A DNA stretch of 64,000 nt from Roseisalinus antarcticus (GTDB lineage Bacteria; Pseudomonadota; Alphaproteobacteria; Rhodobacterales; Rhodobacteraceae). This document shows, one piece after another, positions 1 to 64,000 of this stretch. The position numbers and the translations under genes are program-made. The notes beneath the pieces are model-generated. The model saw only the letters and a program-made list of their open reading frames with translations, made no database searches and was not told where the DNA came from. The stretch lies in the NCBI RefSeq assembly GCF_900172355.1, contig NZ_FWFZ01000022.1, forward strand, positions 1 to 64,000, read 5' to 3'. Each line of letters begins with the position of its first letter. Position 1 is the stretch's first letter.

Positions 1-31
1 AGGGCAGTTTCTTGACAATAAAGTCGGTCAT
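1..31 (-). CDS. possible start of a gene running off the left edge
   Basis: An ATG at 31 on the minus strand opens ten codons (MTDFIVKKLP) that continue past the window edge. A purine-rich AGGTGAG lies about 5 to 11 bases upstream and could serve as ribosome binding site. Nothing about function can be read from ten residues. It may equally be chance in this AT-richer stretch. Confidence 0.25.
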   Translation of the reverse strand, partial: MTDFIVKKLP

Positions 32-74
32 CTGAGCTCACCTGCAGGGTTAATCTCAGATGAAGGCTAAGTGC

Positions 75-92
75 TTTACCTCAATAGGTAAA
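75..92. repeat. 7-bp inverted repeat, small hairpin or operator
   Basis: TTTACCT and AGGTAAA form a perfect 7-bp inverted repeat around a 4-base CAAT spacer. It lies in the AT-richer left end between two gene remnants, upstream of the partial minus-strand frame at 31. It could be an operator for that gene or a weak hairpin; the sequence does not decide. Confidence 0.35.
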
Positions 93-114
93 TCAACAAA
101 TGTCGACTGCGAAG

Positions 115-195
115 TCACCGATTCAGGTGGTAGTCCGAGAACAGGACGATATCGCCCCGGTCCACTCCGATAAGATGATTCCTGAGTCTCTTCAT
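115..195 (-). pseudogene. 26-codon remnant resembling the N-terminus of an H-type lectin-domain protein
   Basis: A short minus-strand frame starts at ATG 195, preceded by AAGGG, and stops at 115-117 after 26 codons. It reads MKRLRNHLIGVDRGD then IVLFSDYHLNR. The pattern of a basic start, HLIGVD, G, then VLFSD is what I recall from the first 25 residues of small H-type-lectin-domain proteins in Rhodobacteraceae, which normally continue for about 100 residues. Here the frame ends where the sugar-binding beta-sandwich would begin, so I read it as a truncated relic. The assignment is from memory of the family; the truncation is seen directly. It could also be an unrelated short frame. Confidence 0.3.
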
Positions 196-249
196 GCCCT
201 TGTCCGTAGCCTTGCGGAATCAACGCAAATTGGTTCTTCAAGACAATGG

Positions 250-1461
250 TCAATTGATTAATTTTTCCGAACCCTTGCGCATCAACAACGGCAGGAAGGG
301 CAGGATGACGATCACGAGGATCGCCGCGAACAGGAACGGCGCACCCGGCAGGTAGAACCCCGTATCGTCGGCAAAGACCTCGAACACCCCGGTCAAGGCC
401 AACGGCGCAACGACCGCCGAGATCGCACCCAGGCTCGCGATCACGCCCTGCAACAGGCCCTGCCTGTTCTCGTCCACCCGGTTGGCGGTGATCGCGGTCA
501 TCGTCGCGGGGGCCATGTCCGACAGGCAGGCGATTGGTACGAGCGCAAAGACAATCCACACTTGGTTGGCGAAACCGAACCCGACCATCGCGACGATCCC
601 GCAGACCATGGCGAAAAGCAGCGTCCCCCCCTCTCCCATGATCCGAATCGCCGGCCGCATCAAAAGCCCTTGGGTGATCGCAATCCCCACGCCATAGCAC
701 GCCAGGCTGAACCCGATGGCGGCCGGCGACCAGGCGAACAGCGCCGTCAGCCAGAACGCCCAGATCGTGGGATAGACCATGTTGGCGAACTCGAAGACGA
801 ACAGCAAAACGAGCGGCAGCCCAAGGGACGGCAACCGGAACGCACCAAGGATGGCGGAGAAGGGGTTGAGATCCGCCCGCCGGAACGGCCGCCGGTTCTC
901 CGGCCTCAGGCTCTCCGGCAGGACGAGAAGTCCGAACAGCGCACTCAGCCCCGAGAGAACGGCGGCGATCCAGAACGGCGCTGTCACATGCCAGGTCGCC
1001 GCCAGACCGCCCAAGACCGGCCCCAGCACAAAGCCGATCCCGAAGGCGGCCCCGATCAGGCCGAAATTCGCGGCCCGGTCCTTTTTCTCGGACACATCGG
1101 CGATATAGGCCGTTGCGGTCACGTAGGTCGCCCCCGACATCCCCGCGAGCGCCCGCCCCACCAGCAGCACCCAGAACGCGCCGGCCATCGCCATGATGAC
1201 GTAGTCCAGCGCCAGAAGCAGCATCGCCCCCACCAGGATCGGCTTGCGCCCATGGGCATCCGACAGCCCGCCCACCACCGGCGCACAGACGAATTGCGTC
1301 AGCGCATAGGCCGCCATCAGCACGCCGCCCCAGACCGACCCCTGCGCCGCGCCCTCGGCCCCGACCCGAACCATCAGTTCGGGCAGGATCGGGAACACGA
1401 TGCCGATCCCGATGGCATCGAGCAGCAAAGTCACCAGGATGAAAAACATTGGACGGGACAT
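250..1461 (-). CDS. MFS drug exporter, TetA (TCR) type
   Basis: A 403-residue inner-membrane protein with about 12 hydrophobic segments, the usual length of the tetracycline/H+ antiporter branch of the major facilitator superfamily. The first helix carries LDAIGIGIVFPILPEL, typical of TetA-like proteins. The loop between helices 2 and 3 carries the MFS motif A as GGLSDAHGRKP. It should export a small amphipathic compound in exchange for protons. The substrate cannot be read from sequence, and chromosomal relatives in this group are usually not proven tetracycline pumps. The start at 1461 has GGGACGGC just upstream. It is monocistronic, with its 5' end facing the 3' end of the atp operon 264 bases away; that gap holds the atp terminator and GC-rich DNA with no gene. 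Confidence 0.88.
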   Translation of the reverse strand: MSRPMFFILVTLLLDAIGIGIVFPILPELMVRVGAEGAAQGSVWGGVLMAAYALTQFVCAPVVGGLSDAHGRKPILVGAMLLLALDYVIMAMAGAFWVLLVGRALAGMSGATYVTATAYIADVSEKKDRAANFGLIGAAFGIGFVLGPVLGGLAATWHVTAPFWIAAVLSGLSALFGLLVLPESLRPENRRPFRRADLNPFSAILGAFRLPSLGLPLVLLFVFEFANMVYPTIWAFWLTALFAWSPAAIGFSLACYGVGIAITQGLLMRPAIRIMGEGGTLLFAMVCGIVAMVGFGFANQVWIVFALVPIACLSDMAPATMTAITANRVDENRQGLLQGVIASLGAISAVVAPLALTGVFEVFADDTGFYLPGAPFLFAAILVIVILPFLPLLMRKGSEKLIN

Positions 1462-1678
1462 GCCGTCCCATGCGCCGCCGCGCCCGCACGGTCAAGCCTC
1501 GCGGCCCGGTCCCGGCCGCCACGCGCGCCGCCGGGCACCGCCGGGTCACACCCACCGCCAAAGGCGCCCACCGGAGCGTCGCGCCCGAAGGGCGCGGCGC
1601 GACACATCAGGCGCGGGCCCGCAGGGACCGCTCCGCAAGGGAACGGCGCCCCGGGCGGACCGCAACGACCCCAAACGC

Positions 1679-1706
1679 AAGCGGCCCCCGAAACCGGGGG
1701 CCGCTT
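1679..1706 (-). terminator. strong hairpin terminator of the atp operon
   Basis: AAGCGGCCCCCG (1679-1690) pairs perfectly with CGGGGGCCGCTT (1695-1706) around a 4-base loop, a 12-bp GC-rich stem. It sits 20 bases beyond the atpC stop codon. The T run after the stem is short on the minus strand, as is common in high-GC genomes. Confidence 0.75.
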
Positions 1707-1725
1707 TTCCGGGTATCGTCAGGAT

Positions 1726-2151
1726 CTACTGGCTCGGTGTCAGCCCGATGTGACCACCGATGGCGACCATGTCGGACAACAGCTTGGCCGCGTCGTCGAC
1801 CGGCCCCGGCTCGTTATGGAACTCACGCGCCTTTTCATGCGCCCGGCGCGCTTCGGCCACCATGCCGTCGTAGATCTCCTGGCTCATCTCGCGCCGCGGA
1901 AGCGCCTGTTCGGCCAGGACCGTCACTCCGACGGATCCGATTTCCGCAAACCCACCCGAGACGATATATTCCTCGGTCCCGCCCGAATGCACCGCGCGCA
2001 GAAGGCCCGGCCTCAGGGTGGTGATCGTCGGCGCATGGTCCGGCATGGCCGTCATGTCGCCGTCCGCTCCCGGGATCTGAACTTCGCTCACCTCGAGTTG
2101 CGCCAGGCGCCGCTCGGGGCTTACGAGGTCAAAGGTGAATGCTTCTGCCAT
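1726..2151 (-). CDS. atpC: F1 ATP synthase epsilon subunit
   Basis: A 141-residue protein, the central-stalk epsilon subunit, which couples the rotor to the c-ring and can inhibit ATP hydrolysis. The N-terminal beta-sandwich shows the family signature [10 protein letters not shown] and the [14 protein letters not shown] loop. The C-terminal helical part (about residues 90 to 130) is short and lacks a clear second inhibitory helix, as expected in alphaproteobacteria, where a separate zeta inhibitor often does that job. It is the last gene of the atpHAGDC operon, 9 bases after atpD, and the terminator follows. Confidence 0.96.
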
Positions 2152-2160
2152 GAGGTTTCC

Positions 2161-3600
<1,440 letters not shown>

Positions 3601-4485
3601 TTAAAGCGCCTCGGCGCCCGAAATGATTTCGATCAGCTCGTTGGTGATGACGGCCTGGCGCGAGCGGTTGTACTCGATCGTCAGGTCCTCGATCATGTCG
3701 CCCGCGTTGCGCGTCGCGTTGTCCATCGCAGACATCCGCGCCCCCTGCTCGGAGGCCGCATTCTCCAGCAGAGCCGAGAAGATCTGCGTCGCGACACCGC
3801 GCGGGAGCAGGTCTGCCAGGATCTCTTCCTCTGACGGCTCATATTCGTACAGGGTCGGGGCGCCGTCCTGCTCGTCCTTGCCCTCCGTGTCGAAAGAGGC
3901 GGGGATGATCTGCGTCGCGGTCGGGATCTGGGTCACGACGTTCTGGAATTCGGAAAAGAAGATCGTCGCCACGTCGAATTCGCCCGCATCGAAACGGTCG
4001 AGCACGTTCTTGGCGATGCCCTGCGCATCCTCATACCCCACGCGCTTGACGTCGGTCAGATCCACATGGTCGATGAAATGCTCCGAATAGCCGCGCTTCA
4101 TCGAGTCGCGGCCCTTCTTGCCGACGGTCAGGATCTTGACGGTCTTGCCCGCGCCGGCAAGCTCATCCGCACGCTTCTTGGCGAGCTTGGCGATGTTCGC
4201 GTTGAACCCGCCGCACAAGCCACGTTCTGCCGTCATGACGATCAGCAGGTGCACGTCGTCCTTGCCGGTGCCGGCCAGCAGCTTGGGGGCGTTGTCACTG
4301 TCCCCCACGCTCTTGGCGAGCTGCGCCATCACGGCGTTGAAACGTTCGGCGTAAGGCCGCGACATCTCCGCGGCCTCCTGTGCGCGGCGAAGCTTCGCCG
4401 CGGCGACCATCTGCATGGCCTTCGTGATCTTTCGGGTCGATTTGACCGTCGCGATCCGGTTTTTCAGGTCCTTGAGACTTGGCAT
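3601..4485 (-). CDS. atpG: F1 ATP synthase gamma subunit
   Basis: A 294-residue central shaft that rotates inside the alpha3-beta3 hexamer. The N-terminal helix [20 protein letters not shown] and the C-terminal [20 protein letters not shown] helix are the two halves of the antiparallel coiled coil and match the family closely. The middle contains the conserved ERGLCGGFN turn. It is the normal length for bacteria and has no chloroplast-type regulatory Cys insert. It lies between atpA (12 bases upstream) and atpD. Confidence 0.97.
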
Positions 4486-4497
4486 CCATAGGGCCCC

Positions 4498-6035
<1,538 letters not shown>

Positions 6036-6036
<1 letters not shown>

Positions 6037-6596
6037 TATCCGACCTCTTTCATGGTGTTCTGGAGATGGGCCAACTTGGAGCGGATCGAGCTATCGATCA
6101 TCCGGGACCCGACTTTGATGACAAGACCGCCGATGAGGCTTTCATCGACGGTCGTTTCGAGTTTCACGTCTGCGCCCATCCGCTCGGACAGCGACTTGAC
6201 CAGCTTGTCCGACTGCGCCTTGGTCAGCGCCTTGGCAGAGGCGACCTCGGCGAGGATCTCGCCGCGCTCGGCCGACAGCTTCTCGCGCAGCGCATGCAGG
6301 GTCTGCGGCACCACGAACAGGCGCCGCTTCCGCGCCATCAGCGCGATGGAATTCCTGAAGTCCTGGCTGATGTCCATCTTGTCCATCACGGCGGACATCG
6401 CCGTCGCCTGCTCGTCCCGCGAGTGGACGGGCGAATGGATCAGCTCACGCAGATCCGCGCTTTCGGCCAGCGCGGCTTCCATGGCCTCGATGTCCGAAGA
6501 CAGTTGATCGAGAGCGTCGCCCTCCTTGAACAGATCGAAAACAGCGGTGGCATAGCGCCCCGCGATGCCGGTTGAGATCGAAGCTGGTTCGGACAC
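6036..6596 (-). CDS. atpH: F1 ATP synthase delta subunit (OSCP)
   Basis: A peripheral-stalk subunit linking F1 to the b subunits. I place the start at the GTG at 6596 ([16 protein letters not shown], 186 residues) rather than the GTG at 6602. GGAAGG is 8 to 9 bases upstream of 6596 but only 2 to 3 from 6602, and family members begin with this sequence. RYATAVFDL near the N-terminus and the C-terminal [20 protein letters not shown] segment are the delta/OSCP signatures. It is the first gene of a split alphaproteobacterial operon. No F0 genes are nearby, so they must lie elsewhere. Confidence 0.95.
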
Positions 6597-6967
6597 GTCC
6601 ACCCTTCCGATGTCTTGGCCCGGCCGACCCGTTCGAAAGGGGCCGGTTCAGGCAATAAAAAGCCGACCCGGTTGCGCCCGGACCGCGAAATCTGAAGCGA
6701 TGTAACAGAGCACACAGGGTGGGGCAACCGCCTAGCCGATCCCCTTGTGCAGGTTGTTGACCGTTTTTGAGGGTCAACTGGGCGAATGCGACTTTTTGCA
6801 TCACCGGCCGTCCGCGAGGCCCCGCCAGACAGGCCTGCGCCACTAGGTTAACACGAGGTGTGCCACGGTTCTTCCAATTGCGGACAAAGTGGTGACCAGA
6901 TCGCGGGCTAGCCCTGATCGGGTCAAGACTTTCCTCGCGGAGGCCGGGCCCGCCCGGCGGAAAACCT
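6597..6967. other. divergent intergenic region upstream of atpH
   Basis: These 371 bases separate the atp operon (minus) from the unknown gene at 6968 (plus). No gene is supported. They hold the candidate atp promoter at 6699-6727 and an inverted repeat, GTTGACC at 6756-6762 with GGTCAAC at 6772-6778, about 30 bases upstream of its -35 element, which could be a regulator site. Nothing convincing was found as a promoter for the plus-strand gene. Confidence 0.5.
6699..6727 (-). promoter_or_regulatory. candidate promoter of the atp operon
   Basis: On the minus strand TTGCCC (6727-6722) is followed after 17 bases by TACATC (6704-6699). That is a plausible housekeeping promoter for a high-GC alphaproteobacterium, about 100 bases before the atpH start. 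It was chosen by spacing and partial consensus only. Confidence 0.35.
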
Positions 6968-7720
6968 ATGGTCATGGATGCAGTCGTCATCGGAATCTCT
7001 GTCGCCGGGCTGGGCTATGTCGGCTCCGGGTTCATGAAAGCCCGCAAGCGCGGACGCGCCGCCAAGGCGGACCAGTCTCTCGCCGCCGGACGCGACGCCG
7101 AGGTCGACCTCGGCGTGGTGGCCGAGACGCCGGCGGCGGCCACCGCCCTGCCCGAGGATGTGTTGCCCCTGCGCCGCCGGCCCCGGGCCGACGGGGCCGG
7201 CCCCCGTGAGATCGTCGCCGAGGACGCCGCGGACCTTCAGGCGGGCATCGGCGAACCCGAATTCGATCTCGACGCGGCCGGCCCCCTCCCGCCGGCCGGA
7301 GAGGCGCCTGTCGCAGCCGGCACCCAGCCCCTCGACATCATGATCGTATGCGACGACCGTGGCCTCACAGAGGTCGAGACCGTGGAATTGCAGATGCCCG
7401 ACGACGTGCTGACGCTGGAATTCGAAGAGGACCCGATGGGCCACCTGCACCTGGTCCACGGCCGCGCCTCGGCCGAGGTGGAGGGCGGCCAGGCCCAGAG
7501 CGCCTGGCTTGACGTCTATCTTTCCCGCGCGGACTGGCTGGGCCTGCATGATCTGGACAGCAACGGCGAATTCCGTCCCCGGGACGCCACCCACGTTCTG
7601 CGCATCAACCTCGGCTCCCTGCTCGCGCGGCCCGACGGCTCGGTTGTCGGTGCGCTCAACGAGGACCCCGAGATCTACTTCGACCGCGAGATCGCCTCGG
7701 AAACCGAGTTCACCGTCTGA
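6968..7720 (+). CDS. unknown acidic protein with a short N-terminal hydrophobic stretch
   Basis: A 250-residue protein I do not recognise. A weak hydrophobic segment (about residues 5 to 22, VVIGISVAGLGYVGSGF) followed by a basic patch KARKRGR could be a membrane anchor with the rest in the cytoplasm. Residues 40 to 120 are Ala/Pro/Glu-rich and probably disordered. Residues 124 to 240 look folded (DIMIVCDDRGLTEVETVEL, then alternating acidic and hydrophobic strands). No catalytic motif is visible. The ATG at 6974 is an alternative start. It is monocistronic and convergent with the methyltransferase gene at 7796. Confidence 0.7.
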   Translation: MVMDAVVIGISVAGLGYVGSGFMKARKRGRAAKADQSLAAGRDAEVDLGVVAETPAAATALPEDVLPLRRRPRADGAGPREIVAEDAADLQAGIGEPEFDLDAAGPLPPAGEAPVAAGTQPLDIMIVCDDRGLTEVETVELQMPDDVLTLEFEEDPMGHLHLVHGRASAEVEGGQAQSAWLDVYLSRADWLGLHDLDSNGEFRPRDATHVLRINLGSLLARPDGSVVGALNEDPEIYFDREIASETEFTV

Positions 7721-7795
7721 CCCGAGCAGCGCATGTCAAGGCCGTCCGAGACCCCGGCCCCAAGCATCGCAAAGCTCATACCCGCTTCGGCAAGA

Positions 7796-8566
7796 TCAGG
7801 ATTTCGGCCGCCCGGCCATGCGCGACGGTTCCGGCACCGGGGTTCCGATCCCTTCCAGCACCTTCAGCGGCCGCTTGACCGCCTCCGGCAGGCCGGGCCG
7901 GGTGGGGGCCGCGACCTGCTTGGTCACCTCGACCATCAGCACCCCGCCCGCCTTGAAGACTGGAACATGGCGCCCGATTCCCTCCATCCAGCCGGCGGCC
8001 TTGCGCCAGCCCTTGCGGGCGGAGGGCGGCTGATAGAGCGTCGAGGTCGCATGTTCGATCTGGAACCGGTGGTGCTTGAGCTGCGTCTCCAGCTGCGTCA
8101 GCGAATAGGGCCGGCCGTAGCCGAACGGCGTCCGGTCGCTGCGCGACCACATCCCCTGCCGGTTGGGCACGATGAAGACCGCCCTGCCCTGCGGCGCAAG
8201 CACGCGCCAGGTTTCTTCCAGAACGGCGGTCGGATGCTCGGAGGTTTCCAGGCCGTGCAGCAGCACCAGGCGATCGGCCGTGCCGGTCTGGACCGGCCAT
8301 AGCGTTTCCTGGCACAGCACGCTCACGTTGGGCATGCCGGCCGGCCAGGGCATCACGCCCTGGGGCCCCGGCATCAGGGCGATGACGCGGCGGGCGTCCT
8401 TCAGGAAGGGCCGCAGCAGCGGCGCGGCAAAACCGAAGCCCACGAAAGTATGGCCGGCCGGATCGGGCCACATCCGGACCAATTCGTCCCGGATCACCTT
8501 CTGGGCGGCGCGTCCGAGGGCGCTACGATAATAGAAAGCCCGCAGGTCGACTACGTCGAGATGCAT
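7796..8566 (-). CDS. class I SAM-dependent methyltransferase-like protein
   Basis: A 256-residue protein with a class I methyltransferase layout. [29 protein letters not shown] corresponds to motif I and the first acidic strand, although the usual Asp/Glu-x-Gly-x-Gly is altered to [20 protein letters not shown] is the motif for strand 4, and [19 protein letters not shown] is the conserved post-motif with the LxPGG-like turn. The altered glycine loop leaves SAM binding uncertain. It is divergent from gloB, with the two starts 62 bases apart; this pairing is common in Rhodobacterales. The substrate is unknown. Confidence 0.75.
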
Positions 8567-8628
8567 TGCACTGATCGCTCCGTCCGTTCACGCTCGGGCG
8601 GACCATAACAGCCCTGAGGAGGAGCGCC

Positions 8629-9390
8629 ATGTCCCTTGACCTCGTGACCATCCCCTGCCGCGCCGACAATTATGCCTTCCTGCTCCACGACGGCCGGACC
8701 GGCGACACGGCGCTTGTCGATGCGCCCGAAGCGGCGCCGGTGCAGGCCGAACTGGACCGGCGGGGCTGGCGCCTGACGGACATCCTGATCACCCACCACC
8801 ATGCCGACCATGTCGACGGGCTGGAGGCGCTGCGCGACGGGGCGCGCGTGATCGGGGCCGCCGCCGATGCGCACAGGCTGCCGCCGCTGGATCTCGAAGT
8901 GTCCGAGGGCTCGGCGCTGACGGTCTGCGGCGAAGAGGTCGCGATCTACGACGTCTCCGGCCATACGGTGGGTCACATCGCCTTTCACTTCCCCGAAACC
9001 GGCGTCGCCTTCACCGCTGACAGCCTGATGGCCCTGGGTTGTGGCCGGCTGTTCGAGGGCACGCCCCAGCAGATGTGGCAGAGCCTTCTGAAGCTGCGCG
9101 ATCTGTCCCCCGACACGCTGATCTGCTCGGGCCATGAATACACCGCGACCAACGCCCGTTTCGCCCTGACTATTGAACCCGGCAATCCGGAGCTTATTTC
9201 CCGTGCAGGGGCCATCGACGAGGCCCGCGCCGCAAACCGACCCACTGTCCCCTCGACCCTCAAGGAAGAGATCGCGACCAATCCCTTCCTGCGCGCCGAC
9301 GTGCCTGAGCTCAAACAGGCGATCGGCATGGATGATGCGCCCGACGTCGAGGTCTTCGCCGAAGTGCGGTCCCGCAAGGATCGCTTCTGA
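8629..9390 (+). CDS. gloB: hydroxyacylglutathione hydrolase (glyoxalase II)
   Basis: A 253-residue metallo-beta-lactamase-fold enzyme that hydrolyses S-lactoylglutathione to D-lactate and glutathione, the second step of methylglyoxal detoxification. The binuclear metal site THHHADHVDG is near residue 55. Further ligands are in SGHTVGHIAF and FTADSLMALGCGRLFEG. The C-terminal SGHEYT segment and the tail ending RSRKDRF are typical of glyoxalase II rather than other lactamase-fold enzymes. GAGGAGCGCC precedes the ATG. Length is normal. Confidence 0.95.
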   Translation: MSLDLVTIPCRADNYAFLLHDGRTGDTALVDAPEAAPVQAELDRRGWRLTDILITHHHADHVDGLEALRDGARVIGAAADAHRLPPLDLEVSEGSALTVCGEEVAIYDVSGHTVGHIAFHFPETGVAFTADSLMALGCGRLFEGTPQQMWQSLLKLRDLSPDTLICSGHEYTATNARFALTIEPGNPELISRAGAIDEARAANRPTVPSTLKEEIATNPFLRADVPELKQAIGMDDAPDVEVFAEVRSRKDRF

Positions 9391-9482
9391 TTCACAAGCG
9401 TCTCAAATAGCGGCAATTGTCCCCCCGCCGCACCGGGATCACGCCACGCAAGAGGCAAAGTGATCGAACAAACGAAAAAAAG

Positions 9483-9520
9483 TCCTTGAAGGATCGCAAA
9501 TGAAAGCGAACCTTAAGGAT
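9483..9520. promoter_or_regulatory. two related palindromes upstream of clpA
   Basis: TCCTTGAAGGA (9483-9493) is an 11-nt palindrome. CCTTAAGGAT (9511-9520) contains the palindrome CCTTAAGG, about 27 bases downstream. The two share the CCTT-AAGGAT frame and lie in the 192-base gap between gloB and clpA, about 65 to 100 bases before the clpA start. They may be paired operator half-sites or part of the clpA leader; no regulator is implied by the sequence. Confidence 0.35.
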
Positions 9521-9582
9521 ACGACGCCACGGTAAGAGCGGGAAATTCTCTTGGCTCCGACCCAAACGAAAGGAGCACGCAC

Positions 9583-11913
9583 GTGCCATCTTTCTCGACC
9601 ACACTAGAGCAGTCCATTCACGCGGCGCTGGCGCTTGCAAATGCACGGCGCCATGAGCTGGCAACCCTGGAGCATCTGCTGCTCGCCCTGATCGACGAGC
9701 CCGATGCGGCCCGCGTGATGAAGGCATGTTCGGTAGACCTCGACGAGCTGCGACGGTCGCTCGAAGAGTTCATCGAAGACGACCTGTCGACGCTGGTCAC
9801 CGATGTCGAAGGGTCCGAGGCCGTGCCGACCGCCGCCTTCCAGCGGGTGATCCAGCGCGCCGCGATCCATGTCCAGAGCTCGGGCCGCACCGAGGTGACC
9901 GGCGCGAACGTTCTGGTCGCGATCTTCGCCGAGCGGGAGAGCAACGCCGCCTATTTCCTGCAGGCGCAGGACATGACCCGCTACGACGCGGTCAATTTCA
10001 TCGCCCATGGCGTTGCCAAGGATCCGGCCTACGGCGAAAGCCGCCCGGTGACAGGTGCTGCCTCTGACTCAGAGGAAGAATCCGTGAACAGTTCCAACTC
10101 CGACGCGGATGAAAAGGAAAGCGCCCTCGGCAAGTATTGCGTCGACCTGAACGCCAAGTCGCGCAAGGGCGATGTCGACCCGCTGATCGGGCGCGAGCAC
10201 GAGGTCGAGCGCTGCGTGCAGGTGCTTTGCCGCCGCCGCAAGAACAACCCGCTGCTGGTGGGCGACCCGGGCGTGGGCAAAACCGCCATCGCCGAGGGGC
10301 TGGCCCGCAAGATCGTCGGCGGCGAAGTGCCCGAGGTGCTGTCGGGCGCCACCATCTTCTCGCTCGACATGGGGGCGCTGCTGGCCGGCACCCGCTATCG
10401 CGGCGATTTCGAGGAGCGTCTGAAGGCCGTCGTGACCGAGCTAGAGGATCACCCCGACGCGGTCCTTTTCATCGACGAGATCCACACGGTGATCGGCGCG
10501 GGCGCGACCTCCGGCGGCGCCATGGACGCGTCCAACCTCCTGAAGCCCGCGCTTCAGGGCGGCAAGCTGCGCTGCATGGGTTCCACCACCTACAAGGAGT
10601 TCCGCCAGCATTTCGAGAAGGACCGCGCCCTGTCGCGGCGCTTCCAGAAGATAGACGTCTCGGAGCCGACCGTTGAGAATTCGATCAAGATCCTGAAGGG
10701 GCTCAAGCCCTATTTCGAGCAGCACCACGCGATCAAGTACACCGCCGACGCCATCAAGACGGCGGTGGAGCTGTCTGCCCGCTACATCAACGACCGCAAG
10801 CTGCCCGACAAGGCGATCGACGTGATCGACGAGGCCGGCGCGGCGCAGCATCTGGTCGCCGAAAGCAAGCGTCGCAAGACCATCGGCACCAAGGAGATCG
10901 AGGCCGTCGTGGCCAAGATCGCCCGCATTCCGCCCAAGAACGTCTCCAAGGACGATGCGGAAGTGCTCAAGGATCTAGAAAAGTCGCTCAAGCGGGTGGT
11001 CTTCGGCCAGGATCCGGCGATCGAAGCTCTTTCCTCGGCGATCAAACTGGCGCGGGCCGGTCTTCGCGAGCCCGAGAAGCCGATCGGCAACTACCTCTTC
11101 GCCGGCCCCACCGGCGTCGGGAAGACCGAGGTGGCCAAACAGTTGTCGTCGATCCTGGGCGTGGAGATGCTGCGCTTCGACATGTCCGAGTACATGGAAA
11201 AGCACGCGGTCTCCAGGCTGATCGGCGCACCGCCGGGCTATGTCGGCTTCGACCAGGGCGGCCTGCTGACCGACGGCGTCGACCAGCACCCGCATTGCGT
11301 GCTTCTGCTGGACGAGATGGAAAAGGCGCATCCGGATGTCTACAACATCCTGCTGCAGGTGATGGACCACGGCAAACTGACCGACCACAACGGCCGGACG
11401 GTGGATTTCCGCAACGTGATCCTGATCATGACCTCCAACGCGGGTGCCGCGGAACAGGCGAAAGAGGCGATCGGTTTCGGCCGTGACCGGCGCGAGGGCG
11501 AGGATACCGCCGCCATCGAAAGGCACTTCACGCCAGAATTCCGCAACCGTCTGGATGCCGTCATTTCCTTCGCTCCGCTGCCGAAGGATACGATACTGCA
11601 GGTGGTCGAAAAATTCGTGATGCAGCTCGAGGCGCAATTGCTTGACCGCGGCGTCTCCATCGAATTGACCGACGAAGCGGCTCTCTGGCTCGCGGACAAG
11701 GGCTACGATGACAAGATGGGGGCACGGCCACTGGGTCGCGTCATTCAGGAGTACATCAAGAAGCCGCTGGCCGAAGAACTCCTGTTCGGCAAGCTGGCGA
11801 AAGGCGGTCTCGTCCGCGTCGGCGTGAAGGACGCCAAGATCGACCTTCAGGTGCAGGAACCGGACAAGCCGAGGCTGTCTGGAAACAAGCCGCCGCTGTT
11901 GACCGCCGAATAA
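9583..11913 (+). CDS. clpA: ATP-dependent Clp protease, ATPase subunit ClpA
   Basis: A 776-residue Hsp100 unfoldase that feeds substrates into the ClpP peptidase. The N-domain spans about residues 1 to 145. A short acidic Ser-rich linker precedes AAA module 1 (Walker A GDPGVGKTA near 227, Walker B VLFIDEIHT). AAA module 2 has Walker A GPTGVGKTE near 508 and Walker B VLLLDEMEKA. The IGFG loop near residue 630 is the ClpP-docking tripeptide. There is no ClpB-type middle coiled coil, which separates it from ClpB and ClpC. It starts at GTG 9583 with AAAGGAGC upstream. The adaptor gene clpS, often directly upstream, is not present in this window. A strong terminator follows. Confidence 0.96.
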   Translation: MPSFSTTLEQSIHAALALANARRHELATLEHLLLALIDEPDAARVMKACSVDLDELRRSLEEFIEDDLSTLVTDVEGSEAVPTAAFQRVIQRAAIHVQSSGRTEVTGANVLVAIFAERESNAAYFLQAQDMTRYDAVNFIAHGVAKDPAYGESRPVTGAASDSEEESVNSSNSDADEKESALGKYCVDLNAKSRKGDVDPLIGREHEVERCVQVLCRRRKNNPLLVGDPGVGKTAIAEGLARKIVGGEVPEVLSGATIFSLDMGALLAGTRYRGDFEERLKAVVTELEDHPDAVLFIDEIHTVIGAGATSGGAMDASNLLKPALQGGKLRCMGSTTYKEFRQHFEKDRALSRRFQKIDVSEPTVENSIKILKGLKPYFEQHHAIKYTADAIKTAVELSARYINDRKLPDKAIDVIDEAGAAQHLVAESKRRKTIGTKEIEAVVAKIARIPPKNVSKDDAEVLKDLEKSLKRVVFGQDPAIEALSSAIKLARAGLREPEKPIGNYLFAGPTGVGKTEVAKQLSSILGVEMLRFDMSEYMEKHAVSRLIGAPPGYVGFDQGGLLTDGVDQHPHCVLLLDEMEKAHPDVYNILLQVMDHGKLTDHNGRTVDFRNVILIMTSNAGAAEQAKEAIGFGRDRREGEDTAAIERHFTPEFRNRLDAVISFAPLPKDTILQVVEKFVMQLEAQLLDRGVSIELTDEAALWLADKGYDDKMGARPLGRVIQEYIKKPLAEELLFGKLAKGGLVRVGVKDAKIDLQVQEPDKPRLSGNKPPLLTAE

Positions 11914-11935
11914 GCGGTCCCGGCCCGAAAATAGC

Positions 11936-11967
11936 AAAGCCGCCGGGGAGACTCGGCGGCTTTTTCG
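11936..11967 (+). terminator. intrinsic terminator after clpA
   Basis: AAAGCCGCCG (11936-11945) pairs with CGGCGGCTTT (11954-11963), followed by a T run. It lies 23 bases after the clpA stop. The flanking A and T runs make it usable in both directions. Confidence 0.85.
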
Positions 11968-12315
11968 TTTCCGTCAGTCCCAAGCCCCAGCCCATACCGG
12001 ACAGCGCGGCCATCATCACCTGTCATCCACGCCAAGCCAGATTGGGGCCACAAATTCCGCCACTGTGCGATGACATGTCTGACGCGCCTGCGATTTCGGA
12101 CATCGTCCGCCAGGGACACCAATCCCCGGACCGCGCCGATCACCCCACCGACGTTGATGACACCGATCGGCCTCCAACGAACATCGACCGCAAGCCCCTT
12201 ATGGCCCCGGTATATTTCAAATCGAGAACTGGCACCGAGCCGGACTGGTTGAGGCCGGTCAGAAAACCGGATCCGACCATGGACATGGCGCAACGTCCGC
12301 CGATAAATACCCCCC
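11968..12315. other. 348-base gap between clpA and the M23 peptidase gene
   Basis: No gene can be supported here. A minus-strand frame is open across most of the gap (about 12347 to 11847) but has no convincing start, no ribosome binding site and no recognised motif, and it runs through the clpA terminator. The stretch should contain the promoter of the peptidase gene, but no good -35/-10 pair stands out. Confidence 0.5.
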
Positions 12316-13275
12316 ATGCGCAGAGTTCTAATCGCCCTCCTACTCACGCCAAGCCTTGGCCAAGCCGAAGAATTTCTTCTGTCCTTGCCGGTAGAGTGCG
12401 AGCTCGGCGAAAACTGTCACATCCAGCAATACACCGACAGGGACCCCGGCCCCGACGCAGTTGATTTCACCTGCGGGCCCCTCACCTATGACGGCCACAA
12501 GGGCACGGATTTCGCCCTCCCCTCGCAGGCCGCGATGGCGGACGGCGTGACGGTCCTGGCCGCGGCGCCCGGTGTCGTGCGCGGCACGCGCGACGGGATG
12601 GAGGATATCGCCCAGGGCACCCCTGGCGCGCCGGACGTCTCCGGCCGGGAATGCGGCAACGGGCTGATCATCGACCATGGCGACGGTTGGGAGACCCAGT
12701 ACTGCCACATGCGCCAAGGCTCTGTCGCCGTCGCCTCGGGCGAGACCGTGAACGCCGGCACGCCGCTGGGTCTGATCGGCCTCTCGGGCCAGACCGAATT
12801 TCCCCATCTCCACCTCTCGGTGCGCAAGAATGGGGCGGTCATCGACCCGTTTGACACTGGCGACGGGTCGTCCTGCGGTGACACGCCTTTCTCCCTCTGG
12901 GCAGACCGCCTGACCTACGCCCCCGGAGGCCTGCTCTCGGTCGGCTGGGCCGCCGGCGTCCCGCCCTACGCAGAGGTGAAGGCCGGCACCGCCGATGACC
13001 GGAACGTCTCTCCCAACGGTCCCGCGCTGGTTCTCTGGGCGTTCGCATTTGGCGGCCGTGACGGCGACACCCTGCGCCTCGCCTTCAATGGCCCCCGCGG
13101 CGAGAACTTCCAGACCGAGGATACCCTGACACGCAACATGGCCCTCTTCACCCGCTCCGGCGGGCGCCGGACACCCCCCGACGGCTGGCCGCCCGGCCGA
13201 TACGAGGGGACGGTCGAATTGCTGCGCAACGGCACGCTCATCGACCGGATGGAGACGGAGATCACGCTGCGCTGA
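12316..13275 (+). CDS. secreted M23-family (LytM) zinc metallopeptidase
   Basis: A 319-residue protein with a signal peptide ending at about residue 18 (LTPSLGQA). The M23 core has HKGTD (first zinc ligands), then GNGLIIDHGDGWETQYCHM and FPHLHLSVRK, supplying the HxH pair and completing the LytM site. It should act in the periplasm on peptidoglycan cross-links. Extra cysteines around residues 30 to 50, 110 to 125 and 170 may form disulfides. The C-terminal 130 residues are a beta-rich domain of unknown role. It is convergent with the MotB-like gene, separated by a hairpin, which places an envelope enzyme beside the stator genes. Confidence 0.88.
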   Translation: MRRVLIALLLTPSLGQAEEFLLSLPVECELGENCHIQQYTDRDPGPDAVDFTCGPLTYDGHKGTDFALPSQAAMADGVTVLAAAPGVVRGTRDGMEDIAQGTPGAPDVSGRECGNGLIIDHGDGWETQYCHMRQGSVAVASGETVNAGTPLGLIGLSGQTEFPHLHLSVRKNGAVIDPFDTGDGSSCGDTPFSLWADRLTYAPGGLLSVGWAAGVPPYAEVKAGTADDRNVSPNGPALVLWAFAFGGRDGDTLRLAFNGPRGENFQTEDTLTRNMALFTRSGGRRTPPDGWPPGRYEGTVELLRNGTLIDRMETEITLR

Positions 13276-13308
13276 CATCGGCCTGACGGGGTCGGCGAAC
13301 CAAGGGGT

Positions 13309-13327
13309 CCTCCCCCAGAGGGGGAGG
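13309..13327. terminator. hairpin between convergent M23 and MotB-like genes
   Basis: CCTCCCCC (13309-13316) and GGGGGAGG (13320-13327) form a perfect 8-bp stem with an AGA loop, between the stop codons of two convergent genes. It probably terminates transcription from one or both sides; no long T run is present. Confidence 0.55.
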
Positions 13328-13386
13328 TCAGGTGGGGGGCAAGACGTGGTGTTGCAAGGCTCCGCAGCGAGCCGAGCGCAATGGGG

Positions 13387-15777
13387 TCAGCGCTCCGTCA
13401 GTTTCAGCTCGATCCGGCGGTTGGCCGCCCGCGCCTCGGGGGTGTCGCCTTCGACCAGGGGCTGATGTTCGCCGAATCCATTGGCAGCCAGACGGTTGGG
13501 CGGAAAGCCCAGCACGTTTTCCATGTAGCGCACTACCGAAAGTGCCCGGGCCTGGGACAGCTCCCAATTGTCCGCGAATTCGCCCTGCCCGGACGGCTGG
13601 ACGTTGTCGGTATGGCCATCGACCCGGATGACCCAGTCGATCTCGTCGGGGATCTGGTCCGAAATCTCCGCCAGCAGGTCCGCGATCCCCGCGATCTGCG
13701 CCTCGCCCGCCGCCGAGAGATCGGCGCTCCCCGGCGGGAACAGCACCTCGGAGGAGAAGACGAAGCGGTCGCCCTCGATCCGCACCCCGTCGCGCTCGGC
13801 CAGCAGACGCCGCAGCTCGCCGAAGAATTCCGAGCGGTATTCCTCGAGGTTCTGCGCCCGTTCCGCGAGCGCCCGCGCCTCTTCGGCCAGCCTCGCATTC
13901 TCCGCCGCCTCCGCATCCCTAAGTCGTTGTTCGGCCGCAAGGGCCCGGGCCAGAGCGGTGTTCAGCTGCGACCCGAGGTTCTGGATCTGGACATCCGATG
14001 CCTGGTCTTCCGCATCGGCCACGTTCAAAAGCTCCTGCAACCGGCCGACCTGGCTGCGCAGGGCGCTGACTTGCTCGTTCAGCACGGCGACCTGGCGCTG
14101 CGCCTCGGCGGAGAGTTCCGATTCGCGCGATAGCTCCTGGTTGGCCACCGAAAGCAGCGCCTCGCGCCGTTGGGTTTCCGTCAGACGCTCCTCGGCCAGG
14201 GTCTCGGCCTCGGACCGGGCGGCCAACGCCGCCACCAGCCGCGCCTGCAACTCGTCCCGTTCCGCCGCAATCTCGGCCCGGGTCTCGTTGAGATCCTCGA
14301 CCCGGGTCTCCAGGGTCGATTGCGTCTCCAGCGCGGCGGCCAGCCGCTCCCGAAGGGTCGACTGCCCGGTTTCCGCCTCGGCGGCGATGTCACGGGCGGT
14401 GGCAAGCTCCGTCTCCAGCGCCTCGCGGGCGACCAGGGCGGCGGCCAACCGACGCTCGGCCTCCGCCCGGTCCAAATCGGCCTCTTCCAGCGCAGCCTCC
14501 AGCGCGGCGCGGGCCGCATCAAGATCACCCTCCACGGCCTCCCGCTCTGTCAGCGCGAGCGCCAGCCGGTCCGCGAGGTCGTCACGGTCCGCCTCCAGCG
14601 CGGCCAGGTCCCGGGTCACGCCCTGCTGGGCCCCGAGCGCGGAGGCAAGCCGCGCATCAAGCTCGGCGACCTCCTCGGCGCTCCGCTCCAGCCGGCTTTC
14701 CGCCAGCTGCCGGGCAACCAGCGCCTCTGCCAGCTGCGAATCCAGATCCTCCGCCGCCTGCCGGACCGCGGCCAGCAAGGTCAGCGTCTCTTCGGCCCGG
14801 CGCCGCTGCGCTTCCAGCGAAAGCGTCATGGCGGTCAGCTCGCTGTCGGCCTCTTCCAGCCGGGTCCGCAGCGCTTCGGCCGCCGCGGCCTCGGCCAGGC
14901 GGGCGGCCTCGAGCTCGCTTAGGCGTTCGGCATCCTCCGCCCGGTCGGCCTGCAGAGCGACCATCGCCTCCTCGGCCTCGGCGTTTTGCTGCCGCAGATC
15001 TGCCGTCAGCGCCTCCAGCGCCTCGCGTCGCGCGGCCGCAAGCCGGGCGGCTTCGGTGCTGGCGTCGATCTCGTCACGGGCCTGGGCAAGCGCCAGGTTC
15101 AGCGCTTCCTGCTCCGAGACCAACTCGGATTCCCGCGCCCTGGCCGCCTCAGCGGCCGTGACCAGCCGGTCACGCTCGTCCTCGAGCGTCTCCTGCCGGG
15201 CGGCGAGGCTGTCGCGTTCCTCGACCAGAGCCTCGCGCTCGGTGTTCAGCTCGGCGATCCGGCTGCGGGCGTCCGCCCGGTCGGCCAGAAGGCCCGAGAC
15301 CTGCGCCTCGAAATCGGTGATCTGCTCAGCCTGCTCGGCAATCTGTGTCCGGGCCTGGGCCCGGTCACGCTGCAGGCCCGCGACCTGCGCCTCGAATCCG
15401 GTGATGCGGGAGCGGGCGTCGGCCAGCGCCGCCTCCTGGGTCGCCCGCGCCGATTCCAGCGCCGCGATCCGGGCCGTCTGTGCATCCCGCTCGGCCCCAA
15501 GCTCGGACAGCGAGGTCGACAATGCGCCGACGCGATCGGCCAACCCCGCGGAGCGGTCCCGCTCCAGCCCCAGCGCGTTGGAGAGCGAGGCCACCTGGTC
15601 GGTCAGTTCCGTAAGCCTCCGGTCCTGGCCGGTGATGGTCTCGCGCAGGGTATATTGCAGCACCATGAAGATGGTGATGACGAACATCAGCACCAGCAGC
15701 AGCCCGGTCATCGCATCCACGAACCCCGGCCAGATCGAGGCCTGGAACCGTGCGCCCGATCGTCGGCTCAGCGCCAT
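13387..15777 (-). CDS. MotB-like stator protein with giant coiled coil and OmpA-type peptidoglycan-binding domain
   Basis: A 796-residue protein in three parts. Residues 1 to 14 are a basic cytoplasmic tip. Residues 15 to 42 are a single membrane helix with WPGFVDAMTGLLLVLMFVI, in which Asp21 matches the proton-carrying Asp of MotB (ADFMTAMM). Residues about 45 to 655 are an almost unbroken Ala/Glu/Arg/Leu-rich coiled coil. Residues 663 to 796 are an OmpA/MotB domain with VDGHTDN (719-725), NWELSQARA and NRRIELKL, which bind peptidoglycan. The gene starts 3 bases after the stop of the ExbB-like gene, so the two form one operon. By homology it is the rod of a proton-driven motor. The coiled coil is far longer than in MotB, TolR or ZorB. 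Its function is unknown. Confidence 0.85.
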   Translation of the reverse strand: MALSRRSGARFQASIWPGFVDAMTGLLLVLMFVITIFMVLQYTLRETITGQDRRLTELTDQVASLSNALGLERDRSAGLADRVGALSTSLSELGAERDAQTARIAALESARATQEAALADARSRITGFEAQVAGLQRDRAQARTQIAEQAEQITDFEAQVSGLLADRADARSRIAELNTEREALVEERDSLAARQETLEDERDRLVTAAEAARARESELVSEQEALNLALAQARDEIDASTEAARLAAARREALEALTADLRQQNAEAEEAMVALQADRAEDAERLSELEAARLAEAAAAEALRTRLEEADSELTAMTLSLEAQRRRAEETLTLLAAVRQAAEDLDSQLAEALVARQLAESRLERSAEEVAELDARLASALGAQQGVTRDLAALEADRDDLADRLALALTEREAVEGDLDAARAALEAALEEADLDRAEAERRLAAALVAREALETELATARDIAAEAETGQSTLRERLAAALETQSTLETRVEDLNETRAEIAAERDELQARLVAALAARSEAETLAEERLTETQRREALLSVANQELSRESELSAEAQRQVAVLNEQVSALRSQVGRLQELLNVADAEDQASDVQIQNLGSQLNTALARALAAEQRLRDAEAAENARLAEEARALAERAQNLEEYRSEFFGELRRLLAERDGVRIEGDRFVFSSEVLFPPGSADLSAAGEAQIAGIADLLAEISDQIPDEIDWVIRVDGHTDNVQPSGQGEFADNWELSQARALSVVRYMENVLGFPPNRLAANGFGEHQPLVEGDTPEARAANRRIELKLTER

Positions 15778-15780
15778 GAC

Positions 15781-16941
15781 CTACTGCCCCTCCCGGTCCG
15801 CGACCCCGTGCCGGACCGCGCGGCTGAGCGCCGCGATGTCGGTGCGCAGGTCGGCCATCACCTCCTGCCGGCCCGCGGCCATGTCTTCGAGTATCCGCAG
15901 AAGCTGCACGTCGATGGACCGCAGGCGCATCCGGCTTTCGGCGTCGATGCCCTCCATCCCGCTGTCGGCGATGACCTTGATCAGGCGTTCCTGCCCCTCG
16001 GCCACACGCGAGAGCTGGTCCGACAGGGTCGTTCCCGCCTCCATCTTCTCGGCCAGCTGGGTCATCGCCGAGGCGAGATCGCCCAGCCGTTCGTCGACCG
16101 CCGCGCGTCCGATGTCGGTCTGGGTGAACATCATCTGCAGCGCTTCCATCTGCTCGGACAGGTTGTCGATCACCTGGCCCATGACGCCGGCCTCGCCGCC
16201 CTCGTCACCCGAGATGCCGACGCGGGTGATGGTCGACAGCCATTCCTCGAGTTCGCGGTAGAACCGGTTCTGGCCGTGGCCCGCGAACAGCTCCAGCAGG
16301 CCCAGGACCAGCGATCCGGCCAGGCCGAGCAGCGACGAGGCAAAGGCCACGCCCATGCCGCCGAGCTGGGTCTGCAACCCCTCCTGCAGGCGGTTGAAGA
16401 TATCCGCGCCGCTCTCGCCCTCTTCGGCCGAAAGCGAGCCGATGGTCTGCACCAGCCCCGGAACGGTGGTGGCCAGACCGTAGAACGTGCCCAGAAGCCC
16501 CAGGAATATCAGGAGGTTGACGATATATCGCGTGATCTCGCGGTCCTCGTCGATCCGTTGCGAGACGGAATCGAGGATCGAGCGCGAGGAGGTGGAGGAC
16601 AACTGCATCCGCGCCCCACGCGACCGCAGCAGCGTGGCCAGCGGCGCCAGCAGCCCAGGCGCCTGGGTCAGGTCGTGGCCGAGACGTTCGGCCGCGAAGC
16701 CCTCGATCCAGCGGACCGACTGGATCAGCTGCCCGACCTGTCCGAAACAGGCGATCACCCCGACCAGGAAGACCAGCGCGATGAAGCCGTTGAGATAGGG
16801 GTTCGCCACGAAGACGGGCCCGACCCGCGGAAGGGCAAAGTAGATGCCCACGCCGACCAAAGCGAGCACGACGAGCATGGATGTAATCTGGCGCAGAGGT
16901 TGCGAAAACTGTGGCTCGGCCTCAGGTGCCCGCTTTGCCAT
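15781..16941 (-). CDS. MotA/TolQ/ExbB-family proton-channel protein
   Basis: A 386-residue inner-membrane protein with four predicted helices at about 20-40, 51-73, 138-160 and 194-219. The helix 3 and 4 block NLLIFLGLLGTFYGL with LGGMGVAFASSLLGLAGS is the MotA/ExbB channel signature. The C-terminal 160 residues are charged, amphipathic helices in the cytoplasm, longer than in ExbB or TolQ. Family knowledge predicts five copies around two copies of the MotB-like partner encoded 3 bases downstream, turning on proton flow. No helicase or nuclease gene adjoins it, so it is not a Zorya defence set, and no tonB, tolA, tolB or flagellar gene is near. The substrate or load is unknown. Confidence 0.85.
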   Translation of the reverse strand: MAKRAPEAEPQFSQPLRQITSMLVVLALVGVGIYFALPRVGPVFVANPYLNGFIALVFLVGVIACFGQVGQLIQSVRWIEGFAAERLGHDLTQAPGLLAPLATLLRSRGARMQLSSTSSRSILDSVSQRIDEDREITRYIVNLLIFLGLLGTFYGLATTVPGLVQTIGSLSAEEGESGADIFNRLQEGLQTQLGGMGVAFASSLLGLAGSLVLGLLELFAGHGQNRFYRELEEWLSTITRVGISGDEGGEAGVMGQVIDNLSEQMEALQMMFTQTDIGRAAVDERLGDLASAMTQLAEKMEAGTTLSDQLSRVAEGQERLIKVIADSGMEGIDAESRMRLRSIDVQLLRILEDMAAGRQEVMADLRTDIAALSRAVRHGVADREGQ

Positions 16942-17017
16942 TATGGACGGGTCCTCGGATCATGATTTAACGTGAAGCATAGACTCCATGTCCTCGGAAC
17001 CCAAACACAAAAGGCTG

Positions 17018-17557
17018 TCAAGCCCGCTCCGTCCCGGATATGTCACGCACCCGCGCCACCAGCCAGTCCATGTCCGGATCGTGGATCGCCAGATGGTCGA
17101 GCCGCGCGGCGGTATTGGCCAGATATTCGGCGTTCGGGCCGCGCCCGCCGTGGGCATGGGCGATCATCCGCGCCTGGGTCTCGAGGTCGAGCTGGACGTA
17201 TTGCCGGTGGTCGCGATCGACGATGTAGGCCAGCGCCTCGATCGTCCGACCGTCGGTCAGGGCCAGCGCCACATGCTCTTCGTAATAGGCCGAGGAGACA
17301 AGCTCCCGCTCGCGCAAATAGGCCAGCACCTCGGCCTCTTCCTCCGCCCGGACCTTCAGCGCGAGGCCGGTGCAGGTCGCGCCCTCGTGGGTATCGAGGG
17401 CCAGCACCAGCCCGGGATCGTCGTCGGTGCCGCGGTGGTGGACCGACAGCATGCAGAACGACCGGTGATAGCCATCGAGCCGCGCAAGCACGCTTTCCTC
17501 CGGCTCGAAACCGGGATTCCAAAGTAACGATCCATACCCGAAGACCCAAAGCGCCAT
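17018..17557 (-). CDS. chaC: glutathione-specific gamma-glutamylcyclotransferase, ChaC family
   Basis: A 179-residue cytoplasmic enzyme that splits glutathione into 5-oxoproline and Cys-Gly. It starts MALWVFGYGSLLWNPG; the YGSL loop binds the gamma-glutamyl group. The later SSAYYEEHVALAL segment carries conserved Glu residues, one of which should be the catalytic acid. I use the ATG at 17557 because the family signature begins three residues later, although the frame is open upstream. It is monocistronic, 76 bases downstream of the stator operon start, and divergent from the DUF2125 gene. Confidence 0.9.
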   Translation of the reverse strand: MALWVFGYGSLLWNPGFEPEESVLARLDGYHRSFCMLSVHHRGTDDDPGLVLALDTHEGATCTGLALKVRAEEEAEVLAYLRERELVSSAYYEEHVALALTDGRTIEALAYIVDRDHRQYVQLDLETQARMIAHAHGGRGPNAEYLANTAARLDHLAIHDPDMDWLVARVRDISGTERA

Positions 17558-17742
17558 GCCGCTGTCCCGTCCGTCCTGTTTGTTGTGTCCGATCCGTCGG
17601 GGCCGAGACCTAGCAGGCAAGCGCCGCGGCCGATACCGCCAAAGGCAAAGCGTCGGAGCATCAGGGCCGGGAGTGTCAGGACCGGGATTGTCACGACTGG
17701 GCAGGCCGCCTAGAACCGCGGCATTGGGTCCGGGGGTCGCTG

Positions 17743-18456
17743 TTGAAACGTCTCATTCTGCTCGTGGCGGCGCTGGCCGTCGTCTATGGGGGGATCTGGG
17801 CCCTCGGCGCACGCAGCACCCTGCGCGGCGTTGACGCGCTGGCCGCCGAGCTTCGCGCGGCCGGCTGGCAGGTGAACTGGGACGACAGGCGCCTGCGCGG
17901 CTTCCCCTCGCGGCTGGACCTGACGATCGACGGGCCCGAGGTCACCACGCCGTCGGGCGCCGAATGGCGGGCCCCGTTCATCCAGCGCCTGCAACTGACC
18001 TATCAGCGCGATCGCGCGATCCTGGCCTTCGCCGACAGCCAGTCGCTGACCCTCGGCGACCGGACGTTCGACATCCGCTCCGGCGCCCTTCGCGCCAGCG
18101 TCCACGGCGACGCCGTCACGGCCGAGGCCGAGCGCCTGGCACTCTCCTGGCAGGGGCGCGAGATCGCGGCAGGCCCGGTGCTGGCGGCGGTGCGGCCGGC
18201 GCCCGGCGCCTCCGGAACCTTCGACCTGTTCGTGCGGGCCGAGGGCGCGACATTGGACGGCGAGCCACTGGGCGAGGTGGTTCTGAACGGGCAGGCGACG
18301 CTTGGGGCACCGCTGTCGCGGACCGCCCTGCCCGACATCCGGGACATTGAGATCACGGGACTTTCCGCCGCAGGCGTTGCCGCGACGGAGGCGCTGACAG
18401 AGGCGCTGTCAGGCTTGTCCCCGGCCCTCGGCGACGCGCTGGATCAGCGGCAGTAG
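17743..18456 (+). CDS. DUF2125 family protein
   Basis: A 237-residue protein with a signal peptide or signal anchor (MKRLILLVAALAVVYGGIWALG) and then a periplasmic beta-rich domain. GWQVNWDDRRLRGFPSRLDLTIDGPEV is the DUF2125 signature found across Rhodobacterales and Rhizobiales. The fold suggests a lipid-binding or AsmA-like surface, but no function is established. Its last 13 bases overlap the 3' end of the convergent extensin-like gene, so both transcripts must terminate inside each other's coding sequence. Confidence 0.88.
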   Translation: MKRLILLVAALAVVYGGIWALGARSTLRGVDALAAELRAAGWQVNWDDRRLRGFPSRLDLTIDGPEVTTPSGAEWRAPFIQRLQLTYQRDRAILAFADSQSLTLGDRTFDIRSGALRASVHGDAVTAEAERLALSWQGREIAAGPVLAAVRPAPGASGTFDLFVRAEGATLDGEPLGEVVLNGQATLGAPLSRTALPDIRDIEITGLSAAGVAATEALTEALSGLSPALGDALDQRQ

Positions 18457-19208
18457 GAGCCGCTGCGATAACGCGCGGTGTCGAAATGGAAATGATCCCG
18501 GTGCGCCCGGTTGGCCGCCGGACCGAGAACCGTCCCGAAGATCCCGCAGGCGGCCTGGTGCATCTGGCGCAACTGCCGGCCGTCGTCCGAGGTGCCCCAG
18601 CCGTTCAGCACGCTGATCGAAGAGCCGTCGCGCAGCCGGACCGCCCCGATATCGATCGCCCGGCCGAAGGCATGTTCCGACAGCCGCGCCCCCGAGACGT
18701 TGTTGCGCGACCGGCAGGCATAGTGCGACATCACTTGCATCTCGACCGGCCCCCCGCCCTCGTTGCCGACGGTCGGCTTGAGCCCGCGCTCGACCCAGGA
18801 CTTGAGCGCCAGGGCGGTCGGGCAATCGATCGTCGCCGGCGTGGACAGGCGAATGCCCCCGACAGCCCGCACCCGCACGGCGTTCTCGACACCGCAGCGC
18901 CCCGGGCCATCCACGGTGCCGACCCTCTCGCCCTGGATATCGAGATCGCCGCAAACGGCACCGCGGCGCCGCTCCTCGACCATCCGCGCCGCCCGCGCCA
19001 CGACGCCGGGCGTGCGCACGCTCGGACGGACCGTCCGCGCCGGGGCCAGGCTGCTGATGTCCACGTCGTACCACTCGGCCCGCGCGGCGCCGCCGGTTAC
19101 GGTTTCGGGCGCGATCGGTGTCCGCGCCACGGGACGTATCGAGGTCAGCGGCGCCTCGGCCGCCGCGGCGCCGGCCCAGATCGCCAGGCCCAGCAAGAGC
19201 GCCCTCAC
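18444..19208 (-). CDS. secreted extensin-like-domain protein (D-Ala-D-Ala peptidase-like fold)
   Basis: A 254-residue protein starting at GTG 19208 with a signal peptide ending near AAAAEA. The start overlaps the tyrC stop by four bases (GTGA). The C-terminal domain is the bacterial extensin-like family. LSEHAFGRAIDIG and RAHRDHFHFDT supply the His/Asp zinc-site pattern of M15-type carboxypeptidases, and several cysteines flank it. Family knowledge suggests cell-wall remodelling in the periplasm; the exact reaction is unproven. It is the third gene of the hisC-tyrC operon, an odd partner for amino-acid genes. Confidence 0.85.
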   Translation of the reverse strand: MRALLLGLAIWAGAAAAEAPLTSIRPVARTPIAPETVTGGAARAEWYDVDISSLAPARTVRPSVRTPGVVARAARMVEERRRGAVCGDLDIQGERVGTVDGPGRCGVENAVRVRAVGGIRLSTPATIDCPTALALKSWVERGLKPTVGNEGGGPVEMQVMSHYACRSRNNVSGARLSEHAFGRAIDIGAVRLRDGSSISVLNGWGTSDDGRQLRQMHQAACGIFGTVLGPAANRAHRDHFHFDTARYRSGSYCR

Positions 19209-20131
19209 CGTGGTTTCCCCGTCCGGCCGAAATCGGGCGCATCCGTATCCTGGCCGGCCTCGACGATTCCCCGCCGCACCGCCCGCGTCCGTGTGAAATA
19301 CTCGAACAGATGCTCGCCGTCGCCCAGCCGGATGGCCCGCTGAAGCGCAAACAGCTCTTCGGTAAACCGGCCGAGGATCTCCAGGGTCGCCTCCTTGTTC
19401 GTCAGAAAGACGTCGCGCCACATCGTCGGGTCGGACGCGGCGATCCGCGTGAAATCCCGGAACCCGGCGGCAGAGTACTTCACAACTTCCGAATCGGTTA
19501 CGCGCTGCAGATCGTCGGCCACGCCCACCATCGTATAGGCGATAAGGTGCGGCGTATGCGAAGTCACCGCAAGCACCAGGTCATGGTGATCGGCATCCAT
19601 CCGCTCGACATTGGATCCCATCCCCCGCCACAGCGCCTCCAGCCGGGATACCGCCTCGGGGTCGCTGTTCTCTACCGGGACCAGCAGGCACCAGCGGTTG
19701 TCGAAAAGCTCGGCAAACCCGGATCGCGGCCCCGACTGCTCTGTCCCGGCCAGCGGATGCGCCGGCACGAAGTTCACACCCGGCGGGATATTCGGGCCGA
19801 CGCTCTCGATCACCGCCCGCTTGACAGAGCCCACGTCCGACACCGTCGCGCCGGGCTTCAGCACCGGCGCAATCTCGGCCGCCACCGCCGCCATGACGCC
19901 CACGGGCACGCAGAGAACGACCAGGTCGGCATCCGCCACCGCCTCGACGGCCGTGTCGCAGACCACGTCGCAAAGGCCGATCTCGCGCGCCGCAGCCCGG
20001 GTCTCGGCCGAGCGGGCAAAGCCGCGCACCTCGCCGGCCAGCCCGCCACGCTTCATCGCCCAGAACATCGACGAGGCGATCAGCCCAAGACCTATCAGGG
20101 CCACCCTTTCATAGATCGGTGCCTGCGCCAT
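19205..20131 (-). CDS. tyrC: prephenate/arogenate dehydrogenase
   Basis: A 308-residue NAD(P)-dependent enzyme of tyrosine synthesis, oxidatively decarboxylating prephenate or arogenate. The Rossmann loop is VALIGLGLIASSMFWAMK, followed by DLVVLCVPVG. GSVKRAVIE and VPAHPLAGTEQSG hold the catalytic His and substrate-binding residues. It uses the ATG at 20131, whose A is also the last base of the hisC stop (TGATG), so translation is coupled. There is no ACT domain, so it is probably not feedback-inhibited through one. The choice of prephenate or arogenate cannot be settled from sequence. Confidence 0.92.
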   Translation of the reverse strand: MAQAPIYERVALIGLGLIASSMFWAMKRGGLAGEVRGFARSAETRAAAREIGLCDVVCDTAVEAVADADLVVLCVPVGVMAAVAAEIAPVLKPGATVSDVGSVKRAVIESVGPNIPPGVNFVPAHPLAGTEQSGPRSGFAELFDNRWCLLVPVENSDPEAVSRLEALWRGMGSNVERMDADHHDLVLAVTSHTPHLIAYTMVGVADDLQRVTDSEVVKYSAAGFRDFTRIAASDPTMWRDVFLTNKEATLEILGRFTEELFALQRAIRLGDGEHLFEYFTRTRAVRRGIVEAGQDTDAPDFGRTGKPR

Positions 20132-21213
20132 CAGCCCTGCTCCCGCCAGTCGCGCACCGCGTCCACGACGCGGGCGCAATCGGCATCCGTCCCGACCGTG
20201 ATCCGCAGCGCATCGGGCAGGCCGTAGCCGCCGATCTTGCGCACGAGAATCCCCTTGCCGCGCAGATGCGCCTCGCAGGCCTCCGCCGCGGCCGGGCTGG
20301 CAAAGCGCGGCACGATGAAATTGGCGCAGGCCGTGTCCGACGGCAGCCCCAGTTCCGCCAGCGCCTGGGCCAGCTCGGCCCGCAACCGAGCGTTCTCCGA
20401 CCGCGACCAGGCGACCCAGTCCTGGTCCCGCACCGCGGCCTCCGCCGCCGCCAGCGCCGGTCCGCTCAGGTTGAACGGCCCCCGCACACGGTTCAGAACG
20501 TCGATCACGGACCTGGCGCCGTAGCCCCAGCCAACCCGCAATCCACCCAAACCGTAGGCCTTCGAGAAGGTCCGCGTCATGAAGACGTTCTCGCGGGCTC
20601 CGGCCAACGCCGCGCCGCCGTCGAAACCGTCGACATATTCCGCATAGGCCCCGTCGAGCACCAGAAGACAGCTCTCCGGCAAGCCCGCAGCGAGGCGTTC
20701 CGTCTCCGCGGCGCCGATCATTGTGCCGGTGGGGTTCGCCGGGTTCGCAACGAAGACAAGCCGGGTCTGCCCGGTCACCGCCGCAAGGATCGCATCCACG
20801 TCGACCACCCGTGCCCGTTCGCGAACCTCGACCGGATCGGCCCCCGCCGCCAGCGCCGAGATCCGGTACATCGAGAACCCGTGCTCGGTATGGATCACCT
20901 CGGTGCCGGGCCCGGCATAGGCCTGGCAGAGAAAGGTGATCACCTCGTCAGAGCCGACCCCGCAGATGATCCGCTCCGGGTCCAGCCCGTGGACCTCGCC
21001 GATCGCCCCGCGCAACGCGGCATGATCCGTCGGGGGATAGCGGTGCATCCCCGCGGCCGCGGCGACCATCGCCTCGCGCGCAGAGGCCGGCACCCCGAAC
21101 GGATTCTCGTTCGACGACAGTTTCAGGACATTCGACAGGCCGGGCACATGGCTCGCCCCGCCCTGATAGAGCGCGATGTCCATGATCCGTGGTTGCGGCT
21201 CTATACCGGCCAT
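20131..21213 (-). CDS. hisC: histidinol-phosphate aminotransferase
   Basis: A 360-residue PLP-dependent class II aminotransferase. [20 protein letters not shown] contains the Schiff-base Lys. [10 protein letters not shown] and GVGSDEVI near the N-terminus and [12 protein letters not shown] are family signatures. It converts histidinol phosphate with 2-oxoglutarate, and in this neighbourhood, next to tyrC, it may also transaminate prephenate or other aromatic acids, as known for HisC homologues. It is the first gene of the hisC-tyrC-extensin operon, with a 36-nt dispersed repeat 59 bases upstream. Confidence 0.93.
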
Positions 21214-21271
21214 GAGGTATCCCCCGAAAAACTCAGTCCTGATAGCCCCGGCAAAGGCGCAAGACCATCCC

Positions 21272-21307
21272 CTTCATCTTGGCGGAAAAACTCCCGCCGG
21301 AGGCTCC
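21272..21307 (-). repeat. dispersed 36-nt intergenic repeat, copy 1
   Basis: Read on the minus strand this starts GGAGCCTCCGGCGGGAGT and ends CCAAGATGAAG. It matches the copies at 31473-31508 and 47841-47876 over 36 positions with about two differences. CTCC and GGAG can form a small stem. It lies between hss and hisC. Confidence 0.85.
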
Positions 21308-21347
21308 GCCGCCCCGGCCGGGCGCCACGCCGGCGACTGGCGGCCCG

Positions 21348-22763
21348 TCACGATGCAAGCACGTTCCGGAACAGCCAGGGATCGCTCTCGTCAATGTCTT
21401 CCGGGAACAACTCCCAGCGATCCTGCAGCGGCGTCCAGTCGGTGTAATGCGCCTCCACCGGGCCAAGGTAGGGCCGCTGCACCTCCAGGCACCGCGCGTG
21501 GTTCATCTCGTCGGCCTCCACGATCCCGGCCAGCGGATTCTCCAGCGCCCAGACCATGCCCGCCAGCACCGCCGACGTGACCTGCAACCCGGTCGCGTTC
21601 TGATACGGGGCCAGCGCCTTGGTCTCCTCGTTCGACAGCCGAGAGCCGAACCACAGCGCGTTCTTCTCGTGGCCGAACAGCAGCACGCCCAGCTCGTCGA
21701 TGCCCTCGACGATCTCGTCGACCTCGAGGATCTCGTGCACCACCTGCTGCTTGCCGGAGCCGAACATCTCGTGCAGCGACAGGACCGCGTCGTCGCAAGG
21801 GTGATAGGCGTAGTGGCAGGTCGGGCGATATGTCGGCGCCGCCTTGTCGCCGATCGTGTAGTAATCCGAGATCGAAATGGCTTCGTTATGGGTCACCAGA
21901 AAGCCGAACTGGGGCCCCGGCGTCGGACACCAGGTGTGCACCCGGGTGATCGCCCCGGGCCTGTCCAGCCAGATCGACGCCTGGCAGCCAGTCTCGTGGC
22001 GGTGACCGTTCTCGGGAAACCAGGTCTCGTGCGTGCCCCAGCCCAGTTCCGCGGGCTGGAACCCTTCGGCGATGAAGCCCTCGACAGACCAGGTGTTGAC
22101 GAAGACGTCGCGCGGGCGCGGCTTGCGGCGCACCTGGGTGTCGCGTTCGGCGATATGCACGCCCTTGACGCCGAGTCTCTGCATCAGGGCGGCCCAGCCC
22201 TCGCGGCTCTCGGGCACATCGACGGCCCGCCCGGTATCCGCGGCCAACGTCAGCAGCGCCTCCTTCACGAACCAGGACACCATGCCGGGGTTCGCGCCGC
22301 AGCATGACACCGCCGTGGGCCCTCCGGGGCTGCGCCGCTTTTCTGCCCGCACGCTTTCGCGCAGGGCGTAGTTGGTCCGGTCGGCATTGTCGCGGCTCTC
22401 GAAATAGAAGCCCGCCCAAGGCTCCACCACCGTGTCGACATAAAGCACGCCAAGATCCCGGCACGCCGTCATCAGATCCAGCGAGGAGGTGTCCACCGAC
22501 AGGTTGACGCAAAAGCCCTGCCCGTCTGGAAACAGCCGGCCAAGCACCTCGCGATGGTTGTCCGGCATGAGGGCGAGCTGTTCGAAGGCGATGCCCTGCT
22601 CGGCAAGGAACGGGCCGACGCCGGGGTCCGGATCGACCACGATCATCTTGTCGGCGTCGAAGTCGAAATGCCGCTGGATCAGCGGCAAGGTCCCCTTGCC
22701 GATCGAGCCCATGCCGATCATCACGATTGGTCCGTCGATACGCCCGTAGACGGGATAGCTCAT
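21348..22763 (-). CDS. hss: homospermidine synthase
   Basis: A 471-residue NAD-dependent enzyme that joins two putrescines (or putrescine and spermidine) to give sym-homospermidine. The N-terminal Rossmann segment PIVMIGMGSIGKGTLPLI with DKMIVVDPDP places it in the saccharopine-dehydrogenase-like family. CGANPGMVSWFVKEAL and the NTWSVEGFIAEGFQPAELGWGTHE block are specific to bacterial homospermidine synthases. Length is normal. AGGGAGGTCGCC precedes the ATG. It is monocistronic. Confidence 0.95.
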   Translation of the reverse strand: MSYPVYGRIDGPIVMIGMGSIGKGTLPLIQRHFDFDADKMIVVDPDPGVGPFLAEQGIAFEQLALMPDNHREVLGRLFPDGQGFCVNLSVDTSSLDLMTACRDLGVLYVDTVVEPWAGFYFESRDNADRTNYALRESVRAEKRRSPGGPTAVSCCGANPGMVSWFVKEALLTLAADTGRAVDVPESREGWAALMQRLGVKGVHIAERDTQVRRKPRPRDVFVNTWSVEGFIAEGFQPAELGWGTHETWFPENGHRHETGCQASIWLDRPGAITRVHTWCPTPGPQFGFLVTHNEAISISDYYTIGDKAAPTYRPTCHYAYHPCDDAVLSLHEMFGSGKQQVVHEILEVDEIVEGIDELGVLLFGHEKNALWFGSRLSNEETKALAPYQNATGLQVTSAVLAGMVWALENPLAGIVEADEMNHARCLEVQRPYLGPVEAHYTDWTPLQDRWELFPEDIDESDPWLFRNVLAS

Positions 22764-22902
22764 GGCGACCTCCCTGCCGATGTCGGACCGGTTCCTAGGG
22801 TGCCGCGCCCCGAAAAGGAACCCGTCGGAGCCATTTTGTCCGGCCCGGCCCGGAAAGGCCCGCGAAAACCGACGCGAAAAAACCGGAAAGTGGAAACGAA
22901 AC

Positions 22903-22926
22903 GGGCCGCGCCATGCGGCGCGGCCC
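22903..22926 (-). terminator. terminator of rpsD
   Basis: GGGCCGCGCC (22903-22912) and GGCGCGGCCC (22917-22926) make a perfect 10-bp stem with a 4-base loop, 24 bases beyond the rpsD stop. On the minus strand it is followed by a T-rich stretch (GTTTCGTTTCC). Confidence 0.85.
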
Positions 22927-22950
22927 GGTCCCTCGTGCCAGATCCGTTGA

Positions 22951-23571
22951 TCAGTTCTGGGCGTAGTATTCGATGACGAGGTTCGGCTCCATCATGACCG
23001 GGTAGGGCACGTCGCCAAGGCCCGGCGTGCGCACGAAGGTCGCGGTCATCTTGGAATGGTCGGCCTCGATGTAATCGGGCACGTCACGCTCGGGCAGCTG
23101 GGTCGCTTCGAGCAGGGCGGCCATCTGCCGCGACTTCTCGCGGACCTGGATGACATCGCCTTCCTTGACGCGGTAGGACGGGATGTTGACCCGGGTGCCG
23201 TTCACCAGGACATGGCCGTGGTTCACGAACTGGCGGGCCGCAAAGATCGTCGCCACGAACTTCGCGCGGTAGACCACGGCGTCAAGGCGCTGCTCCAGCA
23301 GACCGATCAGCTGCTCGCCGGTGTCGCCCCGGCGCCGCTCGGCCTCGCCGAAGATGCGGCGGAACTGCTTTTCGGTCAAGTCGCCGTAGTAGCCCTTGAG
23401 CTTCTGCTTGGCGCGCAGCTGCAGGCCGAAATCGGACACCTTGCCCTTGCGGCGCTGGCCGTGCTGGCCGGGGCCGTATTCGCGGCGGTTGACCGGGGAC
23501 TTCGGACGGCCCCAGATGTTTTCGCCCATGCGGCGGTCGATCTTGTACTTGGCAGAGGTGCGTTTGGTCAC
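22951..23571 (-). CDS. rpsD: 30S ribosomal protein S4
   Basis: A 206-residue protein beginning [20 protein letters not shown], from a GTG at 23571 with a strong GAAGGAGAT seven bases upstream; the frame is open further but the family starts here. The S4 RNA-binding domain is at about residues 95 to 160 ([34 protein letters not shown]). S4 nucleates assembly of the 30S body and controls decoding accuracy. It is a single-gene transcript, as usual in alphaproteobacteria. About 160 bases separate the candidate promoter and start, enough for an autoregulatory leader. Confidence 0.97.
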
Positions 23572-23736
23572 CGTCTGATCTCCTTCATGTGGCGCCTCGA
23601 CCGCGCAGATTGGCGGCTCCGGCAAGGTTGAAGGGCGTTGTCCTTTGCCATGATTCCGCTGCGCTGCGAAAGCCCGCGCGAAGGATCTGGCCGACAGGCA
23701 TCCCCTTGCGGGGGCCACCAACACCAACGAGCGCGT

Positions 23737-23765
23737 CCGATACGGGCCTATCCGCCCCCTGTCAA
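23737..23765 (-). promoter_or_regulatory. rpsD promoter
   Basis: A consensus -35 TTGACA (23765-23760 on the minus strand), a 17-base spacer and TATCGG (23742-23737). This is the best sigma-70-type match I saw in the window. Transcription would start near 23730 and give a leader of about 160 bases before the rpsD GTG. Confidence 0.55.
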
Positions 23766-23791
23766 CAGCTAACGGGCGGGGGCGCCGGACT

Positions 23792-24847
23792 TCAGTGTCC
23801 CGCCAGGATCGAGGCCTCGGGCGCACTCAGCATCCGCCGGGCGAAGGCGCCGAAGGCCATCGGATCCCGCGCGAGGTCCGGGACCAGATCCAGCAGGCGC
23901 TGCCTGTCGGCGGCGCCCAGGCTCTCCAGCCCCAGCGCCGCCGGGTGAAAGCTCTCGGTCGCGACCCCGTTGGCAAAGACGATCTCGTGCCGCTCCAGCG
24001 CGAGGTGCACGTAGGTGACGCCGCGCCGCTCCCGGTCCCGTGTCACCCGGGCGCCGTCGACCAGATCGCGGGCCGTCACCAGCACCTCGGGGGCGTTGTA
24101 GAGCGCCTCGGCCCTGGGCGAGGCCAGCAGAATCCGGTGATCGGGCGACACCAGAAGGCCCGCGTCCGGCACCCCGTCGCCCAGCGCACCGGGCAGAAAG
24201 CGGACCGGCGCCAGATCGGGCAGCGCATGAAGCCGCGCCCCGGTGATCCTGCGCCGCCCGGTCCAGAGCACCCGCTGACAACCGTTGTCCATGGTCTGGA
24301 CCAGTTCGCCGGCCCGGATGTCTTCGACAGGGCGCAGGCCGGTCCGGGTGCGGATGGTCGTGCAGGGGGTGAAGCAGATCACAGCGCCGGACGGCGCATC
24401 CCGGTCCGGGCCGGTCGGGCCAGGCGCCGCGTCCACGATCCAGAGGTCGGTGTCACGTGGGGGCGGTCCGTCCGCGAACAGGCAAAGCGGATCCGATCCG
24501 GCCTCCGGGCAGATGAGCGTCGCGGTCCACCGGGCTTGGCCATCGGTCAGGATGAAGCCGCCGTCCGCGAAGCGCTCCTCGACCACGGCGGCCTGGCGCC
24601 GGACTCGTCCGGGGTCTGCATTCCTGAAGAGTTTGCGCACGGACCGGGCCGCGCGCCGCCGAATATCCGTCATCTCGTCCGGGACCCGTTCGGGCCAAGC
24701 CCCCGCCCCCCCGTCAACCCGAACCGCGTCCCCGGACCAGCGCCACAGGGCGCCCACCCGAAGCAAGCGGAGCGGAGGGGCGGCCTGCCCGTCCACCGCG
24801 GTCTGATCCAGTGAGATGACGAACGTGCCCCGAGAGCCGTTCTTCAT
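23792..24847 (-). CDS. Hint-domain (hedgehog/intein-like) protein
   Basis: A 351-residue protein. Residues 1 to about 150 are a variable N-terminal part beginning [16 protein letters not shown]. The Hint domain spans about 165 to 310: [32 protein letters not shown] opens with the Cys expected at the self-cleavage site, SPDHRILL is the internal TxxH-like block, and [16 protein letters not shown] closes it. Such Hint_2 proteins are common in Rhodobacteraceae and their role is unknown. The ATG at 24847 gives the start used; no signal peptide is seen. The protein is monocistronic and its stop is 27 bases from the rpsD promoter. Confidence 0.82.
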
Positions 24848-24980
24848 GCCTGTCAACCTGCCATTGCCTCGCGCCCGCCTCTGTCGGGCAGGTCGCATGC
24901 CCTGTGGATAACAGAGAGGGGAGTCGCGCATCAAGCCCCGCCGGCTCTCGATGCCGCAGTGTGACTTGGAAGTGTGGGGC

Positions 24981-25889
24981 CTAGAAGTTGACGTTAAACT
25001 TCAGCGAGCCGGTGACCTGCCCCTCCGGCTGCTCCTTGAACTCCTCGGAGAGATATGTCGCGCCGTAAAAGAAGGATGTCTGCGGCCCCATTTGCAGGTG
25101 CACCCCGGCGCGCAGCCGGATCCGGTCAGGCTCCAGCGTGGCGCGGCCGCCCTCGGGCAGGTAGAGGCTGTCGTCGATCCGCGTCCAATCGGCCCCGAGG
25201 ACATAGGCGAACCCGCTGCCCTCGCCCTCGATCCCGCGATAGAGATGGCCCGTGACCGGATCACGCAGCAGCAGACTGTCCCGCACGATCTCGCCGATCA
25301 GCACATCGGCGCCTGCGCGAACCAGCTGCTCCACCCCGGCCTGGGCCTCGACAAAGGGGCGCAGGAGGGTCTCTGCGCCCAGGTGCAGCGGCCAGGCGAC
25401 CTCGGCGGTGGAGGACAGGTGGGTGCCATCCTCGATCTGCGCCCCCTCGACCCCCATGCGCGGCGCGTCCACAAGCTCGTGGAACCAGGCCTGGATATCG
25501 GACCACCGCGTCTGCGGGCCGGTGAAGACCACATCGCTCCCGAGGCTCACGTCCAACGGCCCCCGCGCGTAATGGGTATGGAGCCCGACCGCGAAGATGC
25601 CCGCATAGGGCCGCGCCAGCAACCCCGCGCCATTCAGCCGGGTGGGCGCGATGATCTCGGAGCGGAAGCGATAGTCCACGACGTCGAACGGGGTCTCGGG
25701 CCGTGCCCCATCCCACCCGGTGCCGCGCACCAGCGACCAGGTGTAGGAGCCCGTCCGCCAGCGGTCCTCGCCATCGCCGAAGAGGTCGTTGGAAAAGATG
25801 CGGCCAAAGCCCAGGGTGACCTGGCCCTGTGCGGCGGCGGGCCCGGCGAGGCCGAGGCAAAGAAGGATTGCGGGGGCTAGTCTGCGCAT
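24981..25889 (-). CDS. outer-membrane LpxR-like lipid A 3'-O-deacylase family protein
   Basis: A 302-residue protein with a signal peptide (MRRLAPAILLCLGLAGPAAAQG). It has many alternating beta strands and ends in an aromatic residue (SLKFNVNF), as outer-membrane barrels do. QVTLGFGRIFSNDLFGDGEDRWRTGSY contains the N-D-x-(5)-D-R-x-Y-T-x-G-like block of LpxR (DUF2219). LpxR removes the 3'-acyloxyacyl chain of lipid A. The catalytic Asn, Asp, Ser and His set cannot all be placed with certainty, so deacylase activity is inferred. It is monocistronic. Confidence 0.78.
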   Translation of the reverse strand: MRRLAPAILLCLGLAGPAAAQGQVTLGFGRIFSNDLFGDGEDRWRTGSYTWSLVRGTGWDGARPETPFDVVDYRFRSEIIAPTRLNGAGLLARPYAGIFAVGLHTHYARGPLDVSLGSDVVFTGPQTRWSDIQAWFHELVDAPRMGVEGAQIEDGTHLSSTAEVAWPLHLGAETLLRPFVEAQAGVEQLVRAGADVLIGEIVRDSLLLRDPVTGHLYRGIEGEGSGFAYVLGADWTRIDDSLYLPEGGRATLEPDRIRLRAGVHLQMGPQTSFFYGATYLSEEFKEQPEGQVTGSLKFNVNF

Positions 25890-25978
25890 GTCGTGGCCTG
25901 TTCCGAACGCCCCCCGGCAGCGATGACATAGCGCCCGCGGGGGCCGCAGCGCGAGTCCCGCGGGCGCGTTTCCGGCCA

Positions 25979-27319
25979 CTATGGCGCGGGCGACACACCC
26001 TCTGCCTGGGCCTCCAGCGCGGGATAGCGCACGCCGAGCGTCACCCCGCGGACGGCGAAGCTCAGCAGCAGGGCGATCCACAGGCCATGGTTTCCGAACG
26101 CGCCGAGCAGCGGATAGACCGAGGCGAAATAGACCGCCGCCGAGACCGCCATCATGTTTCGCATGTCGCCGGTCCGCGTCGCCCCGATGAAGATGCCGTC
26201 GAGCATCCAGGAAGCGACCCCCACCAGCGGCGCCAGCGCCATCCAGGGCAGGTAGAGCCGGGCCTCGACCCGGACCTCGGGCGCGGTCGTCATGAGGTCG
26301 ATGATCGCGGGCCCGCCCAGCGCGAAGGCCGCGGCCAGCCCGGCCGACATCCCCAGCCCCCACACGCTGGTCAGAACCGCCGCGCGCCGCAGGGCATCGC
26401 GACGAAAGGCGCCAAGCGCCTGGCCCACCAGTGTCTCGGCCGCGAAGGCAAAGCCATCCAGCGCATAGGCGGTGATGCTGAGAAACTGCAAGAGCACCTG
26501 GTTGGCCGCGAGAGGAACGTCGCCGAACCCCGAGCCATAGAACAGAAAACTGACGAAGATCGCCTGCAACAGAACCGAGCGGATCAGAATATCACCATTC
26601 ACCCGGGCCATGTTCAGCAGCCGCACCCGGTCGAAGACCCGCGGCCAGTCGCGCCAGGCGGGCTGGCGGAACGCATCCCGGCAGAGCCACAGCCCCAGCG
26701 TGAGGCCGGACCATTCGGCCAGCAGGGTCGCCACGGCCACGCCCTCGACGCCCCAGTCCAGCACGAGCACGAAGATCAGGTCGAGCACGATGTTCATCGT
26801 GTTCATCAGCACCTGGATCAGCAGGACACCGCGCGTGCGCTCTTGCGCGATGAGCCAGCCGGTGATGCCGTAGATCGCGATCAGCGCGGGCGCCGACCAG
26901 ACCCGGATCGCCATGTAGCCCCGGGCCAGCCCCTCGACCTCGTCGCTGGCGGGCGACACCACGAAGGCCGCGCGGAACAGCGGAAGCTGCAGCAGGATGA
27001 TCGCGGCCCCCGCGGTCAGGCCGATCATCAGCACCCGGGTCAGCAGCGCCGAGACCTCGGCCGCGTCCCGGCGTCCCAGCGCCTGGCTGGTCAGGCCGGT
27101 CGTGCCCATCCGCAGAAAGCCGAACAGCCAGTAGAGCGCCGTGAGGATCACCGCGCCAATCCCCACCGCGCCGATCGGCGCGGCCTCTCCCAATTGCCCC
27201 ACGACCCCGGTGTCGACGGCGCCGAGGATCGGCACGGTCGCGTTGGACAGCACGATCGGCACGGCGATGGTCAGCACCCGCCGGTGTGTCAGCGTTCCGG
27301 GCGAGATCGTCTCAGTCAT
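25979..27319 (-). CDS. MATE family efflux transporter, DinF-like
   Basis: A 446-residue protein with about 12 hydrophobic segments in two related halves. The N-terminus TIAVPIVLSNATVPILGAVDTGVVGQLG is the MATE signature of the DinF subgroup (VDTAVVGHLG-like). It should export cationic or organic compounds using a sodium or proton gradient. It overlaps the upstream thioesterase gene by 8 bases and is the last gene of a three-gene operon. The substrate is unknown, although its link to acyl-CoA thioesterases suggests metabolite overflow or detoxification. Confidence 0.9.
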   Translation of the reverse strand: MTETISPGTLTHRRVLTIAVPIVLSNATVPILGAVDTGVVGQLGEAAPIGAVGIGAVILTALYWLFGFLRMGTTGLTSQALGRRDAAEVSALLTRVLMIGLTAGAAIILLQLPLFRAAFVVSPASDEVEGLARGYMAIRVWSAPALIAIYGITGWLIAQERTRGVLLIQVLMNTMNIVLDLIFVLVLDWGVEGVAVATLLAEWSGLTLGLWLCRDAFRQPAWRDWPRVFDRVRLLNMARVNGDILIRSVLLQAIFVSFLFYGSGFGDVPLAANQVLLQFLSITAYALDGFAFAAETLVGQALGAFRRDALRRAAVLTSVWGLGMSAGLAAAFALGGPAIIDLMTTAPEVRVEARLYLPWMALAPLVGVASWMLDGIFIGATRTGDMRNMMAVSAAVYFASVYPLLGAFGNHGLWIALLLSFAVRGVTLGVRYPALEAQAEGVSPAP

Positions 27320-27803
27320 CCGGTGTTGGCATCAGGAAATGGCCGGTGGCCTGGGCAAACAGCCGCTCGCGGTTGTCCTGCCAGGCCTCGACATGGACCG
27401 AGGCATAGCGCCGCCCGGAGCGGTTGACCCGCGCCCGCGCATAGGCGTCGCGCGGCAGGCCCGAGCGGAGGTAATCCACGGTGAAGTCGATGGTCTTGGG
27501 CCAGCGCGGGCGCGGCGGCTCGGACCCGCCGGCGCGTTCCATGTCCTCCCAGAGCAGGCCCCAGGCAAGCTCCACCAGCGCCGAGGTCTCGAGGAACGCC
27601 GCCGTGACGCCGCCGTGGATCGCCGGCAGGGCAGGATTGCCGATCAGGTGGTCGTCGAAGGACAGGATCGCCGTCAGCTCGTCCCCCCGTCGGTCGAAAT
27701 CAATGCCCAGGAACTGCGCATAGGGCATGTGGGCGACGAGCGAGCCAAGCGCCGCGTCCCGGCGCCGCTTGACCACCTGCACGGGCTCGGGCGGCGGCCT
27801 CAT
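27312..27803 (-). CDS. PaaI-family hotdog thioesterase
   Basis: A 163-residue single hotdog domain. LIGNPALPAIHGGVTAAFLETSALVELA carries the HGG motif and helix of PaaI-type acyl-CoA thioesterases, and TIDFTVDYLRSG is the matching strand. It hydrolyses some acyl- or aryl-CoA in the cytoplasm. The start at 27803 overlaps the upstream thioesterase stop by four bases (ATGA). Tandem paralogues probably form hetero-oligomers or differ in substrate. Confidence 0.85.
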   Translation of the reverse strand: MRPPPEPVQVVKRRRDAALGSLVAHMPYAQFLGIDFDRRGDELTAILSFDDHLIGNPALPAIHGGVTAAFLETSALVELAWGLLWEDMERAGGSEPPRPRWPKTIDFTVDYLRSGLPRDAYARARVNRSGRRYASVHVEAWQDNRERLFAQATGHFLMPTPDD

Positions 27804-28246
27804 GGTGCGCGCTCCAGCGTGAAGGCGCCGCTTGCAGCGGCCACGAGCCCGTCCTCGCCCGCCTGCCGCGCCTCGGCCCGCACGAAGGCGACCGTGCGGG
27901 TGACGTGGTAGCACAGCGCCTCGGCCAGGATCGGCGCGCCCGGCGTGGCCCCCCGCATGTAGTCGATGCGCAGATCCAGCGTCGCGGTGGCGACAGGTCC
28001 GCTCGGGTGGGCCATGACAGCGGCCCCGCCGCAGGTGTCCATCAGCGCCGAGACCGCGCCGCCATGAATGATCCCGGTCTCGGGGTCGCCGATCAGGCGG
28101 GTGTCGTAGGGCATCTCGATCACCGCCCGCCCCTCGCCGATATCCACGACCGACATGCCCAGCGCCCGGCCGTGCGGAATGGCCTCGATGAACGCCCGCG
28201 CGATCCTGCGGGCGCGATCCGACGGATCCCGGTCCGACTCCTGCAT
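27800..28246 (-). CDS. PaaI-family hotdog thioesterase (paralogue)
   Basis: A 148-residue hotdog domain with LIGDPETGIIHGGAVSALMDTCGGAAVMA, the PaaI motif with HGG and a downstream Asp, and TLDLRIDYMRGATPG. The start is ATG 28246, with GAGGGAGATC upstream. It is the first gene of the thioesterase-thioesterase-MATE operon and divergent from the MerR gene at 28365, from which it may share control. The two thioesterases are clearly related but not close copies. Confidence 0.87.
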   Translation of the reverse strand: MQESDRDPSDRARRIARAFIEAIPHGRALGMSVVDIGEGRAVIEMPYDTRLIGDPETGIIHGGAVSALMDTCGGAAVMAHPSGPVATATLDLRIDYMRGATPGAPILAEALCYHVTRTVAFVRAEARQAGEDGLVAAASGAFTLERAP

Positions 28247-28364
28247 GCTGCCGATCTCCCTCTGACTTGCCCCTTCCTCGACCCGTTTCGCCCGGACCGC
28301 AAGACGGCTGTGCCGTTGCCCTGTGGCGCCTTGGGCCCTAGACTCTTCCGGAAGGAGACCCCCG

Positions 28365-28733
28365 ATGCCAGAGCCCCGGCTGTCTTTCAAGGAAATGTGC
28401 GCGAAGTTCGACGTGACCCCGCGCACCCTGCGCTACTACGAGTACATCGAGCTTCTGTCCCCCGAGCGCGAGGGGCGGGCCCGGTTCTATGGCCCGCGTG
28501 AGCTTGCGCGGATGACCCTGATCATGCGCGGGCGGCGCTTCGGCTTCAGCCTCGAGGAGATGCGCCAGTGGCTGCAGATCTACGACCGAGAGGGGACCGG
28601 GAAACAGATGCGCGCCTTTGTGCGGATGGCCGACGAACAGCTTGACGCGCTGGCCGACCAGAAGGCGCAGCTGGAGGAAACGATCCGGGAACTGGCCGAT
28701 CTGCGGGCAGAGGTCGCCCGCGACCTGGGCTGA
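28365..28733 (+). CDS. MerR-family transcriptional regulator 1
   Basis: A 122-residue protein beginning [26 protein letters not shown], a MerR winged helix, followed by a dimerisation coiled coil from about residue 75. There is no effector domain and no metal-binding Cys. It resembles the LiuR-like MerR group that controls acyl-CoA and branched-chain catabolism in proteobacteria. AAGGAG precedes the ATG by seven bases. It is divergent from the thioesterase operon and is followed by a second, closely related MerR gene. Confidence 0.9.
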   Translation: MPEPRLSFKEMCAKFDVTPRTLRYYEYIELLSPEREGRARFYGPRELARMTLIMRGRRFGFSLEEMRQWLQIYDREGTGKQMRAFVRMADEQLDALADQKAQLEETIRELADLRAEVARDLG

Positions 28734-28840
28734 TCGCGCGGGCAGTGCACGCCCGCGACCTGGGCTGATCGCGCCGGCCGAGAGCAAAAAAATATCGGCC
28801 GCAACCGCCTCGGCTTTCGTGACCTTTCGTCAACAGAATT

Positions 28841-28887
28841 GTGACGTGGCGTTCTGCTTACGTAAACGTCACCCTTGGTTGTATGAT
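28841..28887 (+). promoter_or_regulatory. MerR-type promoter/operator in front of MerR gene 2
   Basis: GTGACGT (28841-28847) and ACGTCAC (28866-28872) form a perfect 7-bp inverted repeat 18 bases apart. The second arm lies inside the spacer of a possible promoter: TTACGT (28858-28863), 18 bases, TATGAT (28882-28887). An operator inside a slightly long spacer is how MerR regulators work, and TTACGTAAACGTCA resembles sites reported for LiuR-type MerR proteins. Confidence 0.6.
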
Positions 28888-28951
28888 CTGCGCAAATAGG
28901 CCACCTGCCCGTCCGTCGACGACCTAAACCGACGAGACGAAAGCAAGAGAC

Positions 28952-29344
28952 ATGACTGACGAAACGATGACCATCCGCGAGATGTGCGAAACCTTTGACG
29001 TGACCCCGCGCACCCTGCGATTCTATGAATCCAAAGAGCTGTTGGGACCGATCCGGCAAGGCCAGAAGCGCCTTTTCACCCGTCGCGACCGGGCCCGCCT
29101 CAAGCTGATCCTGCGCGGTAAGCGCTTCGGGTTCAGCCTCGAGGAAATCCGTCAGCTGCTGGACCTCTACGACATGGGCCGCAGCAAGGAGCAGCTTGCC
29201 AAGTCCTACGAGCTCGCCAGCAAGCACCTGGCCGAAATGGAAGCCAAACGCGACGAACTGAACCAGGCCATTGCCGAACTGCAGCGCCAGCTCGAATGGG
29301 GCGCTCGCGAACTCCGGAACCAGGAAAACGGCGCCGCGGCCTGA
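28952..29344 (+). CDS. MerR-family transcriptional regulator 2
   Basis: A 130-residue paralogue of the gene at 28365. It begins [31 protein letters not shown], then has the wing [23 protein letters not shown] and a C-terminal coiled coil rich in Glu, Lys and Gln (85-125). There is no effector domain. It lies directly upstream of the acyl-CoA dehydrogenase gene (40 bases) and downstream of the inverted-repeat operator, so it probably controls its own operon, with acyl-CoA oxidation as the likely target. Confidence 0.92.
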
Positions 29345-29384
29345 ACCGCCGGGCGCGGTCCCCGAACCTTCAGAAGGACCAACG

Positions 29385-31163
29385 ATGCCGACATACACGC
29401 CCGCCACCAAGGACATGGATTTCGTGCTGCACGACCTTCTGAAGGTCTCGGAGCAGGACATCCCCGGCTATGACGAGCTTGACCGAGACATGACCCGGGC
29501 CGTGATCGAGGAAGCCGGTAAGCTGTCGGCAAACGTCCTGGCCCCGCTCAACAAGAGCGGCGACGAGGAAGGCTGCGTGCTGGAGAACGGCGTGGTGCGG
29601 ACCCCTGCCGGGTTCAAGGACGCCTACGATCAGATGCGGGCGGGCGGCTGGATGGGTCTGGACGCCGATCCGGAATATGGTGGCCAGGGCATGCCCTACC
29701 TCATGAACTGCGCCACCGGCGAGATGTTCGTCTCGGCCAACATGGCGTTCAACATGTACCAGGGCCTGACCCACGGCGCCTATTCGGCGATCCACGTGCA
29801 CGGATCCGAGGCGCAGAGGGCCACCTACCTGCCCAACATGGTCGAGGGCCGCTGGTCCGGAACCATGAACCTGACAGAGCCCCATTGCGGCACCGACCTC
29901 GGCCTGATCCGCACCAAGGCCGAGCCGCAGGACGACGGGACCTATCGCATCACCGGGCAGAAGATCTGGATCTCCGCCGGCGAGCATGACCTGTCCGAGA
30001 ACATCATCCACCTGGTGTTGGCCAAGATCCCCGGCGGGCCGGAGGGAACCAAGGGCATTTCGCTGTTTATCGTGCCGAAGTTCCTGGTGAACGAGGACGG
30101 CTCTCTGGGGGTGCGCAACACGGTCACCTGCGGCGGACTCGAGAGCAAGATGGGCATCCACGGCAACGCGACCTGCGTGATGAACCATGACGGCGCGGTG
30201 GGCTACCTGGTGGGCGAGGCGCACAAGGGTATGCGCGCGATGTTCACGATGATGAACGAAGCCCGGATCGGCGTCGGCCTGCAGGGCTTCGCCCAGGCCG
30301 CGGTGGCCTACGAGAACGCCCTGGGCTTCGCCAGGGAGCGGTTGCAGGGGCGCGACGTGACGGGGGTCAGGAACCCCGATGGGCCGGCCGACCCGATCAT
30401 CGTGCATCCCGACGTCCGCCGGAACCTGATGGACCAGAAGAGCTTCGTCGAAGGCGGCCGGGCCTTCCTCTACTGGGGGGCGATGATGATCGACCGGGCG
30501 CACAGGTCGAAGGACCCGGCGGCCGAAGGTCTGATCTCGCTGCTGACACCGGTGATCAAGGGATTCCTGACGGACAAGGGCTTCGAGACGACGGTGCTGG
30601 CACAGCAGACCCTGGGCGGCTCCGGCTTCACCCGCGAATGGGGGCTGGAGCAGTTCGTGCGGGACGCGCGGATCACCATGATCTACGAGGGAACCAACGG
30701 CATCCAGGCGCTGGATCTGGTGGGGCGCAAGCTGGGCACCGACGGTGGCAAGCACACCATGGCCTTCTTCGGGATGATCAAGGATTGGTGCAAGCAGAAT
30801 GCGGGCGATCCGGCGTTCGACGCGGCCTTCGTCGAGCCGCTCAAGACCGCGTCGAAACAGCTGCAGCAGGCCGGCACCTTCTTCATGCAGGCCGGGATGA
30901 AGGATCCGAATGCGGCGCTGTCGGGAAGCTACGATTTCCTGCACATGATGGGCCATGTCTGCCTCGGCCTGATGTGGGGACGCATGGCCCGCGCCGCGCA
31001 GGACGCGCTGGACGCCGGCGCGACGGACAGGGCCTTCTACGAGACCAAGATCGCCACGGGGCGCTATTACATGGCGCGGCAGCTGCCGATGGTCTCGACG
31101 CATCTCGCGCGGATCGAAAGCGGGGCGGAGCCGGTCATGGCGCTCGACGCCGCAAACTTCTAG
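29385..31163 (+). CDS. acyl-CoA dehydrogenase with C-terminal extension (FadE/DmdC-type)
   Basis: A 592-residue FAD enzyme that puts the alpha-beta double bond into acyl-CoAs. An N-terminal extension ([17 protein letters not shown]) precedes the core. [19 protein letters not shown] is the FAD-binding block, and [21 protein letters not shown] carries the likely catalytic Glu near residue 430. A C-terminal domain of about 130 residues follows. This architecture includes 3-methylmercaptopropionyl-CoA dehydrogenase (DmdC) and long-chain dehydrogenases, which cannot be separated by eye. GAAGGACC precedes ATG 29385. It is the first enzyme of the beta-oxidation cluster. Confidence 0.92.
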
Positions 31164-31235
31164 GCTGCGCGACGGGGCGGTCGGCCCGCGGGATCCGCCC
31201 CCTTCACCCGTTCGACCACTGGTCCGAGGTTCACG

Positions 31236-31448
31236 ATGCCAAAACGTTTTCGCCTGACCCGCCGCTTTCCGGTCGCCATGACCGAGGACGGCTATCGTCG
31301 GCTCAAACGGTTCAGCCAGGAGGCCGGGCTGGACGAGGGGGAGGCGCTGTCGTTCCTGTTCGAACATTTCGACAGCGTCATCAACGAAGACACCTTCGCC
31401 CACCGGCTTCGTCTGTTCAATTCGGAGCTGGAGGCGCGAAAGAAGTGA
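31236..31448 (+). CDS. small conserved-looking protein of unknown function
   Basis: A 70-residue basic protein, MPKRFRLTRRFPVAMTEDGYRRLKRF and on. The middle (DEGEALSFLFEHFDSVINEDTFAHRLRLFNSEL) reads as a helical ribbon-helix-helix-like unit, suggesting a small DNA-binding or antitoxin-like protein, but this is a guess. GAGG precedes the ATG. No partner toxin is visible. It is transcribed with the acyl-CoA dehydrogenase gene and followed by repeats. Confidence 0.65.
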   Translation: MPKRFRLTRRFPVAMTEDGYRRLKRFSQEAGLDEGEALSFLFEHFDSVINEDTFAHRLRLFNSELEARKK

Positions 31449-31472
31449 CCGCCGCGCATGCCACAAATGCCG

Positions 31473-31508
31473 GAGCCTCCGGCGGGAGTTTTCCGGCCAA
31501 GATGAAGC
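31473..31508 (+). repeat. dispersed 36-nt intergenic repeat, copy 2
   Basis: GGAGCCTCCGGCGGGAGT to CCAAGATGAAG, identical over all 36 positions to the copy at 47841-47876. It starts 25 bases after the small gene at 31236-31448. Confidence 0.9.
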
Positions 31509-31666
31509 ATCAAGGGGATCACCCCGCCCCCGGCCTTGCCGGATTGGCTACCGGAGTTTCCGGGCGGCGGAGCTTCACCTTGGACGCCGAATCGCTCTCC
31601 AGCTATCGGCGCAGGGGCAGCTTGCGGGATCATGGTTAAAAGTTTCCTGCCTAGCGGGAGTCCGGT

Positions 31667-31688
31667 CTTCATCTTGGCAAGAAAACTC
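31667..31688 (-). repeat. partial, inverted copy of the dispersed repeat
   Basis: CTTCATCTTGGC, then AAGAAAACTC, is the start of the repeat in the opposite orientation to copy 2, diverging after about 22 bases. Together with copy 2 it brackets a 158-base gene-free segment upstream of the GST gene. Confidence 0.6.
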
Positions 31689-31732
31689 ACGGCCGTCCGG
31701 TCTTGCCGGGCGAAACTCATGGGAGGAAGCGG

Positions 31733-32368
31733 ATGACCATGAAACTCTATTGCTTCGGCGAAAGCGGCAACGCCTACAAGGTTGCGCTGACGCTCGGCTT
31801 TGCCGATGTGGACTGGGAGCCGGTTCATGTCGATTTCTTCAAGGGGGAGACACGTGGCGCGGAGTTCCGGACGCTCAACGTGATGGGTGAGGTTCCGGTC
31901 CTGATCGACGGCGACACCGTCCTGACCCAATCCGCGGTGATCCAGGACTACATCTCGTCCAAGACCGGCAAGCTCGGGGGCCAGTCGGCGGCGGAGCGGC
32001 GCGAGGTTCTGCGCTGGATGTTCTTCGACAACCACAAGCTCTCCGGGCAGGCCGGGCCACTGCGGTTCAACATGAACTTCCTGCCCGAAGACAAGCGCAA
32101 TGCGGACATCAACGGCTATCTGTCGATGCGCCTGCACTCGGCGCTCAAGGTGCTGGAAACACAACTCGACGGCCGGGACTGGCTGGCCTCCTCGGATGTC
32201 AGCATCGCCGACCTGGCCTGCTGCGGATACCTTTATTATCCCGAGGCGTTCACCTTCGACCGGGCGGCCTACCCCCGCGTCGACGCCTGGCTTGACCGGA
32301 TTGCCGCCCTGCCGGGCTGGAAACACCCTTATGACTTGATGACGCGGGCCTATCCGCCTGCCGACTGA
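31733..32368 (+). CDS. glutathione S-transferase family protein
   Basis: A 211-residue protein with a GST N-terminal thioredoxin fold (MKLYCFGESGNAYKVALTL; MGEVPVLIDGDTVLTQSAVIQDYI holds the cis-Pro and Ser/Gln that bind glutathione) and a helical C-terminal domain with DVSIADLACCGYL. GGGAGGAAG supports the ATG at 31733. It is part of the beta-oxidation cluster, 11 bases upstream of the thiolase, so it may act on acyl-CoA-derived electrophiles. The substrate is unknown. Confidence 0.9.
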   Translation: MTMKLYCFGESGNAYKVALTLGFADVDWEPVHVDFFKGETRGAEFRTLNVMGEVPVLIDGDTVLTQSAVIQDYISSKTGKLGGQSAAERREVLRWMFFDNHKLSGQAGPLRFNMNFLPEDKRNADINGYLSMRLHSALKVLETQLDGRDWLASSDVSIADLACCGYLYYPEAFTFDRAAYPRVDAWLDRIAALPGWKHPYDLMTRAYPPAD

Positions 32369-32379
32369 CGGAGGATCTC

Positions 32380-33591
32380 ATGACCGACGCCTATATCTTC
32401 GATGCCATTCGCACCCCCCGGGGCAAGGGCCGCAGCGACGGGAGCCTGAACGAGGTCACCGCGCTGCGCCTGTCGGCCGTCGTTCTCAACGAACTCGCCG
32501 CGCGGAGCGGCCTGCAGGGTCACGCCGTTGAGGACGTGATCTGGGGCAATGCCACGCAGGTCAAGGAGCAGGGCGGCTGCCTTGCCCGGACGGCCGTGCT
32601 CGCCTCGGACCTGGACGAGAGGATCCCGGGGCTGTCCATCAACCGTTTCTGCGCCAGCGGGCTGGAGGCGGTAAACCTGGCCGCAAACCAGGTGCGCGGC
32701 GGCGCGGGCGGCGGCTATATCGCCGGCGGCGTCGAGTGCATGTCGCGGGTGCCCATGGGCTCTGACGGGGCGGCCGTCGCGGTCGACCCGACAGTTGCCA
32801 TGTCGCATTATTTCGTCCCGCAGGGCATTTCGGCCGATATCATCGCCACGGAATACGGCATCTCGCGCGATGACGCCGACCTCTTCGCCGTCGAGAGCCA
32901 GAAGCGCGCCGCCGCCGCATGGGAGGCCGACCGCTTTGCCGGCTCCGTCATCGCTGTGCGCGACGTCAACGGGCTCATCATCCTCGACCGCGACGAATAC
33001 ATGCGCCCGGGCACCGACATGCAGGCCCTCGGCGCACTGAAGCCCGCCTTCAAGGATCAGGGCGAGGTCATGCCCGGTTTCGACAAGGTCGCGCTGATGA
33101 AGTATCCGCATCTCGAGCGGATCAACCATGTCCACCATGCCGGCAATTCCTCGGGCATCGTGGACGGGGCCGCGGGCCTGCTGATCGGCTCGAAGGAATG
33201 GGGCGAGGCCCTCGGCCTGAAGCCCCGCGCCCGCATCCGCGCCACCGCCAAGATCGGCACCGATCCGACCATCATGCTGACCGGTCCCGTCCCGGTCACG
33301 CAGAAGATCCTGGCCGACAGCGGCCTGGAGATCGGCGATATCGACCTTTTCGAGGTGAACGAGGCGTTTTCGGCCGTCGTCCTGCGCTTCATGCAGGCGT
33401 TCAACGTCGATCACGGCAAACTCAACGTCAACGGCGGCGCGATCGCGATGGGCCATCCCCTGGGCGCCTCGGGCGCAATCATCCTCGGCACGCTGCTGGA
33501 CGAGATGGAGCGAACCGACAAGGCGACCGGCCTCGCCACGCTCTGCGTCGCGTCGGGGATGGGCGCGGCCACGATCATCGAGCGCGTCTGA
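32380..33591 (+). CDS. fadA: acetyl-CoA C-acyltransferase (3-ketoacyl-CoA thiolase)
   Basis: A 403-residue thiolase that releases acetyl-CoA from 3-ketoacyl-CoA. [15 protein letters not shown] contains the nucleophilic Cys near residue 90. [18 protein letters not shown] contains the catalytic His. The second Cys lies in [14 protein letters not shown], where most thiolases have CxGGG, so the loop is slightly unusual though Cys is kept. It is co-transcribed with GST upstream and overlaps the cupin gene by one base (TGATG). Confidence 0.93.
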
Positions 33592-34058
33592 TGATCATCA
33601 AGAGCAACAGCGTGGAGGAGGTCACCCCCAAGGCCTCCTCCTATCCGCCGCCCTATGACATGCCGAACGGCCTGTCCTACCGCCCCCTGTCCGATGCCGG
33701 CGGGCTGACCCAGTACGGCGTGGCGCTCGAGACGCTGCACCCGGGCGGTCAGTCCAGCCAGATGCACTGGGAAAGCCTTGAGGACGAGTTCCTCTACATG
33801 CTCGCCGGCCAGCTGACCGTGATCGAGAACGGCGAAGAGACGGTGATCGGCCCCGGAGAGAGCTGCTGCTGGCCCGCCGGCAAGGCGGTGGCGCACACCC
33901 TGCGCAACGACAGCGGCGCCCCGGCGCAGTACCTGATCATGGGCACCCGCGATCCGCGGAACGTGACCACCTATCCCGGGCTCGACCTGCTGCATCGGCC
34001 CGAGGGTTACACCCATCTCGACGGCACACCCTACCCGGACGGGACCGACGGGTCATGA
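33591..34058 (+). CDS. cupin-domain protein
   Basis: A 155-residue protein with a single cupin barrel: [31 protein letters not shown] and [22 protein letters not shown] match cupin motifs 1 and 2, with His and Glu available for metal binding. The start at 33591 shares a base with the thiolase stop, so it is translationally coupled. Function is unknown; in this cluster it may be a small metalloenzyme or a ligand sensor for acyl compounds. Confidence 0.85.
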
Positions 34059-34872
34059 CCGGGGTGAGCGTCACGAGAGAGATCGACGACCTGACCCTTG
34101 CGGCGCAGGCCACGACGGGCGCCCTCCGCCCGGCAGGTGCGACGCGGCCGGCCTCAGCCCACCCGGCGTCGTCGTGCCGGAAGGCCCGTCGCGCCCTTGC
34201 CCCCCGAAAGCATCGGCAGCGCGGCGGACAGCGGCACGGCGCTGATATCGTAGACGCCGATGCCACCGGTCGAGACGGAACCGTCGTCGAACAGGATCTC
34301 GCAGATGCCGGTGGTCGAGGTCATAAGTCGGCATCCGTGGCTGCGAATGTCGAAGGTGCCCAACAGAGCGTCGGACGCGTCGCGGGCCTTCGCCTGAATG
34401 TTGTCGCCGAACGTCGCGGAAAACGGTCAGGCGCCCGTGACGCAACAGCTGAAGGTCCAGATGTCCTGATCGAACGAGGACGTCAGGTCGTTCGCGCAGC
34501 CGATGCTGCTGGCATTGGCGCAGATATGGTCCTTGTCGTCGACCAGCCCCGGCCCGACACGGATCCCGGACGGCACCTGTCCGGAAAGTGTGACATGGGG
34601 CCGCGCGGTCGAGTTGCTGCCCCGTCAGCCGAACGGCAATCCGGCGAGGTCCCGCGGGACCACGGCGGCCATGCCCGCCCGGACAAGAGACATGCCGGCG
34701 GCGGTCTCGTACGTCGTCATCTGCATCCCCGCCGGCAACATGATGGTAGGCCGGGTTGCAACAGGATCGCCCCCGGGGCCGGCAGAGGCCGGCTGACGCC
34801 CTTGCGCGACGGGATCGCCACCACCGCCGCCCGCCCCCTTTTCATCCCCCGCCCCACGACTGGAGAGACCTC
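34059..34872. other. 814-base stretch between cupin and fadJ-like gene, without an intact gene
   Basis: This breaks an otherwise tightly packed operon. Both strands show long open frames with no family motif, and I leave them out. The only recognisable content is the decayed minus-strand gene at 34154-34741. GAGAGACC just before 34873 is the ribosome binding site of the next gene. Confidence 0.6.
34154..34741 (-). pseudogene. decayed secreted protein with VPLPA-CTERM-like tail
   Basis: One minus-strand frame runs from about 34741 to a TGA at 34154-34156 and is broken by two in-frame TGA codons, at 34625-34627 and 34427-34429. The C-terminal end reads AVPLSAALPMLSGGKG then ATGLPARRRR. This matches the VPLPA-CTERM sorting signal (VPLPA, hydrophobic stretch, Arg cluster) with changed residues: the Pro after L is Ser, and the hydrophobic run holds Lys. 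The middle (HICANASSIGC, DQDIWTFSCC) is Cys-rich and secreted-looking. I read it as a pseudogene of an exosortase-type cargo protein. No exosortase gene is in the window. A fresh start could also lie after the second TGA. Confidence 0.4.
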
Positions 34873-37083
34873 ATGACCGATTTCACCATGCAGACCGACG
34901 ACGGCGTGGCCATCATCACCTGGGACGTTCCCGGAAAGAGCATGAACGTGATGACCGGCGACGCGTTCCAGGAGCTCGAGCGGCTCGTGGACGCGGCCCT
35001 CGCCGACGACGGCGTTCAGGGGATCATCATCACGTCCGGCAAGCGCGACTTTGCCGGCGGCATGGACCTCAACGTGCTGGCCACGATCCGCGCCGAGGCG
35101 GGCGAGGCCCCGGCGCAGGCGCTATTCGACTTCACGATGGAGGGGCACCGCATCCTGCGCAAGATCGAGCGCGCCGGCATGGACCCCAAGACCCTGAAGG
35201 GTGGCAAGCCCGTGGTCTGCGCGATCCCCGGCACCTGCGCCGGGATCGGGACAGAGCTGGCGCTGGGCTGCCACCACCGCATCATGGCCGACAATACCAA
35301 GGCGAAGATCGGCTTGCCGGAAATCCTGCTGGGGCTGTTTCCCGGCGGCGGCGGCACGACGCGCTATTCGCGCATGGTCGGCGCCATGCAGGCCGCCCCG
35401 GTCCTGCTGGAAGGCAAGATGCTGGACCCCAAACGGGCCAAATCGGCGCAGCTGGTGGACGAGGTCGTCCCCGCGGACGAGCTGATGTCGGCGGCCCGCG
35501 CCTGGGTGCTCGCGGCCAAGGACGCCGATATCGTCAAGCCCTGGGACCAGAAAGGCTGGAAGATGCCCGGGGGCGAGCCGTATCACCCGGCGGGCTTCAT
35601 GACCTTCGTCGGGGCCTCCGCGATGATCAATCACCAGACGCAAGGCGTCTATCCGGCAGCGAAGGCGCTCCTGTCGGCGATCTACGAGGGCGCCCAGGTC
35701 CCCTTCGACACGGCGCTGCGGATCGAGGCGCGCTGGTTCACCTCCGTCCTGATGGACCCGAGCTCCTCGGCCATGATCCGCTCGCTCTTCGTCAACAAGC
35801 AGGCGCTGGAGAAAGGCGCGAACCGGCCCGACGTCCCCGACCAGACCGTTCGCAAGGTCGGGGTGCTGGGTGCCGGCATGATGGGCGCGGGCATCGCCCT
35901 GGTCTCGGCCCAGTCCGGGATCGAGGTCGTCCTGCTCGACCAGAGCCAGGACGCCGCCGACCGCGGCAAGGCCTACGTGGCCGACTATGCCGACAAGGGG
36001 ATCAAGCGCGGCAAGGCCACGCCCGAGAAGAAAGAGGCGTTGCTGGGCCTCATAACCTCCACGACCGAGGTCGAGTCGCTCTCGGACTGCGACCTGATCG
36101 TCGAGGCGGTGTTCGAGGACATGGCGGTCAAGGCCGAGATCACCCGGAGGGTGGAGGCCGTGATCGGCGAGGATTGCATCTTCGCCACCAACACCTCGAC
36201 CCTGCCGATCACCGATCTCGCCCGCGCGTCGTCCCGGCCCGACCAGTTCATCGGCATCCACTTCTTCTCGCCGGTCGAAAAGATGGCCCTGGTCGAGATC
36301 ATCAAGGGCGCGGCGACCGGCGACAGGGCCGTGGCCAAGGCGCTCGACTTCGTGCGGCAGATCCGCAAGACCCCGATCGTGGTCCATGACGCCCGGTTCT
36401 TCTATGCGAACCGCTGCATCATTCCCTACCTGAACGAAGGGGCGCGGATGGTGACCGAGGGCGTGGCCCCGGCGTTGATCGAGAACGCCGCCCGGTTGCT
36501 GGGCTTTCCTCTCGGGCCGTTGCAGCTGATCGACGAGACGTCGATCGACCTCGGCATCAAGATCTCGAAGGCCACACGGGCTGCGATGGGGGATGCCTAC
36601 CCCGCCGACATGGCTCCGGTCGACGCATTGATGGAGAGAATGGCGGAGGACGGCCGGCTGGGCCGCAAGGCCAAGGCGGGGTTCTATGCCTATGATGACG
36701 CCGGCAAACGCACCGGTCTCTGGGAGGGAGTGGCCGCGCTCCATCCCCGGAGCGCCGACCAGCCCGACCTGCTGGAGGTGCAGCACCGGCTGATGTTCGT
36801 CCAGGTGCTCGAAGCGGTCCGTGCGCTGGAAGAGGACGTGCTGACCGACATCCGCGAAGGCGATGTCGGCGCGATCCTCGGCTGGGGCTTCGCGCCGTGG
36901 TCGGGCGGGCCCTTCTCCTGGCTCGACATGATCGGCAGCCCCTACGCCGCGGCGCGGGCAGAGGAGCTTGCCTCGGCCCACGGCCCCCGCTTCGCCTGCC
37001 CCGACCTGCTCGCGGAGATGGCCGGCAAGGGGCAGTCCTTCTACGGCCGCTTCGGCATTCCGGACGCGGCCGACGCCGCCTAG
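34873..37083 (+). CDS. fadJ: bifunctional enoyl-CoA hydratase / 3-hydroxyacyl-CoA dehydrogenase
   Basis: A 736-residue beta-oxidation alpha subunit. The hydratase/isomerase part spans about residues 1 to 300, with CAIPGTCAGIGTELALGCHHRIMA and GLPEILLGLFPGGGGTTRY, which hold the two catalytic Glu residues. The dehydrogenase starts near residue 325 with VGVLGAGMMGAGIALVSAQ (NAD-binding) and the FFSPVEKM block with the catalytic His-Glu pair. The C-terminal domain follows. It partners with the thiolase. FadB and FadJ cannot be told apart by sequence alone; FadJ is a label of convenience. GGAGAGACC precedes the ATG. Confidence 0.92.
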   Translation: MTDFTMQTDDGVAIITWDVPGKSMNVMTGDAFQELERLVDAALADDGVQGIIITSGKRDFAGGMDLNVLATIRAEAGEAPAQALFDFTMEGHRILRKIERAGMDPKTLKGGKPVVCAIPGTCAGIGTELALGCHHRIMADNTKAKIGLPEILLGLFPGGGGTTRYSRMVGAMQAAPVLLEGKMLDPKRAKSAQLVDEVVPADELMSAARAWVLAAKDADIVKPWDQKGWKMPGGEPYHPAGFMTFVGASAMINHQTQGVYPAAKALLSAIYEGAQVPFDTALRIEARWFTSVLMDPSSSAMIRSLFVNKQALEKGANRPDVPDQTVRKVGVLGAGMMGAGIALVSAQSGIEVVLLDQSQDAADRGKAYVADYADKGIKRGKATPEKKEALLGLITSTTEVESLSDCDLIVEAVFEDMAVKAEITRRVEAVIGEDCIFATNTSTLPITDLARASSRPDQFIGIHFFSPVEKMALVEIIKGAATGDRAVAKALDFVRQIRKTPIVVHDARFFYANRCIIPYLNEGARMVTEGVAPALIENAARLLGFPLGPLQLIDETSIDLGIKISKATRAAMGDAYPADMAPVDALMERMAEDGRLGRKAKAGFYAYDDAGKRTGLWEGVAALHPRSADQPDLLEVQHRLMFVQVLEAVRALEEDVLTDIREGDVGAILGWGFAPWSGGPFSWLDMIGSPYAAARAEELASAHGPRFACPDLLAEMAGKGQSFYGRFGIPDAADAA

Positions 37084-37267
37084 ACCCGCGGCCGGGCGTC
37101 CCTGGTCAAAGGCCGCCTCCGCGCGACGGGGGCGGTCGCCGCAATACCGCCCCATGACTGCGGCCAGCATCCCGGGCTCACAGTTCCGCGCCGGGCGGGC
37201 GAACCCTCTCAGGCGGCGAAACGGTCAAATCGCTCCACCCCGGCCGAAACCCGCGCCAGAATACGGC

Positions 37268-37287
37268 GAGGCGCCCGCAGGCGCCTC
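37268..37287. terminator. hairpin between fadJ and the Hint gene
   Basis: GAGGCGCC (37268-37275) and GGCGCCTC (37280-37287) form a perfect 8-bp stem with a 4-base loop, followed by TCAATTTG. It lies between two convergent transcripts. Confidence 0.6.
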
Positions 37288-37311
37288 TCAATTTGCTTGA
37301 TGCAAGCTTCG

Positions 37312-37979
37312 TCAGGCGACGACGCGCAGGCCACAGGGCCCGGGCCGCGCGGCGCCCTCCTCGATCTCCAGCGCGGTGACAAGCGCGTCCGCCTCGTCCT
37401 GGCCCAGCACGCGATAACCCGGCGCCTCATCCGCAAAGGCTGCCTCCAGAAGGTCCCCGCCGGCCGGGCAGTGGAACAGCGCGCCCATGTTGCCGAAGAC
37501 GATCTCGTCCCCTTCGAAGACCAGCACGACCACCTCGATCCGCGGTCCGGGCCGCGTCCGCGTGATGCCCTTGTAGCCCTCCAGCGCCGAGGCCGGGACC
37601 AGCGCGAACGGGTCACCGTAAAGCGCCTCGGCAGTGTCGCTCTCGATCAGCACGGGCTGGCTCGGCAGCAGGGTCATCGCCGCGCGGTTGCCCAGGGCGC
37701 CGGCCGGCACGTGCAGCGGCCAGGTCTCTGTTGCGCAGCTCTCGGTGCCGGCCCAGAGGATCTCGCGCCGCACCGAGACCACGGGCTGCATCCCGCCGTC
37801 GAAGGTCAGGACCATGTCCCCCTCGGCCACACCGCCTCGACCGGCCGCCATCCGATATCGGTGGCGACCCTGGTCCCCGCGAGGATGCCGCAGGCGCCGG
37901 TGCCCAGCCTGCCGTCGCAGATCGGATCGACCTTCTCAGCCTGCTTGCGGTCGAACTTGTCGCGGGTCCATCCGTACAT
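37312..37979 (-). pseudogene. Hint-domain gene split by a frameshift
   Basis: The first frame runs from ATG 37979 (MYGWTRDKFDRKQ, then GILAGTRVATDIGWRPVEAV). The second frame starts at AEGDMVLTFDGGMQPVV and continues to 37312. The Hint_2 pattern G-I-L-x-G-T-x-V-A-T...G-W-R-P-V-E...G-D-x-V-L-T-F-D is complete only when the two frames are joined. At 37829-37832 the coding strand has GTGTGG where a single GTGG would keep the frame, so a two-base duplication is the simplest cause. Joined, the product would be about 220 residues. It could be a pseudogene, a sequencing error or a programmed shift. An ATG at 37988 is an alternative start. Confidence 0.65.
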
Positions 37980-38023
37980 CGTCTGCATCCTCGTTTCCGG
38001 CGCCCCCCAGGAGATCGGGCGTC

Positions 38024-38045
38024 TTTGAGACAAGTTTGAGACAAA
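38024..38045 (+). repeat. tandem 11-nt direct repeat upstream of the Hint gene
   Basis: TTTGAGACAAG (38024-38034) is followed directly by TTTGAGACAAA (38035-38045), 45 bases upstream of the Hint gene start (37979). On the minus strand these are two TTGTCTCAAA units. It is a likely binding-site pair or a slippage product. Confidence 0.7.
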
Positions 38046-38138
38046 TTGATTCTATGGGCCGTGATTGGGGCAATTCGCGGCAAGATTGCGACATTGCGGC
38101 GGCTGGCCCTGGCAATCTCGGCGGCAACCGTCCTCTGT

Positions 38139-38807
38139 TCAGAATGCGGAAACACCGGGAGGGTCGAAGGCGTATCCGAACCGCCGGATGTCCTCGGCGC
38201 AGAACTCGGCGACCAGGCCCGCGTCCCGGTCCCCATACTGTCCGCGCCAGTCCGCGGGTCTTTCGCTCGCATTGCTGCGCCCCGGCTGCGGGTCGAACCC
38301 CAGATGCGCCCGCAACGGCGCCAGATCCTCCTCCAGCGCCTCGAGCCGGGCATAGAGCGTGGCCCGCTCGCGCCCCGCCCCGTCGCGCATATACTGCCCG
38401 TAGGGATTGGCGGCGATCGCGCCGGTCGTTTGCGGATGATTGAGGAAATCCGAGAACGACCGCGCCCGTGCCACGGCCACCGCCGGGTGGTCGAAGGTCT
38501 GGACCCGCAACCAATGATAGTAGCTGACCATCCTGTCCCAGGGATTGCGCACCAGCGTGAACACGAAGAGATCGTCAAGCTCGGCACGGGAATAGAGCCC
38601 CTCCGCCTCGGCCACCGTGGAGTGTTTCCACAGGCGGCCGGCGGTCTGAACTTCCTTCAGTCGCGCCTTGCGCCGCCGGGCCTTGGGCGTATCGCCGATC
38701 AGCCAGTCGTCCCGCATCGCCCGCTGTTCCAGCGCGAGCGCCATAGAGGTGCCGCCCGTCTTGGGGATATGCACGAAGAGATAGCGTCGACCGCGCGACA
38801 GGATCAT
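38139..38807 (-). CDS. sulfotransferase family 2-like protein
   Basis: A 222-residue protein. YLFVHIPKTGGTSMALALE is the 5'-PSB loop that binds PAPS, and VFTLVRNPWDRMVSYYHWLR is the 3'-PB motif. Both are in the right order and spacing for the sulfotransferase family. It should transfer sulfate to a carbohydrate or similar acceptor. It is shorter than many relatives because the C-terminal part is brief. It is downstream, by 28 bases, of the unknown gene at 38836 and probably shares its transcript. Confidence 0.88.
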   Translation of the reverse strand: MILSRGRRYLFVHIPKTGGTSMALALEQRAMRDDWLIGDTPKARRRKARLKEVQTAGRLWKHSTVAEAEGLYSRAELDDLFVFTLVRNPWDRMVSYYHWLRVQTFDHPAVAVARARSFSDFLNHPQTTGAIAANPYGQYMRDGAGRERATLYARLEALEEDLAPLRAHLGFDPQPGRSNASERPADWRGQYGDRDAGLVAEFCAEDIRRFGYAFDPPGVSAF

Positions 38808-38835
38808 GGCGCCGGCCGGGCGCCCGCCACCCGGG

Positions 38836-39693
38836 TCAGAACCACTGCCCGGGCTCCATCAGCCCCAGATCCAGCAATTGCCGGGAGGTCCAGGTGAAGG
38901 GCGAGGAGTTGTGCCAATAAAAGGTCGGGATGTCGAAGGTCGACCCCGGGTTCCGCTTCAGCGCCTTGGCGGTCCGGAAAGAACAGACCGCGGCCGTCAG
39001 GGAATTGTGCCAGGGGCAGGCATAGGTGTTGTATTCCTCAAGGTTGAACGTGTGGTCGTCCCCGAGCAGCAGGCCCGGCTGTGCGCGGAACAGCGCGACC
39101 CGGTCGATGTTGCGGCGGGCCTTTGGGATATGCTCCTCGAACCGCCAGCGCAGCCCGCCGAAGAAATCCATCTGCCGGTCGATCGGGTTGTTCCAGGGGT
39201 CCGTGCGGGCCAGCGCGTAATAGCCCGACCTGTCGAGATGGGCATTCCCGATCGACACGGCCGAGGGATGCGCCCAGAGGTCCGCGGCGTAGAGGTCGAC
39301 CACGTAGCACAGCACCTGATCCCGGCGTTCCTCGAACGAAAAGCCCGCCATCTCGCCAACGCTGCGCGTCTCGCAGAACGGAAAGAAGAGGTATTCGGCG
39401 TTGTAGCCGTAGTAGAACCAGACGCCCGGCGCGGCGGCGATACAGGCGTTGACCGCGTCGCGCAGGCCGCCGTCGACAGTCACGTCATAATCGACGCGGT
39501 GAACCCCGCGTTCGAATTCCCCGCCCAGCGCGAATTCCGCCGGCATGAAGGCCGCCAGCGTCCCGAACCCCCGCGCGATGTGATGGCGCAAGGTGCTTGC
39601 GACCTCGACCTCGTCTTCCACGAAGATCAGCCCGACCGGCCCGTTTGCGAGGGCGCCGGACCCGGTGAACTCTGTCAGGTTCTTGTATCGCAT
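38836..39693 (-). CDS. unknown protein, possible glycosyltransferase-like, paired with a sulfotransferase
   Basis: A 285-residue protein I do not place with certainty. The N-terminus [26 protein letters not shown] has the beta-alpha start of GT-A glycosyltransferases. Later [34 protein letters not shown] and [14 protein letters not shown] are aromatic- and His-rich. No clear DxD motif is seen, so the transferase idea is weak. There is no signal peptide or membrane segment. Its neighbour is a sulfotransferase, which fits modification of a surface glycan. Its 5' end lies close to the divergent miaB gene. Confidence 0.65.
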
Positions 39694-39803
39694 CCGTCCC
39701 GTTCCTGATGCCCCCCGGCGGCCGCACGCTGCCCCGGTTGGCGGCGCATTGCAAGCGAGAGCCCCATTGGATAAGCACCGTTCACACGCCGGAGGATCCG
39801 TTG

Positions 39804-41111
39804 ATGGCCGCCCAGAAGAAGCTCTACATCAAGACATATGGCTGTCAGATGAACGTCTATGACAGCGAGCGCATGGCCGAGGCCATGGGCGGCAGCGGCT
39901 ATGTCCGCACCGAGGTTGCCGAAGAGGCGGACATGATCCTGCTCAACACCTGTCATATCCGCGAGAAGGCCGCCGAGAAGGTCTATTCGGAGCTTGGCCG
40001 GATGAAGCCGTTGAAGACGGCGAAGCCGGACCTCAAGATCGGGGTGGCGGGCTGCGTCGCCCAGGCCGAGGGCCAGGAGATCATGCGTCGCCAGCCCATG
40101 GTCGACCTCGTTGTGGGACCGCAAAGCTACCACCGCCTGCCGGAGATGGAGCAGACCGTCGCCGGCGGCGCAAAGGCGCTCGACACCGACTTTCCGGTGG
40201 AAGACAAGTTCGCCGGCCTGGCGTCCCGTCCCAAGGCCGCGCGCGGGCCGTCCGCGTTCCTGACGGTCCAGGAAGGCTGCGACAAGTTTTGTTCGTTTTG
40301 TGTGGTTCCCTATACCCGAGGCGCAGAGGTCAGCCGCCCCGCGGATAGAATTGTGCAAGAGGCGAGAGGCTTGGTCGAGGCCGGCGTGCGCGATATCACG
40401 CTGCTTGGCCAGAACGTGAATGCCTATCACGGCGCCGAGGGCGGCCTTGCCGGGCTGATCTGGCAGCTGGCCGATATCGACGGGCTGGACCGCATCCGGT
40501 TCACCACCTCGCATCCCAACGACATGGACGACGCGTTGATCGCCGCCCATGGCGATTGCGCCAAACTGATGCCCTACCTGCACCTGCCGGTGCAGTCCGG
40601 CTCCGACCGGATCCTGAAGGCGATGAACCGCAAGCACACCGCCGAAAGCTACCTCGCGCTGGTCGATCGGCTGCGGGCGGCGCGGCCCGATCTTGCGATG
40701 TCGGGCGACTTCATCGTCGGCTTTCCCGGCGAGACCGATGCGGATTTCGAGGACACGCTCGCGCTGGTGCGGGCTGTCGGCTACGCCTCGGCCTTCTCGT
40801 TCAAGTATTCGCCGCGCCCCGGCACCCCCGCGGCCGAACGCGATCAGGTGGCCGAGGCCGCCAAGACCGAGCGTCTGGCCCGGCTGCAGGCGCTTCTGGC
40901 GGAACAGCAGACCGCCGCGCAGGAGGCGATGGTCGGCAAGGAGGTCCGGGTCCTCTTCGAAAAGCCCGGCCGGATGCAGGGTCAGATCGTCGGCAAGTCG
41001 GATCACCTCATGGCGGTGCATGCGACGGGGCCCGAGCGGTTGATCGGGCAGATCGCGCCGGTCAGAATCGTCTCCGCCGCGCCGCACTCCCTTGGCGCCG
41101 AACTTCTGTAG
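39804..41111 (+). CDS. miaB: tRNA-2-methylthio-N6-dimethylallyladenosine synthase
   Basis: A 435-residue radical-SAM methylthiotransferase that modifies A37 of tRNAs reading UNN codons. The N-terminal UPF0004 domain begins [18 protein letters not shown] and contains Cys at YGCQMN, NTCHIRE and VAGCVAQ for the auxiliary cluster. The radical-SAM CxxxCxxC is CDKFCSFC near residue 160. A C-terminal TRAM domain ([19 protein letters not shown]) is present. GGAGG eight bases upstream supports ATG 39804; the frame is open further upstream. It is monocistronic. Confidence 0.96.
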
Positions 41112-41284
41112 GCAGCATCAAGAGCGGGCCGCAACTGCCTTACCTTCGGGCAGGATTCGACTTGTCCACAGGACCGTCGCGGCTTCTGGTGGGGGCTGTT
41201 TCCATATCAACCACAATATCTGCCGGATTCTCCTTCCAATGTGACAGAATTTCGTTAGAGTTTTGAACGTGATGGGATGGGTCG

Positions 41285-41893
41285 GTGCGAATGGGCCGCC
41301 CCGTTGATCCGGGGGAAACTAGGCAGAGGGACAAGGCATTGGCGAACGTGAGATCGAATTGGGCCGTGATGGCATTGGGGGTAATTGTCGCCTCGGTCAT
41401 CGGACTGGCCATGATGAGCAGCACCGCCGAGGCGCAGCAGATTTATCGGCCGGGGATCTGGATCGATCCGGACGGATGCGAGCACTGGGCCATGGATGAC
41501 GGTGCCGAGGGCTACATGAGCCCCCACCGCACCCGCGACGGGCGCCCGGTCTGCCACCGGAGCGAGATTTGCGGCGTGATGTCGACCGACACGCTCTTCG
41601 CGACGGACTCGCACCACATCAACGCGAGCAACCGCCAGCGGCTGCAGCAGTTCTTCCAGTCGGCGAACGCCTTCGGCTACCTGATTTACGGCCATACCGA
41701 CGAGCGTGCGTCCTACGAATACAACATCGCGCTCAGCAACCGCCGCGCCAACGCCGTGGCGCAGGTCGCCCAGTCGATCGGCGCCCGTATCGTCGATGTG
41801 CAGGGCTACGGGGAATCGCAGCCGCGGGCGCAGGGTCACAACGAACACGCATGGCGCCAGAACCGCCGCGTGGAAATCTATTGCCTGCGTTAA
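41285..41893 (+). CDS. OmpA-family outer-membrane/periplasmic protein with a GIW..DGRPVC module
   Basis: A 202-residue protein. One membrane segment at about 26-45 (AVMALGVIVASVIGLAMMS) acts as signal or anchor. Residues 57 to 90 are a Cys-bounded module repeated in the next gene. Residues 97 to 202 are an OmpA-C domain with GHTDERASYEYNIALSNRRA and NRRVEIYCLR, which bind peptidoglycan. The start is uncertain: GTG 41285, ATG 41291 and GTG 41348 are possible, and no ribosome binding site is strong. It is 11 bases upstream of the lipoprotein gene, so they are co-transcribed. Confidence 0.85.
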   Translation: MRMGRPVDPGETRQRDKALANVRSNWAVMALGVIVASVIGLAMMSSTAEAQQIYRPGIWIDPDGCEHWAMDDGAEGYMSPHRTRDGRPVCHRSEICGVMSTDTLFATDSHHINASNRQRLQQFFQSANAFGYLIYGHTDERASYEYNIALSNRRANAVAQVAQSIGARIVDVQGYGESQPRAQGHNEHAWRQNRRVEIYCLR

Positions 41894-41904
41894 GGAGAAT
41901 GGGA

Positions 41905-42213
41905 ATGCACATGAATTCCGTGAAGGTGCTCATCCTTCTGGGCGCGGCCGCCGGTATCTCGGCCTGCACACCAGTCGGGCCGGACAAGAACCTCGACCGG
42001 GGCATCGATTCCGATGCGAACCTGTCGACGCTGGTCGCCGGGATCTGGGTCGATCCCAATGGTTGCGACCACTGGATCATCGACGACGGTGTCGAAGGCT
42101 ATCTGTCCGAACGGCTGCAGCCCGACGGGCGGCCGGTCTGCTCGGGCGTGGCGCCGCCGACGACGGTGGTCGGCCCGTTCCAGTCAGGCTCGCCCGTGCC
42201 GGATTTCCTCTGA
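41905..42213 (+). CDS. lipoprotein with a GIW..DGRPVC module
   Basis: A 102-residue protein whose signal peptide ends in a lipobox (AGISAC), with Cys21 as the lipidation site. Residues 46 to 79 repeat the module of the preceding OmpA protein; 22 of 34 positions are identical, including both cysteines, two Trp and the DGRPVC end. The rest is short and Pro/Gly/Ser-rich. AAGGAG lies seven bases before the ATG at 41905. A good terminator follows, so OmpA-like gene and lipoprotein form one two-gene transcript. Its function is unknown; the pair probably acts together at the outer membrane. Confidence 0.82.
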   Translation: MHMNSVKVLILLGAAAGISACTPVGPDKNLDRGIDSDANLSTLVAGIWVDPNGCDHWIIDDGVEGYLSERLQPDGRPVCSGVAPPTTVVGPFQSGSPVPDFL

Positions 42214-42240
42214 TCGCTCGATCGGCAGACAATTTCGGAG

Positions 42241-42267
42241 GGCCGCGGTTTGCACCGCGGCCTTTTT
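42241..42267 (+). terminator. intrinsic terminator after the OmpA/lipoprotein pair
   Basis: GGCCGCGG (42241-42248) and CCGCGGCC (42255-42262) form a perfect 8-bp stem, followed by TTTTT at 42263-42267. Confidence 0.9.
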
Positions 42268-42358
42268 CGTTCCAAACACGGGATATCGCGCAGGCCTCGC
42301 TTGCAACACCCAGATCATGTTGCGAACATGATCCCAGGCGCTAGAGCAGGAGACAGGC

Positions 42359-43360
42359 TTGGCCACGACAACACTTCCCCCCTCCGCCGCCCCACCGCTC
42401 CTCGAGACGGTGCTCGAATTTCCAGACAACTTCCTGCTGATCGACCTTTGCGGCGAATATGACCGCAACCTCGCCGACATCGAAAGCCGCCTGTCCGTTC
42501 AGATCCTGCGGCGCGGCAACCAGTTGTCGATCCTCGGCGATGTGGACGCGCGGGCGCTGGCGGCCGAACTGCTGGGCAGTCTCTATCAGCGGCTGGAGGC
42601 CGGCCGCTCGATCGAGCCCGCCGACATCGAACGCGAACTGCGCATGGGCCCCGGGGAGCCCGCCGCGGACGATTCACGCCAGATGGAGATGTTCCAGGGC
42701 GGCCCGATCGAGATCAAGACGCGCAAGAAGCTGGTGGAGCCCCGAACCGATGCGCAAAAGGCCTATGTCCGGGCGCTCTACGACAACGAGCTGGCCTTCG
42801 GGATCGGCCCCGCCGGCACCGGCAAGACCTACCTGGCCGTCGCGGTCGGCGTGAACATGTATATCCAGGGACTGGTCGACAAGATCATCCTGTCCCGCCC
42901 CGCCGTCGAGGCGGGCGAGCGCCTGGGCTTTCTGCCCGGCGACATGAAGGACAAGGTCGATCCCTACATGCAGCCGCTCTATGACGCGCTGAACGATTTC
43001 CTGCCGGGCAAGCAGACCGCCAAGCTGATCGAGGAAAAGCAGATCGAAATCGCGCCGCTCGCCTTCATGCGAGGCCGGACGCTCAGCCGCGCCTTCGTGT
43101 TGCTCGACGAGGCGCAGAACGCGACCACGATGCAGATGAAGATGTTCCTGACCCGCCTCGGCGAGGGCAGCCGCATGGTCATCACAGGCGACCGCAGCCA
43201 GGTAGACCTGCCCCGCGGCGTGTCCTCGGGGCTGGCCGATGCCGAACGGCTTCTGGGGAATGTTCCGAAGATCAGTTTCAACTACTTCACGTCCAGGGAC
43301 GTCGTGCGGCACCCGCTGGTGGCCGCGATCATCGACGCCTACGAGGCGGACGGAAGCTAG
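42359..43360 (+). CDS. phoH: PhoH-family ATPase
   Basis: A 333-residue P-loop NTPase. An N-terminal KH-like RNA-binding part (about 1-100) precedes Walker A GPAGTGKT near residue 149 and Walker B VLLDEAQN near 250. The family is linked to RNA metabolism and ribosome maturation through its neighbour YbeY. It starts at TTG 42359, with CAGGAGAC directly upstream. It is the first gene of the phoH-ybeY-corC-lnt-metK cluster. YbeZ is the E. coli name for this orthologue. Confidence 0.93.
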   Translation: MATTTLPPSAAPPLLETVLEFPDNFLLIDLCGEYDRNLADIESRLSVQILRRGNQLSILGDVDARALAAELLGSLYQRLEAGRSIEPADIERELRMGPGEPAADDSRQMEMFQGGPIEIKTRKKLVEPRTDAQKAYVRALYDNELAFGIGPAGTGKTYLAVAVGVNMYIQGLVDKIILSRPAVEAGERLGFLPGDMKDKVDPYMQPLYDALNDFLPGKQTAKLIEEKQIEIAPLAFMRGRTLSRAFVLLDEAQNATTMQMKMFLTRLGEGSRMVITGDRSQVDLPRGVSSGLADAERLLGNVPKISFNYFTSRDVVRHPLVAAIIDAYEADGS

Positions 43361-43564
43361 GGGCCCCGGCCATGACCCGGACGGTTGTCGCGAAGACCAA
43401 GATGCGGACCGGCGGGGGGGTCCGCTCAGTCCGATTCGCCCGCGCGGCGCGGAACCGGATCCGCGGCGGGTTGTCGGCCTGCTCGGCCCCGGATTTGCCC
43501 GGGAAAAGGCCGCGACGGATCGCCGCAGCCATGCGCCCCACCCCCGGGCCCGCCGCGGCATCCC

Positions 43565-44059
43565 ATGCCGGTTGAAATCAACGTCGAGGACGAGAGCTGG
43601 TCCGCCCTGGATCTTCAGTCCATCGCCGACGGCGCGGCCGATGCGACGCTGTCCCGGCTGGGTCTTGAACCCTCGGTCTGGGAGATCAGCCTTCTTGCCT
43701 GCGACGATGCCCGAATTGCCGCACTGAACGCGGATTTCCGTGGCAAGCCCCAGCCGACCAACGTTCTGTCGTGGCCCTCGGACGAGCGTGGCGCGGCCGT
43801 CGCCGGCGAGTCCCCCCTGCCCCCGGATCTCGCCGACCCCGAGCTTGGCGACATCGCCATCGCCTTCGACACCTGCGCCGCCGAAGCCCGCACCATGGGC
43901 AAGACTTTGCCGGCCCACGCGACGCACCTTGTGGTTCATGCGATTTTGCATCTTTTGGGATACGATCACATTCGCGATCCAGACGCCCTCTTGATGGAGG
44001 GGCTCGAGAACGAAATACTTGGCAAACTTGGCCTCGCGGACCCATATGAAGAGACGTGA
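43565..44059 (+). CDS. ybeY: endoribonuclease YbeY
   Basis: A 164-residue metal-dependent RNase needed for 16S rRNA 3'-end processing and rRNA quality control. The zinc site is HAILHLLGYDH, with the third His following. KPQPTNVLSWPSDE is the other conserved block. ATG 43565 is the first start giving the family N-terminus. About 200 bases separate it from phoH, which is long for this cluster; a small plus-strand frame there has no support. Confidence 0.93.
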   Translation: MPVEINVEDESWSALDLQSIADGAADATLSRLGLEPSVWEISLLACDDARIAALNADFRGKPQPTNVLSWPSDERGAAVAGESPLPPDLADPELGDIAIAFDTCAAEARTMGKTLPAHATHLVVHAILHLLGYDHIRDPDALLMEGLENEILGKLGLADPYEET

Positions 44060-44105
44060 GGCGGCAGGACGGGATTGGCCCGGCCCCGCAATCCGGTAGG
44101 AGAAA

Positions 44106-45008
44106 ATGGGAGATACGACCGAAGGGTCGCCTGGTGCGGCGCAGAGCGCGCAACCCGGACCCGACACTGGCGAAAATGACACGTCTCAACGTGGCTTCTT
44201 TTCGCGGATATTTGAAGCGATGAGTCCGAATGACGAGATTCCGGCGCCCTATGCCAACGGTCATGCCCACATGTCCGTGACGCAGCCCATCCTTGGCATG
44301 GCGAACCTTCGACGCAAGCGCGTCGAGGACGTTTCCATTCCCCAGGCGGATATTCACGCCGTCCCGGTCAATTCCACAAAGAGCGAACTGGTCGAAGCGT
44401 TCCGGGAATGCGGCAAGACTCGTTTGCCGGTGTTCGACGGCACGCTCGACACCCCGCTGGGTCTTGTGAACCTGAAGGATTTCGCGCTCAAGCACGGGTT
44501 CAACGGCAACGGCGAGACCGTCGATTTCAAGGCCATCATGCGACCGCTGCTCTATGTGCCGCCATCGATGCCGCTGACGATCCTGCTGCAGAAGATGCAG
44601 ACGGAGCGGATTCACATGGCCCTGGTGATCGACGAATACGGCGGGACGGACGGGCTGGTGACGCTTGAGGATCTGCTGGAGCAGGTGGTCGGAGACATCG
44701 AGGACGAGCACGATGTCGACGAGGCCAAGCTTTGGACCAAGGAAAAGCCCGGCGTCTACATCGTCCGCGCCAAGACACCGCTGGATGAATTCGAGGCCGA
44801 GATCGGCATGAAGCTGACCAACCACGACGAGATCGACGCGGAGGAGATCGACTCGCTGGGCGGCCTGGTCTTCATGCTGGCGGGCCGCGTGCCTGTCCGA
44901 GGCGAGGTCGTGCCCCATCCCCACGGGCTGGAATTCGACGTGATCGACGCCGACCCGCGGCGGATCAAGCGGATGCGCGTGCGTCTGCCCCACGCCGAAG
45001 ACACCTGA
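44106..45008 (+). CDS. corC: CBS-domain transporter-associated protein, CorC/YbeX type
   Basis: A 300-residue soluble protein. Two CBS repeats lie at about residues 70 to 190, with VEDVSIPQADIHAVPV and DEYGGTDGLVTLEDLLEQVVGDIEDEHD; a C-terminal CorC_HlyC domain (about 215-290) contains SLGGLVFMLAGRVPVRGE. There is no N-terminal membrane domain, so it is the short YbeX class. Its relatives are tied to Mg/Co efflux and to ribosome function with YbeY; the position next to ybeY supports the latter. The N-terminal 55 residues are disordered. Confidence 0.9.
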   Translation: MGDTTEGSPGAAQSAQPGPDTGENDTSQRGFFSRIFEAMSPNDEIPAPYANGHAHMSVTQPILGMANLRRKRVEDVSIPQADIHAVPVNSTKSELVEAFRECGKTRLPVFDGTLDTPLGLVNLKDFALKHGFNGNGETVDFKAIMRPLLYVPPSMPLTILLQKMQTERIHMALVIDEYGGTDGLVTLEDLLEQVVGDIEDEHDVDEAKLWTKEKPGVYIVRAKTPLDEFEAEIGMKLTNHDEIDAEEIDSLGGLVFMLAGRVPVRGEVVPHPHGLEFDVIDADPRRIKRMRVRLPHAEDT

Positions 45009-45015
45009 GGACCCC

Positions 45016-46527
45016 TTGGCCGACACGATCTGGGCCGGGCCACGCTGGCGCCGCATGGGCGCGGCCCTGGGCCTGGGTGCCCTGGCCGCGCTCGGCCAGG
45101 CGCCGGTGGGGTTCGCGCCGGCCACGCTCGTCGCGCTCGCCCTGATCCTGTGGCTCATGCGCGGGGCGCCCCGCTGGCCGGCGGCGGCCTGGTTCGGCTG
45201 GTGCGCGGGGACCGGTTATTTCCTCGTGGCACTGCACTGGATCGTCGAGCCCTTCCTTGTCGACGTGGCCCGGGACGGCTGGATGGCCCCCTTCGCCCTC
45301 GTCTTCATGGCCGGGGGCCTCGCGCTGTTCTGGGCGCTGGCCTTCGGGCTTTCCGCCCGGCGGGGCCCCCTGTTGCTGGGCCTCGCGCTGGTGCTGGCCG
45401 AATACCTGCGGTCGGTGGTGATGACCGGCTTTCCCTGGGTTCTGCTGGGACACATCTGGATCGGGACCTCCGTCGGCCAACTGGCCAGCCTTTTCGGGGC
45501 GCACGGGCTGACCGCGATAACGGTGCTTCTGGCCTGCGTCCCGTCGCTCTGGCCGGGACGCGGGAGTGTTCGGGCCGCCGCCGGTCTGGCCGCCGCAGCG
45601 CTCGTCTGGGGCGCGGCGACCGCATGGGACGCGACATTGCCCGAGATCGCGCCCCCGGCCGACGCTCCGATCGTCCGGCTGGTGCAGCCAAACGCCCCGC
45701 AGGACGAAAAATGGCAGCCCGGCAAGGCCGAGATGTTCTTTCGCCGTCAGCTGGCCTTTACCGCCGAGGGGCCACGTCCCGACCTCACGGTCTGGCCCGA
45801 GACCTCGGTGCCCTATTGGCTCGACCAGGCCGACGCGGCGCTGGAACTGGTGACCGAGGCCTCTCGCGGTGCCCCCGTCGTGGTCGGCATCCAGCGGCGG
45901 GACTGGCCGCGGTTGTACAATTCGCTGCTGGTGCTGGGCGAGACCGGCGGGGTCGCGGACCGTTACGACAAGGCCCACCTTGTGCCCTTCGGCGAGTATA
46001 TTCCGTTCGGCGGGCTTCTCGCGCGGTTCGGCATCCATGGGCTCGCGGCGAACGAGGGCGGCGGCTATACCCCCGGCCCCGGCGGGCGCACGGTCGACAT
46101 CGCGGGGATCGGCCCGGCGCTGCCGCTGATCTGTTACGAAGGCATCTTTGCCGAGGAGATCGGTGCGGTGGCGCCCCGGCCCCGGTTCATGTTGCTGATC
46201 ACCAACGACGCCTGGTTCGGACAGGTGGCGGGCCCCTACCAGCACCTGGCGCAGGCCCGCCTGCGCGCCATCGAGCAGGGCCTGCCCATGGTCCGGGTCG
46301 CCAACACCGGCATCTCGGCGATGATCGACGCCCGCGGCCGGCTGGTCGAGATTATTCCGATGGGCGAGGCCGGTTGGCGCGACGTGGCCCTGCCCCCGGC
46401 CCTGCCGCCCACGCTCTACGCACACACTGGCGACGGGCCGGTGATCTGGGTGCTGCTGGCCGCTTTCGCCCTCAATCTCCTGCTGGCGCGTCGGAAAGCG
46501 ATTGAACCTCGACAGCCCGTAGCCTAA
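45016..46527 (+). CDS. lnt: apolipoprotein N-acyltransferase
   Basis: A 503-residue inner-membrane enzyme that adds the third acyl chain to lipoproteins. Six to seven hydrophobic segments precede the nitrilase-fold periplasmic domain. The catalytic triad is Glu in LTVWPETSVPYW, Lys in YDKAHLVPFGEYIPF and Cys in LPLICYEGIF. A final hydrophobic helix closes the protein. It starts at TTG 45016, 7 bases after corC, with GAGG upstream; an ATG 13 codons later is an alternative. It serves proteins such as the lipoprotein at 41905. Confidence 0.95.
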   Translation: MADTIWAGPRWRRMGAALGLGALAALGQAPVGFAPATLVALALILWLMRGAPRWPAAAWFGWCAGTGYFLVALHWIVEPFLVDVARDGWMAPFALVFMAGGLALFWALAFGLSARRGPLLLGLALVLAEYLRSVVMTGFPWVLLGHIWIGTSVGQLASLFGAHGLTAITVLLACVPSLWPGRGSVRAAAGLAAAALVWGAATAWDATLPEIAPPADAPIVRLVQPNAPQDEKWQPGKAEMFFRRQLAFTAEGPRPDLTVWPETSVPYWLDQADAALELVTEASRGAPVVVGIQRRDWPRLYNSLLVLGETGGVADRYDKAHLVPFGEYIPFGGLLARFGIHGLAANEGGGYTPGPGGRTVDIAGIGPALPLICYEGIFAEEIGAVAPRPRFMLLITNDAWFGQVAGPYQHLAQARLRAIEQGLPMVRVANTGISAMIDARGRLVEIIPMGEAGWRDVALPPALPPTLYAHTGDGPVIWVLLAAFALNLLLARRKAIEPRQPVA

Positions 46528-46544
46528 CCATGCGCGACTTGGCT

Positions 46545-46596
46545 CTGCCACAACGGCTTCCTGACGTGGCAGGTAACATTTGAATGGAGCATCCCA
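46545..46596 (+). promoter_or_regulatory. SAM/SAH-type riboswitch in front of metK
   Basis: CTGCCAC (46545-46551) pairs with GTGGCAG (46566-46572). The loop AACGGCTTCCTGA between them, and GGAGC at 46586-46590 just before the metK ATG (46597), match the SAM/SAH riboswitch of Rhodobacterales. In that class the GCTTCC loop pairs with GGAGC, which is also the ribosome binding site, so S-adenosylmethionine shuts off metK translation. The class and its metK link are established; this copy is assigned by sequence pattern. Confidence 0.85.
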
Positions 46597-47763
46597 ATGA
46601 CCCGCGACAGTTACATATTCACCTCGGAATCGGTTTCCGAAGGGCATCCCGACAAGGTCTGTGATCGCATTTCAGACGCCATCTTGGACGCCCTGCTCTC
46701 CGAAGAGGCCAACGCGCGGGTCGCCTGCGAGACCTTTGCCACCACCAACATGGTCGTGATCGGTGGTGAGGTCGGCCTGTCGGATCCCGAAAGGCTGAAG
46801 GACCACCTGGCCAATGTCGAGGGGATCGCCCGCGAGTGCATCCGCGACATCGGCTATGAGCAGGACAAGTTCCACTGGCAGACCTGTGAAGTGCAGAACA
46901 TGCTGCATGCCCAATCGGCCCATATCGCCCAGGGTGTGGACAGGGATGGTGCCGGGGACCAGGGGATCATGTTCGGCTATGCCACGGACGAAACCCCGGC
47001 CTTGATGCCGGCCCCGATCCAGTATTCCCACGCGATCCTGCGGCGGCTCGCCGAGGTCCGCAAATCGGGACAGGAGCCGACGTTGCGCCCCGATGCCAAG
47101 ACACAGCTGAGCCTGCGATACGAGGGCGGCCAGCCGGTGGAGGCGACCTCGATCGTGCTGTCGACCCAGCACGAGAGCGTTGACCAGACCTCGGACGACA
47201 TCCGCGCCATCGTGGAGCCCTATATCCGGGAGGTCCTGCCATCGGGCTTCATCACCGAGCAGACGGAATGGTGGGTCAATCCGACCGGGACCTTCGTGAT
47301 CGGCGGGCCAGACGGGGACGCGGGGCTGACCGGGCGCAAGATCATCGTGGACACATATGGCGGGTCAGCCCCCCACGGCGGCGGAGCCTTTTCCGGCAAG
47401 GACCCGACAAAAGTCGACCGGTCCGCGGCCTATGCCGCGCGCTATCTTGCCAAGAACGTCGTCGCCGCGGGGCTCGCCCGGCGCTGCACCTTGCAGCTGT
47501 CCTATGCAATCGGCGTGGCCAAGCCCCTGTCGATCTACGTGGACACCCACGGGACGGGGGAAATCGACCCGGCGGCGATCGAGCGGGCGATCCCCAAGGT
47601 CATGGACCTGACCCCGCGCGGGATCCGCGAGCATCTGGAGCTGTCCCGCCCGATCTATGCCCGCACAGCGGCCTATGGCCACTTCGGACGGGCCCCGGAG
47701 GCGGACGGCGGCTTTTCCTGGGAGCGCACGGACATCGCCGAGGCGCTGGCGAAGGCGGTCTGA
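46597..47763 (+). CDS. metK: S-adenosylmethionine synthetase
   Basis: A 388-residue enzyme that makes SAM from methionine and ATP in the cytoplasm. [25 protein letters not shown] (ATP/metal site), [12 protein letters not shown] and [27 protein letters not shown] (ATP-binding) are the conserved blocks. The length is normal. It is the last gene of the lnt cluster and lies directly under the SAM/SAH riboswitch. The dispersed 36-nt repeat begins 77 bases after its stop. Confidence 0.97.
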
Positions 47764-47840
47764 GGCGACGTCACGGCTGGCGGGAACCGCGGCCCATCCC
47801 CGGCGCCGGGGTTCAACGGTACCAAGGGGAGGCCGACGCG

Positions 47841-47876
47841 GGAGCCTCCGGCGGGAGTTTTCCGGCCAAGATGAAG
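47841..47876 (+). repeat. dispersed 36-nt intergenic repeat, copy 3
   Basis: GGAGCCTCCGGCGGGAGT to CCAAGATGAAG, identical to copy 2 (31473-31508). It lies in the 193-base gap between metK and the gene at 47957. Confidence 0.9.
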
Positions 47877-47956
47877 GCCACGGATTTCCTGTCCTTTCCG
47901 GATCGGCTGCCCTATCGTCGGATCTCAACGGAGGCAGAGCAGGCCCCGCCTGAGAC

Positions 47957-48979
47957 ATGACGGCTTTGACGCAATATACCCGGCTTGAAAGCACGGGACT
48001 CTGGCGCCCGCAGGCGGGCGTGCAGCGGCGCGATGTCATCGTATCGTTCGGAGACGCCACCCTCGTGATTGCGGACGGCAAGGGCCAGATCCTGACCCAT
48101 TGGTCCCTGGCCGCGGTGGAGCGGATCGGCGGCGGCGGAGGACGGGCCACGCTCTATTCCCCCGGAATAGAAGGCGAGGAAACGCTGGAGATTTCTGACC
48201 GGACGATGGTCGACGCGATCGAACAGGTCCGCCGCAGCATCGAGCGGCGCCGGCCGCAGCCCGGACGGTTGCGCTGGTTCGGGATGGCCGTATCTGTCGC
48301 GACCGTGGTGGCACTGGGAGTCTTCTGGCTGCCAAACGCGCTGATCCAGCAGACACTCGCGGTCGTCCCGCCGGTCAAGCGGTCCGAGATCGGCGCGACG
48401 GTCCTGGGGCATATGCAGCGGCTGACGGGCCCGACCTGTCGGTCCACCGAGGGCCAGGCGGCCCTTGCAGTGCTGGCCGCGCGGGTGCTCGGGCCCGAGG
48501 CCGGGGGGCGGATCTTGGTCTTGCCAACCGAGGCGATCGGCACGCTCTACCTGCCCGGCGGAATCATCGCGGTGAGCCGGACGCTCGTCGAGGATTACGA
48601 CGATCCGTCGGTCGTCGCAGGACATGTGCTGGCGACGGCGGCGCAGGTCCAGGTCCGTGATCCGTTGGAGGAGGTCTTGCGGAACGCCGGGTTGCGTGCC
48701 GTCTTTCGCCTGTTCACCACCGGGGACCTGCCGCCCGACGCCATGGCGGCCCACGCCCGGCGCCTGCTGTCAGAGCCGTCCGAGCGGGTGTCCGACGAGA
48801 TACTGCTGCGCCTATTTGCCGCCGCGCAACTGCCGACCGGGCCCTATGCGCGCTCGCTCGACCTGTCGGGGCAGACCGTGTCGGCGTTGCTCGACGGAGA
48901 TCCGATGCGCGATCGTGAGATCCCGCCCGTGATGAGCGATACGGACTGGGTCCGGCTTCAGAACATCTGCGACAACTGA
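47957..48979 (+). CDS. membrane protein resembling M48 peptidases but without the zinc motif
   Basis: A 340-residue protein. The first 90 residues look like a PH-like or beta-rich domain (RRDVIVSFGDATLVIADGKG), then a basic linker and a membrane segment near 100-120. The rest follows an M48 pattern: VVLPTEAIGTLYLPGGIIAVSRTLVEDYDDPSVVAGHVLATAAQ. Where M48 peptidases have HExxH, this has GHVLA near residue 222, with only the first His-like position kept. RDPLEEVLRNAGLRAVFRLFTTG matches the helix that follows in M48 proteins. I therefore call it a probable pseudopeptidase. It has the gene start 80 bases after the repeat. Confidence 0.6.
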   Translation: MTALTQYTRLESTGLWRPQAGVQRRDVIVSFGDATLVIADGKGQILTHWSLAAVERIGGGGGRATLYSPGIEGEETLEISDRTMVDAIEQVRRSIERRRPQPGRLRWFGMAVSVATVVALGVFWLPNALIQQTLAVVPPVKRSEIGATVLGHMQRLTGPTCRSTEGQAALAVLAARVLGPEAGGRILVLPTEAIGTLYLPGGIIAVSRTLVEDYDDPSVVAGHVLATAAQVQVRDPLEEVLRNAGLRAVFRLFTTGDLPPDAMAAHARRLLSEPSERVSDEILLRLFAAAQLPTGPYARSLDLSGQTVSALLDGDPMRDREIPPVMSDTDWVRLQNICDN

Positions 48980-48992
48980 CTGCATTCGCCCA

Positions 48993-50243
48993 TCAGAAGT
49001 AGGACGCCCCCCGCAGCCCGCGCTGGGGATTGATCCGGCCGTCGTCCCAGACGCCGCGGTATCCGGCCGGCGGCGACGGGATCGTCCGGGCGGCCGTCGA
49101 GGCCGGCGTCGGATTCGAGGCCGGAACCGGTTCGCGCTGGAACAGCGTGGTGGACGATGTCGACAGGGTGGCCGAGCGCGACGGGATCGAGCGGGCGGCC
49201 GCATAAGCTGTGATCGGCTCGCTTTGCGGGCCGCAGCGAACGCCGGCGGAGCCGATATACTGCCGGGCGACCTCGCTCAGATTGGTGCAACCGTTGGACG
49301 GGGCCGCCGTTGCGGTGCGTACCGGGGCTGTTCCGGCCGCGGCCGGGGCGCTAGGCACGACGGGGGCTTGCGGCGCCTGCACGAAGGTCACGGGCGGCGT
49401 CGGATCGCCGCAAGCGACGGGTTGCCCCGTGGCGCGGTTGAGGAAGGCTTCCCCGGTTCGGGCAATGCGGGCGCAGATCACGGTCAGCGAGACGCGGATG
49501 GCGCCGTCTGGGCCGGGGCGCAGCGCGGGCTCTCCCGTTGCGACCGCCATCGCGGGGGCCATCGGAGCGGCGGTGCGGACCGTTTCGGCGGGGCCGCAAT
49601 CCAGCGGGCGGCCGGTGCCCCGGATCACGTAGCCGTCGAGAACACCGGACCGGCCAGCACAGGCCTCGGCCCGGGTCATGGTGCGGGGCGACTCGGCCGG
49701 GGGCGGCGTCGGGGCCGGCGCGGCGCTGCGCACCGGGGCCTGCGGGACGCGGACGAAGCGCGGCTCTTCGGCGGAGGTGCGGATCGTCGTGGCGACGGTC
49801 TCTATCGGCGGGCCGGGGTCCGCGCCACGGCGGACGCGCGGCATCGGTGTCGGGGCCGCCGCGGGGGCCGGCGCAGGCGCGGCTTCGGGCTCTGGCGCCG
49901 CGGCGGAGCGGATCGTGGTCTCGGGCTCGAAGGTCTCGGTGAACGGCGCGTCTGCCACGACTTCGCGGCTCGGGCCGTCATCGCGTGGCGCGGGGCCAAG
50001 CGACGGCTCGAACCCGCACAGCTGTTGACGGCTGCGCGATACCCGGGGAACCCAGGTGGTCATCCCGGAAAGGCCCGCGCGCACGAAAACGCAGCCGCTG
50101 GCACCGACGTACTGGTTTGCGGTGTAGCTCGACGGAGGGACCGGTACCGGCCCCTGCACGTCCCGAATTCCCTGCGCACCGGCTGAGGTTGCCCCGACAA
50201 GACCGGCGACAACGACCGACAGGAAAGCACTGCTTTTGTTCAT
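48993..50243 (-). CDS. secreted Cys- and Pro/Ala-rich protein
   Basis: A 416-residue protein with a signal peptide (MNKSSAFLSVVVAGLVGATSAGAQG). Four short units, each with a Cys pair about 20 to 30 residues apart, lie near residues 45-77, 190-220, 245-275 and 310-330. The first is SGCVFVRAGLSG to QQLCG, the third ICARIARTGEAF to VACG. Pro/Ala-rich, disordered linkers join them. The C-terminal YRGVWDDGRINPQRGL is a distinctive tail. There is no known domain. A GTG at 50255 is an alternative start. The 5' end faces upp. Confidence 0.72.
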   Translation of the reverse strand: MNKSSAFLSVVVAGLVGATSAGAQGIRDVQGPVPVPPSSYTANQYVGASGCVFVRAGLSGMTTWVPRVSRSRQQLCGFEPSLGPAPRDDGPSREVVADAPFTETFEPETTIRSAAAPEPEAAPAPAPAAAPTPMPRVRRGADPGPPIETVATTIRTSAEEPRFVRVPQAPVRSAAPAPTPPPAESPRTMTRAEACAGRSGVLDGYVIRGTGRPLDCGPAETVRTAAPMAPAMAVATGEPALRPGPDGAIRVSLTVICARIARTGEAFLNRATGQPVACGDPTPPVTFVQAPQAPVVPSAPAAAGTAPVRTATAAPSNGCTNLSEVARQYIGSAGVRCGPQSEPITAYAAARSIPSRSATLSTSSTTLFQREPVPASNPTPASTAARTIPSPPAGYRGVWDDGRINPQRGLRGASYF

Positions 50244-50309
50244 CTCTGCCCCCACAGGATTCGGTCACAGAATGGCGGAGCCGTGGTTTCTTGTAAAGCG
50301 ACCAAGGGC

Positions 50310-50942
50310 TTATTTCGTCCCAAACATGCGATCACCGGCATCGCCCAGTCCGGGCACGATATAGCCCTGCTCGTTCAGGCGCTCGTCCACGGCGGCCGTC
50401 ACGATAGGCACGTCGGGGTGGGCCTCTTTCATCCGGGCGATTCCCTCCGGGGCGGCCAACAGGCACAGGAACCGGATGTTCGTGGCGCCGGCGGCCTTGA
50501 TCAGGTCGACCGCCGCGGCCGAGGAATTGCCGGTCGCAAGCATCGGATCCACGGCGATGACCAGGCGGTCTTCCAGATGTTCGGGCAGTTTCGAGTAATA
50601 TTGCACCGGCTGGAGCGTTTCCTCGTCACGGTAGAGACCGATGAAGCCGACCCGCGCCGCCGGCACCAGGTCGAGCACACCGTCCAGCAGACCGTTGCCC
50701 GCCCGCAGGATCGAGACGAGGGCAAGCTTCTTGCCCTCGATCACCGGGGCGTCCATCGGGCAGAGCGGGGTGTCGATCGTCCGGGTCGTCATCGGCAGGT
50801 TGCGCGTGACCTCGTAGGCGAGCAGGTGGCTGATCTCGCGCAGCAGCCGACGGAAACTGTTGGTGGAGGTCGTCCGTTCCCGCATCAGGCTGAGCTTGTG
50901 CTGCACCAGGGGGTGATCGACGAGGGTAAGATGCTCGGTCAT
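50310..50942 (-). CDS. upp: uracil phosphoribosyltransferase
   Basis: A 210-residue enzyme that makes UMP from uracil and PRPP. The PRPP loop is [21 protein letters not shown], and the C-terminal [20 protein letters not shown] binds uracil. Length is normal. Its start overlaps the add stop by four bases (ATGA), so it is the last gene of the salvage operon. Confidence 0.97.
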
Positions 50943-51928
50943 GGGCGGTCCTTCAACTTGGCGGCGACTTTCTCCTTCGTTTCCGCATCGCAGAACGCCG
51001 CGTCAAGCGCGGTCTGGTTGAGGGCGGCAAAATCTTCCTCGCCCCAGCCGAAGGTCCGCTCGAGCATCTCGAATTCGCGCGTCATGGTGGTGTGGAAGAA
51101 CGGGGGGTCGTCGGTGGAAACGGTGACCTTGACGCCGCGGTCCCGCAGGACCGCGATCGGGTGGTCGGCCCAGTCGCCCGACGCGCCGAGAAAGACGTTG
51201 GAGCCCGGGCAGACCTCGAGCACCAGCCCGTCTTCGACCACCTTGTCCACGAGCGCGTCGTCGTGGATCACGTTAATCCCGTGACCAAGCCGGCTTGGCG
51301 CGAGGTGGCTGACCGTCTCGGCGATCATGTCCGGGCCGCCCCATTCGCCCGCGTGGCAGGTCAGCTCCAGCCCCGCTTCGCGGGCCGCATCGAAGGCCCA
51401 GGCGAAATCCCCCGGGCGGCCGACCATTTCGCCCCCAGCCATGCCGAAGCCGGTGAGGAATCGTCCCCTGGTTTCGGCCGCGCAGCGGGCGGCCGGCCGC
51501 GCCTGGTCCGGGCCGAGATGGCGGATGCAGGTGACGATGCCGCGCAGGGTGATGCCGAGGGTCGCCTCGGCCTCATCGGCCGCGGCCTCGATGGCCGCGA
51601 GATACTCGCGCCAGGCGCTCAGGTCCCCGCCGCCGCAGAAATCGGGCGACAGGAAGGTCTCGGAATAGACCACACCATGGGCCGCGCTTTGCTCCAGCAC
51701 CGCGAGGGTGAGGCGGTAAAAATCCTCGGGGCCCTGCAGGACGGTGCAGGCCGCCTCGTAGATCTTCAGGAAATGGTCGAAATCGCGATAGGCATAGCCC
51801 CCTGTGTCGGAGAAGATGCCGGACAGGTCGATGTTCTTTTCGCGGGCGAGGCCACGGATGAACGCGGGCGGGGCGCCGCCTTCGAGGTGCAGGTGCAGTT
51901 CAACCTTGGGAAAGGATTGCCAGCTCAT
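50939..51928 (-). CDS. add: adenosine deaminase
   Basis: A 329-residue TIM-barrel zinc hydrolase that converts adenosine to inosine. It has the HxH zinc site ([11 protein letters not shown] near residue 10), HAGEWGG with the catalytic Glu, and VSTDDPPF with the last Asp pair. The start at ATG 51928 overlaps the deoB stop by four bases (ATGA). Adenine deaminase is an alternative within this family, but the salvage-operon setting favours nucleosides. Confidence 0.9.
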
Positions 51929-53100
51929 AGAAAGGAAACTCCGGGGCCTTGGGACGGGATGCCCAGGTGGGCGGCGATGGATGCGGCGACGTCGGCATAG
52001 GCCAGAAGGCCGAGGCCGCGCGGGCCGACACCGTGGCACAGCACCGGCACCCGCTCCCGGGTATGATCGGTGCCGACCCAGGTCGGGTCGTTGCCGTGGT
52101 CGGCGGTGACGATCAGCAGGTCACCCTCGCGCAGGGCGGCAATCACGCGCCCGAGCTCGGCATCGAACCACTCCAGGTGGTCGCGATAGCCTTCGGCATC
52201 GCGGCGGTGGCCATAGAGACTGTCGAACTCCACCAGATTGGCGAAGGTCAACGACCCCTCTTCGGCCTCCTGCACGAGATCGTGGATATGGCCCATCAGC
52301 GCCCGGTCGTCCCCTTTGCGCACCTCGTCGATGCCGCGCATCGAGAATATGTCGCCGATCTTGCCGACGGCATGGACCCTGCGCCCGGCGGCCTGTCCCC
52401 AGTCGCAGAGGGTCGGGCCCGGAGGGGCTATCGCGAAATCCTTACGATTCTGTGTCCGCTGGAAGTGCCCGGGGGTGCCGATGAATGGCCGGGCGATGAC
52501 CCGGCCGACCTTCATGCCGTGCAGGGTCGGTGCAAGATTTCTGCAAAGATCATAGAGGTTTTCGAGGCCAAACGCCTCTTCGTGCGCAGCAATCTGAAAG
52601 ACGCTGTCGGCCGAGGTATAGCAGATCGGCCAGCCCGTCTCCAGGTGGTGCGCCCCTTCCTCTTCGATGATCGCGGTGCCGGGCGCATGCCTGTTTCCCA
52701 GGATGCCAGAGGTCCCTGCCAGTCGCTTGACCTCTTCGATCAGCGTGTCGGGAAAGGAGTCCTTTGTGTCGGGAAAGGTGTGCCATTCCCAGGGCACCGG
52801 CACACCGGCCAGTTCCCAATGACCGGAGGGGGTATCCTTGCCGATGCTGACCTCGGTCGCCGCGCCCCAGGCGCCCGTGGGCGCGGCGTCGAGCCCGCAA
52901 TCGCCCATGCCCGAGGCCAGTTCCAGCGCAGCACCCAGGCCCAGACGCGCCATCACCGGGACGTTCAGGCCCACGGCCTTGGCGATGTGGCCGACGGTGT
53001 TCGCGCCGGTATCCGGTGTGGCCCCGTTGAAGAAGGCGCGGGCGTCGGGGGCGCCGCCGATCCCGACGCTGTCGATCACGACGAGAAAGGCGCGGGTCAT
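51925..53100 (-). CDS. deoB: phosphopentomutase
   Basis: A 391-residue alkaline-phosphatase-superfamily enzyme that interconverts (deoxy)ribose 1-phosphate and 5-phosphate. FLVVIDSVGIGGAPDA holds the first metal-binding Asp. The catalytic Thr is in GKDTPSGHWE. VTADHGNDPTWVGTDHTRERVP supplies the remaining metal ligands. The start overlaps the deoA stop by four bases (ATGA). The next step, deoC, is not in this window. Confidence 0.96.
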   Translation of the reverse strand: MTRAFLVVIDSVGIGGAPDARAFFNGATPDTGANTVGHIAKAVGLNVPVMARLGLGAALELASGMGDCGLDAAPTGAWGAATEVSIGKDTPSGHWELAGVPVPWEWHTFPDTKDSFPDTLIEEVKRLAGTSGILGNRHAPGTAIIEEEGAHHLETGWPICYTSADSVFQIAAHEEAFGLENLYDLCRNLAPTLHGMKVGRVIARPFIGTPGHFQRTQNRKDFAIAPPGPTLCDWGQAAGRRVHAVGKIGDIFSMRGIDEVRKGDDRALMGHIHDLVQEAEEGSLTFANLVEFDSLYGHRRDAEGYRDHLEWFDAELGRVIAALREGDLLIVTADHGNDPTWVGTDHTRERVPVLCHGVGPRGLGLLAYADVAASIAAHLGIPSQGPGVSFL

Positions 53101-54404
53101 CGGTCGATCACTCCATGGAGCAAGGGGGGTATCTCGGGCGCGTCGCCGATCGTGATCGCCGCGAGGATCCGGTGCGCGGCCCGTTGGGCGCTGTCCTCGT
53201 CGCGCGCATGCAGGCTGCAGAGCGGATCCCCGCGCGAGACCTTCTGGCCCAGACCTGCGATCTCCGACAGGCCCACGGCGGGGTCGATGCTGTCGCTCTC
53301 GGTCTGCCGGCCGCCGCCGAGGCCGACGACGGCAAGGCCCAGCGCCTCGCCGTCGATGGCCAAAACATGGCCCGACATCGGTGCGGGCACATCGCCCACC
53401 ACCGGTGCGGCGGGCAGATGGGTGCGCCAGTCGGCCTCCATGTCCGGCGGCCCGCCCATCTCGGATACCATGTGGGCGAAATGCTGCATCGCGCGGCCCG
53501 ACGCGATCGCGCCGGCGATCTTTTCCTCGGCCTCGCCCTCCACCTCGCCCGCCAGCGCAAGAAGGCGGCCGCCGAGCGCGACGCAGAGGTCGTGCAGGCG
53601 CGGCGCGGCCGGGCGATTGCCCGCCAGTATCTCCATCGAGACGGCGACCTCCAGCGCGTTGCCCATGGCCGGGGCCAGCGGCTGGTTCATGTCTGTTATC
53701 AGCGCGGCGGTGGGGCAGCCCGCGCCGTTCGCGGTCTGGACCAGCGCGGCGGCCAGCGCCCCCGCCTCGGGCAGGGTCGCCATGAAGGCCCCCGAGCCGA
53801 CCTTGACGTCGAGCACCAGCCCGTCGAGCCCCGCCGCAAGCTTCTTGGACAGGATCGACGCGGTGATCAGGTCGATGGATGTGATCGTCGCGGTGACGTC
53901 GCGGATGGCATAGAGCCTGCGGTCCGCCGGGGCGATCCGTGCGCTGGCCCCGACAATGGCGCAACCCGCGCTGCGCACGATCCGGCGCAGCGCCTCCTCG
54001 GAGACCTGCGACTGCACACCGGGGATCGCCTCGATCTTGTCGAGCGTGCCGCCGCTGTGCCCCAGCCCGCGACCCGAGATCATCGGCACGAAGACGCCGC
54101 AGGCCGCCAGCGCCGGGGCCAGGACCAGCGAGACGCAATCGCCGACGCCGCCAGTCGAGTGCTTGTCGAGGATCGGGCCGGGCAGATCCCAGTCCAGCAC
54201 ATCGCCGGAATCGCGCATCGCCAGGGTCAGCGCGACCCGGGCCGGGTCCGACAGCCCGCTGAGGCAGACCGCCATGGCGAAGGCGCCGGCCTGGGCATCG
54301 CTCACCGCACCGGTCGCGAGGCCTCGGGCGAACCAGCCCAGCTCCTCCGCATCCGGCGCCTCGCCCGATCGGACCTTTTGCAGCACGGTGCGGGCGTCGG
54401 TCAC
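53097..54404 (-). CDS. deoA: thymidine phosphorylase
   Basis: A 435-residue class II pyrimidine nucleoside phosphorylase that splits thymidine or deoxyuridine to base and deoxyribose 1-phosphate. KHSTGGVGDCVSLVLAPALAA is the phosphate-binding signature, and SGRGLGHSGGTLDKIEAIPG the following block. The start overlaps the cdd stop by four bases (ATGA). Length is normal. Confidence 0.96.
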   Translation of the reverse strand: MTDARTVLQKVRSGEAPDAEELGWFARGLATGAVSDAQAGAFAMAVCLSGLSDPARVALTLAMRDSGDVLDWDLPGPILDKHSTGGVGDCVSLVLAPALAACGVFVPMISGRGLGHSGGTLDKIEAIPGVQSQVSEEALRRIVRSAGCAIVGASARIAPADRRLYAIRDVTATITSIDLITASILSKKLAAGLDGLVLDVKVGSGAFMATLPEAGALAAALVQTANGAGCPTAALITDMNQPLAPAMGNALEVAVSMEILAGNRPAAPRLHDLCVALGGRLLALAGEVEGEAEEKIAGAIASGRAMQHFAHMVSEMGGPPDMEADWRTHLPAAPVVGDVPAPMSGHVLAIDGEALGLAVVGLGGGRQTESDSIDPAVGLSEIAGLGQKVSRGDPLCSLHARDEDSAQRAAHRILAAITIGDAPEIPPLLHGVIDR

Positions 54405-54793
54405 ACCCGGCTCATGTAATCTTTGTCGAAGACCCCGGGCAGAAGCGCGCCGATCGTGGTCTCGAAGGTGGCGCCGTCCGTCGTGGCCAGGGTGACCTTG
54501 ACATCGGCCTTGCCGAATTCGGCCAGCTTCTGGCGGCAGCCGCCACAGGGAGAGACCGGGACCGGGCTGTCGGCGATCACCGCGACCTCGGCTATCTCGA
54601 GATCGCCGCCGGCGACCATGGCCGCGATCGCGCCTGCCTCGGCACAGGTGCCTTCGGGATATGCCACATTCTCAACGTTGCAGCCCTTGTAGACGGTGCC
54701 GCCGGCGGTGCGGATCGCGGCGCCGACCTTGAACCTGGAATAGGGAACATGGGCGTTTTCGCGCACCGCGCGGGCGTCGTCGATCAGTGTCAT
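54401..54793 (-). CDS. cdd: cytidine deaminase
   Basis: A 130-residue homotetramer-type enzyme. The zinc site is TCAEAGAIAAM (Cys-Ala-Glu) and SPCGGCRQ. HVPYSRFKVGAAI near the N-terminus binds the nucleoside. It converts cytidine or deoxycytidine to uridine or deoxyuridine, and is the first gene of the salvage operon. ATG 54793 is the start; the frame is open further upstream but has no signal. The 230-base divergent gap to maeB carries its promoter. Confidence 0.95.
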   Translation of the reverse strand: MTLIDDARAVRENAHVPYSRFKVGAAIRTAGGTVYKGCNVENVAYPEGTCAEAGAIAAMVAGGDLEIAEVAVIADSPVPVSPCGGCRQKLAEFGKADVKVTLATTDGATFETTIGALLPGVFDKDYMSRV

Positions 54794-54950
54794 TGGCCGG
54801 CTCCTGGTTTTCCGCGACTCTGTTCCGGGGTCGCGAGGGATGCAAGGGCGACGCGACTGGAGACTTGACGATGGCCAGGGCGGCGGCCCGCCTCCCCTCC
54901 AAGGCCCCTGCGTCCCGGGCCGCGGCGCGGGGGCGACCACACGATCCCGT

Positions 54951-54979
54951 TTGCCTTGCGCGGCACGGCGGCGTATGGT
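54951..54979 (+). promoter_or_regulatory. candidate maeB promoter
   Basis: TTGCCT (54951-54956), a 17-base spacer and TATGGT (54974-54979), 45 bases before the maeB start. It fits a housekeeping promoter of partial consensus. Confidence 0.4.
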
Positions 54980-55023
54980 TCTCGGCGCATGGTTCAAGGC
55001 TCAACCATCTTTCGGGGGGAACG

Positions 55024-57303
55024 ATGACCGACACGCCCAATGACCTTCTGCGGCAGGCAGCGCTGGATTATCACCGGTTCCCGAAACCCGGCAAGCTGGA
55101 GGTCCGCGCGACCAAGCCTCTGGCCAACGGGCGCGACCTGGCCCGGGCCTATTCCCCCGGCGTCGCCGAAGCCTGCATCGAGATCAAGGCAGATCCGGAC
55201 ACCGCCCGCGACTATACCTCTCGCGGGAACCTTGTCGCGGTGGTGTCCAACGGCTCGGCGGTGCTGGGGCTGGGCAACATCGGGGCGCTGGCCTCCAAGC
55301 CGGTGATGGAAGGCAAGGCGGTCCTGTTCAAGAAATTCGCCTCGATCGACTGTTTCGACATCGAGATCGACGAGCCCGACCCCGAGAAGCTGGCCGACAT
55401 CGTCTGCGCCCTGGAGCCCACGTTCGGCGCCATCAACCTCGAGGACATCAAGGCGCCCGATTGCTTCATCGTCGAGAAGATCTGCCGCGAGCGGATGAAC
55501 ATCCCGGTCTTTCACGACGACCAGCACGGGACGGCCATCGTAGTGGGCGCCGCCGCGACCAATGCCCTGCGGGTCGCGGGCAAGAACATCGAGGACATCA
55601 AGGTGGTCTCGACCGGCGGCGGGGCGGCGGGGATCGCCTGCCTGAACATGCTGCTGAAGCTGGGGCTCAAGCGTGAGAACGTCTGGCTCTGCGACATCGA
55701 CGGGCTGGTCTATCAGGGTCGCGAAAGCCAGATGACCCCGCAGAAGGCGGAATACGCCCAAGGGACAAACGCGGCGACGCTGGACGACGTCATCGAGGGC
55801 GCTGACCTGTTCCTCGGGCTGTCCGGCCCGCGGGTGCTGACGCCCGAGATGGTGTCGAAGATGGCCGCGCGGCCGATCATATTCGCCCTCGCCAACCCGG
55901 CGCCCGAGATTCTGCCGGATCTGGCGCGCGCGGTCGCGCCCGATGCGATCATCGCCACGGGCCGGTCGGATTTTCCCAACCAGGTCAACAACGTGCTCTG
56001 CTTTCCGTTCATCTTCCGCGGGGCGCTGGATGTCGGCGCGACCGAGATCAACGACGAGATGCAGATCGCCTGTATCGAGGGCATCGCCGCCCTCGCCCGC
56101 GCCACCTCCAGCGCCGAGGCGGCGGCGGTCTACCACGGCGAACGGCTGACCTTTGGCGCCGATTACCTGATCCCCAAGCCGTTCGATCCGCGGCTGATAA
56201 GCGTGGTCGCCAGCGCCGTCGCCAGGGCGGCGATGGAAACCGGTGTCGCCACCCGCCCGCTGGACGACATGGATGCCTATCGGCGCAAGCTCGACGGGTC
56301 GGTGTTCAAGTCGGCCCTGTTGATGCGCCCCGTCTTTCAGGCAGCGGCCACCGCGGCGCGGCGCATCGTCTTTGCCGAGGGCGAGGACGAGCGCGTGCTG
56401 CGCGCCGCGCAGGCGATCCTCGAGGAGACGCCGGAACAGCCGATCCTGATCGGCCGGCCCGAGGTGATCGAAAGCCGCTGCGAGCGCTTCGGCCTGACCA
56501 TCCGGCCCGAGCGCGACTTTCCGATCGTCAACCCAGAGAACGATCCGCGCTACCGCGATTACTGGAGCACCTATCACGAGTTGATGGCGCGGAAGGGCGT
56601 CACCCCGGATCTCGCCAAGGCGATCATGCGCACCAACACCACCGCAATCGGCGCCGTCATGGTCCACCGGGACGAGGCCGACAGCCTGATCTGCGGCACT
56701 TTCGGGCAGTTCCTCTGGCATCTGAACTACGTCACCCAGGTTCTCGGCACAGGCGGGCTGCACCCGGTCGGGGCGCTGTCGATGATGATCCTCGAGGACG
56801 GGCCGCTGTTCATAGCCGACACCCAGGTCCACGCCGAACCCTCGCCCGAGCAGATCGCCGAGACCGCCATGGGCGCCGCCCGCCACGTCCGGCGCTTCGG
56901 GCTGGAGCCCAACGTGGCGCTTTGTGCGCATTCCTCCTTCGGCAATCTCGACAGCGACACCGGCCGCCGGATGCGGGCGGCGCTCGAGGTTCTGGACGCG
57001 GCGCCGCGCGACTTTTCCTACGAGGGAGAGATGAACGTGGACGCGGCCCTGGACCCCGAGCTGCGCGAGCGGATCTATCCGGGCAGCCGGATGCAGGGCG
57101 CGGCCAACGTGCTTCTGTTTCCCAATTCCGACGCGGCCTCGGGGGTGCGCAACATCCTCAAGATGAAGGGCGCCGGGCTCGAGGTCGGGCCGATCCTCAT
57201 CGGTATGGGCAACCGCGCCCATGTGGTGACACCGGCCATCACCGCGCGCGGCCTGCTGAACATGGCGGCCATCGCCGGCACGCCGGTGGCCCATTACGGC
57301 TGA
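55024..57303 (+). CDS. maeB: NADP-dependent malic enzyme, MaeB type
   Basis: A 759-residue enzyme that decarboxylates malate to pyruvate. The N-terminal malic enzyme part (about 1-430) includes [26 protein letters not shown] (metal and malate binding) and [17 protein letters not shown] (nucleotide). The C-terminal part (about 440-759) resembles phosphotransacetylase and is regulatory, without known transacetylase activity. Length is typical of the MaeB hybrid. It supplies NADPH and pyruvate, fitting growth on C4 acids or acetyl-CoA from the beta-oxidation cluster. Its 3' end overlaps the next gene by 10 bases, tail to tail. Confidence 0.95.
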
Positions 57304-58316
57304 TCCAAGGGGACCAGCGCCCCGTCCACCCAGTGGAAATGCCGGTCGCACGGCGCCTCGGTGCCGGGACATTCCGCGCTGCCCGCGTCGAAGGTGATCG
57401 TCAGCATCCGCCGCACCTCCGCCCGGCGGTAGCTGCCCTCATAGACCTGCCGATAGCCGCCGTCCGCAAGCCCCAGGAACAGCCGGGTCAGACAGCTTTC
57501 TGCGTCGCAATAGAGGTTGGCCGCGGCATCGCAGACGGCGCCCGAATAGCTGACCTCGAGGTCCTCGATCCCGTCGCCATCGAAATCGACCCGGCGCAGG
57601 AAATCCGGCTGCACCTCGACGAAGGCCCCGCCCCGCGCCACGCATTCGGCCTCGATCTCGGCCAGCACGTCGCTGGCCGGATCCGGGATCGGCGCGGCCG
57701 GGGGGGCGGGGACGTCGCCAACCGGCGGTGGCACTGCCGCGACATCGTCGCCGGGCAGCGGGGGCTCCGGCGCGGGCGGCGGAGGCGCGGGCGGCGGAGG
57801 TGGGGGCTGTGCGGGCCAGTTTGCGGGGGCGAGCGTGCTGCCATCCGCAAGCGGACAGACGTCGAACACCGCGCCGAGGGACGGCACCACGTTGTCCAGC
57901 GAAAAAGGCCGGTTCGCGCGAACGCGCCGGTTCAGGATGGTGAAGGACCCGGCTGACCCCTGCCCGAACTTCTCGATCAGCGTGGCGTCCCGCACCGGGT
58001 CGTAGAGGCTCGAGAAGGTCGCGGCGGCGCCGTCCACGGCCTGCAGCACTATCTTTCCGGCCTCGCGCCGGTCCACGGTCCAGATGCCCTCGATCCGGTC
58101 CTGGGCCTCGCGCTCTGTCAAGCGCATCCGGAATTCCAGCGGGCCCGCCTCGTCGCAGCCCATCTCGAGGCAGAAATAGCCGCCCGCGGCGATCTCGCCA
58201 TAGGGGCAGATGCCCGCGCCCAGCCAGCCGTCGCGGTCCGTCGCGTCCCAGCGCCCCTGGGCCGCAACCGGCCCCGCAGCGCCTATCGCCAGAAGAAGAC
58301 CAAGCCCGCGTATCAT
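57294..58316 (-). CDS. secreted Pro-rich protein with a Ca-site-like motif
   Basis: A 340-residue protein with a signal peptide (MIRGLGLLLAIGAAGPVAAQG). An N-terminal Cys-containing domain (about 20-165), a Pro/Ala-rich linker (about 168-215) and a C-terminal domain (about 218-340) with DFDGDGIEDLEV, an EF-hand/FG-GAP-like calcium loop, and further Cys pairs. No enzyme motif is visible. It probably acts in the periplasm or outside the cell. The last 10 bases overlap the end of maeB. I do not recognise a family. Confidence 0.75.
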   Translation of the reverse strand: MIRGLGLLLAIGAAGPVAAQGRWDATDRDGWLGAGICPYGEIAAGGYFCLEMGCDEAGPLEFRMRLTEREAQDRIEGIWTVDRREAGKIVLQAVDGAAATFSSLYDPVRDATLIEKFGQGSAGSFTILNRRVRANRPFSLDNVVPSLGAVFDVCPLADGSTLAPANWPAQPPPPPPAPPPPAPEPPLPGDDVAAVPPPVGDVPAPPAAPIPDPASDVLAEIEAECVARGGAFVEVQPDFLRRVDFDGDGIEDLEVSYSGAVCDAAANLYCDAESCLTRLFLGLADGGYRQVYEGSYRRAEVRRMLTITFDAGSAECPGTEAPCDRHFHWVDGALVPLDQP

Positions 58317-58467
58317 CGGTTTGCCGCCCCAAATGCCCCAGTCCTGGGTACTATGCCCGGGGCCGCTTCGCGGGCAACCCCCGCGCGGTTAGCGCCATCA
58401 TGTCGCAACGGCTTGCCCGATTGGCCTTCCGGCGCGTAAGACACCTTTGGGACGGAGGATGAATACC

Positions 58468-60360
58468 ATGGGATACAGTGACGTTTACGGCCAGTGGCAG
58501 GCCGACCCCGAGGCTTTCTGGATGGCGCAGGCCGAGGCGATCGACTGGTTCGAGAAGCCGTCGAAGGCGCTCTTCGCCGACAAGGCCCCGCTTTACGAGT
58601 GGTTCGCCGATGGGCAGGTCAACGGTTGCTGGAACGCGGTCGACCGCCACGTGGCCGCCGGCCACGGTGCCCGCGTGGCGATCATCCACGACAGCCCGGT
58701 GACCGGCACCAAGCACGAGATCACCTATGCCGAATTGCAGGATCGCGTCGCGTCGCTGGCAGGGGCGCTGCGGGTGCAGGGGATCGAAAAGGGCGACCGG
58801 GTCATCATCTACATGCCGATGGTGCCCGAGGCGCTGGAGGCGATGCTGGCCTGTGCGCGGCTGGGGGCGATCCATTCGGTGGTCTTCGGCGGCTTCGCAG
58901 CCCATGAGCTTGCCGTCCGGATCGACGATTGCACGCCCAAGGCGGTGATCGCGGCCTCCTGCGGGATAGAGCCCGGGCGGGTCGTTCATTACAAGCCGCT
59001 GGTGGACGGGGCGCTCGAGCAGGCCACCCACAAGCCCGCGTTCTGCGTGATCCTGCAGCGCGAGCAGGAGGTGGCGAAGCTGACCGAGGGGCGGGATTTC
59101 GACTGGCACGCGTTCCAGGCCGGGGTCGCTCCCGCAGAGTGCGTGCCCGTCGCGGGCAACCACCCGGCCTATATCCTCTACACCTCCGGCACGACAGGGG
59201 CGCCCAAGGGCGTGGTGCGGCCGACCGGCGGGCACCTCGTGGCGCTGAACTGGACGATGAAGGCGATCTACAACGTCGAGCCGGGAGAGGTCTTCTGGGC
59301 CGCCTCCGACGTGGGCTGGGTCGTCGGCCACAGCTATATCTGCTACGCGCCCCTGATACACGGCAACACGACGATCGTCTTCGAGGGCAAGCCCGTGGGG
59401 ACGCCGGATGCCGGCACTTTCTGGCGCGTGATCGAAGAGCACAAGGTGGCGTCGTTTTTCACCGCGCCTACCGCGCTGCGGGCGGTCAAGCGGGATGACC
59501 CGAAGGGCGAGCTGATCGGCGATTATGATCTTTCCCGCCTGCGGGGGATTTACCTGGCCGGCGAGCGGGCGGACCCAGACACCATCGCCTGGACGCAGGA
59601 AAAGACCGGCAAGCCGATATACGACCACTGGTGGCAGACTGAGACCGGCTACACCATCGCAGGCAACCCGGTGGGAATCGAGGCGTTGCCGGTCAAGATC
59701 GGCTCCCCCACGGTGCCGATGCCCGGCTATGACGTCCAGATCCTGGGCGAGGACGGCCACGCGCTGCCCGACGGCGAGTTGGGTGCCATCGCGGTCAAGC
59801 TGCCGCTGCCGCCCGGGACCCTTCCGACCCTCTGGAATGCCGAAGACCGGTTCCGCAAATCCTACCTCGCGCATTTTCCCGGGTATTACGAGACCGGAGA
59901 TGCAGGGATGAAGGACGAGGACGGCTATCTCTGGATCATGGCGCGGACCGACGACGTCATCAACGTCGCCGGACACCGGTTGTCCACCGGCGGCATGGAG
60001 GAGGTGCTGGCCGCGCATCCGGACGTGGCCGAGTGCGCCGTGATCGGCGTCACCGATGACCTGAAGGGGCAGCTGCCCTTGGGGTTCCTGTGCCTGAACA
60101 AGGGCTGCGACCGGCCGCACGCCGAGATCGTCAGGGAATGTGTGGGGCGCGTGCGCGACCAGATCGGCCCGGTTGCGGCCTTCAAGCTGGCCGCCGTCGT
60201 GGACCGGCTGCCCAAGACGCGCTCGGGCAAGATCCTGCGGGCGACGATGGTCAAGATCGCCGACAACGCGGACTTCAGGATGCCGGCCACGATCGACGAT
60301 CCGGCGATCCTGGACGAAATCCGCGCGGCCCTGCGGCCCCTCGGCTACGGCGGCGCATAG
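58468..60360 (+). CDS. prpE: propionyl-CoA synthetase
   Basis: A 630-residue ANL-family acyl-CoA ligase. The start MGYSDVYGQWQADPEAFW matches the propionate-CoA ligase branch. The P-loop is YILYTSGTTGAPKGVVRPTGG, the hinge and A8 motif ETGDAGMKDEDGYLWIMARTDDVINVAGHR, and TRSGKILRATM carries the catalytic, acetylatable Lys. It activates propionate (or acetate) with ATP and CoA. GGAGG nine bases upstream supports ATG 58468 over ATG 58459. A weak TTGCCC/TAAGAC pair at 58413-58442 may be its promoter. Confidence 0.92.
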   Translation: MGYSDVYGQWQADPEAFWMAQAEAIDWFEKPSKALFADKAPLYEWFADGQVNGCWNAVDRHVAAGHGARVAIIHDSPVTGTKHEITYAELQDRVASLAGALRVQGIEKGDRVIIYMPMVPEALEAMLACARLGAIHSVVFGGFAAHELAVRIDDCTPKAVIAASCGIEPGRVVHYKPLVDGALEQATHKPAFCVILQREQEVAKLTEGRDFDWHAFQAGVAPAECVPVAGNHPAYILYTSGTTGAPKGVVRPTGGHLVALNWTMKAIYNVEPGEVFWAASDVGWVVGHSYICYAPLIHGNTTIVFEGKPVGTPDAGTFWRVIEEHKVASFFTAPTALRAVKRDDPKGELIGDYDLSRLRGIYLAGERADPDTIAWTQEKTGKPIYDHWWQTETGYTIAGNPVGIEALPVKIGSPTVPMPGYDVQILGEDGHALPDGELGAIAVKLPLPPGTLPTLWNAEDRFRKSYLAHFPGYYETGDAGMKDEDGYLWIMARTDDVINVAGHRLSTGGMEEVLAAHPDVAECAVIGVTDDLKGQLPLGFLCLNKGCDRPHAEIVRECVGRVRDQIGPVAAFKLAAVVDRLPKTRSGKILRATMVKIADNADFRMPATIDDPAILDEIRAALRPLGYGGA

Positions 60361-60427
60361 CGCACCAAAGGGACGGTGGGCGGGGCGATGCCGAAGGCGA
60401 GCGTCGTCCATCGTCGCGAACGTCCAA

Positions 60428-60454
60428 AACCGCGCGGGAAACACCCGCGCGGTT
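60428..60454. terminator. bidirectional terminator between prpE and the curli genes
   Basis: AACCGCGCGGG (60428-60438) and CCCGCGCGGTT (60444-60454) form an 11-bp perfect stem with a 5-base loop, between convergent genes. Confidence 0.8.
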
Positions 60455-60465
60455 GTGAGGGATCC

Positions 60466-60486
60466 AGATTATTCTCCGAATAATCT
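60466..60486. repeat. 9-bp AT-rich hairpin next to the terminator
   Basis: AGATTATTC (60466-60474) and GAATAATCT (60478-60486) form a perfect 9-bp stem with a 3-base loop. It lies 9 bases before the csgB-like stop codon and may be a second, weaker terminator or an RNA-stabilising element. Confidence 0.6.
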
Positions 60487-60494
60487 CGCGCCGT

Positions 60495-60878
60495 TCAGAA
60501 GCCATGGATGAAGATGACACCCGTCTGCCCGCCGCTCTGATCGAGATTGGCATCGGTGTTTCGGCCGGATTGGAAGATGGCGCCTGCATTGTCGCAATTG
60601 CGCTGGTTGATCGTCCCCCGGTGGCCCGAGCCCTGCTGTTCGATCAGCGCGAAATCGCAGGCCCCCTGGTAGATGCCGGCGGCATTGTCGGCGCCGCGCT
60701 GGGTCACGTGTCCGTTTTCCTCGATATCCTTGTGCAGCGCATAGGCCGCGAGGCCGAACCGCACGAGGGCCGCTTCCTCGGCGTTGCGCGGGTTGATGGT
60801 CAGCCAGGCCTGACCGTCAGCAGCGGCGGTCAGGGCGCTCAGGCAGAGAGCGATGGAGAGAAGCGTCGTGCGGAACAT
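60495..60878 (-). CDS. csgB: curlin-like minor subunit (CsgB-like)
   Basis: A 127-residue protein with a signal peptide (MFRTTLLSIALCLSALTAAADG). The C-terminal half contains degenerate curlin repeats (QRGADNAAGIYQ, QQGSGHRGTINQ, QSGRNTDANLDQ). Two Cys (GACDF, RNCDN) are unusual for curlins. The N-terminal unit is not repetitive, which suits a nucleator. AAAGGA precedes the ATG. Its order after csgA and csgH in the transcript supports the minor-subunit role. Confidence 0.72.
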   Translation of the reverse strand: MFRTTLLSIALCLSALTAAADGQAWLTINPRNAEEAALVRFGLAAYALHKDIEENGHVTQRGADNAAGIYQGACDFALIEQQGSGHRGTINQRNCDNAGAIFQSGRNTDANLDQSGGQTGVIFIHGF

Positions 60879-60912
60879 GGCAGTATTCCTTTTATGTTAG
60901 TGTGTTACAGGG

Positions 60913-61296
60913 TCAGTGCGTCATCGGGCAGACGAGGGTCTGCCCCTCCAATTCAAGGGTCAGCGTGCCGTCCACATCGGCCGCGCGGCCCGAGAATTGC
61001 GATTGGCCCAGAGTGGCGCTTTCGCCGGCGGACAGGACCAGCGGGCCGCCCTGCCGGATTGTGGCGCTGCCGCCAGAGCCCGACGTCCGCAGATCGAAGC
61101 TGTAGCTGCCCGAAACGGCCTTGCGCGCCTGCACCACGCCTTCGACAGAGACCATGCGTCCGGCCTCGGTGACAGTGAGCGCACAGGACACCGGGGCATC
61201 TTCCGCGCCCCCCGTGGCCGCGCCGAGAGGCACGGCACAGGCGGTGGTGATGGCTGTCGCGGTGGCCACGGCGATGAGTTTGAGGGGATGGGTCAT
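60913..61296 (-). CDS. csgH: CsgH-like curli assembly inhibitor
   Basis: A 127-residue protein with a signal or lipoprotein peptide (TAITTAC). The mature part is an all-beta domain with KAVSGSYSFDLRTSGSGGSATIRQGG and LTLELEGQTLVC, the pattern of alphaproteobacterial CsgH, a periplasmic protein that keeps CsgA from polymerising early. One Cys near each end (CAL..., LVC) may form a disulfide. The ATG at 61296 is preferred over the upstream one, as it starts a normal signal peptide. It lies between csgA and csgB-like genes in one transcript. Confidence 0.78.
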   Translation of the reverse strand: MTHPLKLIAVATATAITTACAVPLGAATGGAEDAPVSCALTVTEAGRMVSVEGVVQARKAVSGSYSFDLRTSGSGGSATIRQGGPLVLSAGESATLGQSQFSGRAADVDGTLTLELEGQTLVCPMTH

Positions 61297-61358
61297 GAGA
61301 GACGTCCTTTCCTTGGGGGAGGGCGGGGATGCGGTCATCGCATCCCCGGTCGCGGTTT

Positions 61359-61799
61359 TCAGTCCTGGATGATCACGGAGACATTGCCGGAGCCACGCTG
61401 GGTCGTGCGGGCAGAGTTGCCGCGGCCCGCCTGGATGATCGCCGAGGCGTTGCCCCGGCCGGCCTGGAAGGTGTCCGCGCTGTGGCCCGAGCCGTATTGC
61501 GCCGTGCCCGAGATGTTGCGCCGGCCGTACTGGGTGGTGCCGGCGCCGTTGTGCGCCCCGGTCTGGCCGACGACCGTCCGGTTGTGCGCGCCGTCCTGAA
61601 CCGAGATCGAGGTGTTGGACCAGCCGTCCTGGTAGACCGACAGGCTGTTGCGGAAGCCGAACTGGCCGCCGCCCACTTCGTTGCCATGGCCGAACTGTTC
61701 CAGAGTGACCCGGTTGCGGTCAGCAGAGGCCGGGGCGGCCACCCCCAGGACGAGGGCCAGGGCGAGGGACGAGGTCTTGATCAGAGTGGTGAAGGTCAT
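61359..61799 (-). CDS. csgA: major curlin subunit (CsgA-like)
   Basis: A 146-residue secreted amyloid subunit. The signal peptide ends near VAAPASA. The mature part has about ten QxGxxN-type units at 9- to 12-residue spacing (QFGHGN, QFGFRN, QDGWSN, QDGAHN, QTGAHN, QYGRRN and so on to QRGSGN), each forming one beta-strand of a curli fibre. It is the first gene of the csgA-csgH-csgB transcript. The secretion genes csgE, csgF and csgG are not in this window. The ATG at 61799 follows AAGGATG. Confidence 0.85.
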   Translation of the reverse strand: MTFTTLIKTSSLALALVLGVAAPASADRNRVTLEQFGHGNEVGGGQFGFRNSLSVYQDGWSNTSISVQDGAHNRTVVGQTGAHNGAGTTQYGRRNISGTAQYGSGHSADTFQAGRGNASAIIQAGRGNSARTTQRGSGNVSVIIQD

Positions 61800-62023
61800 G
61801 GGTAGCATCCTTGTGTCTGGTGTGTCTGGTGCCTGTCGCGGCAGCGTTGAGGTTCGATCTCGACCCCGTGCCGTCAGCGACGCGGCGTCGATGACCTCAT
61901 CAGGCGGCCAGCCCCGATCGCAGGCAATAACGCCACGGCGCTAGGGCATGACGCTGGGTCAGACAGTCGATGTCAGGATGCTGTCATCGGATATCAGGCC
62001 AATGCCCGGTTGAGCCAGGCACA

Positions 62024-62043
62024 TGATTTTTCGCGAAAAATCA
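62024..62043. repeat. perfect 20-bp palindrome between nadK and csgA
   Basis: TGATTTTTCGCGAAAAATCA is its own reverse complement. It is 33 bases past the nadK stop on the minus strand and about 225 bases upstream of csgA. On either strand the hairpin would end in a T run, so it may be the nadK terminator, or an operator for the curli genes. Confidence 0.75.
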
Positions 62044-62075
62044 GGGGTGGCGCCGGTGGCGCACTCAGCGGCCGA

Positions 62076-62840
62076 TCAAACGAATTGCTCTCGGATCAGA
62101 CGTTCTTCCAGCCCGTGGCCTGGATCGAACAGAATGCGGTGTGCCACGTCGGGCGCGCTTCGGATCTCGACCTGGGCCACCGATTTGACCGAACTGCTGT
62201 CGGCATCGGCCATCACCGGACGTTTCTCCGGTTCCAGCACGTCGAATCGCACGACCGAGCCCTTGGGAATCAGCGCCCCCCGCCAGCGCCGGGGCCGGAA
62301 CGCCGCCACGGCCGTGATCGCCAGAACCTCGGAGCCGATCGGCAGGATCGGCCCGTGGGCGGAATAATTGTAGGCGGTGGAGCCCGCAGGCGTCGCCACC
62401 AGCGCGCCGTCGCAGACAAGCTCTTGCAGCCGCATCCGGCCATCGACCGAGATCTGCAGCTTGGCCGCCTGCGGGCCCGCCCGCAGCAGCGAGACCTCGT
62501 TGATCGCAAGCGCCTCGTGGGTCTCGCCGCTTACCGTCACGGCCCGCATCGACAGCGGGTTGACCACGGTCTCCTCGGCCCGGGCCAGCCGCTCGACCAG
62601 GGCATCGGCGCGAAAGGAATTCATCAGGAAGCCGACAGTACCCCGGTTCATGCCGTAGACCGGCGTCCCGGTGCCCTGCACCCGGTGGAGGGTCTGCAAC
62701 ATGAACCCGTCGCCGCCCAGCGCCACCACCACGTCGGCCGCATCCAGCGGATGGTTGCCGTAGCGAACGGCCAGGTCGCCCATCGCCTGCTCAGCCTTGG
62801 GGGAGTTGCTCGCGACGAAGGCGATGCGGGGCGGGGACAT
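62076..62840 (-). CDS. nadK: NAD kinase
   Basis: A 254-residue enzyme that makes NADP from NAD and ATP. The GGDG motif lies in VVVALGGDGFMLQTLH near residue 40, with GMNRGTVGFLMN following and LVATPAGSTAYNYSAHGPI as the second conserved block. ATG 62840 (MSPPRIAFVAS) is used, as the open frame further upstream has no family sequence. It is divergent from glyA and transcribed towards the curli genes. Confidence 0.93.
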   Translation of the reverse strand: MSPPRIAFVASNSPKAEQAMGDLAVRYGNHPLDAADVVVALGGDGFMLQTLHRVQGTGTPVYGMNRGTVGFLMNSFRADALVERLARAEETVVNPLSMRAVTVSGETHEALAINEVSLLRAGPQAAKLQISVDGRMRLQELVCDGALVATPAGSTAYNYSAHGPILPIGSEVLAITAVAAFRPRRWRGALIPKGSVVRFDVLEPEKRPVMADADSSSVKSVAQVEIRSAPDVAHRILFDPGHGLEERLIREQFV

Positions 62841-63013
62841 GGGCGCGGCCTTCGCTGGTTTCCCGCGCACCCTGCCCCGCTGTCTATCGGAAAGGCAAGC
62901 GCACGATCTGCGTCGGTCTGCCCCGACAACGGGTCGGATTCCCTCTTTAGCCGACGGTCCCGCAAGGATAGAAGGACGCAACTTTGCCATAAGGCCCCAA
63001 GGGAGACCAGCCC

Positions 63014-64000
63014 ATGAACGTGCGTACCCGTGACGACGGCTTTTTCACCGAAAGCCTGGAAACCCGCGATCCCGCCATCTGGAAAGCCATGGAGCAGGAG
63101 CTTGGCCGCCAGCGCAACGAGATCGAGTTGATCGCCTCCGAAAACATCGTCTCTGCCGCCGTGATGCAGGCCCAGGGCGGCGTGATGACGAACAAGTATG
63201 CCGAAGGCTACCCGGGCCGGCGCTATTACGGCGGCTGCCAATACGTGGACATCGCCGAGACCCTGGCGATCGAGCGGGCCTGCGAGCTGTTCGACTGCGG
63301 CTTTGCCAACGTGCAGCCGAATTCCGGCAGCCAGGCCAACCAGGGGGTGTTCACGGCCCTGCTGCAGCCAGGCGACACCATTCTGGGCATGAGCCTCGAT
63401 GCCGGCGGCCACCTGACCCACGGCGCCAAGCCCAACCAGTCGGGCAAGTGGTTCAACGCGATCCAGTACGGCGTCCGCCAGCAGGATTCGGCCGTTGACT
63501 ACGAAGAGATCGCGCGGCTCGCGACCGAGCATCACCCCAAGATGATCATCGCCGGCGGCTCGGCCATACCGCGCATCCTCGACTTCGCCAAGTTCCGCGA
63601 GATCGCCGACAGCGTGGGTGCCTACCTGCTGGTCGACATGGCGCATTTCGCAGGGCTGGTGGCTGCAGGGCTTTACCCCTCGCCCTTCCCCCATGCCCAT
63701 GTCGCGACCACGACGACCCACAAGACCCTGCGCGGCCCGCGCGGCGGCATGATCCTGACCAATGACGAGGCTCTGGCGAAGAAGTTCAACTCCGCCATCT
63801 TCCCCGGCATCCAGGGCGGCCCGCTGATGCATGTGATCGCCGGCAAGGCCGTGGCCTTCGGCGAGGCGCTGCGCCCCGAGTTCAAGACCTACCAGGCGGA
63901 GGTCGTCAAGAACGCACAGGCCCTGGCCGATCAGTTGATGAAGGGCGGGCTCGACATCGTCACGGGCGGGACCGACAGCCACGTGATGCTCGTCGACCTG
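63014..64000 (+). CDS. glyA: serine hydroxymethyltransferase, 5' part
   Basis: The first 329 codons; the frame runs off the right edge (the family is about 430 residues). It converts serine and tetrahydrofolate to glycine and 5,10-methylene-THF. [21 protein letters not shown] and [19 protein letters not shown] (with the PLP Lys after the TTTTH run) are present. AGGGAGACC precedes the ATG. The 173-base divergent gap to nadK contains no gene. Confidence 0.96.

Follow-up and report, generated by a model that had tools for sequence, protein, structure and literature searches.

What kind of machine is encoded by a gene pair that looks like an ion-driven motor at the membrane and carries a very long rod ending in a peptidoglycan-binding domain? 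We examined this question for the A-B locus (13387-16941, minus strand) in a 64,000-nucleotide stretch of the Roseisalinus antarcticus genome, hereafter the window. Gene A (15781..16941, minus strand; 386 aa) encodes a candidate ring subunit of a 5:2-type motor, and gene B (13387..15777, minus strand; 796 aa), encoding the putative axle and shaft protein, starts 3 bp past it. An earlier note on this DNA had described an ExbB/MotA-like gene followed three bases on by a MotB-like gene, and its coordinates proved exact. Its anatomy of B (Asp21, one transmembrane (TM) helix, about 600 coiled-coil residues, and an OmpA domain) was confirmed, as was the convergent orientation of a secreted M23 peptidase (PF01551; 12316..13275, plus strand), which we do not count as part of the system.

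A has four predicted long membrane/cytoplasmic helices and a helical C-terminal tail, and its TM3 motif GLLGTFYGLATT and TM4 motif GMGVAFASSLLGLAGSL were conserved class-wide in an alignment of 89 sequences. The single TM helix of B, SIWPGFVDAMTGLLLVLMFVITIFMVL (15657..15738, minus strand; approximately residues 14-40), contains an ion-binding-type Asp at residue 21 within IWPGFVD. It is followed by a proline-free heptad coiled coil, the rod (13755..15643, minus strand; approximately residues 46-675), near the end of which lies a block kept class-wide, YRSEFFGELRRLLAERDGVRIEGDRF in the window (13769..13842, minus strand). The OmpA-type peptidoglycan-binding domain (13387..13752, minus strand) carries GHTD, with Asp724, and NRRIE. 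Across 86 aligned B sequences, WPGFVDal was near-invariant and the GHTD/NRR residues of the OmpA domain were conserved.

Family assignments placed B more firmly than A. B scored 750.7 bits against NCBIfam NF006542 (PRK09039.1-1, "peptidoglycan -binding protein"; curated cut-off 388) and is thus a member of a family that carries a name but no described function. Models NF006542-NF006546 (PRK09039.1-1 to -5) span 342-627 positions versus the 796 residues of the window's B. The OmpA domain matched PF00691 (E 9.3e-19) and resembled those of MotD, MotB, and ZorB; the solved structures nearest to this domain by sequence were MotB 3khn (E 3.7e-19) and PomB. In a test set beforehand, whether its homologues are flagellar, TolR, or ZorB proteins, the best family of B was none of these. 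With its N-terminal TM helix and conserved Asp, B has the makeup of a 5:2-motor partner. A reached 19.2 bits against PF01618 (MotA/TolQ/ExbB) over residues 114-201, below the 22.9 cut-off; it hit no NCBIfam TolQ model and no MotA model (TIGR03818 or similar), and fell below the cut-offs of the ZorA NCBIfam models (15.8 vs 500 bits and 15.5 vs 100 bits). AlphaFold2 (AF2) single-chain models had mean pLDDT values of 74.5 for A and 67.3 for B. Foldseek/VIA searches with the A model ranked ExbB, TolQ, and ZorA chains highest; the best Foldseek match was ExbB (E 1.7e-3, probability 1.00), with none at E <= 0.001. Structure comparison over residues 14-252 gave Z scores of 11.6 to TolQ, 10.2 to ZorA, and 9.5 to MotA, values to be read with the caution that Z near 11 can occur among helical bundles. 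The predicted fold of A is accordingly that of a TolQ/ExbB/MotA-type ring subunit.

The pair is not rare, nor is it the fused architecture of which the earlier note spoke, and it is inherited together. A was present in 149/150 genomes of the window's family (Rhodobacteraceae) and 197/289 of its class (Alphaproteobacteria), with a single match in 141 of the 149 positive family genomes and 186 of the 197 positive class genomes. A and B were adjacent in all 79 class loci that had B, with gaps of -32 to +74 bp; three of the 82 class loci with A had no B and were dropped. Within Rhodobacteraceae, adjacency held in 75/80 loci, the other five having no readable pair in the available DNA and likewise being dropped. 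Weak class members are under-represented in these comparisons since the 80 class regions were chosen from the better-scoring listed hits among the 197.

Neighbouring genes separated local associations from a class-wide one. Those examined around the pair were gloB-like, clpA, M23, chaC, DUF2125, extensin-like, prephenate dehydrogenase, class I/II aminotransferase, and saccharopine-dehydrogenase-like genes; none of the neighbours tested was a Tol, Ton, flagellar, or Zorya partner, in agreement with the earlier note. The M23 peptidase adjoined the pair in 37/75 Rhodobacteraceae loci only and was missing from the top class-wide neighbour clusters, and we rejected it as a partner along with ClpA (52/75) and ChaC (50/75), which were similarly local to Rhodobacteraceae. 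The neighbourhood search suggested earlier bore out the peptidase as a local neighbour, but the class-wide third gene was a different one: C3, a secreted OmpA-domain protein, lay directly upstream of the pair in 67/80 other class genomes. C3 is a real third partner elsewhere in the class, and had no orthologue-grade match in 61 genomes of the window's family.

These distributions bear on whether the pair belongs to a known machine. The MotB-like OmpA domain of B and the TolQ-like fold of A could mark the pair as a Tol paralogue or as an additional stator of the flagellum, a reading we consider very unlikely because the same genome encodes its own TolQ (272 bits) and its own flagellar MotA1 (358 bits) elsewhere, which upholds the earlier claim of a stator-type pair distinct from both. 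Furthermore, 21 of the 79 other pair-bearing genomes had neither FliM (E 1e-10) nor FlhA (E 1e-20) at the thresholds used, and TolA, TolB, and Pal genes were missing from the recurrent neighbours. FlhA was added as a flagellar marker because FliM is imperfect: genome G000 had no PF02154 match, yet contained FlhA and MotA. A Zorya-type anti-phage system in which the long part has shifted from ZorA to ZorB is more remote still and, in our judgement, scarcely credible. PADLOC did return weak hits to ZorA1 (E 1.5e-11) and ZorB3 (E 1.2e-20), and ZorA was among the top folds for A, but the pair is a near-universal, mostly single-copy core locus amid housekeeping genes. No phage homologue was found beyond the OmpA domain, and the scan of nine neighbours hit solely the AAA+ domains of ClpA and nothing like ZorC, ZorD, or ZorE. 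The elongated tail of ZorA is also cytoplasmic according to PMC11890865, whereas here the rod follows the TM helix of B, on the OmpA side.

In the window the rod comprises 630 residues from Asp+25 to the OmpA domain with zero prolines, and its hydrophobic periodicity peaked at 3.5 residues with a power of 5.16 versus a maximum of 2.09 in 200 shuffles. Fully extended it would measure ~94 nm, supporting the earlier view that it could not stand upright in a periplasm of normal width. Rod lengths ranged from 158 to 939 residues across the proteins compared (~23 to 139 nm extended), and prolines numbered 2 in 39,602 rod residues from 75 Rhodobacteraceae proteins and 22 in 21,625 from 79 class proteins. 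Rhodobacteraceae rods were longer (median 479), although these represent one family. Loss of C3 did not account for long rods: class medians were 227 without C3 (n=11) and 269 with it (n=65; p 0.34). Another candidate feature, an "LRSID" motif in the A tail, was strong in Rhodobacteraceae, but its strict pattern occurred in 1/83 class-wide sequences, that of the window itself, and we discarded it.

Shaft length varied several-fold, mostly in seven-residue steps. The distance from the membrane Asp to the wall-binding Asp, taken modulo 7, was distributed as [2,0,5,14,1,0,54] in 76 class proteins (p 3e-43), a set that counts the window's own protein and omits four without a recognisable GHTD (L142, L174, L175, L195). 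Two of the seven classes thus hold 68/76 proteins, which points to one heptad register running from membrane to wall. The 46 unique lengths gave the same signal modulo 7 (p 3e-17), moduli 5, 6, and 8-11 were not significant for these lengths, and the A tail and C3 linker, used as controls, were flat modulo 7. Among tree-independent class pairs, built on a FastTree tree, lengths differed by a multiple of 7 in 21/35 (p 5e-10) and by 4 modulo 7 in 8 more. The lock was relaxed in Rhodobacteraceae, where 45/75 proteins fell in the two favoured classes and 8/32 independent pairs differed by a multiple of 7 (p 0.076). Heptad phase from the Asp onward was common to 1049/1129 sequence segments in the class set (shuffles 0.29-0.30) and 1916/2435 in Rhodobacteraceae, with a shift of ~1 residue at the conserved block YRSEFFGELRRLLAERDGVRIEGDRF. 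The core had Leu/Ile/Val at a and Leu/Ala at d, as in parallel dimers, and Asp21 fell at position b.

A rod of this length might instead fold back at hinges to give a bundle of several helices, short enough for the periplasm, making the pair an ordinary short tethered stator. Hinges are possible given that the AF2 monomer of the window's B breaks at residues 150-166, 288-342, and 556-560 (pLDDT <50) and heptad amplitude dips near 270-290, 440, 520, and 609; the relaxed register in Rhodobacteraceae fits as well. Nevertheless, we find folding back unlikely. The AF2 model is a single chain without its partner strand and its breaks contain neither proline nor loop, phase was constant across all segments in 50/80 class proteins with rods of up to 752 residues, and a hairpin bundle with loops would have no need of seven-residue length steps.

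We consider it probable that A-B is a third kind of A5B2 ion-driven rotary motor in Alphaproteobacteria, alongside Tol and the flagellar stator, with a register-continuous, stiff shaft to the wall and, in most members, C3. A would form the membrane ring and B a dimeric axle whose Asp21, at position b, would point away from the dimer and toward the ring. Keeping its heptad register, the TM dimer would pass into a parallel two-stranded coiled coil that reaches the OmpA domain, and C3 would be a third component in most of the class. Given the stiffness of such a coil and a length exceeding the width of the periplasm, the rod should lie obliquely or flat on the wall, so that the motor would be braced against, or pull on, peptidoglycan tens of nanometers away. 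Such an envelope motor, which would act on distant parts of the cell wall as the earlier note envisaged, may serve envelope upkeep. A wall tether or tension sensor, with the TolQ/MotA scaffold used for gating and B as a strain gauge, would suit the lack of a known moving partner, and a near-free rod length, differing in 68/75 independent pairs, is odd for a part reaching a fixed target. We think this improbable, as few positions are conserved as strongly as the TM Asp of B and the TM3/TM4 core of A, which is expected for ion-driven work. A broader version of the motor proposal is more tentative and less likely than not to be right: a core, undescribed class of rotary envelope motor whose register-locked, length-quantised shaft, lying along the wall, turns or strains distant peptidoglycan with C3 as partner in most alphaproteobacteria, the partner having been lost and the shaft having become longest in Rhodobacteraceae.

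The earlier suggestion of an undescribed system holds insofar as we found no study of the A-B pair in the open-access PMC subset searched; it fails insofar as the B family already has a name. The label "PRK09039" itself does occur in parts of the open-access literature. Two leads were set aside: the main text on rhizobial Rgs growth factors (PMC7327166) contains none of ExbB, OmpA, MotA, MotB, "peptidoglycan-binding", or SMc0385, and the Rhodobacter papers on DalA and CenKR name peptidoglycan-binding and OmpA-family proteins (RSP_1880, RSP_1033), for which no match to B was made. New here are the third gene C3 and a rod-length heptad register from membrane to wall. A review proposes for MotB that periplasm width sets the length of the periplasmic rod (PMC9389320), and free length combined with a fixed register contradicts that simple idea. 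A motor-like pair in 197/289 class and 149/150 family genomes without a described function is a clear gap in envelope biology. A shaft that transmits torque or strain would be expected to accept insertions of 7 residues but not of 3 or 5.

Among known families, B can be compared with NF006542-NF006546, as it passes the curated cut-off of NF006542. The pair shares with TolQR/ExbBD the A fold (best structural matches), a single-TM partner with an Asp, and an envelope setting, but where TolR/ExbD have a small domain, B carries a coiled coil of 158-939 residues and an OmpA domain, and no TolA or TonB lies beside the pair. As in MotAB/PomAB, B is ordered as TM-Asp, periplasmic part, and OmpA domain, the last nearest to MotB/PomB by sequence. 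The MotB axle ends in a flexible linker; B has a continuous coiled coil, not a plug and flexible linker, and the pair has no adjoining flagellar gene and is kept where FliM/FlhA were unmatched. Zorya ZorAB shows weak profile similarity for both subunits and the ZorA fold, but its elongated part is the cytoplasmic ZorA tail (PMC11890865) rather than a B rod on the OmpA side, and A-B is a core gene pair beside which no effector gene was found. The GldLM gliding/T9SS motor also has a periplasmic shaft dimer, with GldM extending 18 nm according to PMC9389320; the GldM shaft is built of folded domains and belongs to Bacteroidetes, whereas that of B is an alphaproteobacterial heptad coiled coil of ~23 to 139 nm if extended.

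Gene A (15781-16941, minus strand; 386 aa) encodes a putative ring protein and gene B (13387-15777, minus strand; 796 aa), three bases after A, a protein with a transmembrane (TM) Asp21, a coiled-coil rod, and an OmpA domain (PF00691), confirming the ExbB/MotA-like and MotB-like genes with three-base spacing of the earlier note. A scored 19.2 bits against PF01618, below the cut-off of 22.9. AlphaFold, given 43 Rhodobacteraceae sequences (62-88% identity to the window's A in their alignment), modelled A with a mean pLDDT of 74.5. Foldseek searches with this model ranked ExbB, TolQ, and ZorA chains first, with a best E of 1.7e-3 and no match under 0.001, and structural Z values were 11.6 for TolQ, 10.2 for ZorA, and 9.5 for MotA. 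The nearest solved relatives of the B OmpA domain were MotB and PomB. B scored 750.7 bits against NCBIfam NF006542 (PRK09039.1-1, 'peptidoglycan -binding protein'), above the curated cut-off of 388, which makes it a member of this family, named but given no function. PADLOC reported weak resemblance of A to ZorA and of B to ZorB.

The pair, proposed in the earlier note as a candidate for an undescribed system, is no local oddity. A search profile of A built from 17 sequences matched 149/150 genomes in the window's family, Rhodobacteraceae, and 197/289 in its class, Alphaproteobacteria, with a single match in 141/149 and 186/197 of the positive genomes, respectively; several of the multi-match genomes had one A gene split in two pieces. 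The only sampled family genome without a match was G308, while G689, of the same genus code, had one. The complete pair was present at 75/80 Rhodobacteraceae loci and at 79/82 class loci, the latter including Sinorhizobium meliloti and Shinella besides 80 genomes. At the class loci the A-B gap ran from -32 to +74 bp. The phylum sample had matches in 93/299 genomes at 1e-5, and strong matches outside the class in only five genomes from three families. All four of these that were examined (G634, G559, G494, and G572; L229-L232) contained the complete pair, possibly acquired by transfer. The other fourteen non-class matches were weak (25 to 44 bits). Eight weak matches of 25-43 bits from two families of the phylum (G496, G506, G535, G543, G547, G552, G558, and G566) lay in open frames of 328-362 aa; these A-like proteins may form a group that is sister to the ring protein. 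We found no description of the A-B pair in the open-access papers searched.

Gene neighborhoods differed between the family and the rest of the class. The M23 gene reported next to the window's pair recurred at 37/75 Rhodobacteraceae loci, along with chaC (50/75) and clpA (52/75), whereas class loci outside the family (L131-L210) instead carried, immediately upstream of A and in its orientation, a third gene, C3. C3 encodes a secreted protein with a signal-peptide-like start, a Pro/Ala-rich linker, and a C-terminal OmpA domain (PF00691 in 20/20 proteins scanned) whose peptidoglycan-binding positions are degenerate, with the usual GHTD and NRR replaced. Whole-genome searches recovered C3 at E <= 1e-9 in 69/80 class genomes, and coordinates placed it next to A in 67/80 (66 by script and one more, G106, whose called A frame runs into C3). 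A-adjacent C3 scored 58 to 170 bits, while 61 Rhodobacteraceae genomes had no orthologue-grade match, the best being generic OmpA domains at ~20 to 41 bits. Other class neighbors, named by inspecting their sequences and from the record for S. meliloti, were an inositol monophosphatase-like gene (39/80 loci), an elongation factor P-like gene (33/80), and an ABC transporter in convergent orientation (38 occurrences).

The rod, counted from 25 residues after the TM Asp to the OmpA domain, spans 630 residues without a single proline in the window's B. Coiled coils extend ~0.15 nm per residue, giving 94 nm; the earlier note had estimated ~600 residues and near 90 nm. Rods were 367-939 residues in Rhodobacteraceae (median 479; 75 proteins) and 158-752 in the class (median 265.5; 78 proteins), or ~23 to 139 nm overall, and length differed in 68/75 tree-independent protein pairs. 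Residues 349-515 of the window's B contain internal repeats starting L-A-x-A-L, most of them 28 or 35 residues apart. Across the whole protein set 125/231 such spacings were multiples of 7, which suggests that rods grow via duplication of heptad blocks.

Rod length varied in register. The spacing between the TM Asp and the GHTD Asp, the wall-binding-type residue of the OmpA domain, was distributed modulo 7 as [2,0,5,14,1,0,54] in 76 class proteins, window included (p 3e-43), with classes 6 (54 proteins) and 3 (14) separated by one four-residue stutter. The signal held on 46 unique lengths (p 3e-17), where moduli 5, 6, 8, 9, 10, and 11 gave p 0.31 to 0.95, and modulo 7 controls on A's C-terminal tail and the C3 linker were flat (p 0.97, 0.98, 0.58). 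Among 35 independent class pairs, 21 length differences were multiples of 7 (p 5e-10) and 8 more were 4 modulo 7. Heptad phase counted from the Asp was ~2.25 residues in 1049/1129 rod windows from 80 class proteins, compared with 0.285-0.303 in phase for shuffled rods; in proteins inspected, phase then shifted by ~one residue within the conserved block YRSEFFG that precedes the OmpA domain. The core had Leu/Ile/Val at a and Leu/Ala at d, the pattern of parallel dimers. The TM Asp occupied position b, which is outside the B-B interface and from which it could face the A ring.

Register was looser in Rhodobacteraceae, with Asp-Asp distances modulo 7 of [8,3,12,11,3,4,34] (p 2e-12 without kinship correction), 45/75 proteins in the two favored classes, multiples of 7 in 8/32 independent differences (p 0.076), and 1916/2435 rod windows in phase. 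The window's B had a distance of 703 (class 3) and 35/39 rod windows in phase (0.897). Its heptad amplitude dipped near residues 270-290, 440, 520, and 609, and an AF2 monomer (mean pLDDT 67.3) had gaps at 150-166, 288-342, and 556-560, possible sites of stutters or hinges. The family register, dips, and gaps speak against a perfect rod in Rhodobacteraceae.

The analysis shows, for A-B, a resemblance in fold, the anatomy of the proteins, their conservation and co-inheritance, and the register of the rod. We infer a motor in which five A would surround two B, ions would pass at Asp21, and the A ring would turn relative to the B dimer. A published model has MotB dimers crossing the membrane as a coiled coil (PMC10659934). 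In B such a membrane coil would run on to the wall, and B would act as a shaft and not as a tether. The persistence length of a two-stranded coil is near or above 100 nm and the periplasm is some 20-30 nm wide, so a rod of 94 nm would not be expected to curl up there and most likely lies along the periplasm, one of the arrangements considered earlier (folding back, lying along the wall, or a wider space). The rod could brace the turning ring, strain the wall, or move C3 where present.

The window's genome also encodes TolQ, a TolR-like protein, flagellar MotA, and FlhA. FliM (PF02154) had no match there at 1e-10 despite FlhA and MotA, which may mean that this lineage has a divergent FliM; both FliM and FlhA were missing at the thresholds used in 21/79 other pair-bearing genomes. 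The same genome encodes another PF01618-positive protein (235-243 aa) at L003 (G000:C96, ~15775-16002), and after it come two proteins that each start with a hydrophobic helix. Two of these three proteins were scanned and had no NCBIfam match at 1e-5, and the locus is perhaps another unusual motor operon.

A fell under the PF01618, TolQ, MotA, and ZorA cut-offs, and the pair is therefore not filed as Tol, Ton, flagellar, or Zorya. Through B it belongs to NF006542. The A-B pair would work like the known 5:2 motors in stoichiometry, ion flow, and rotation. B's family is already named; what is new is the function and the shaft.
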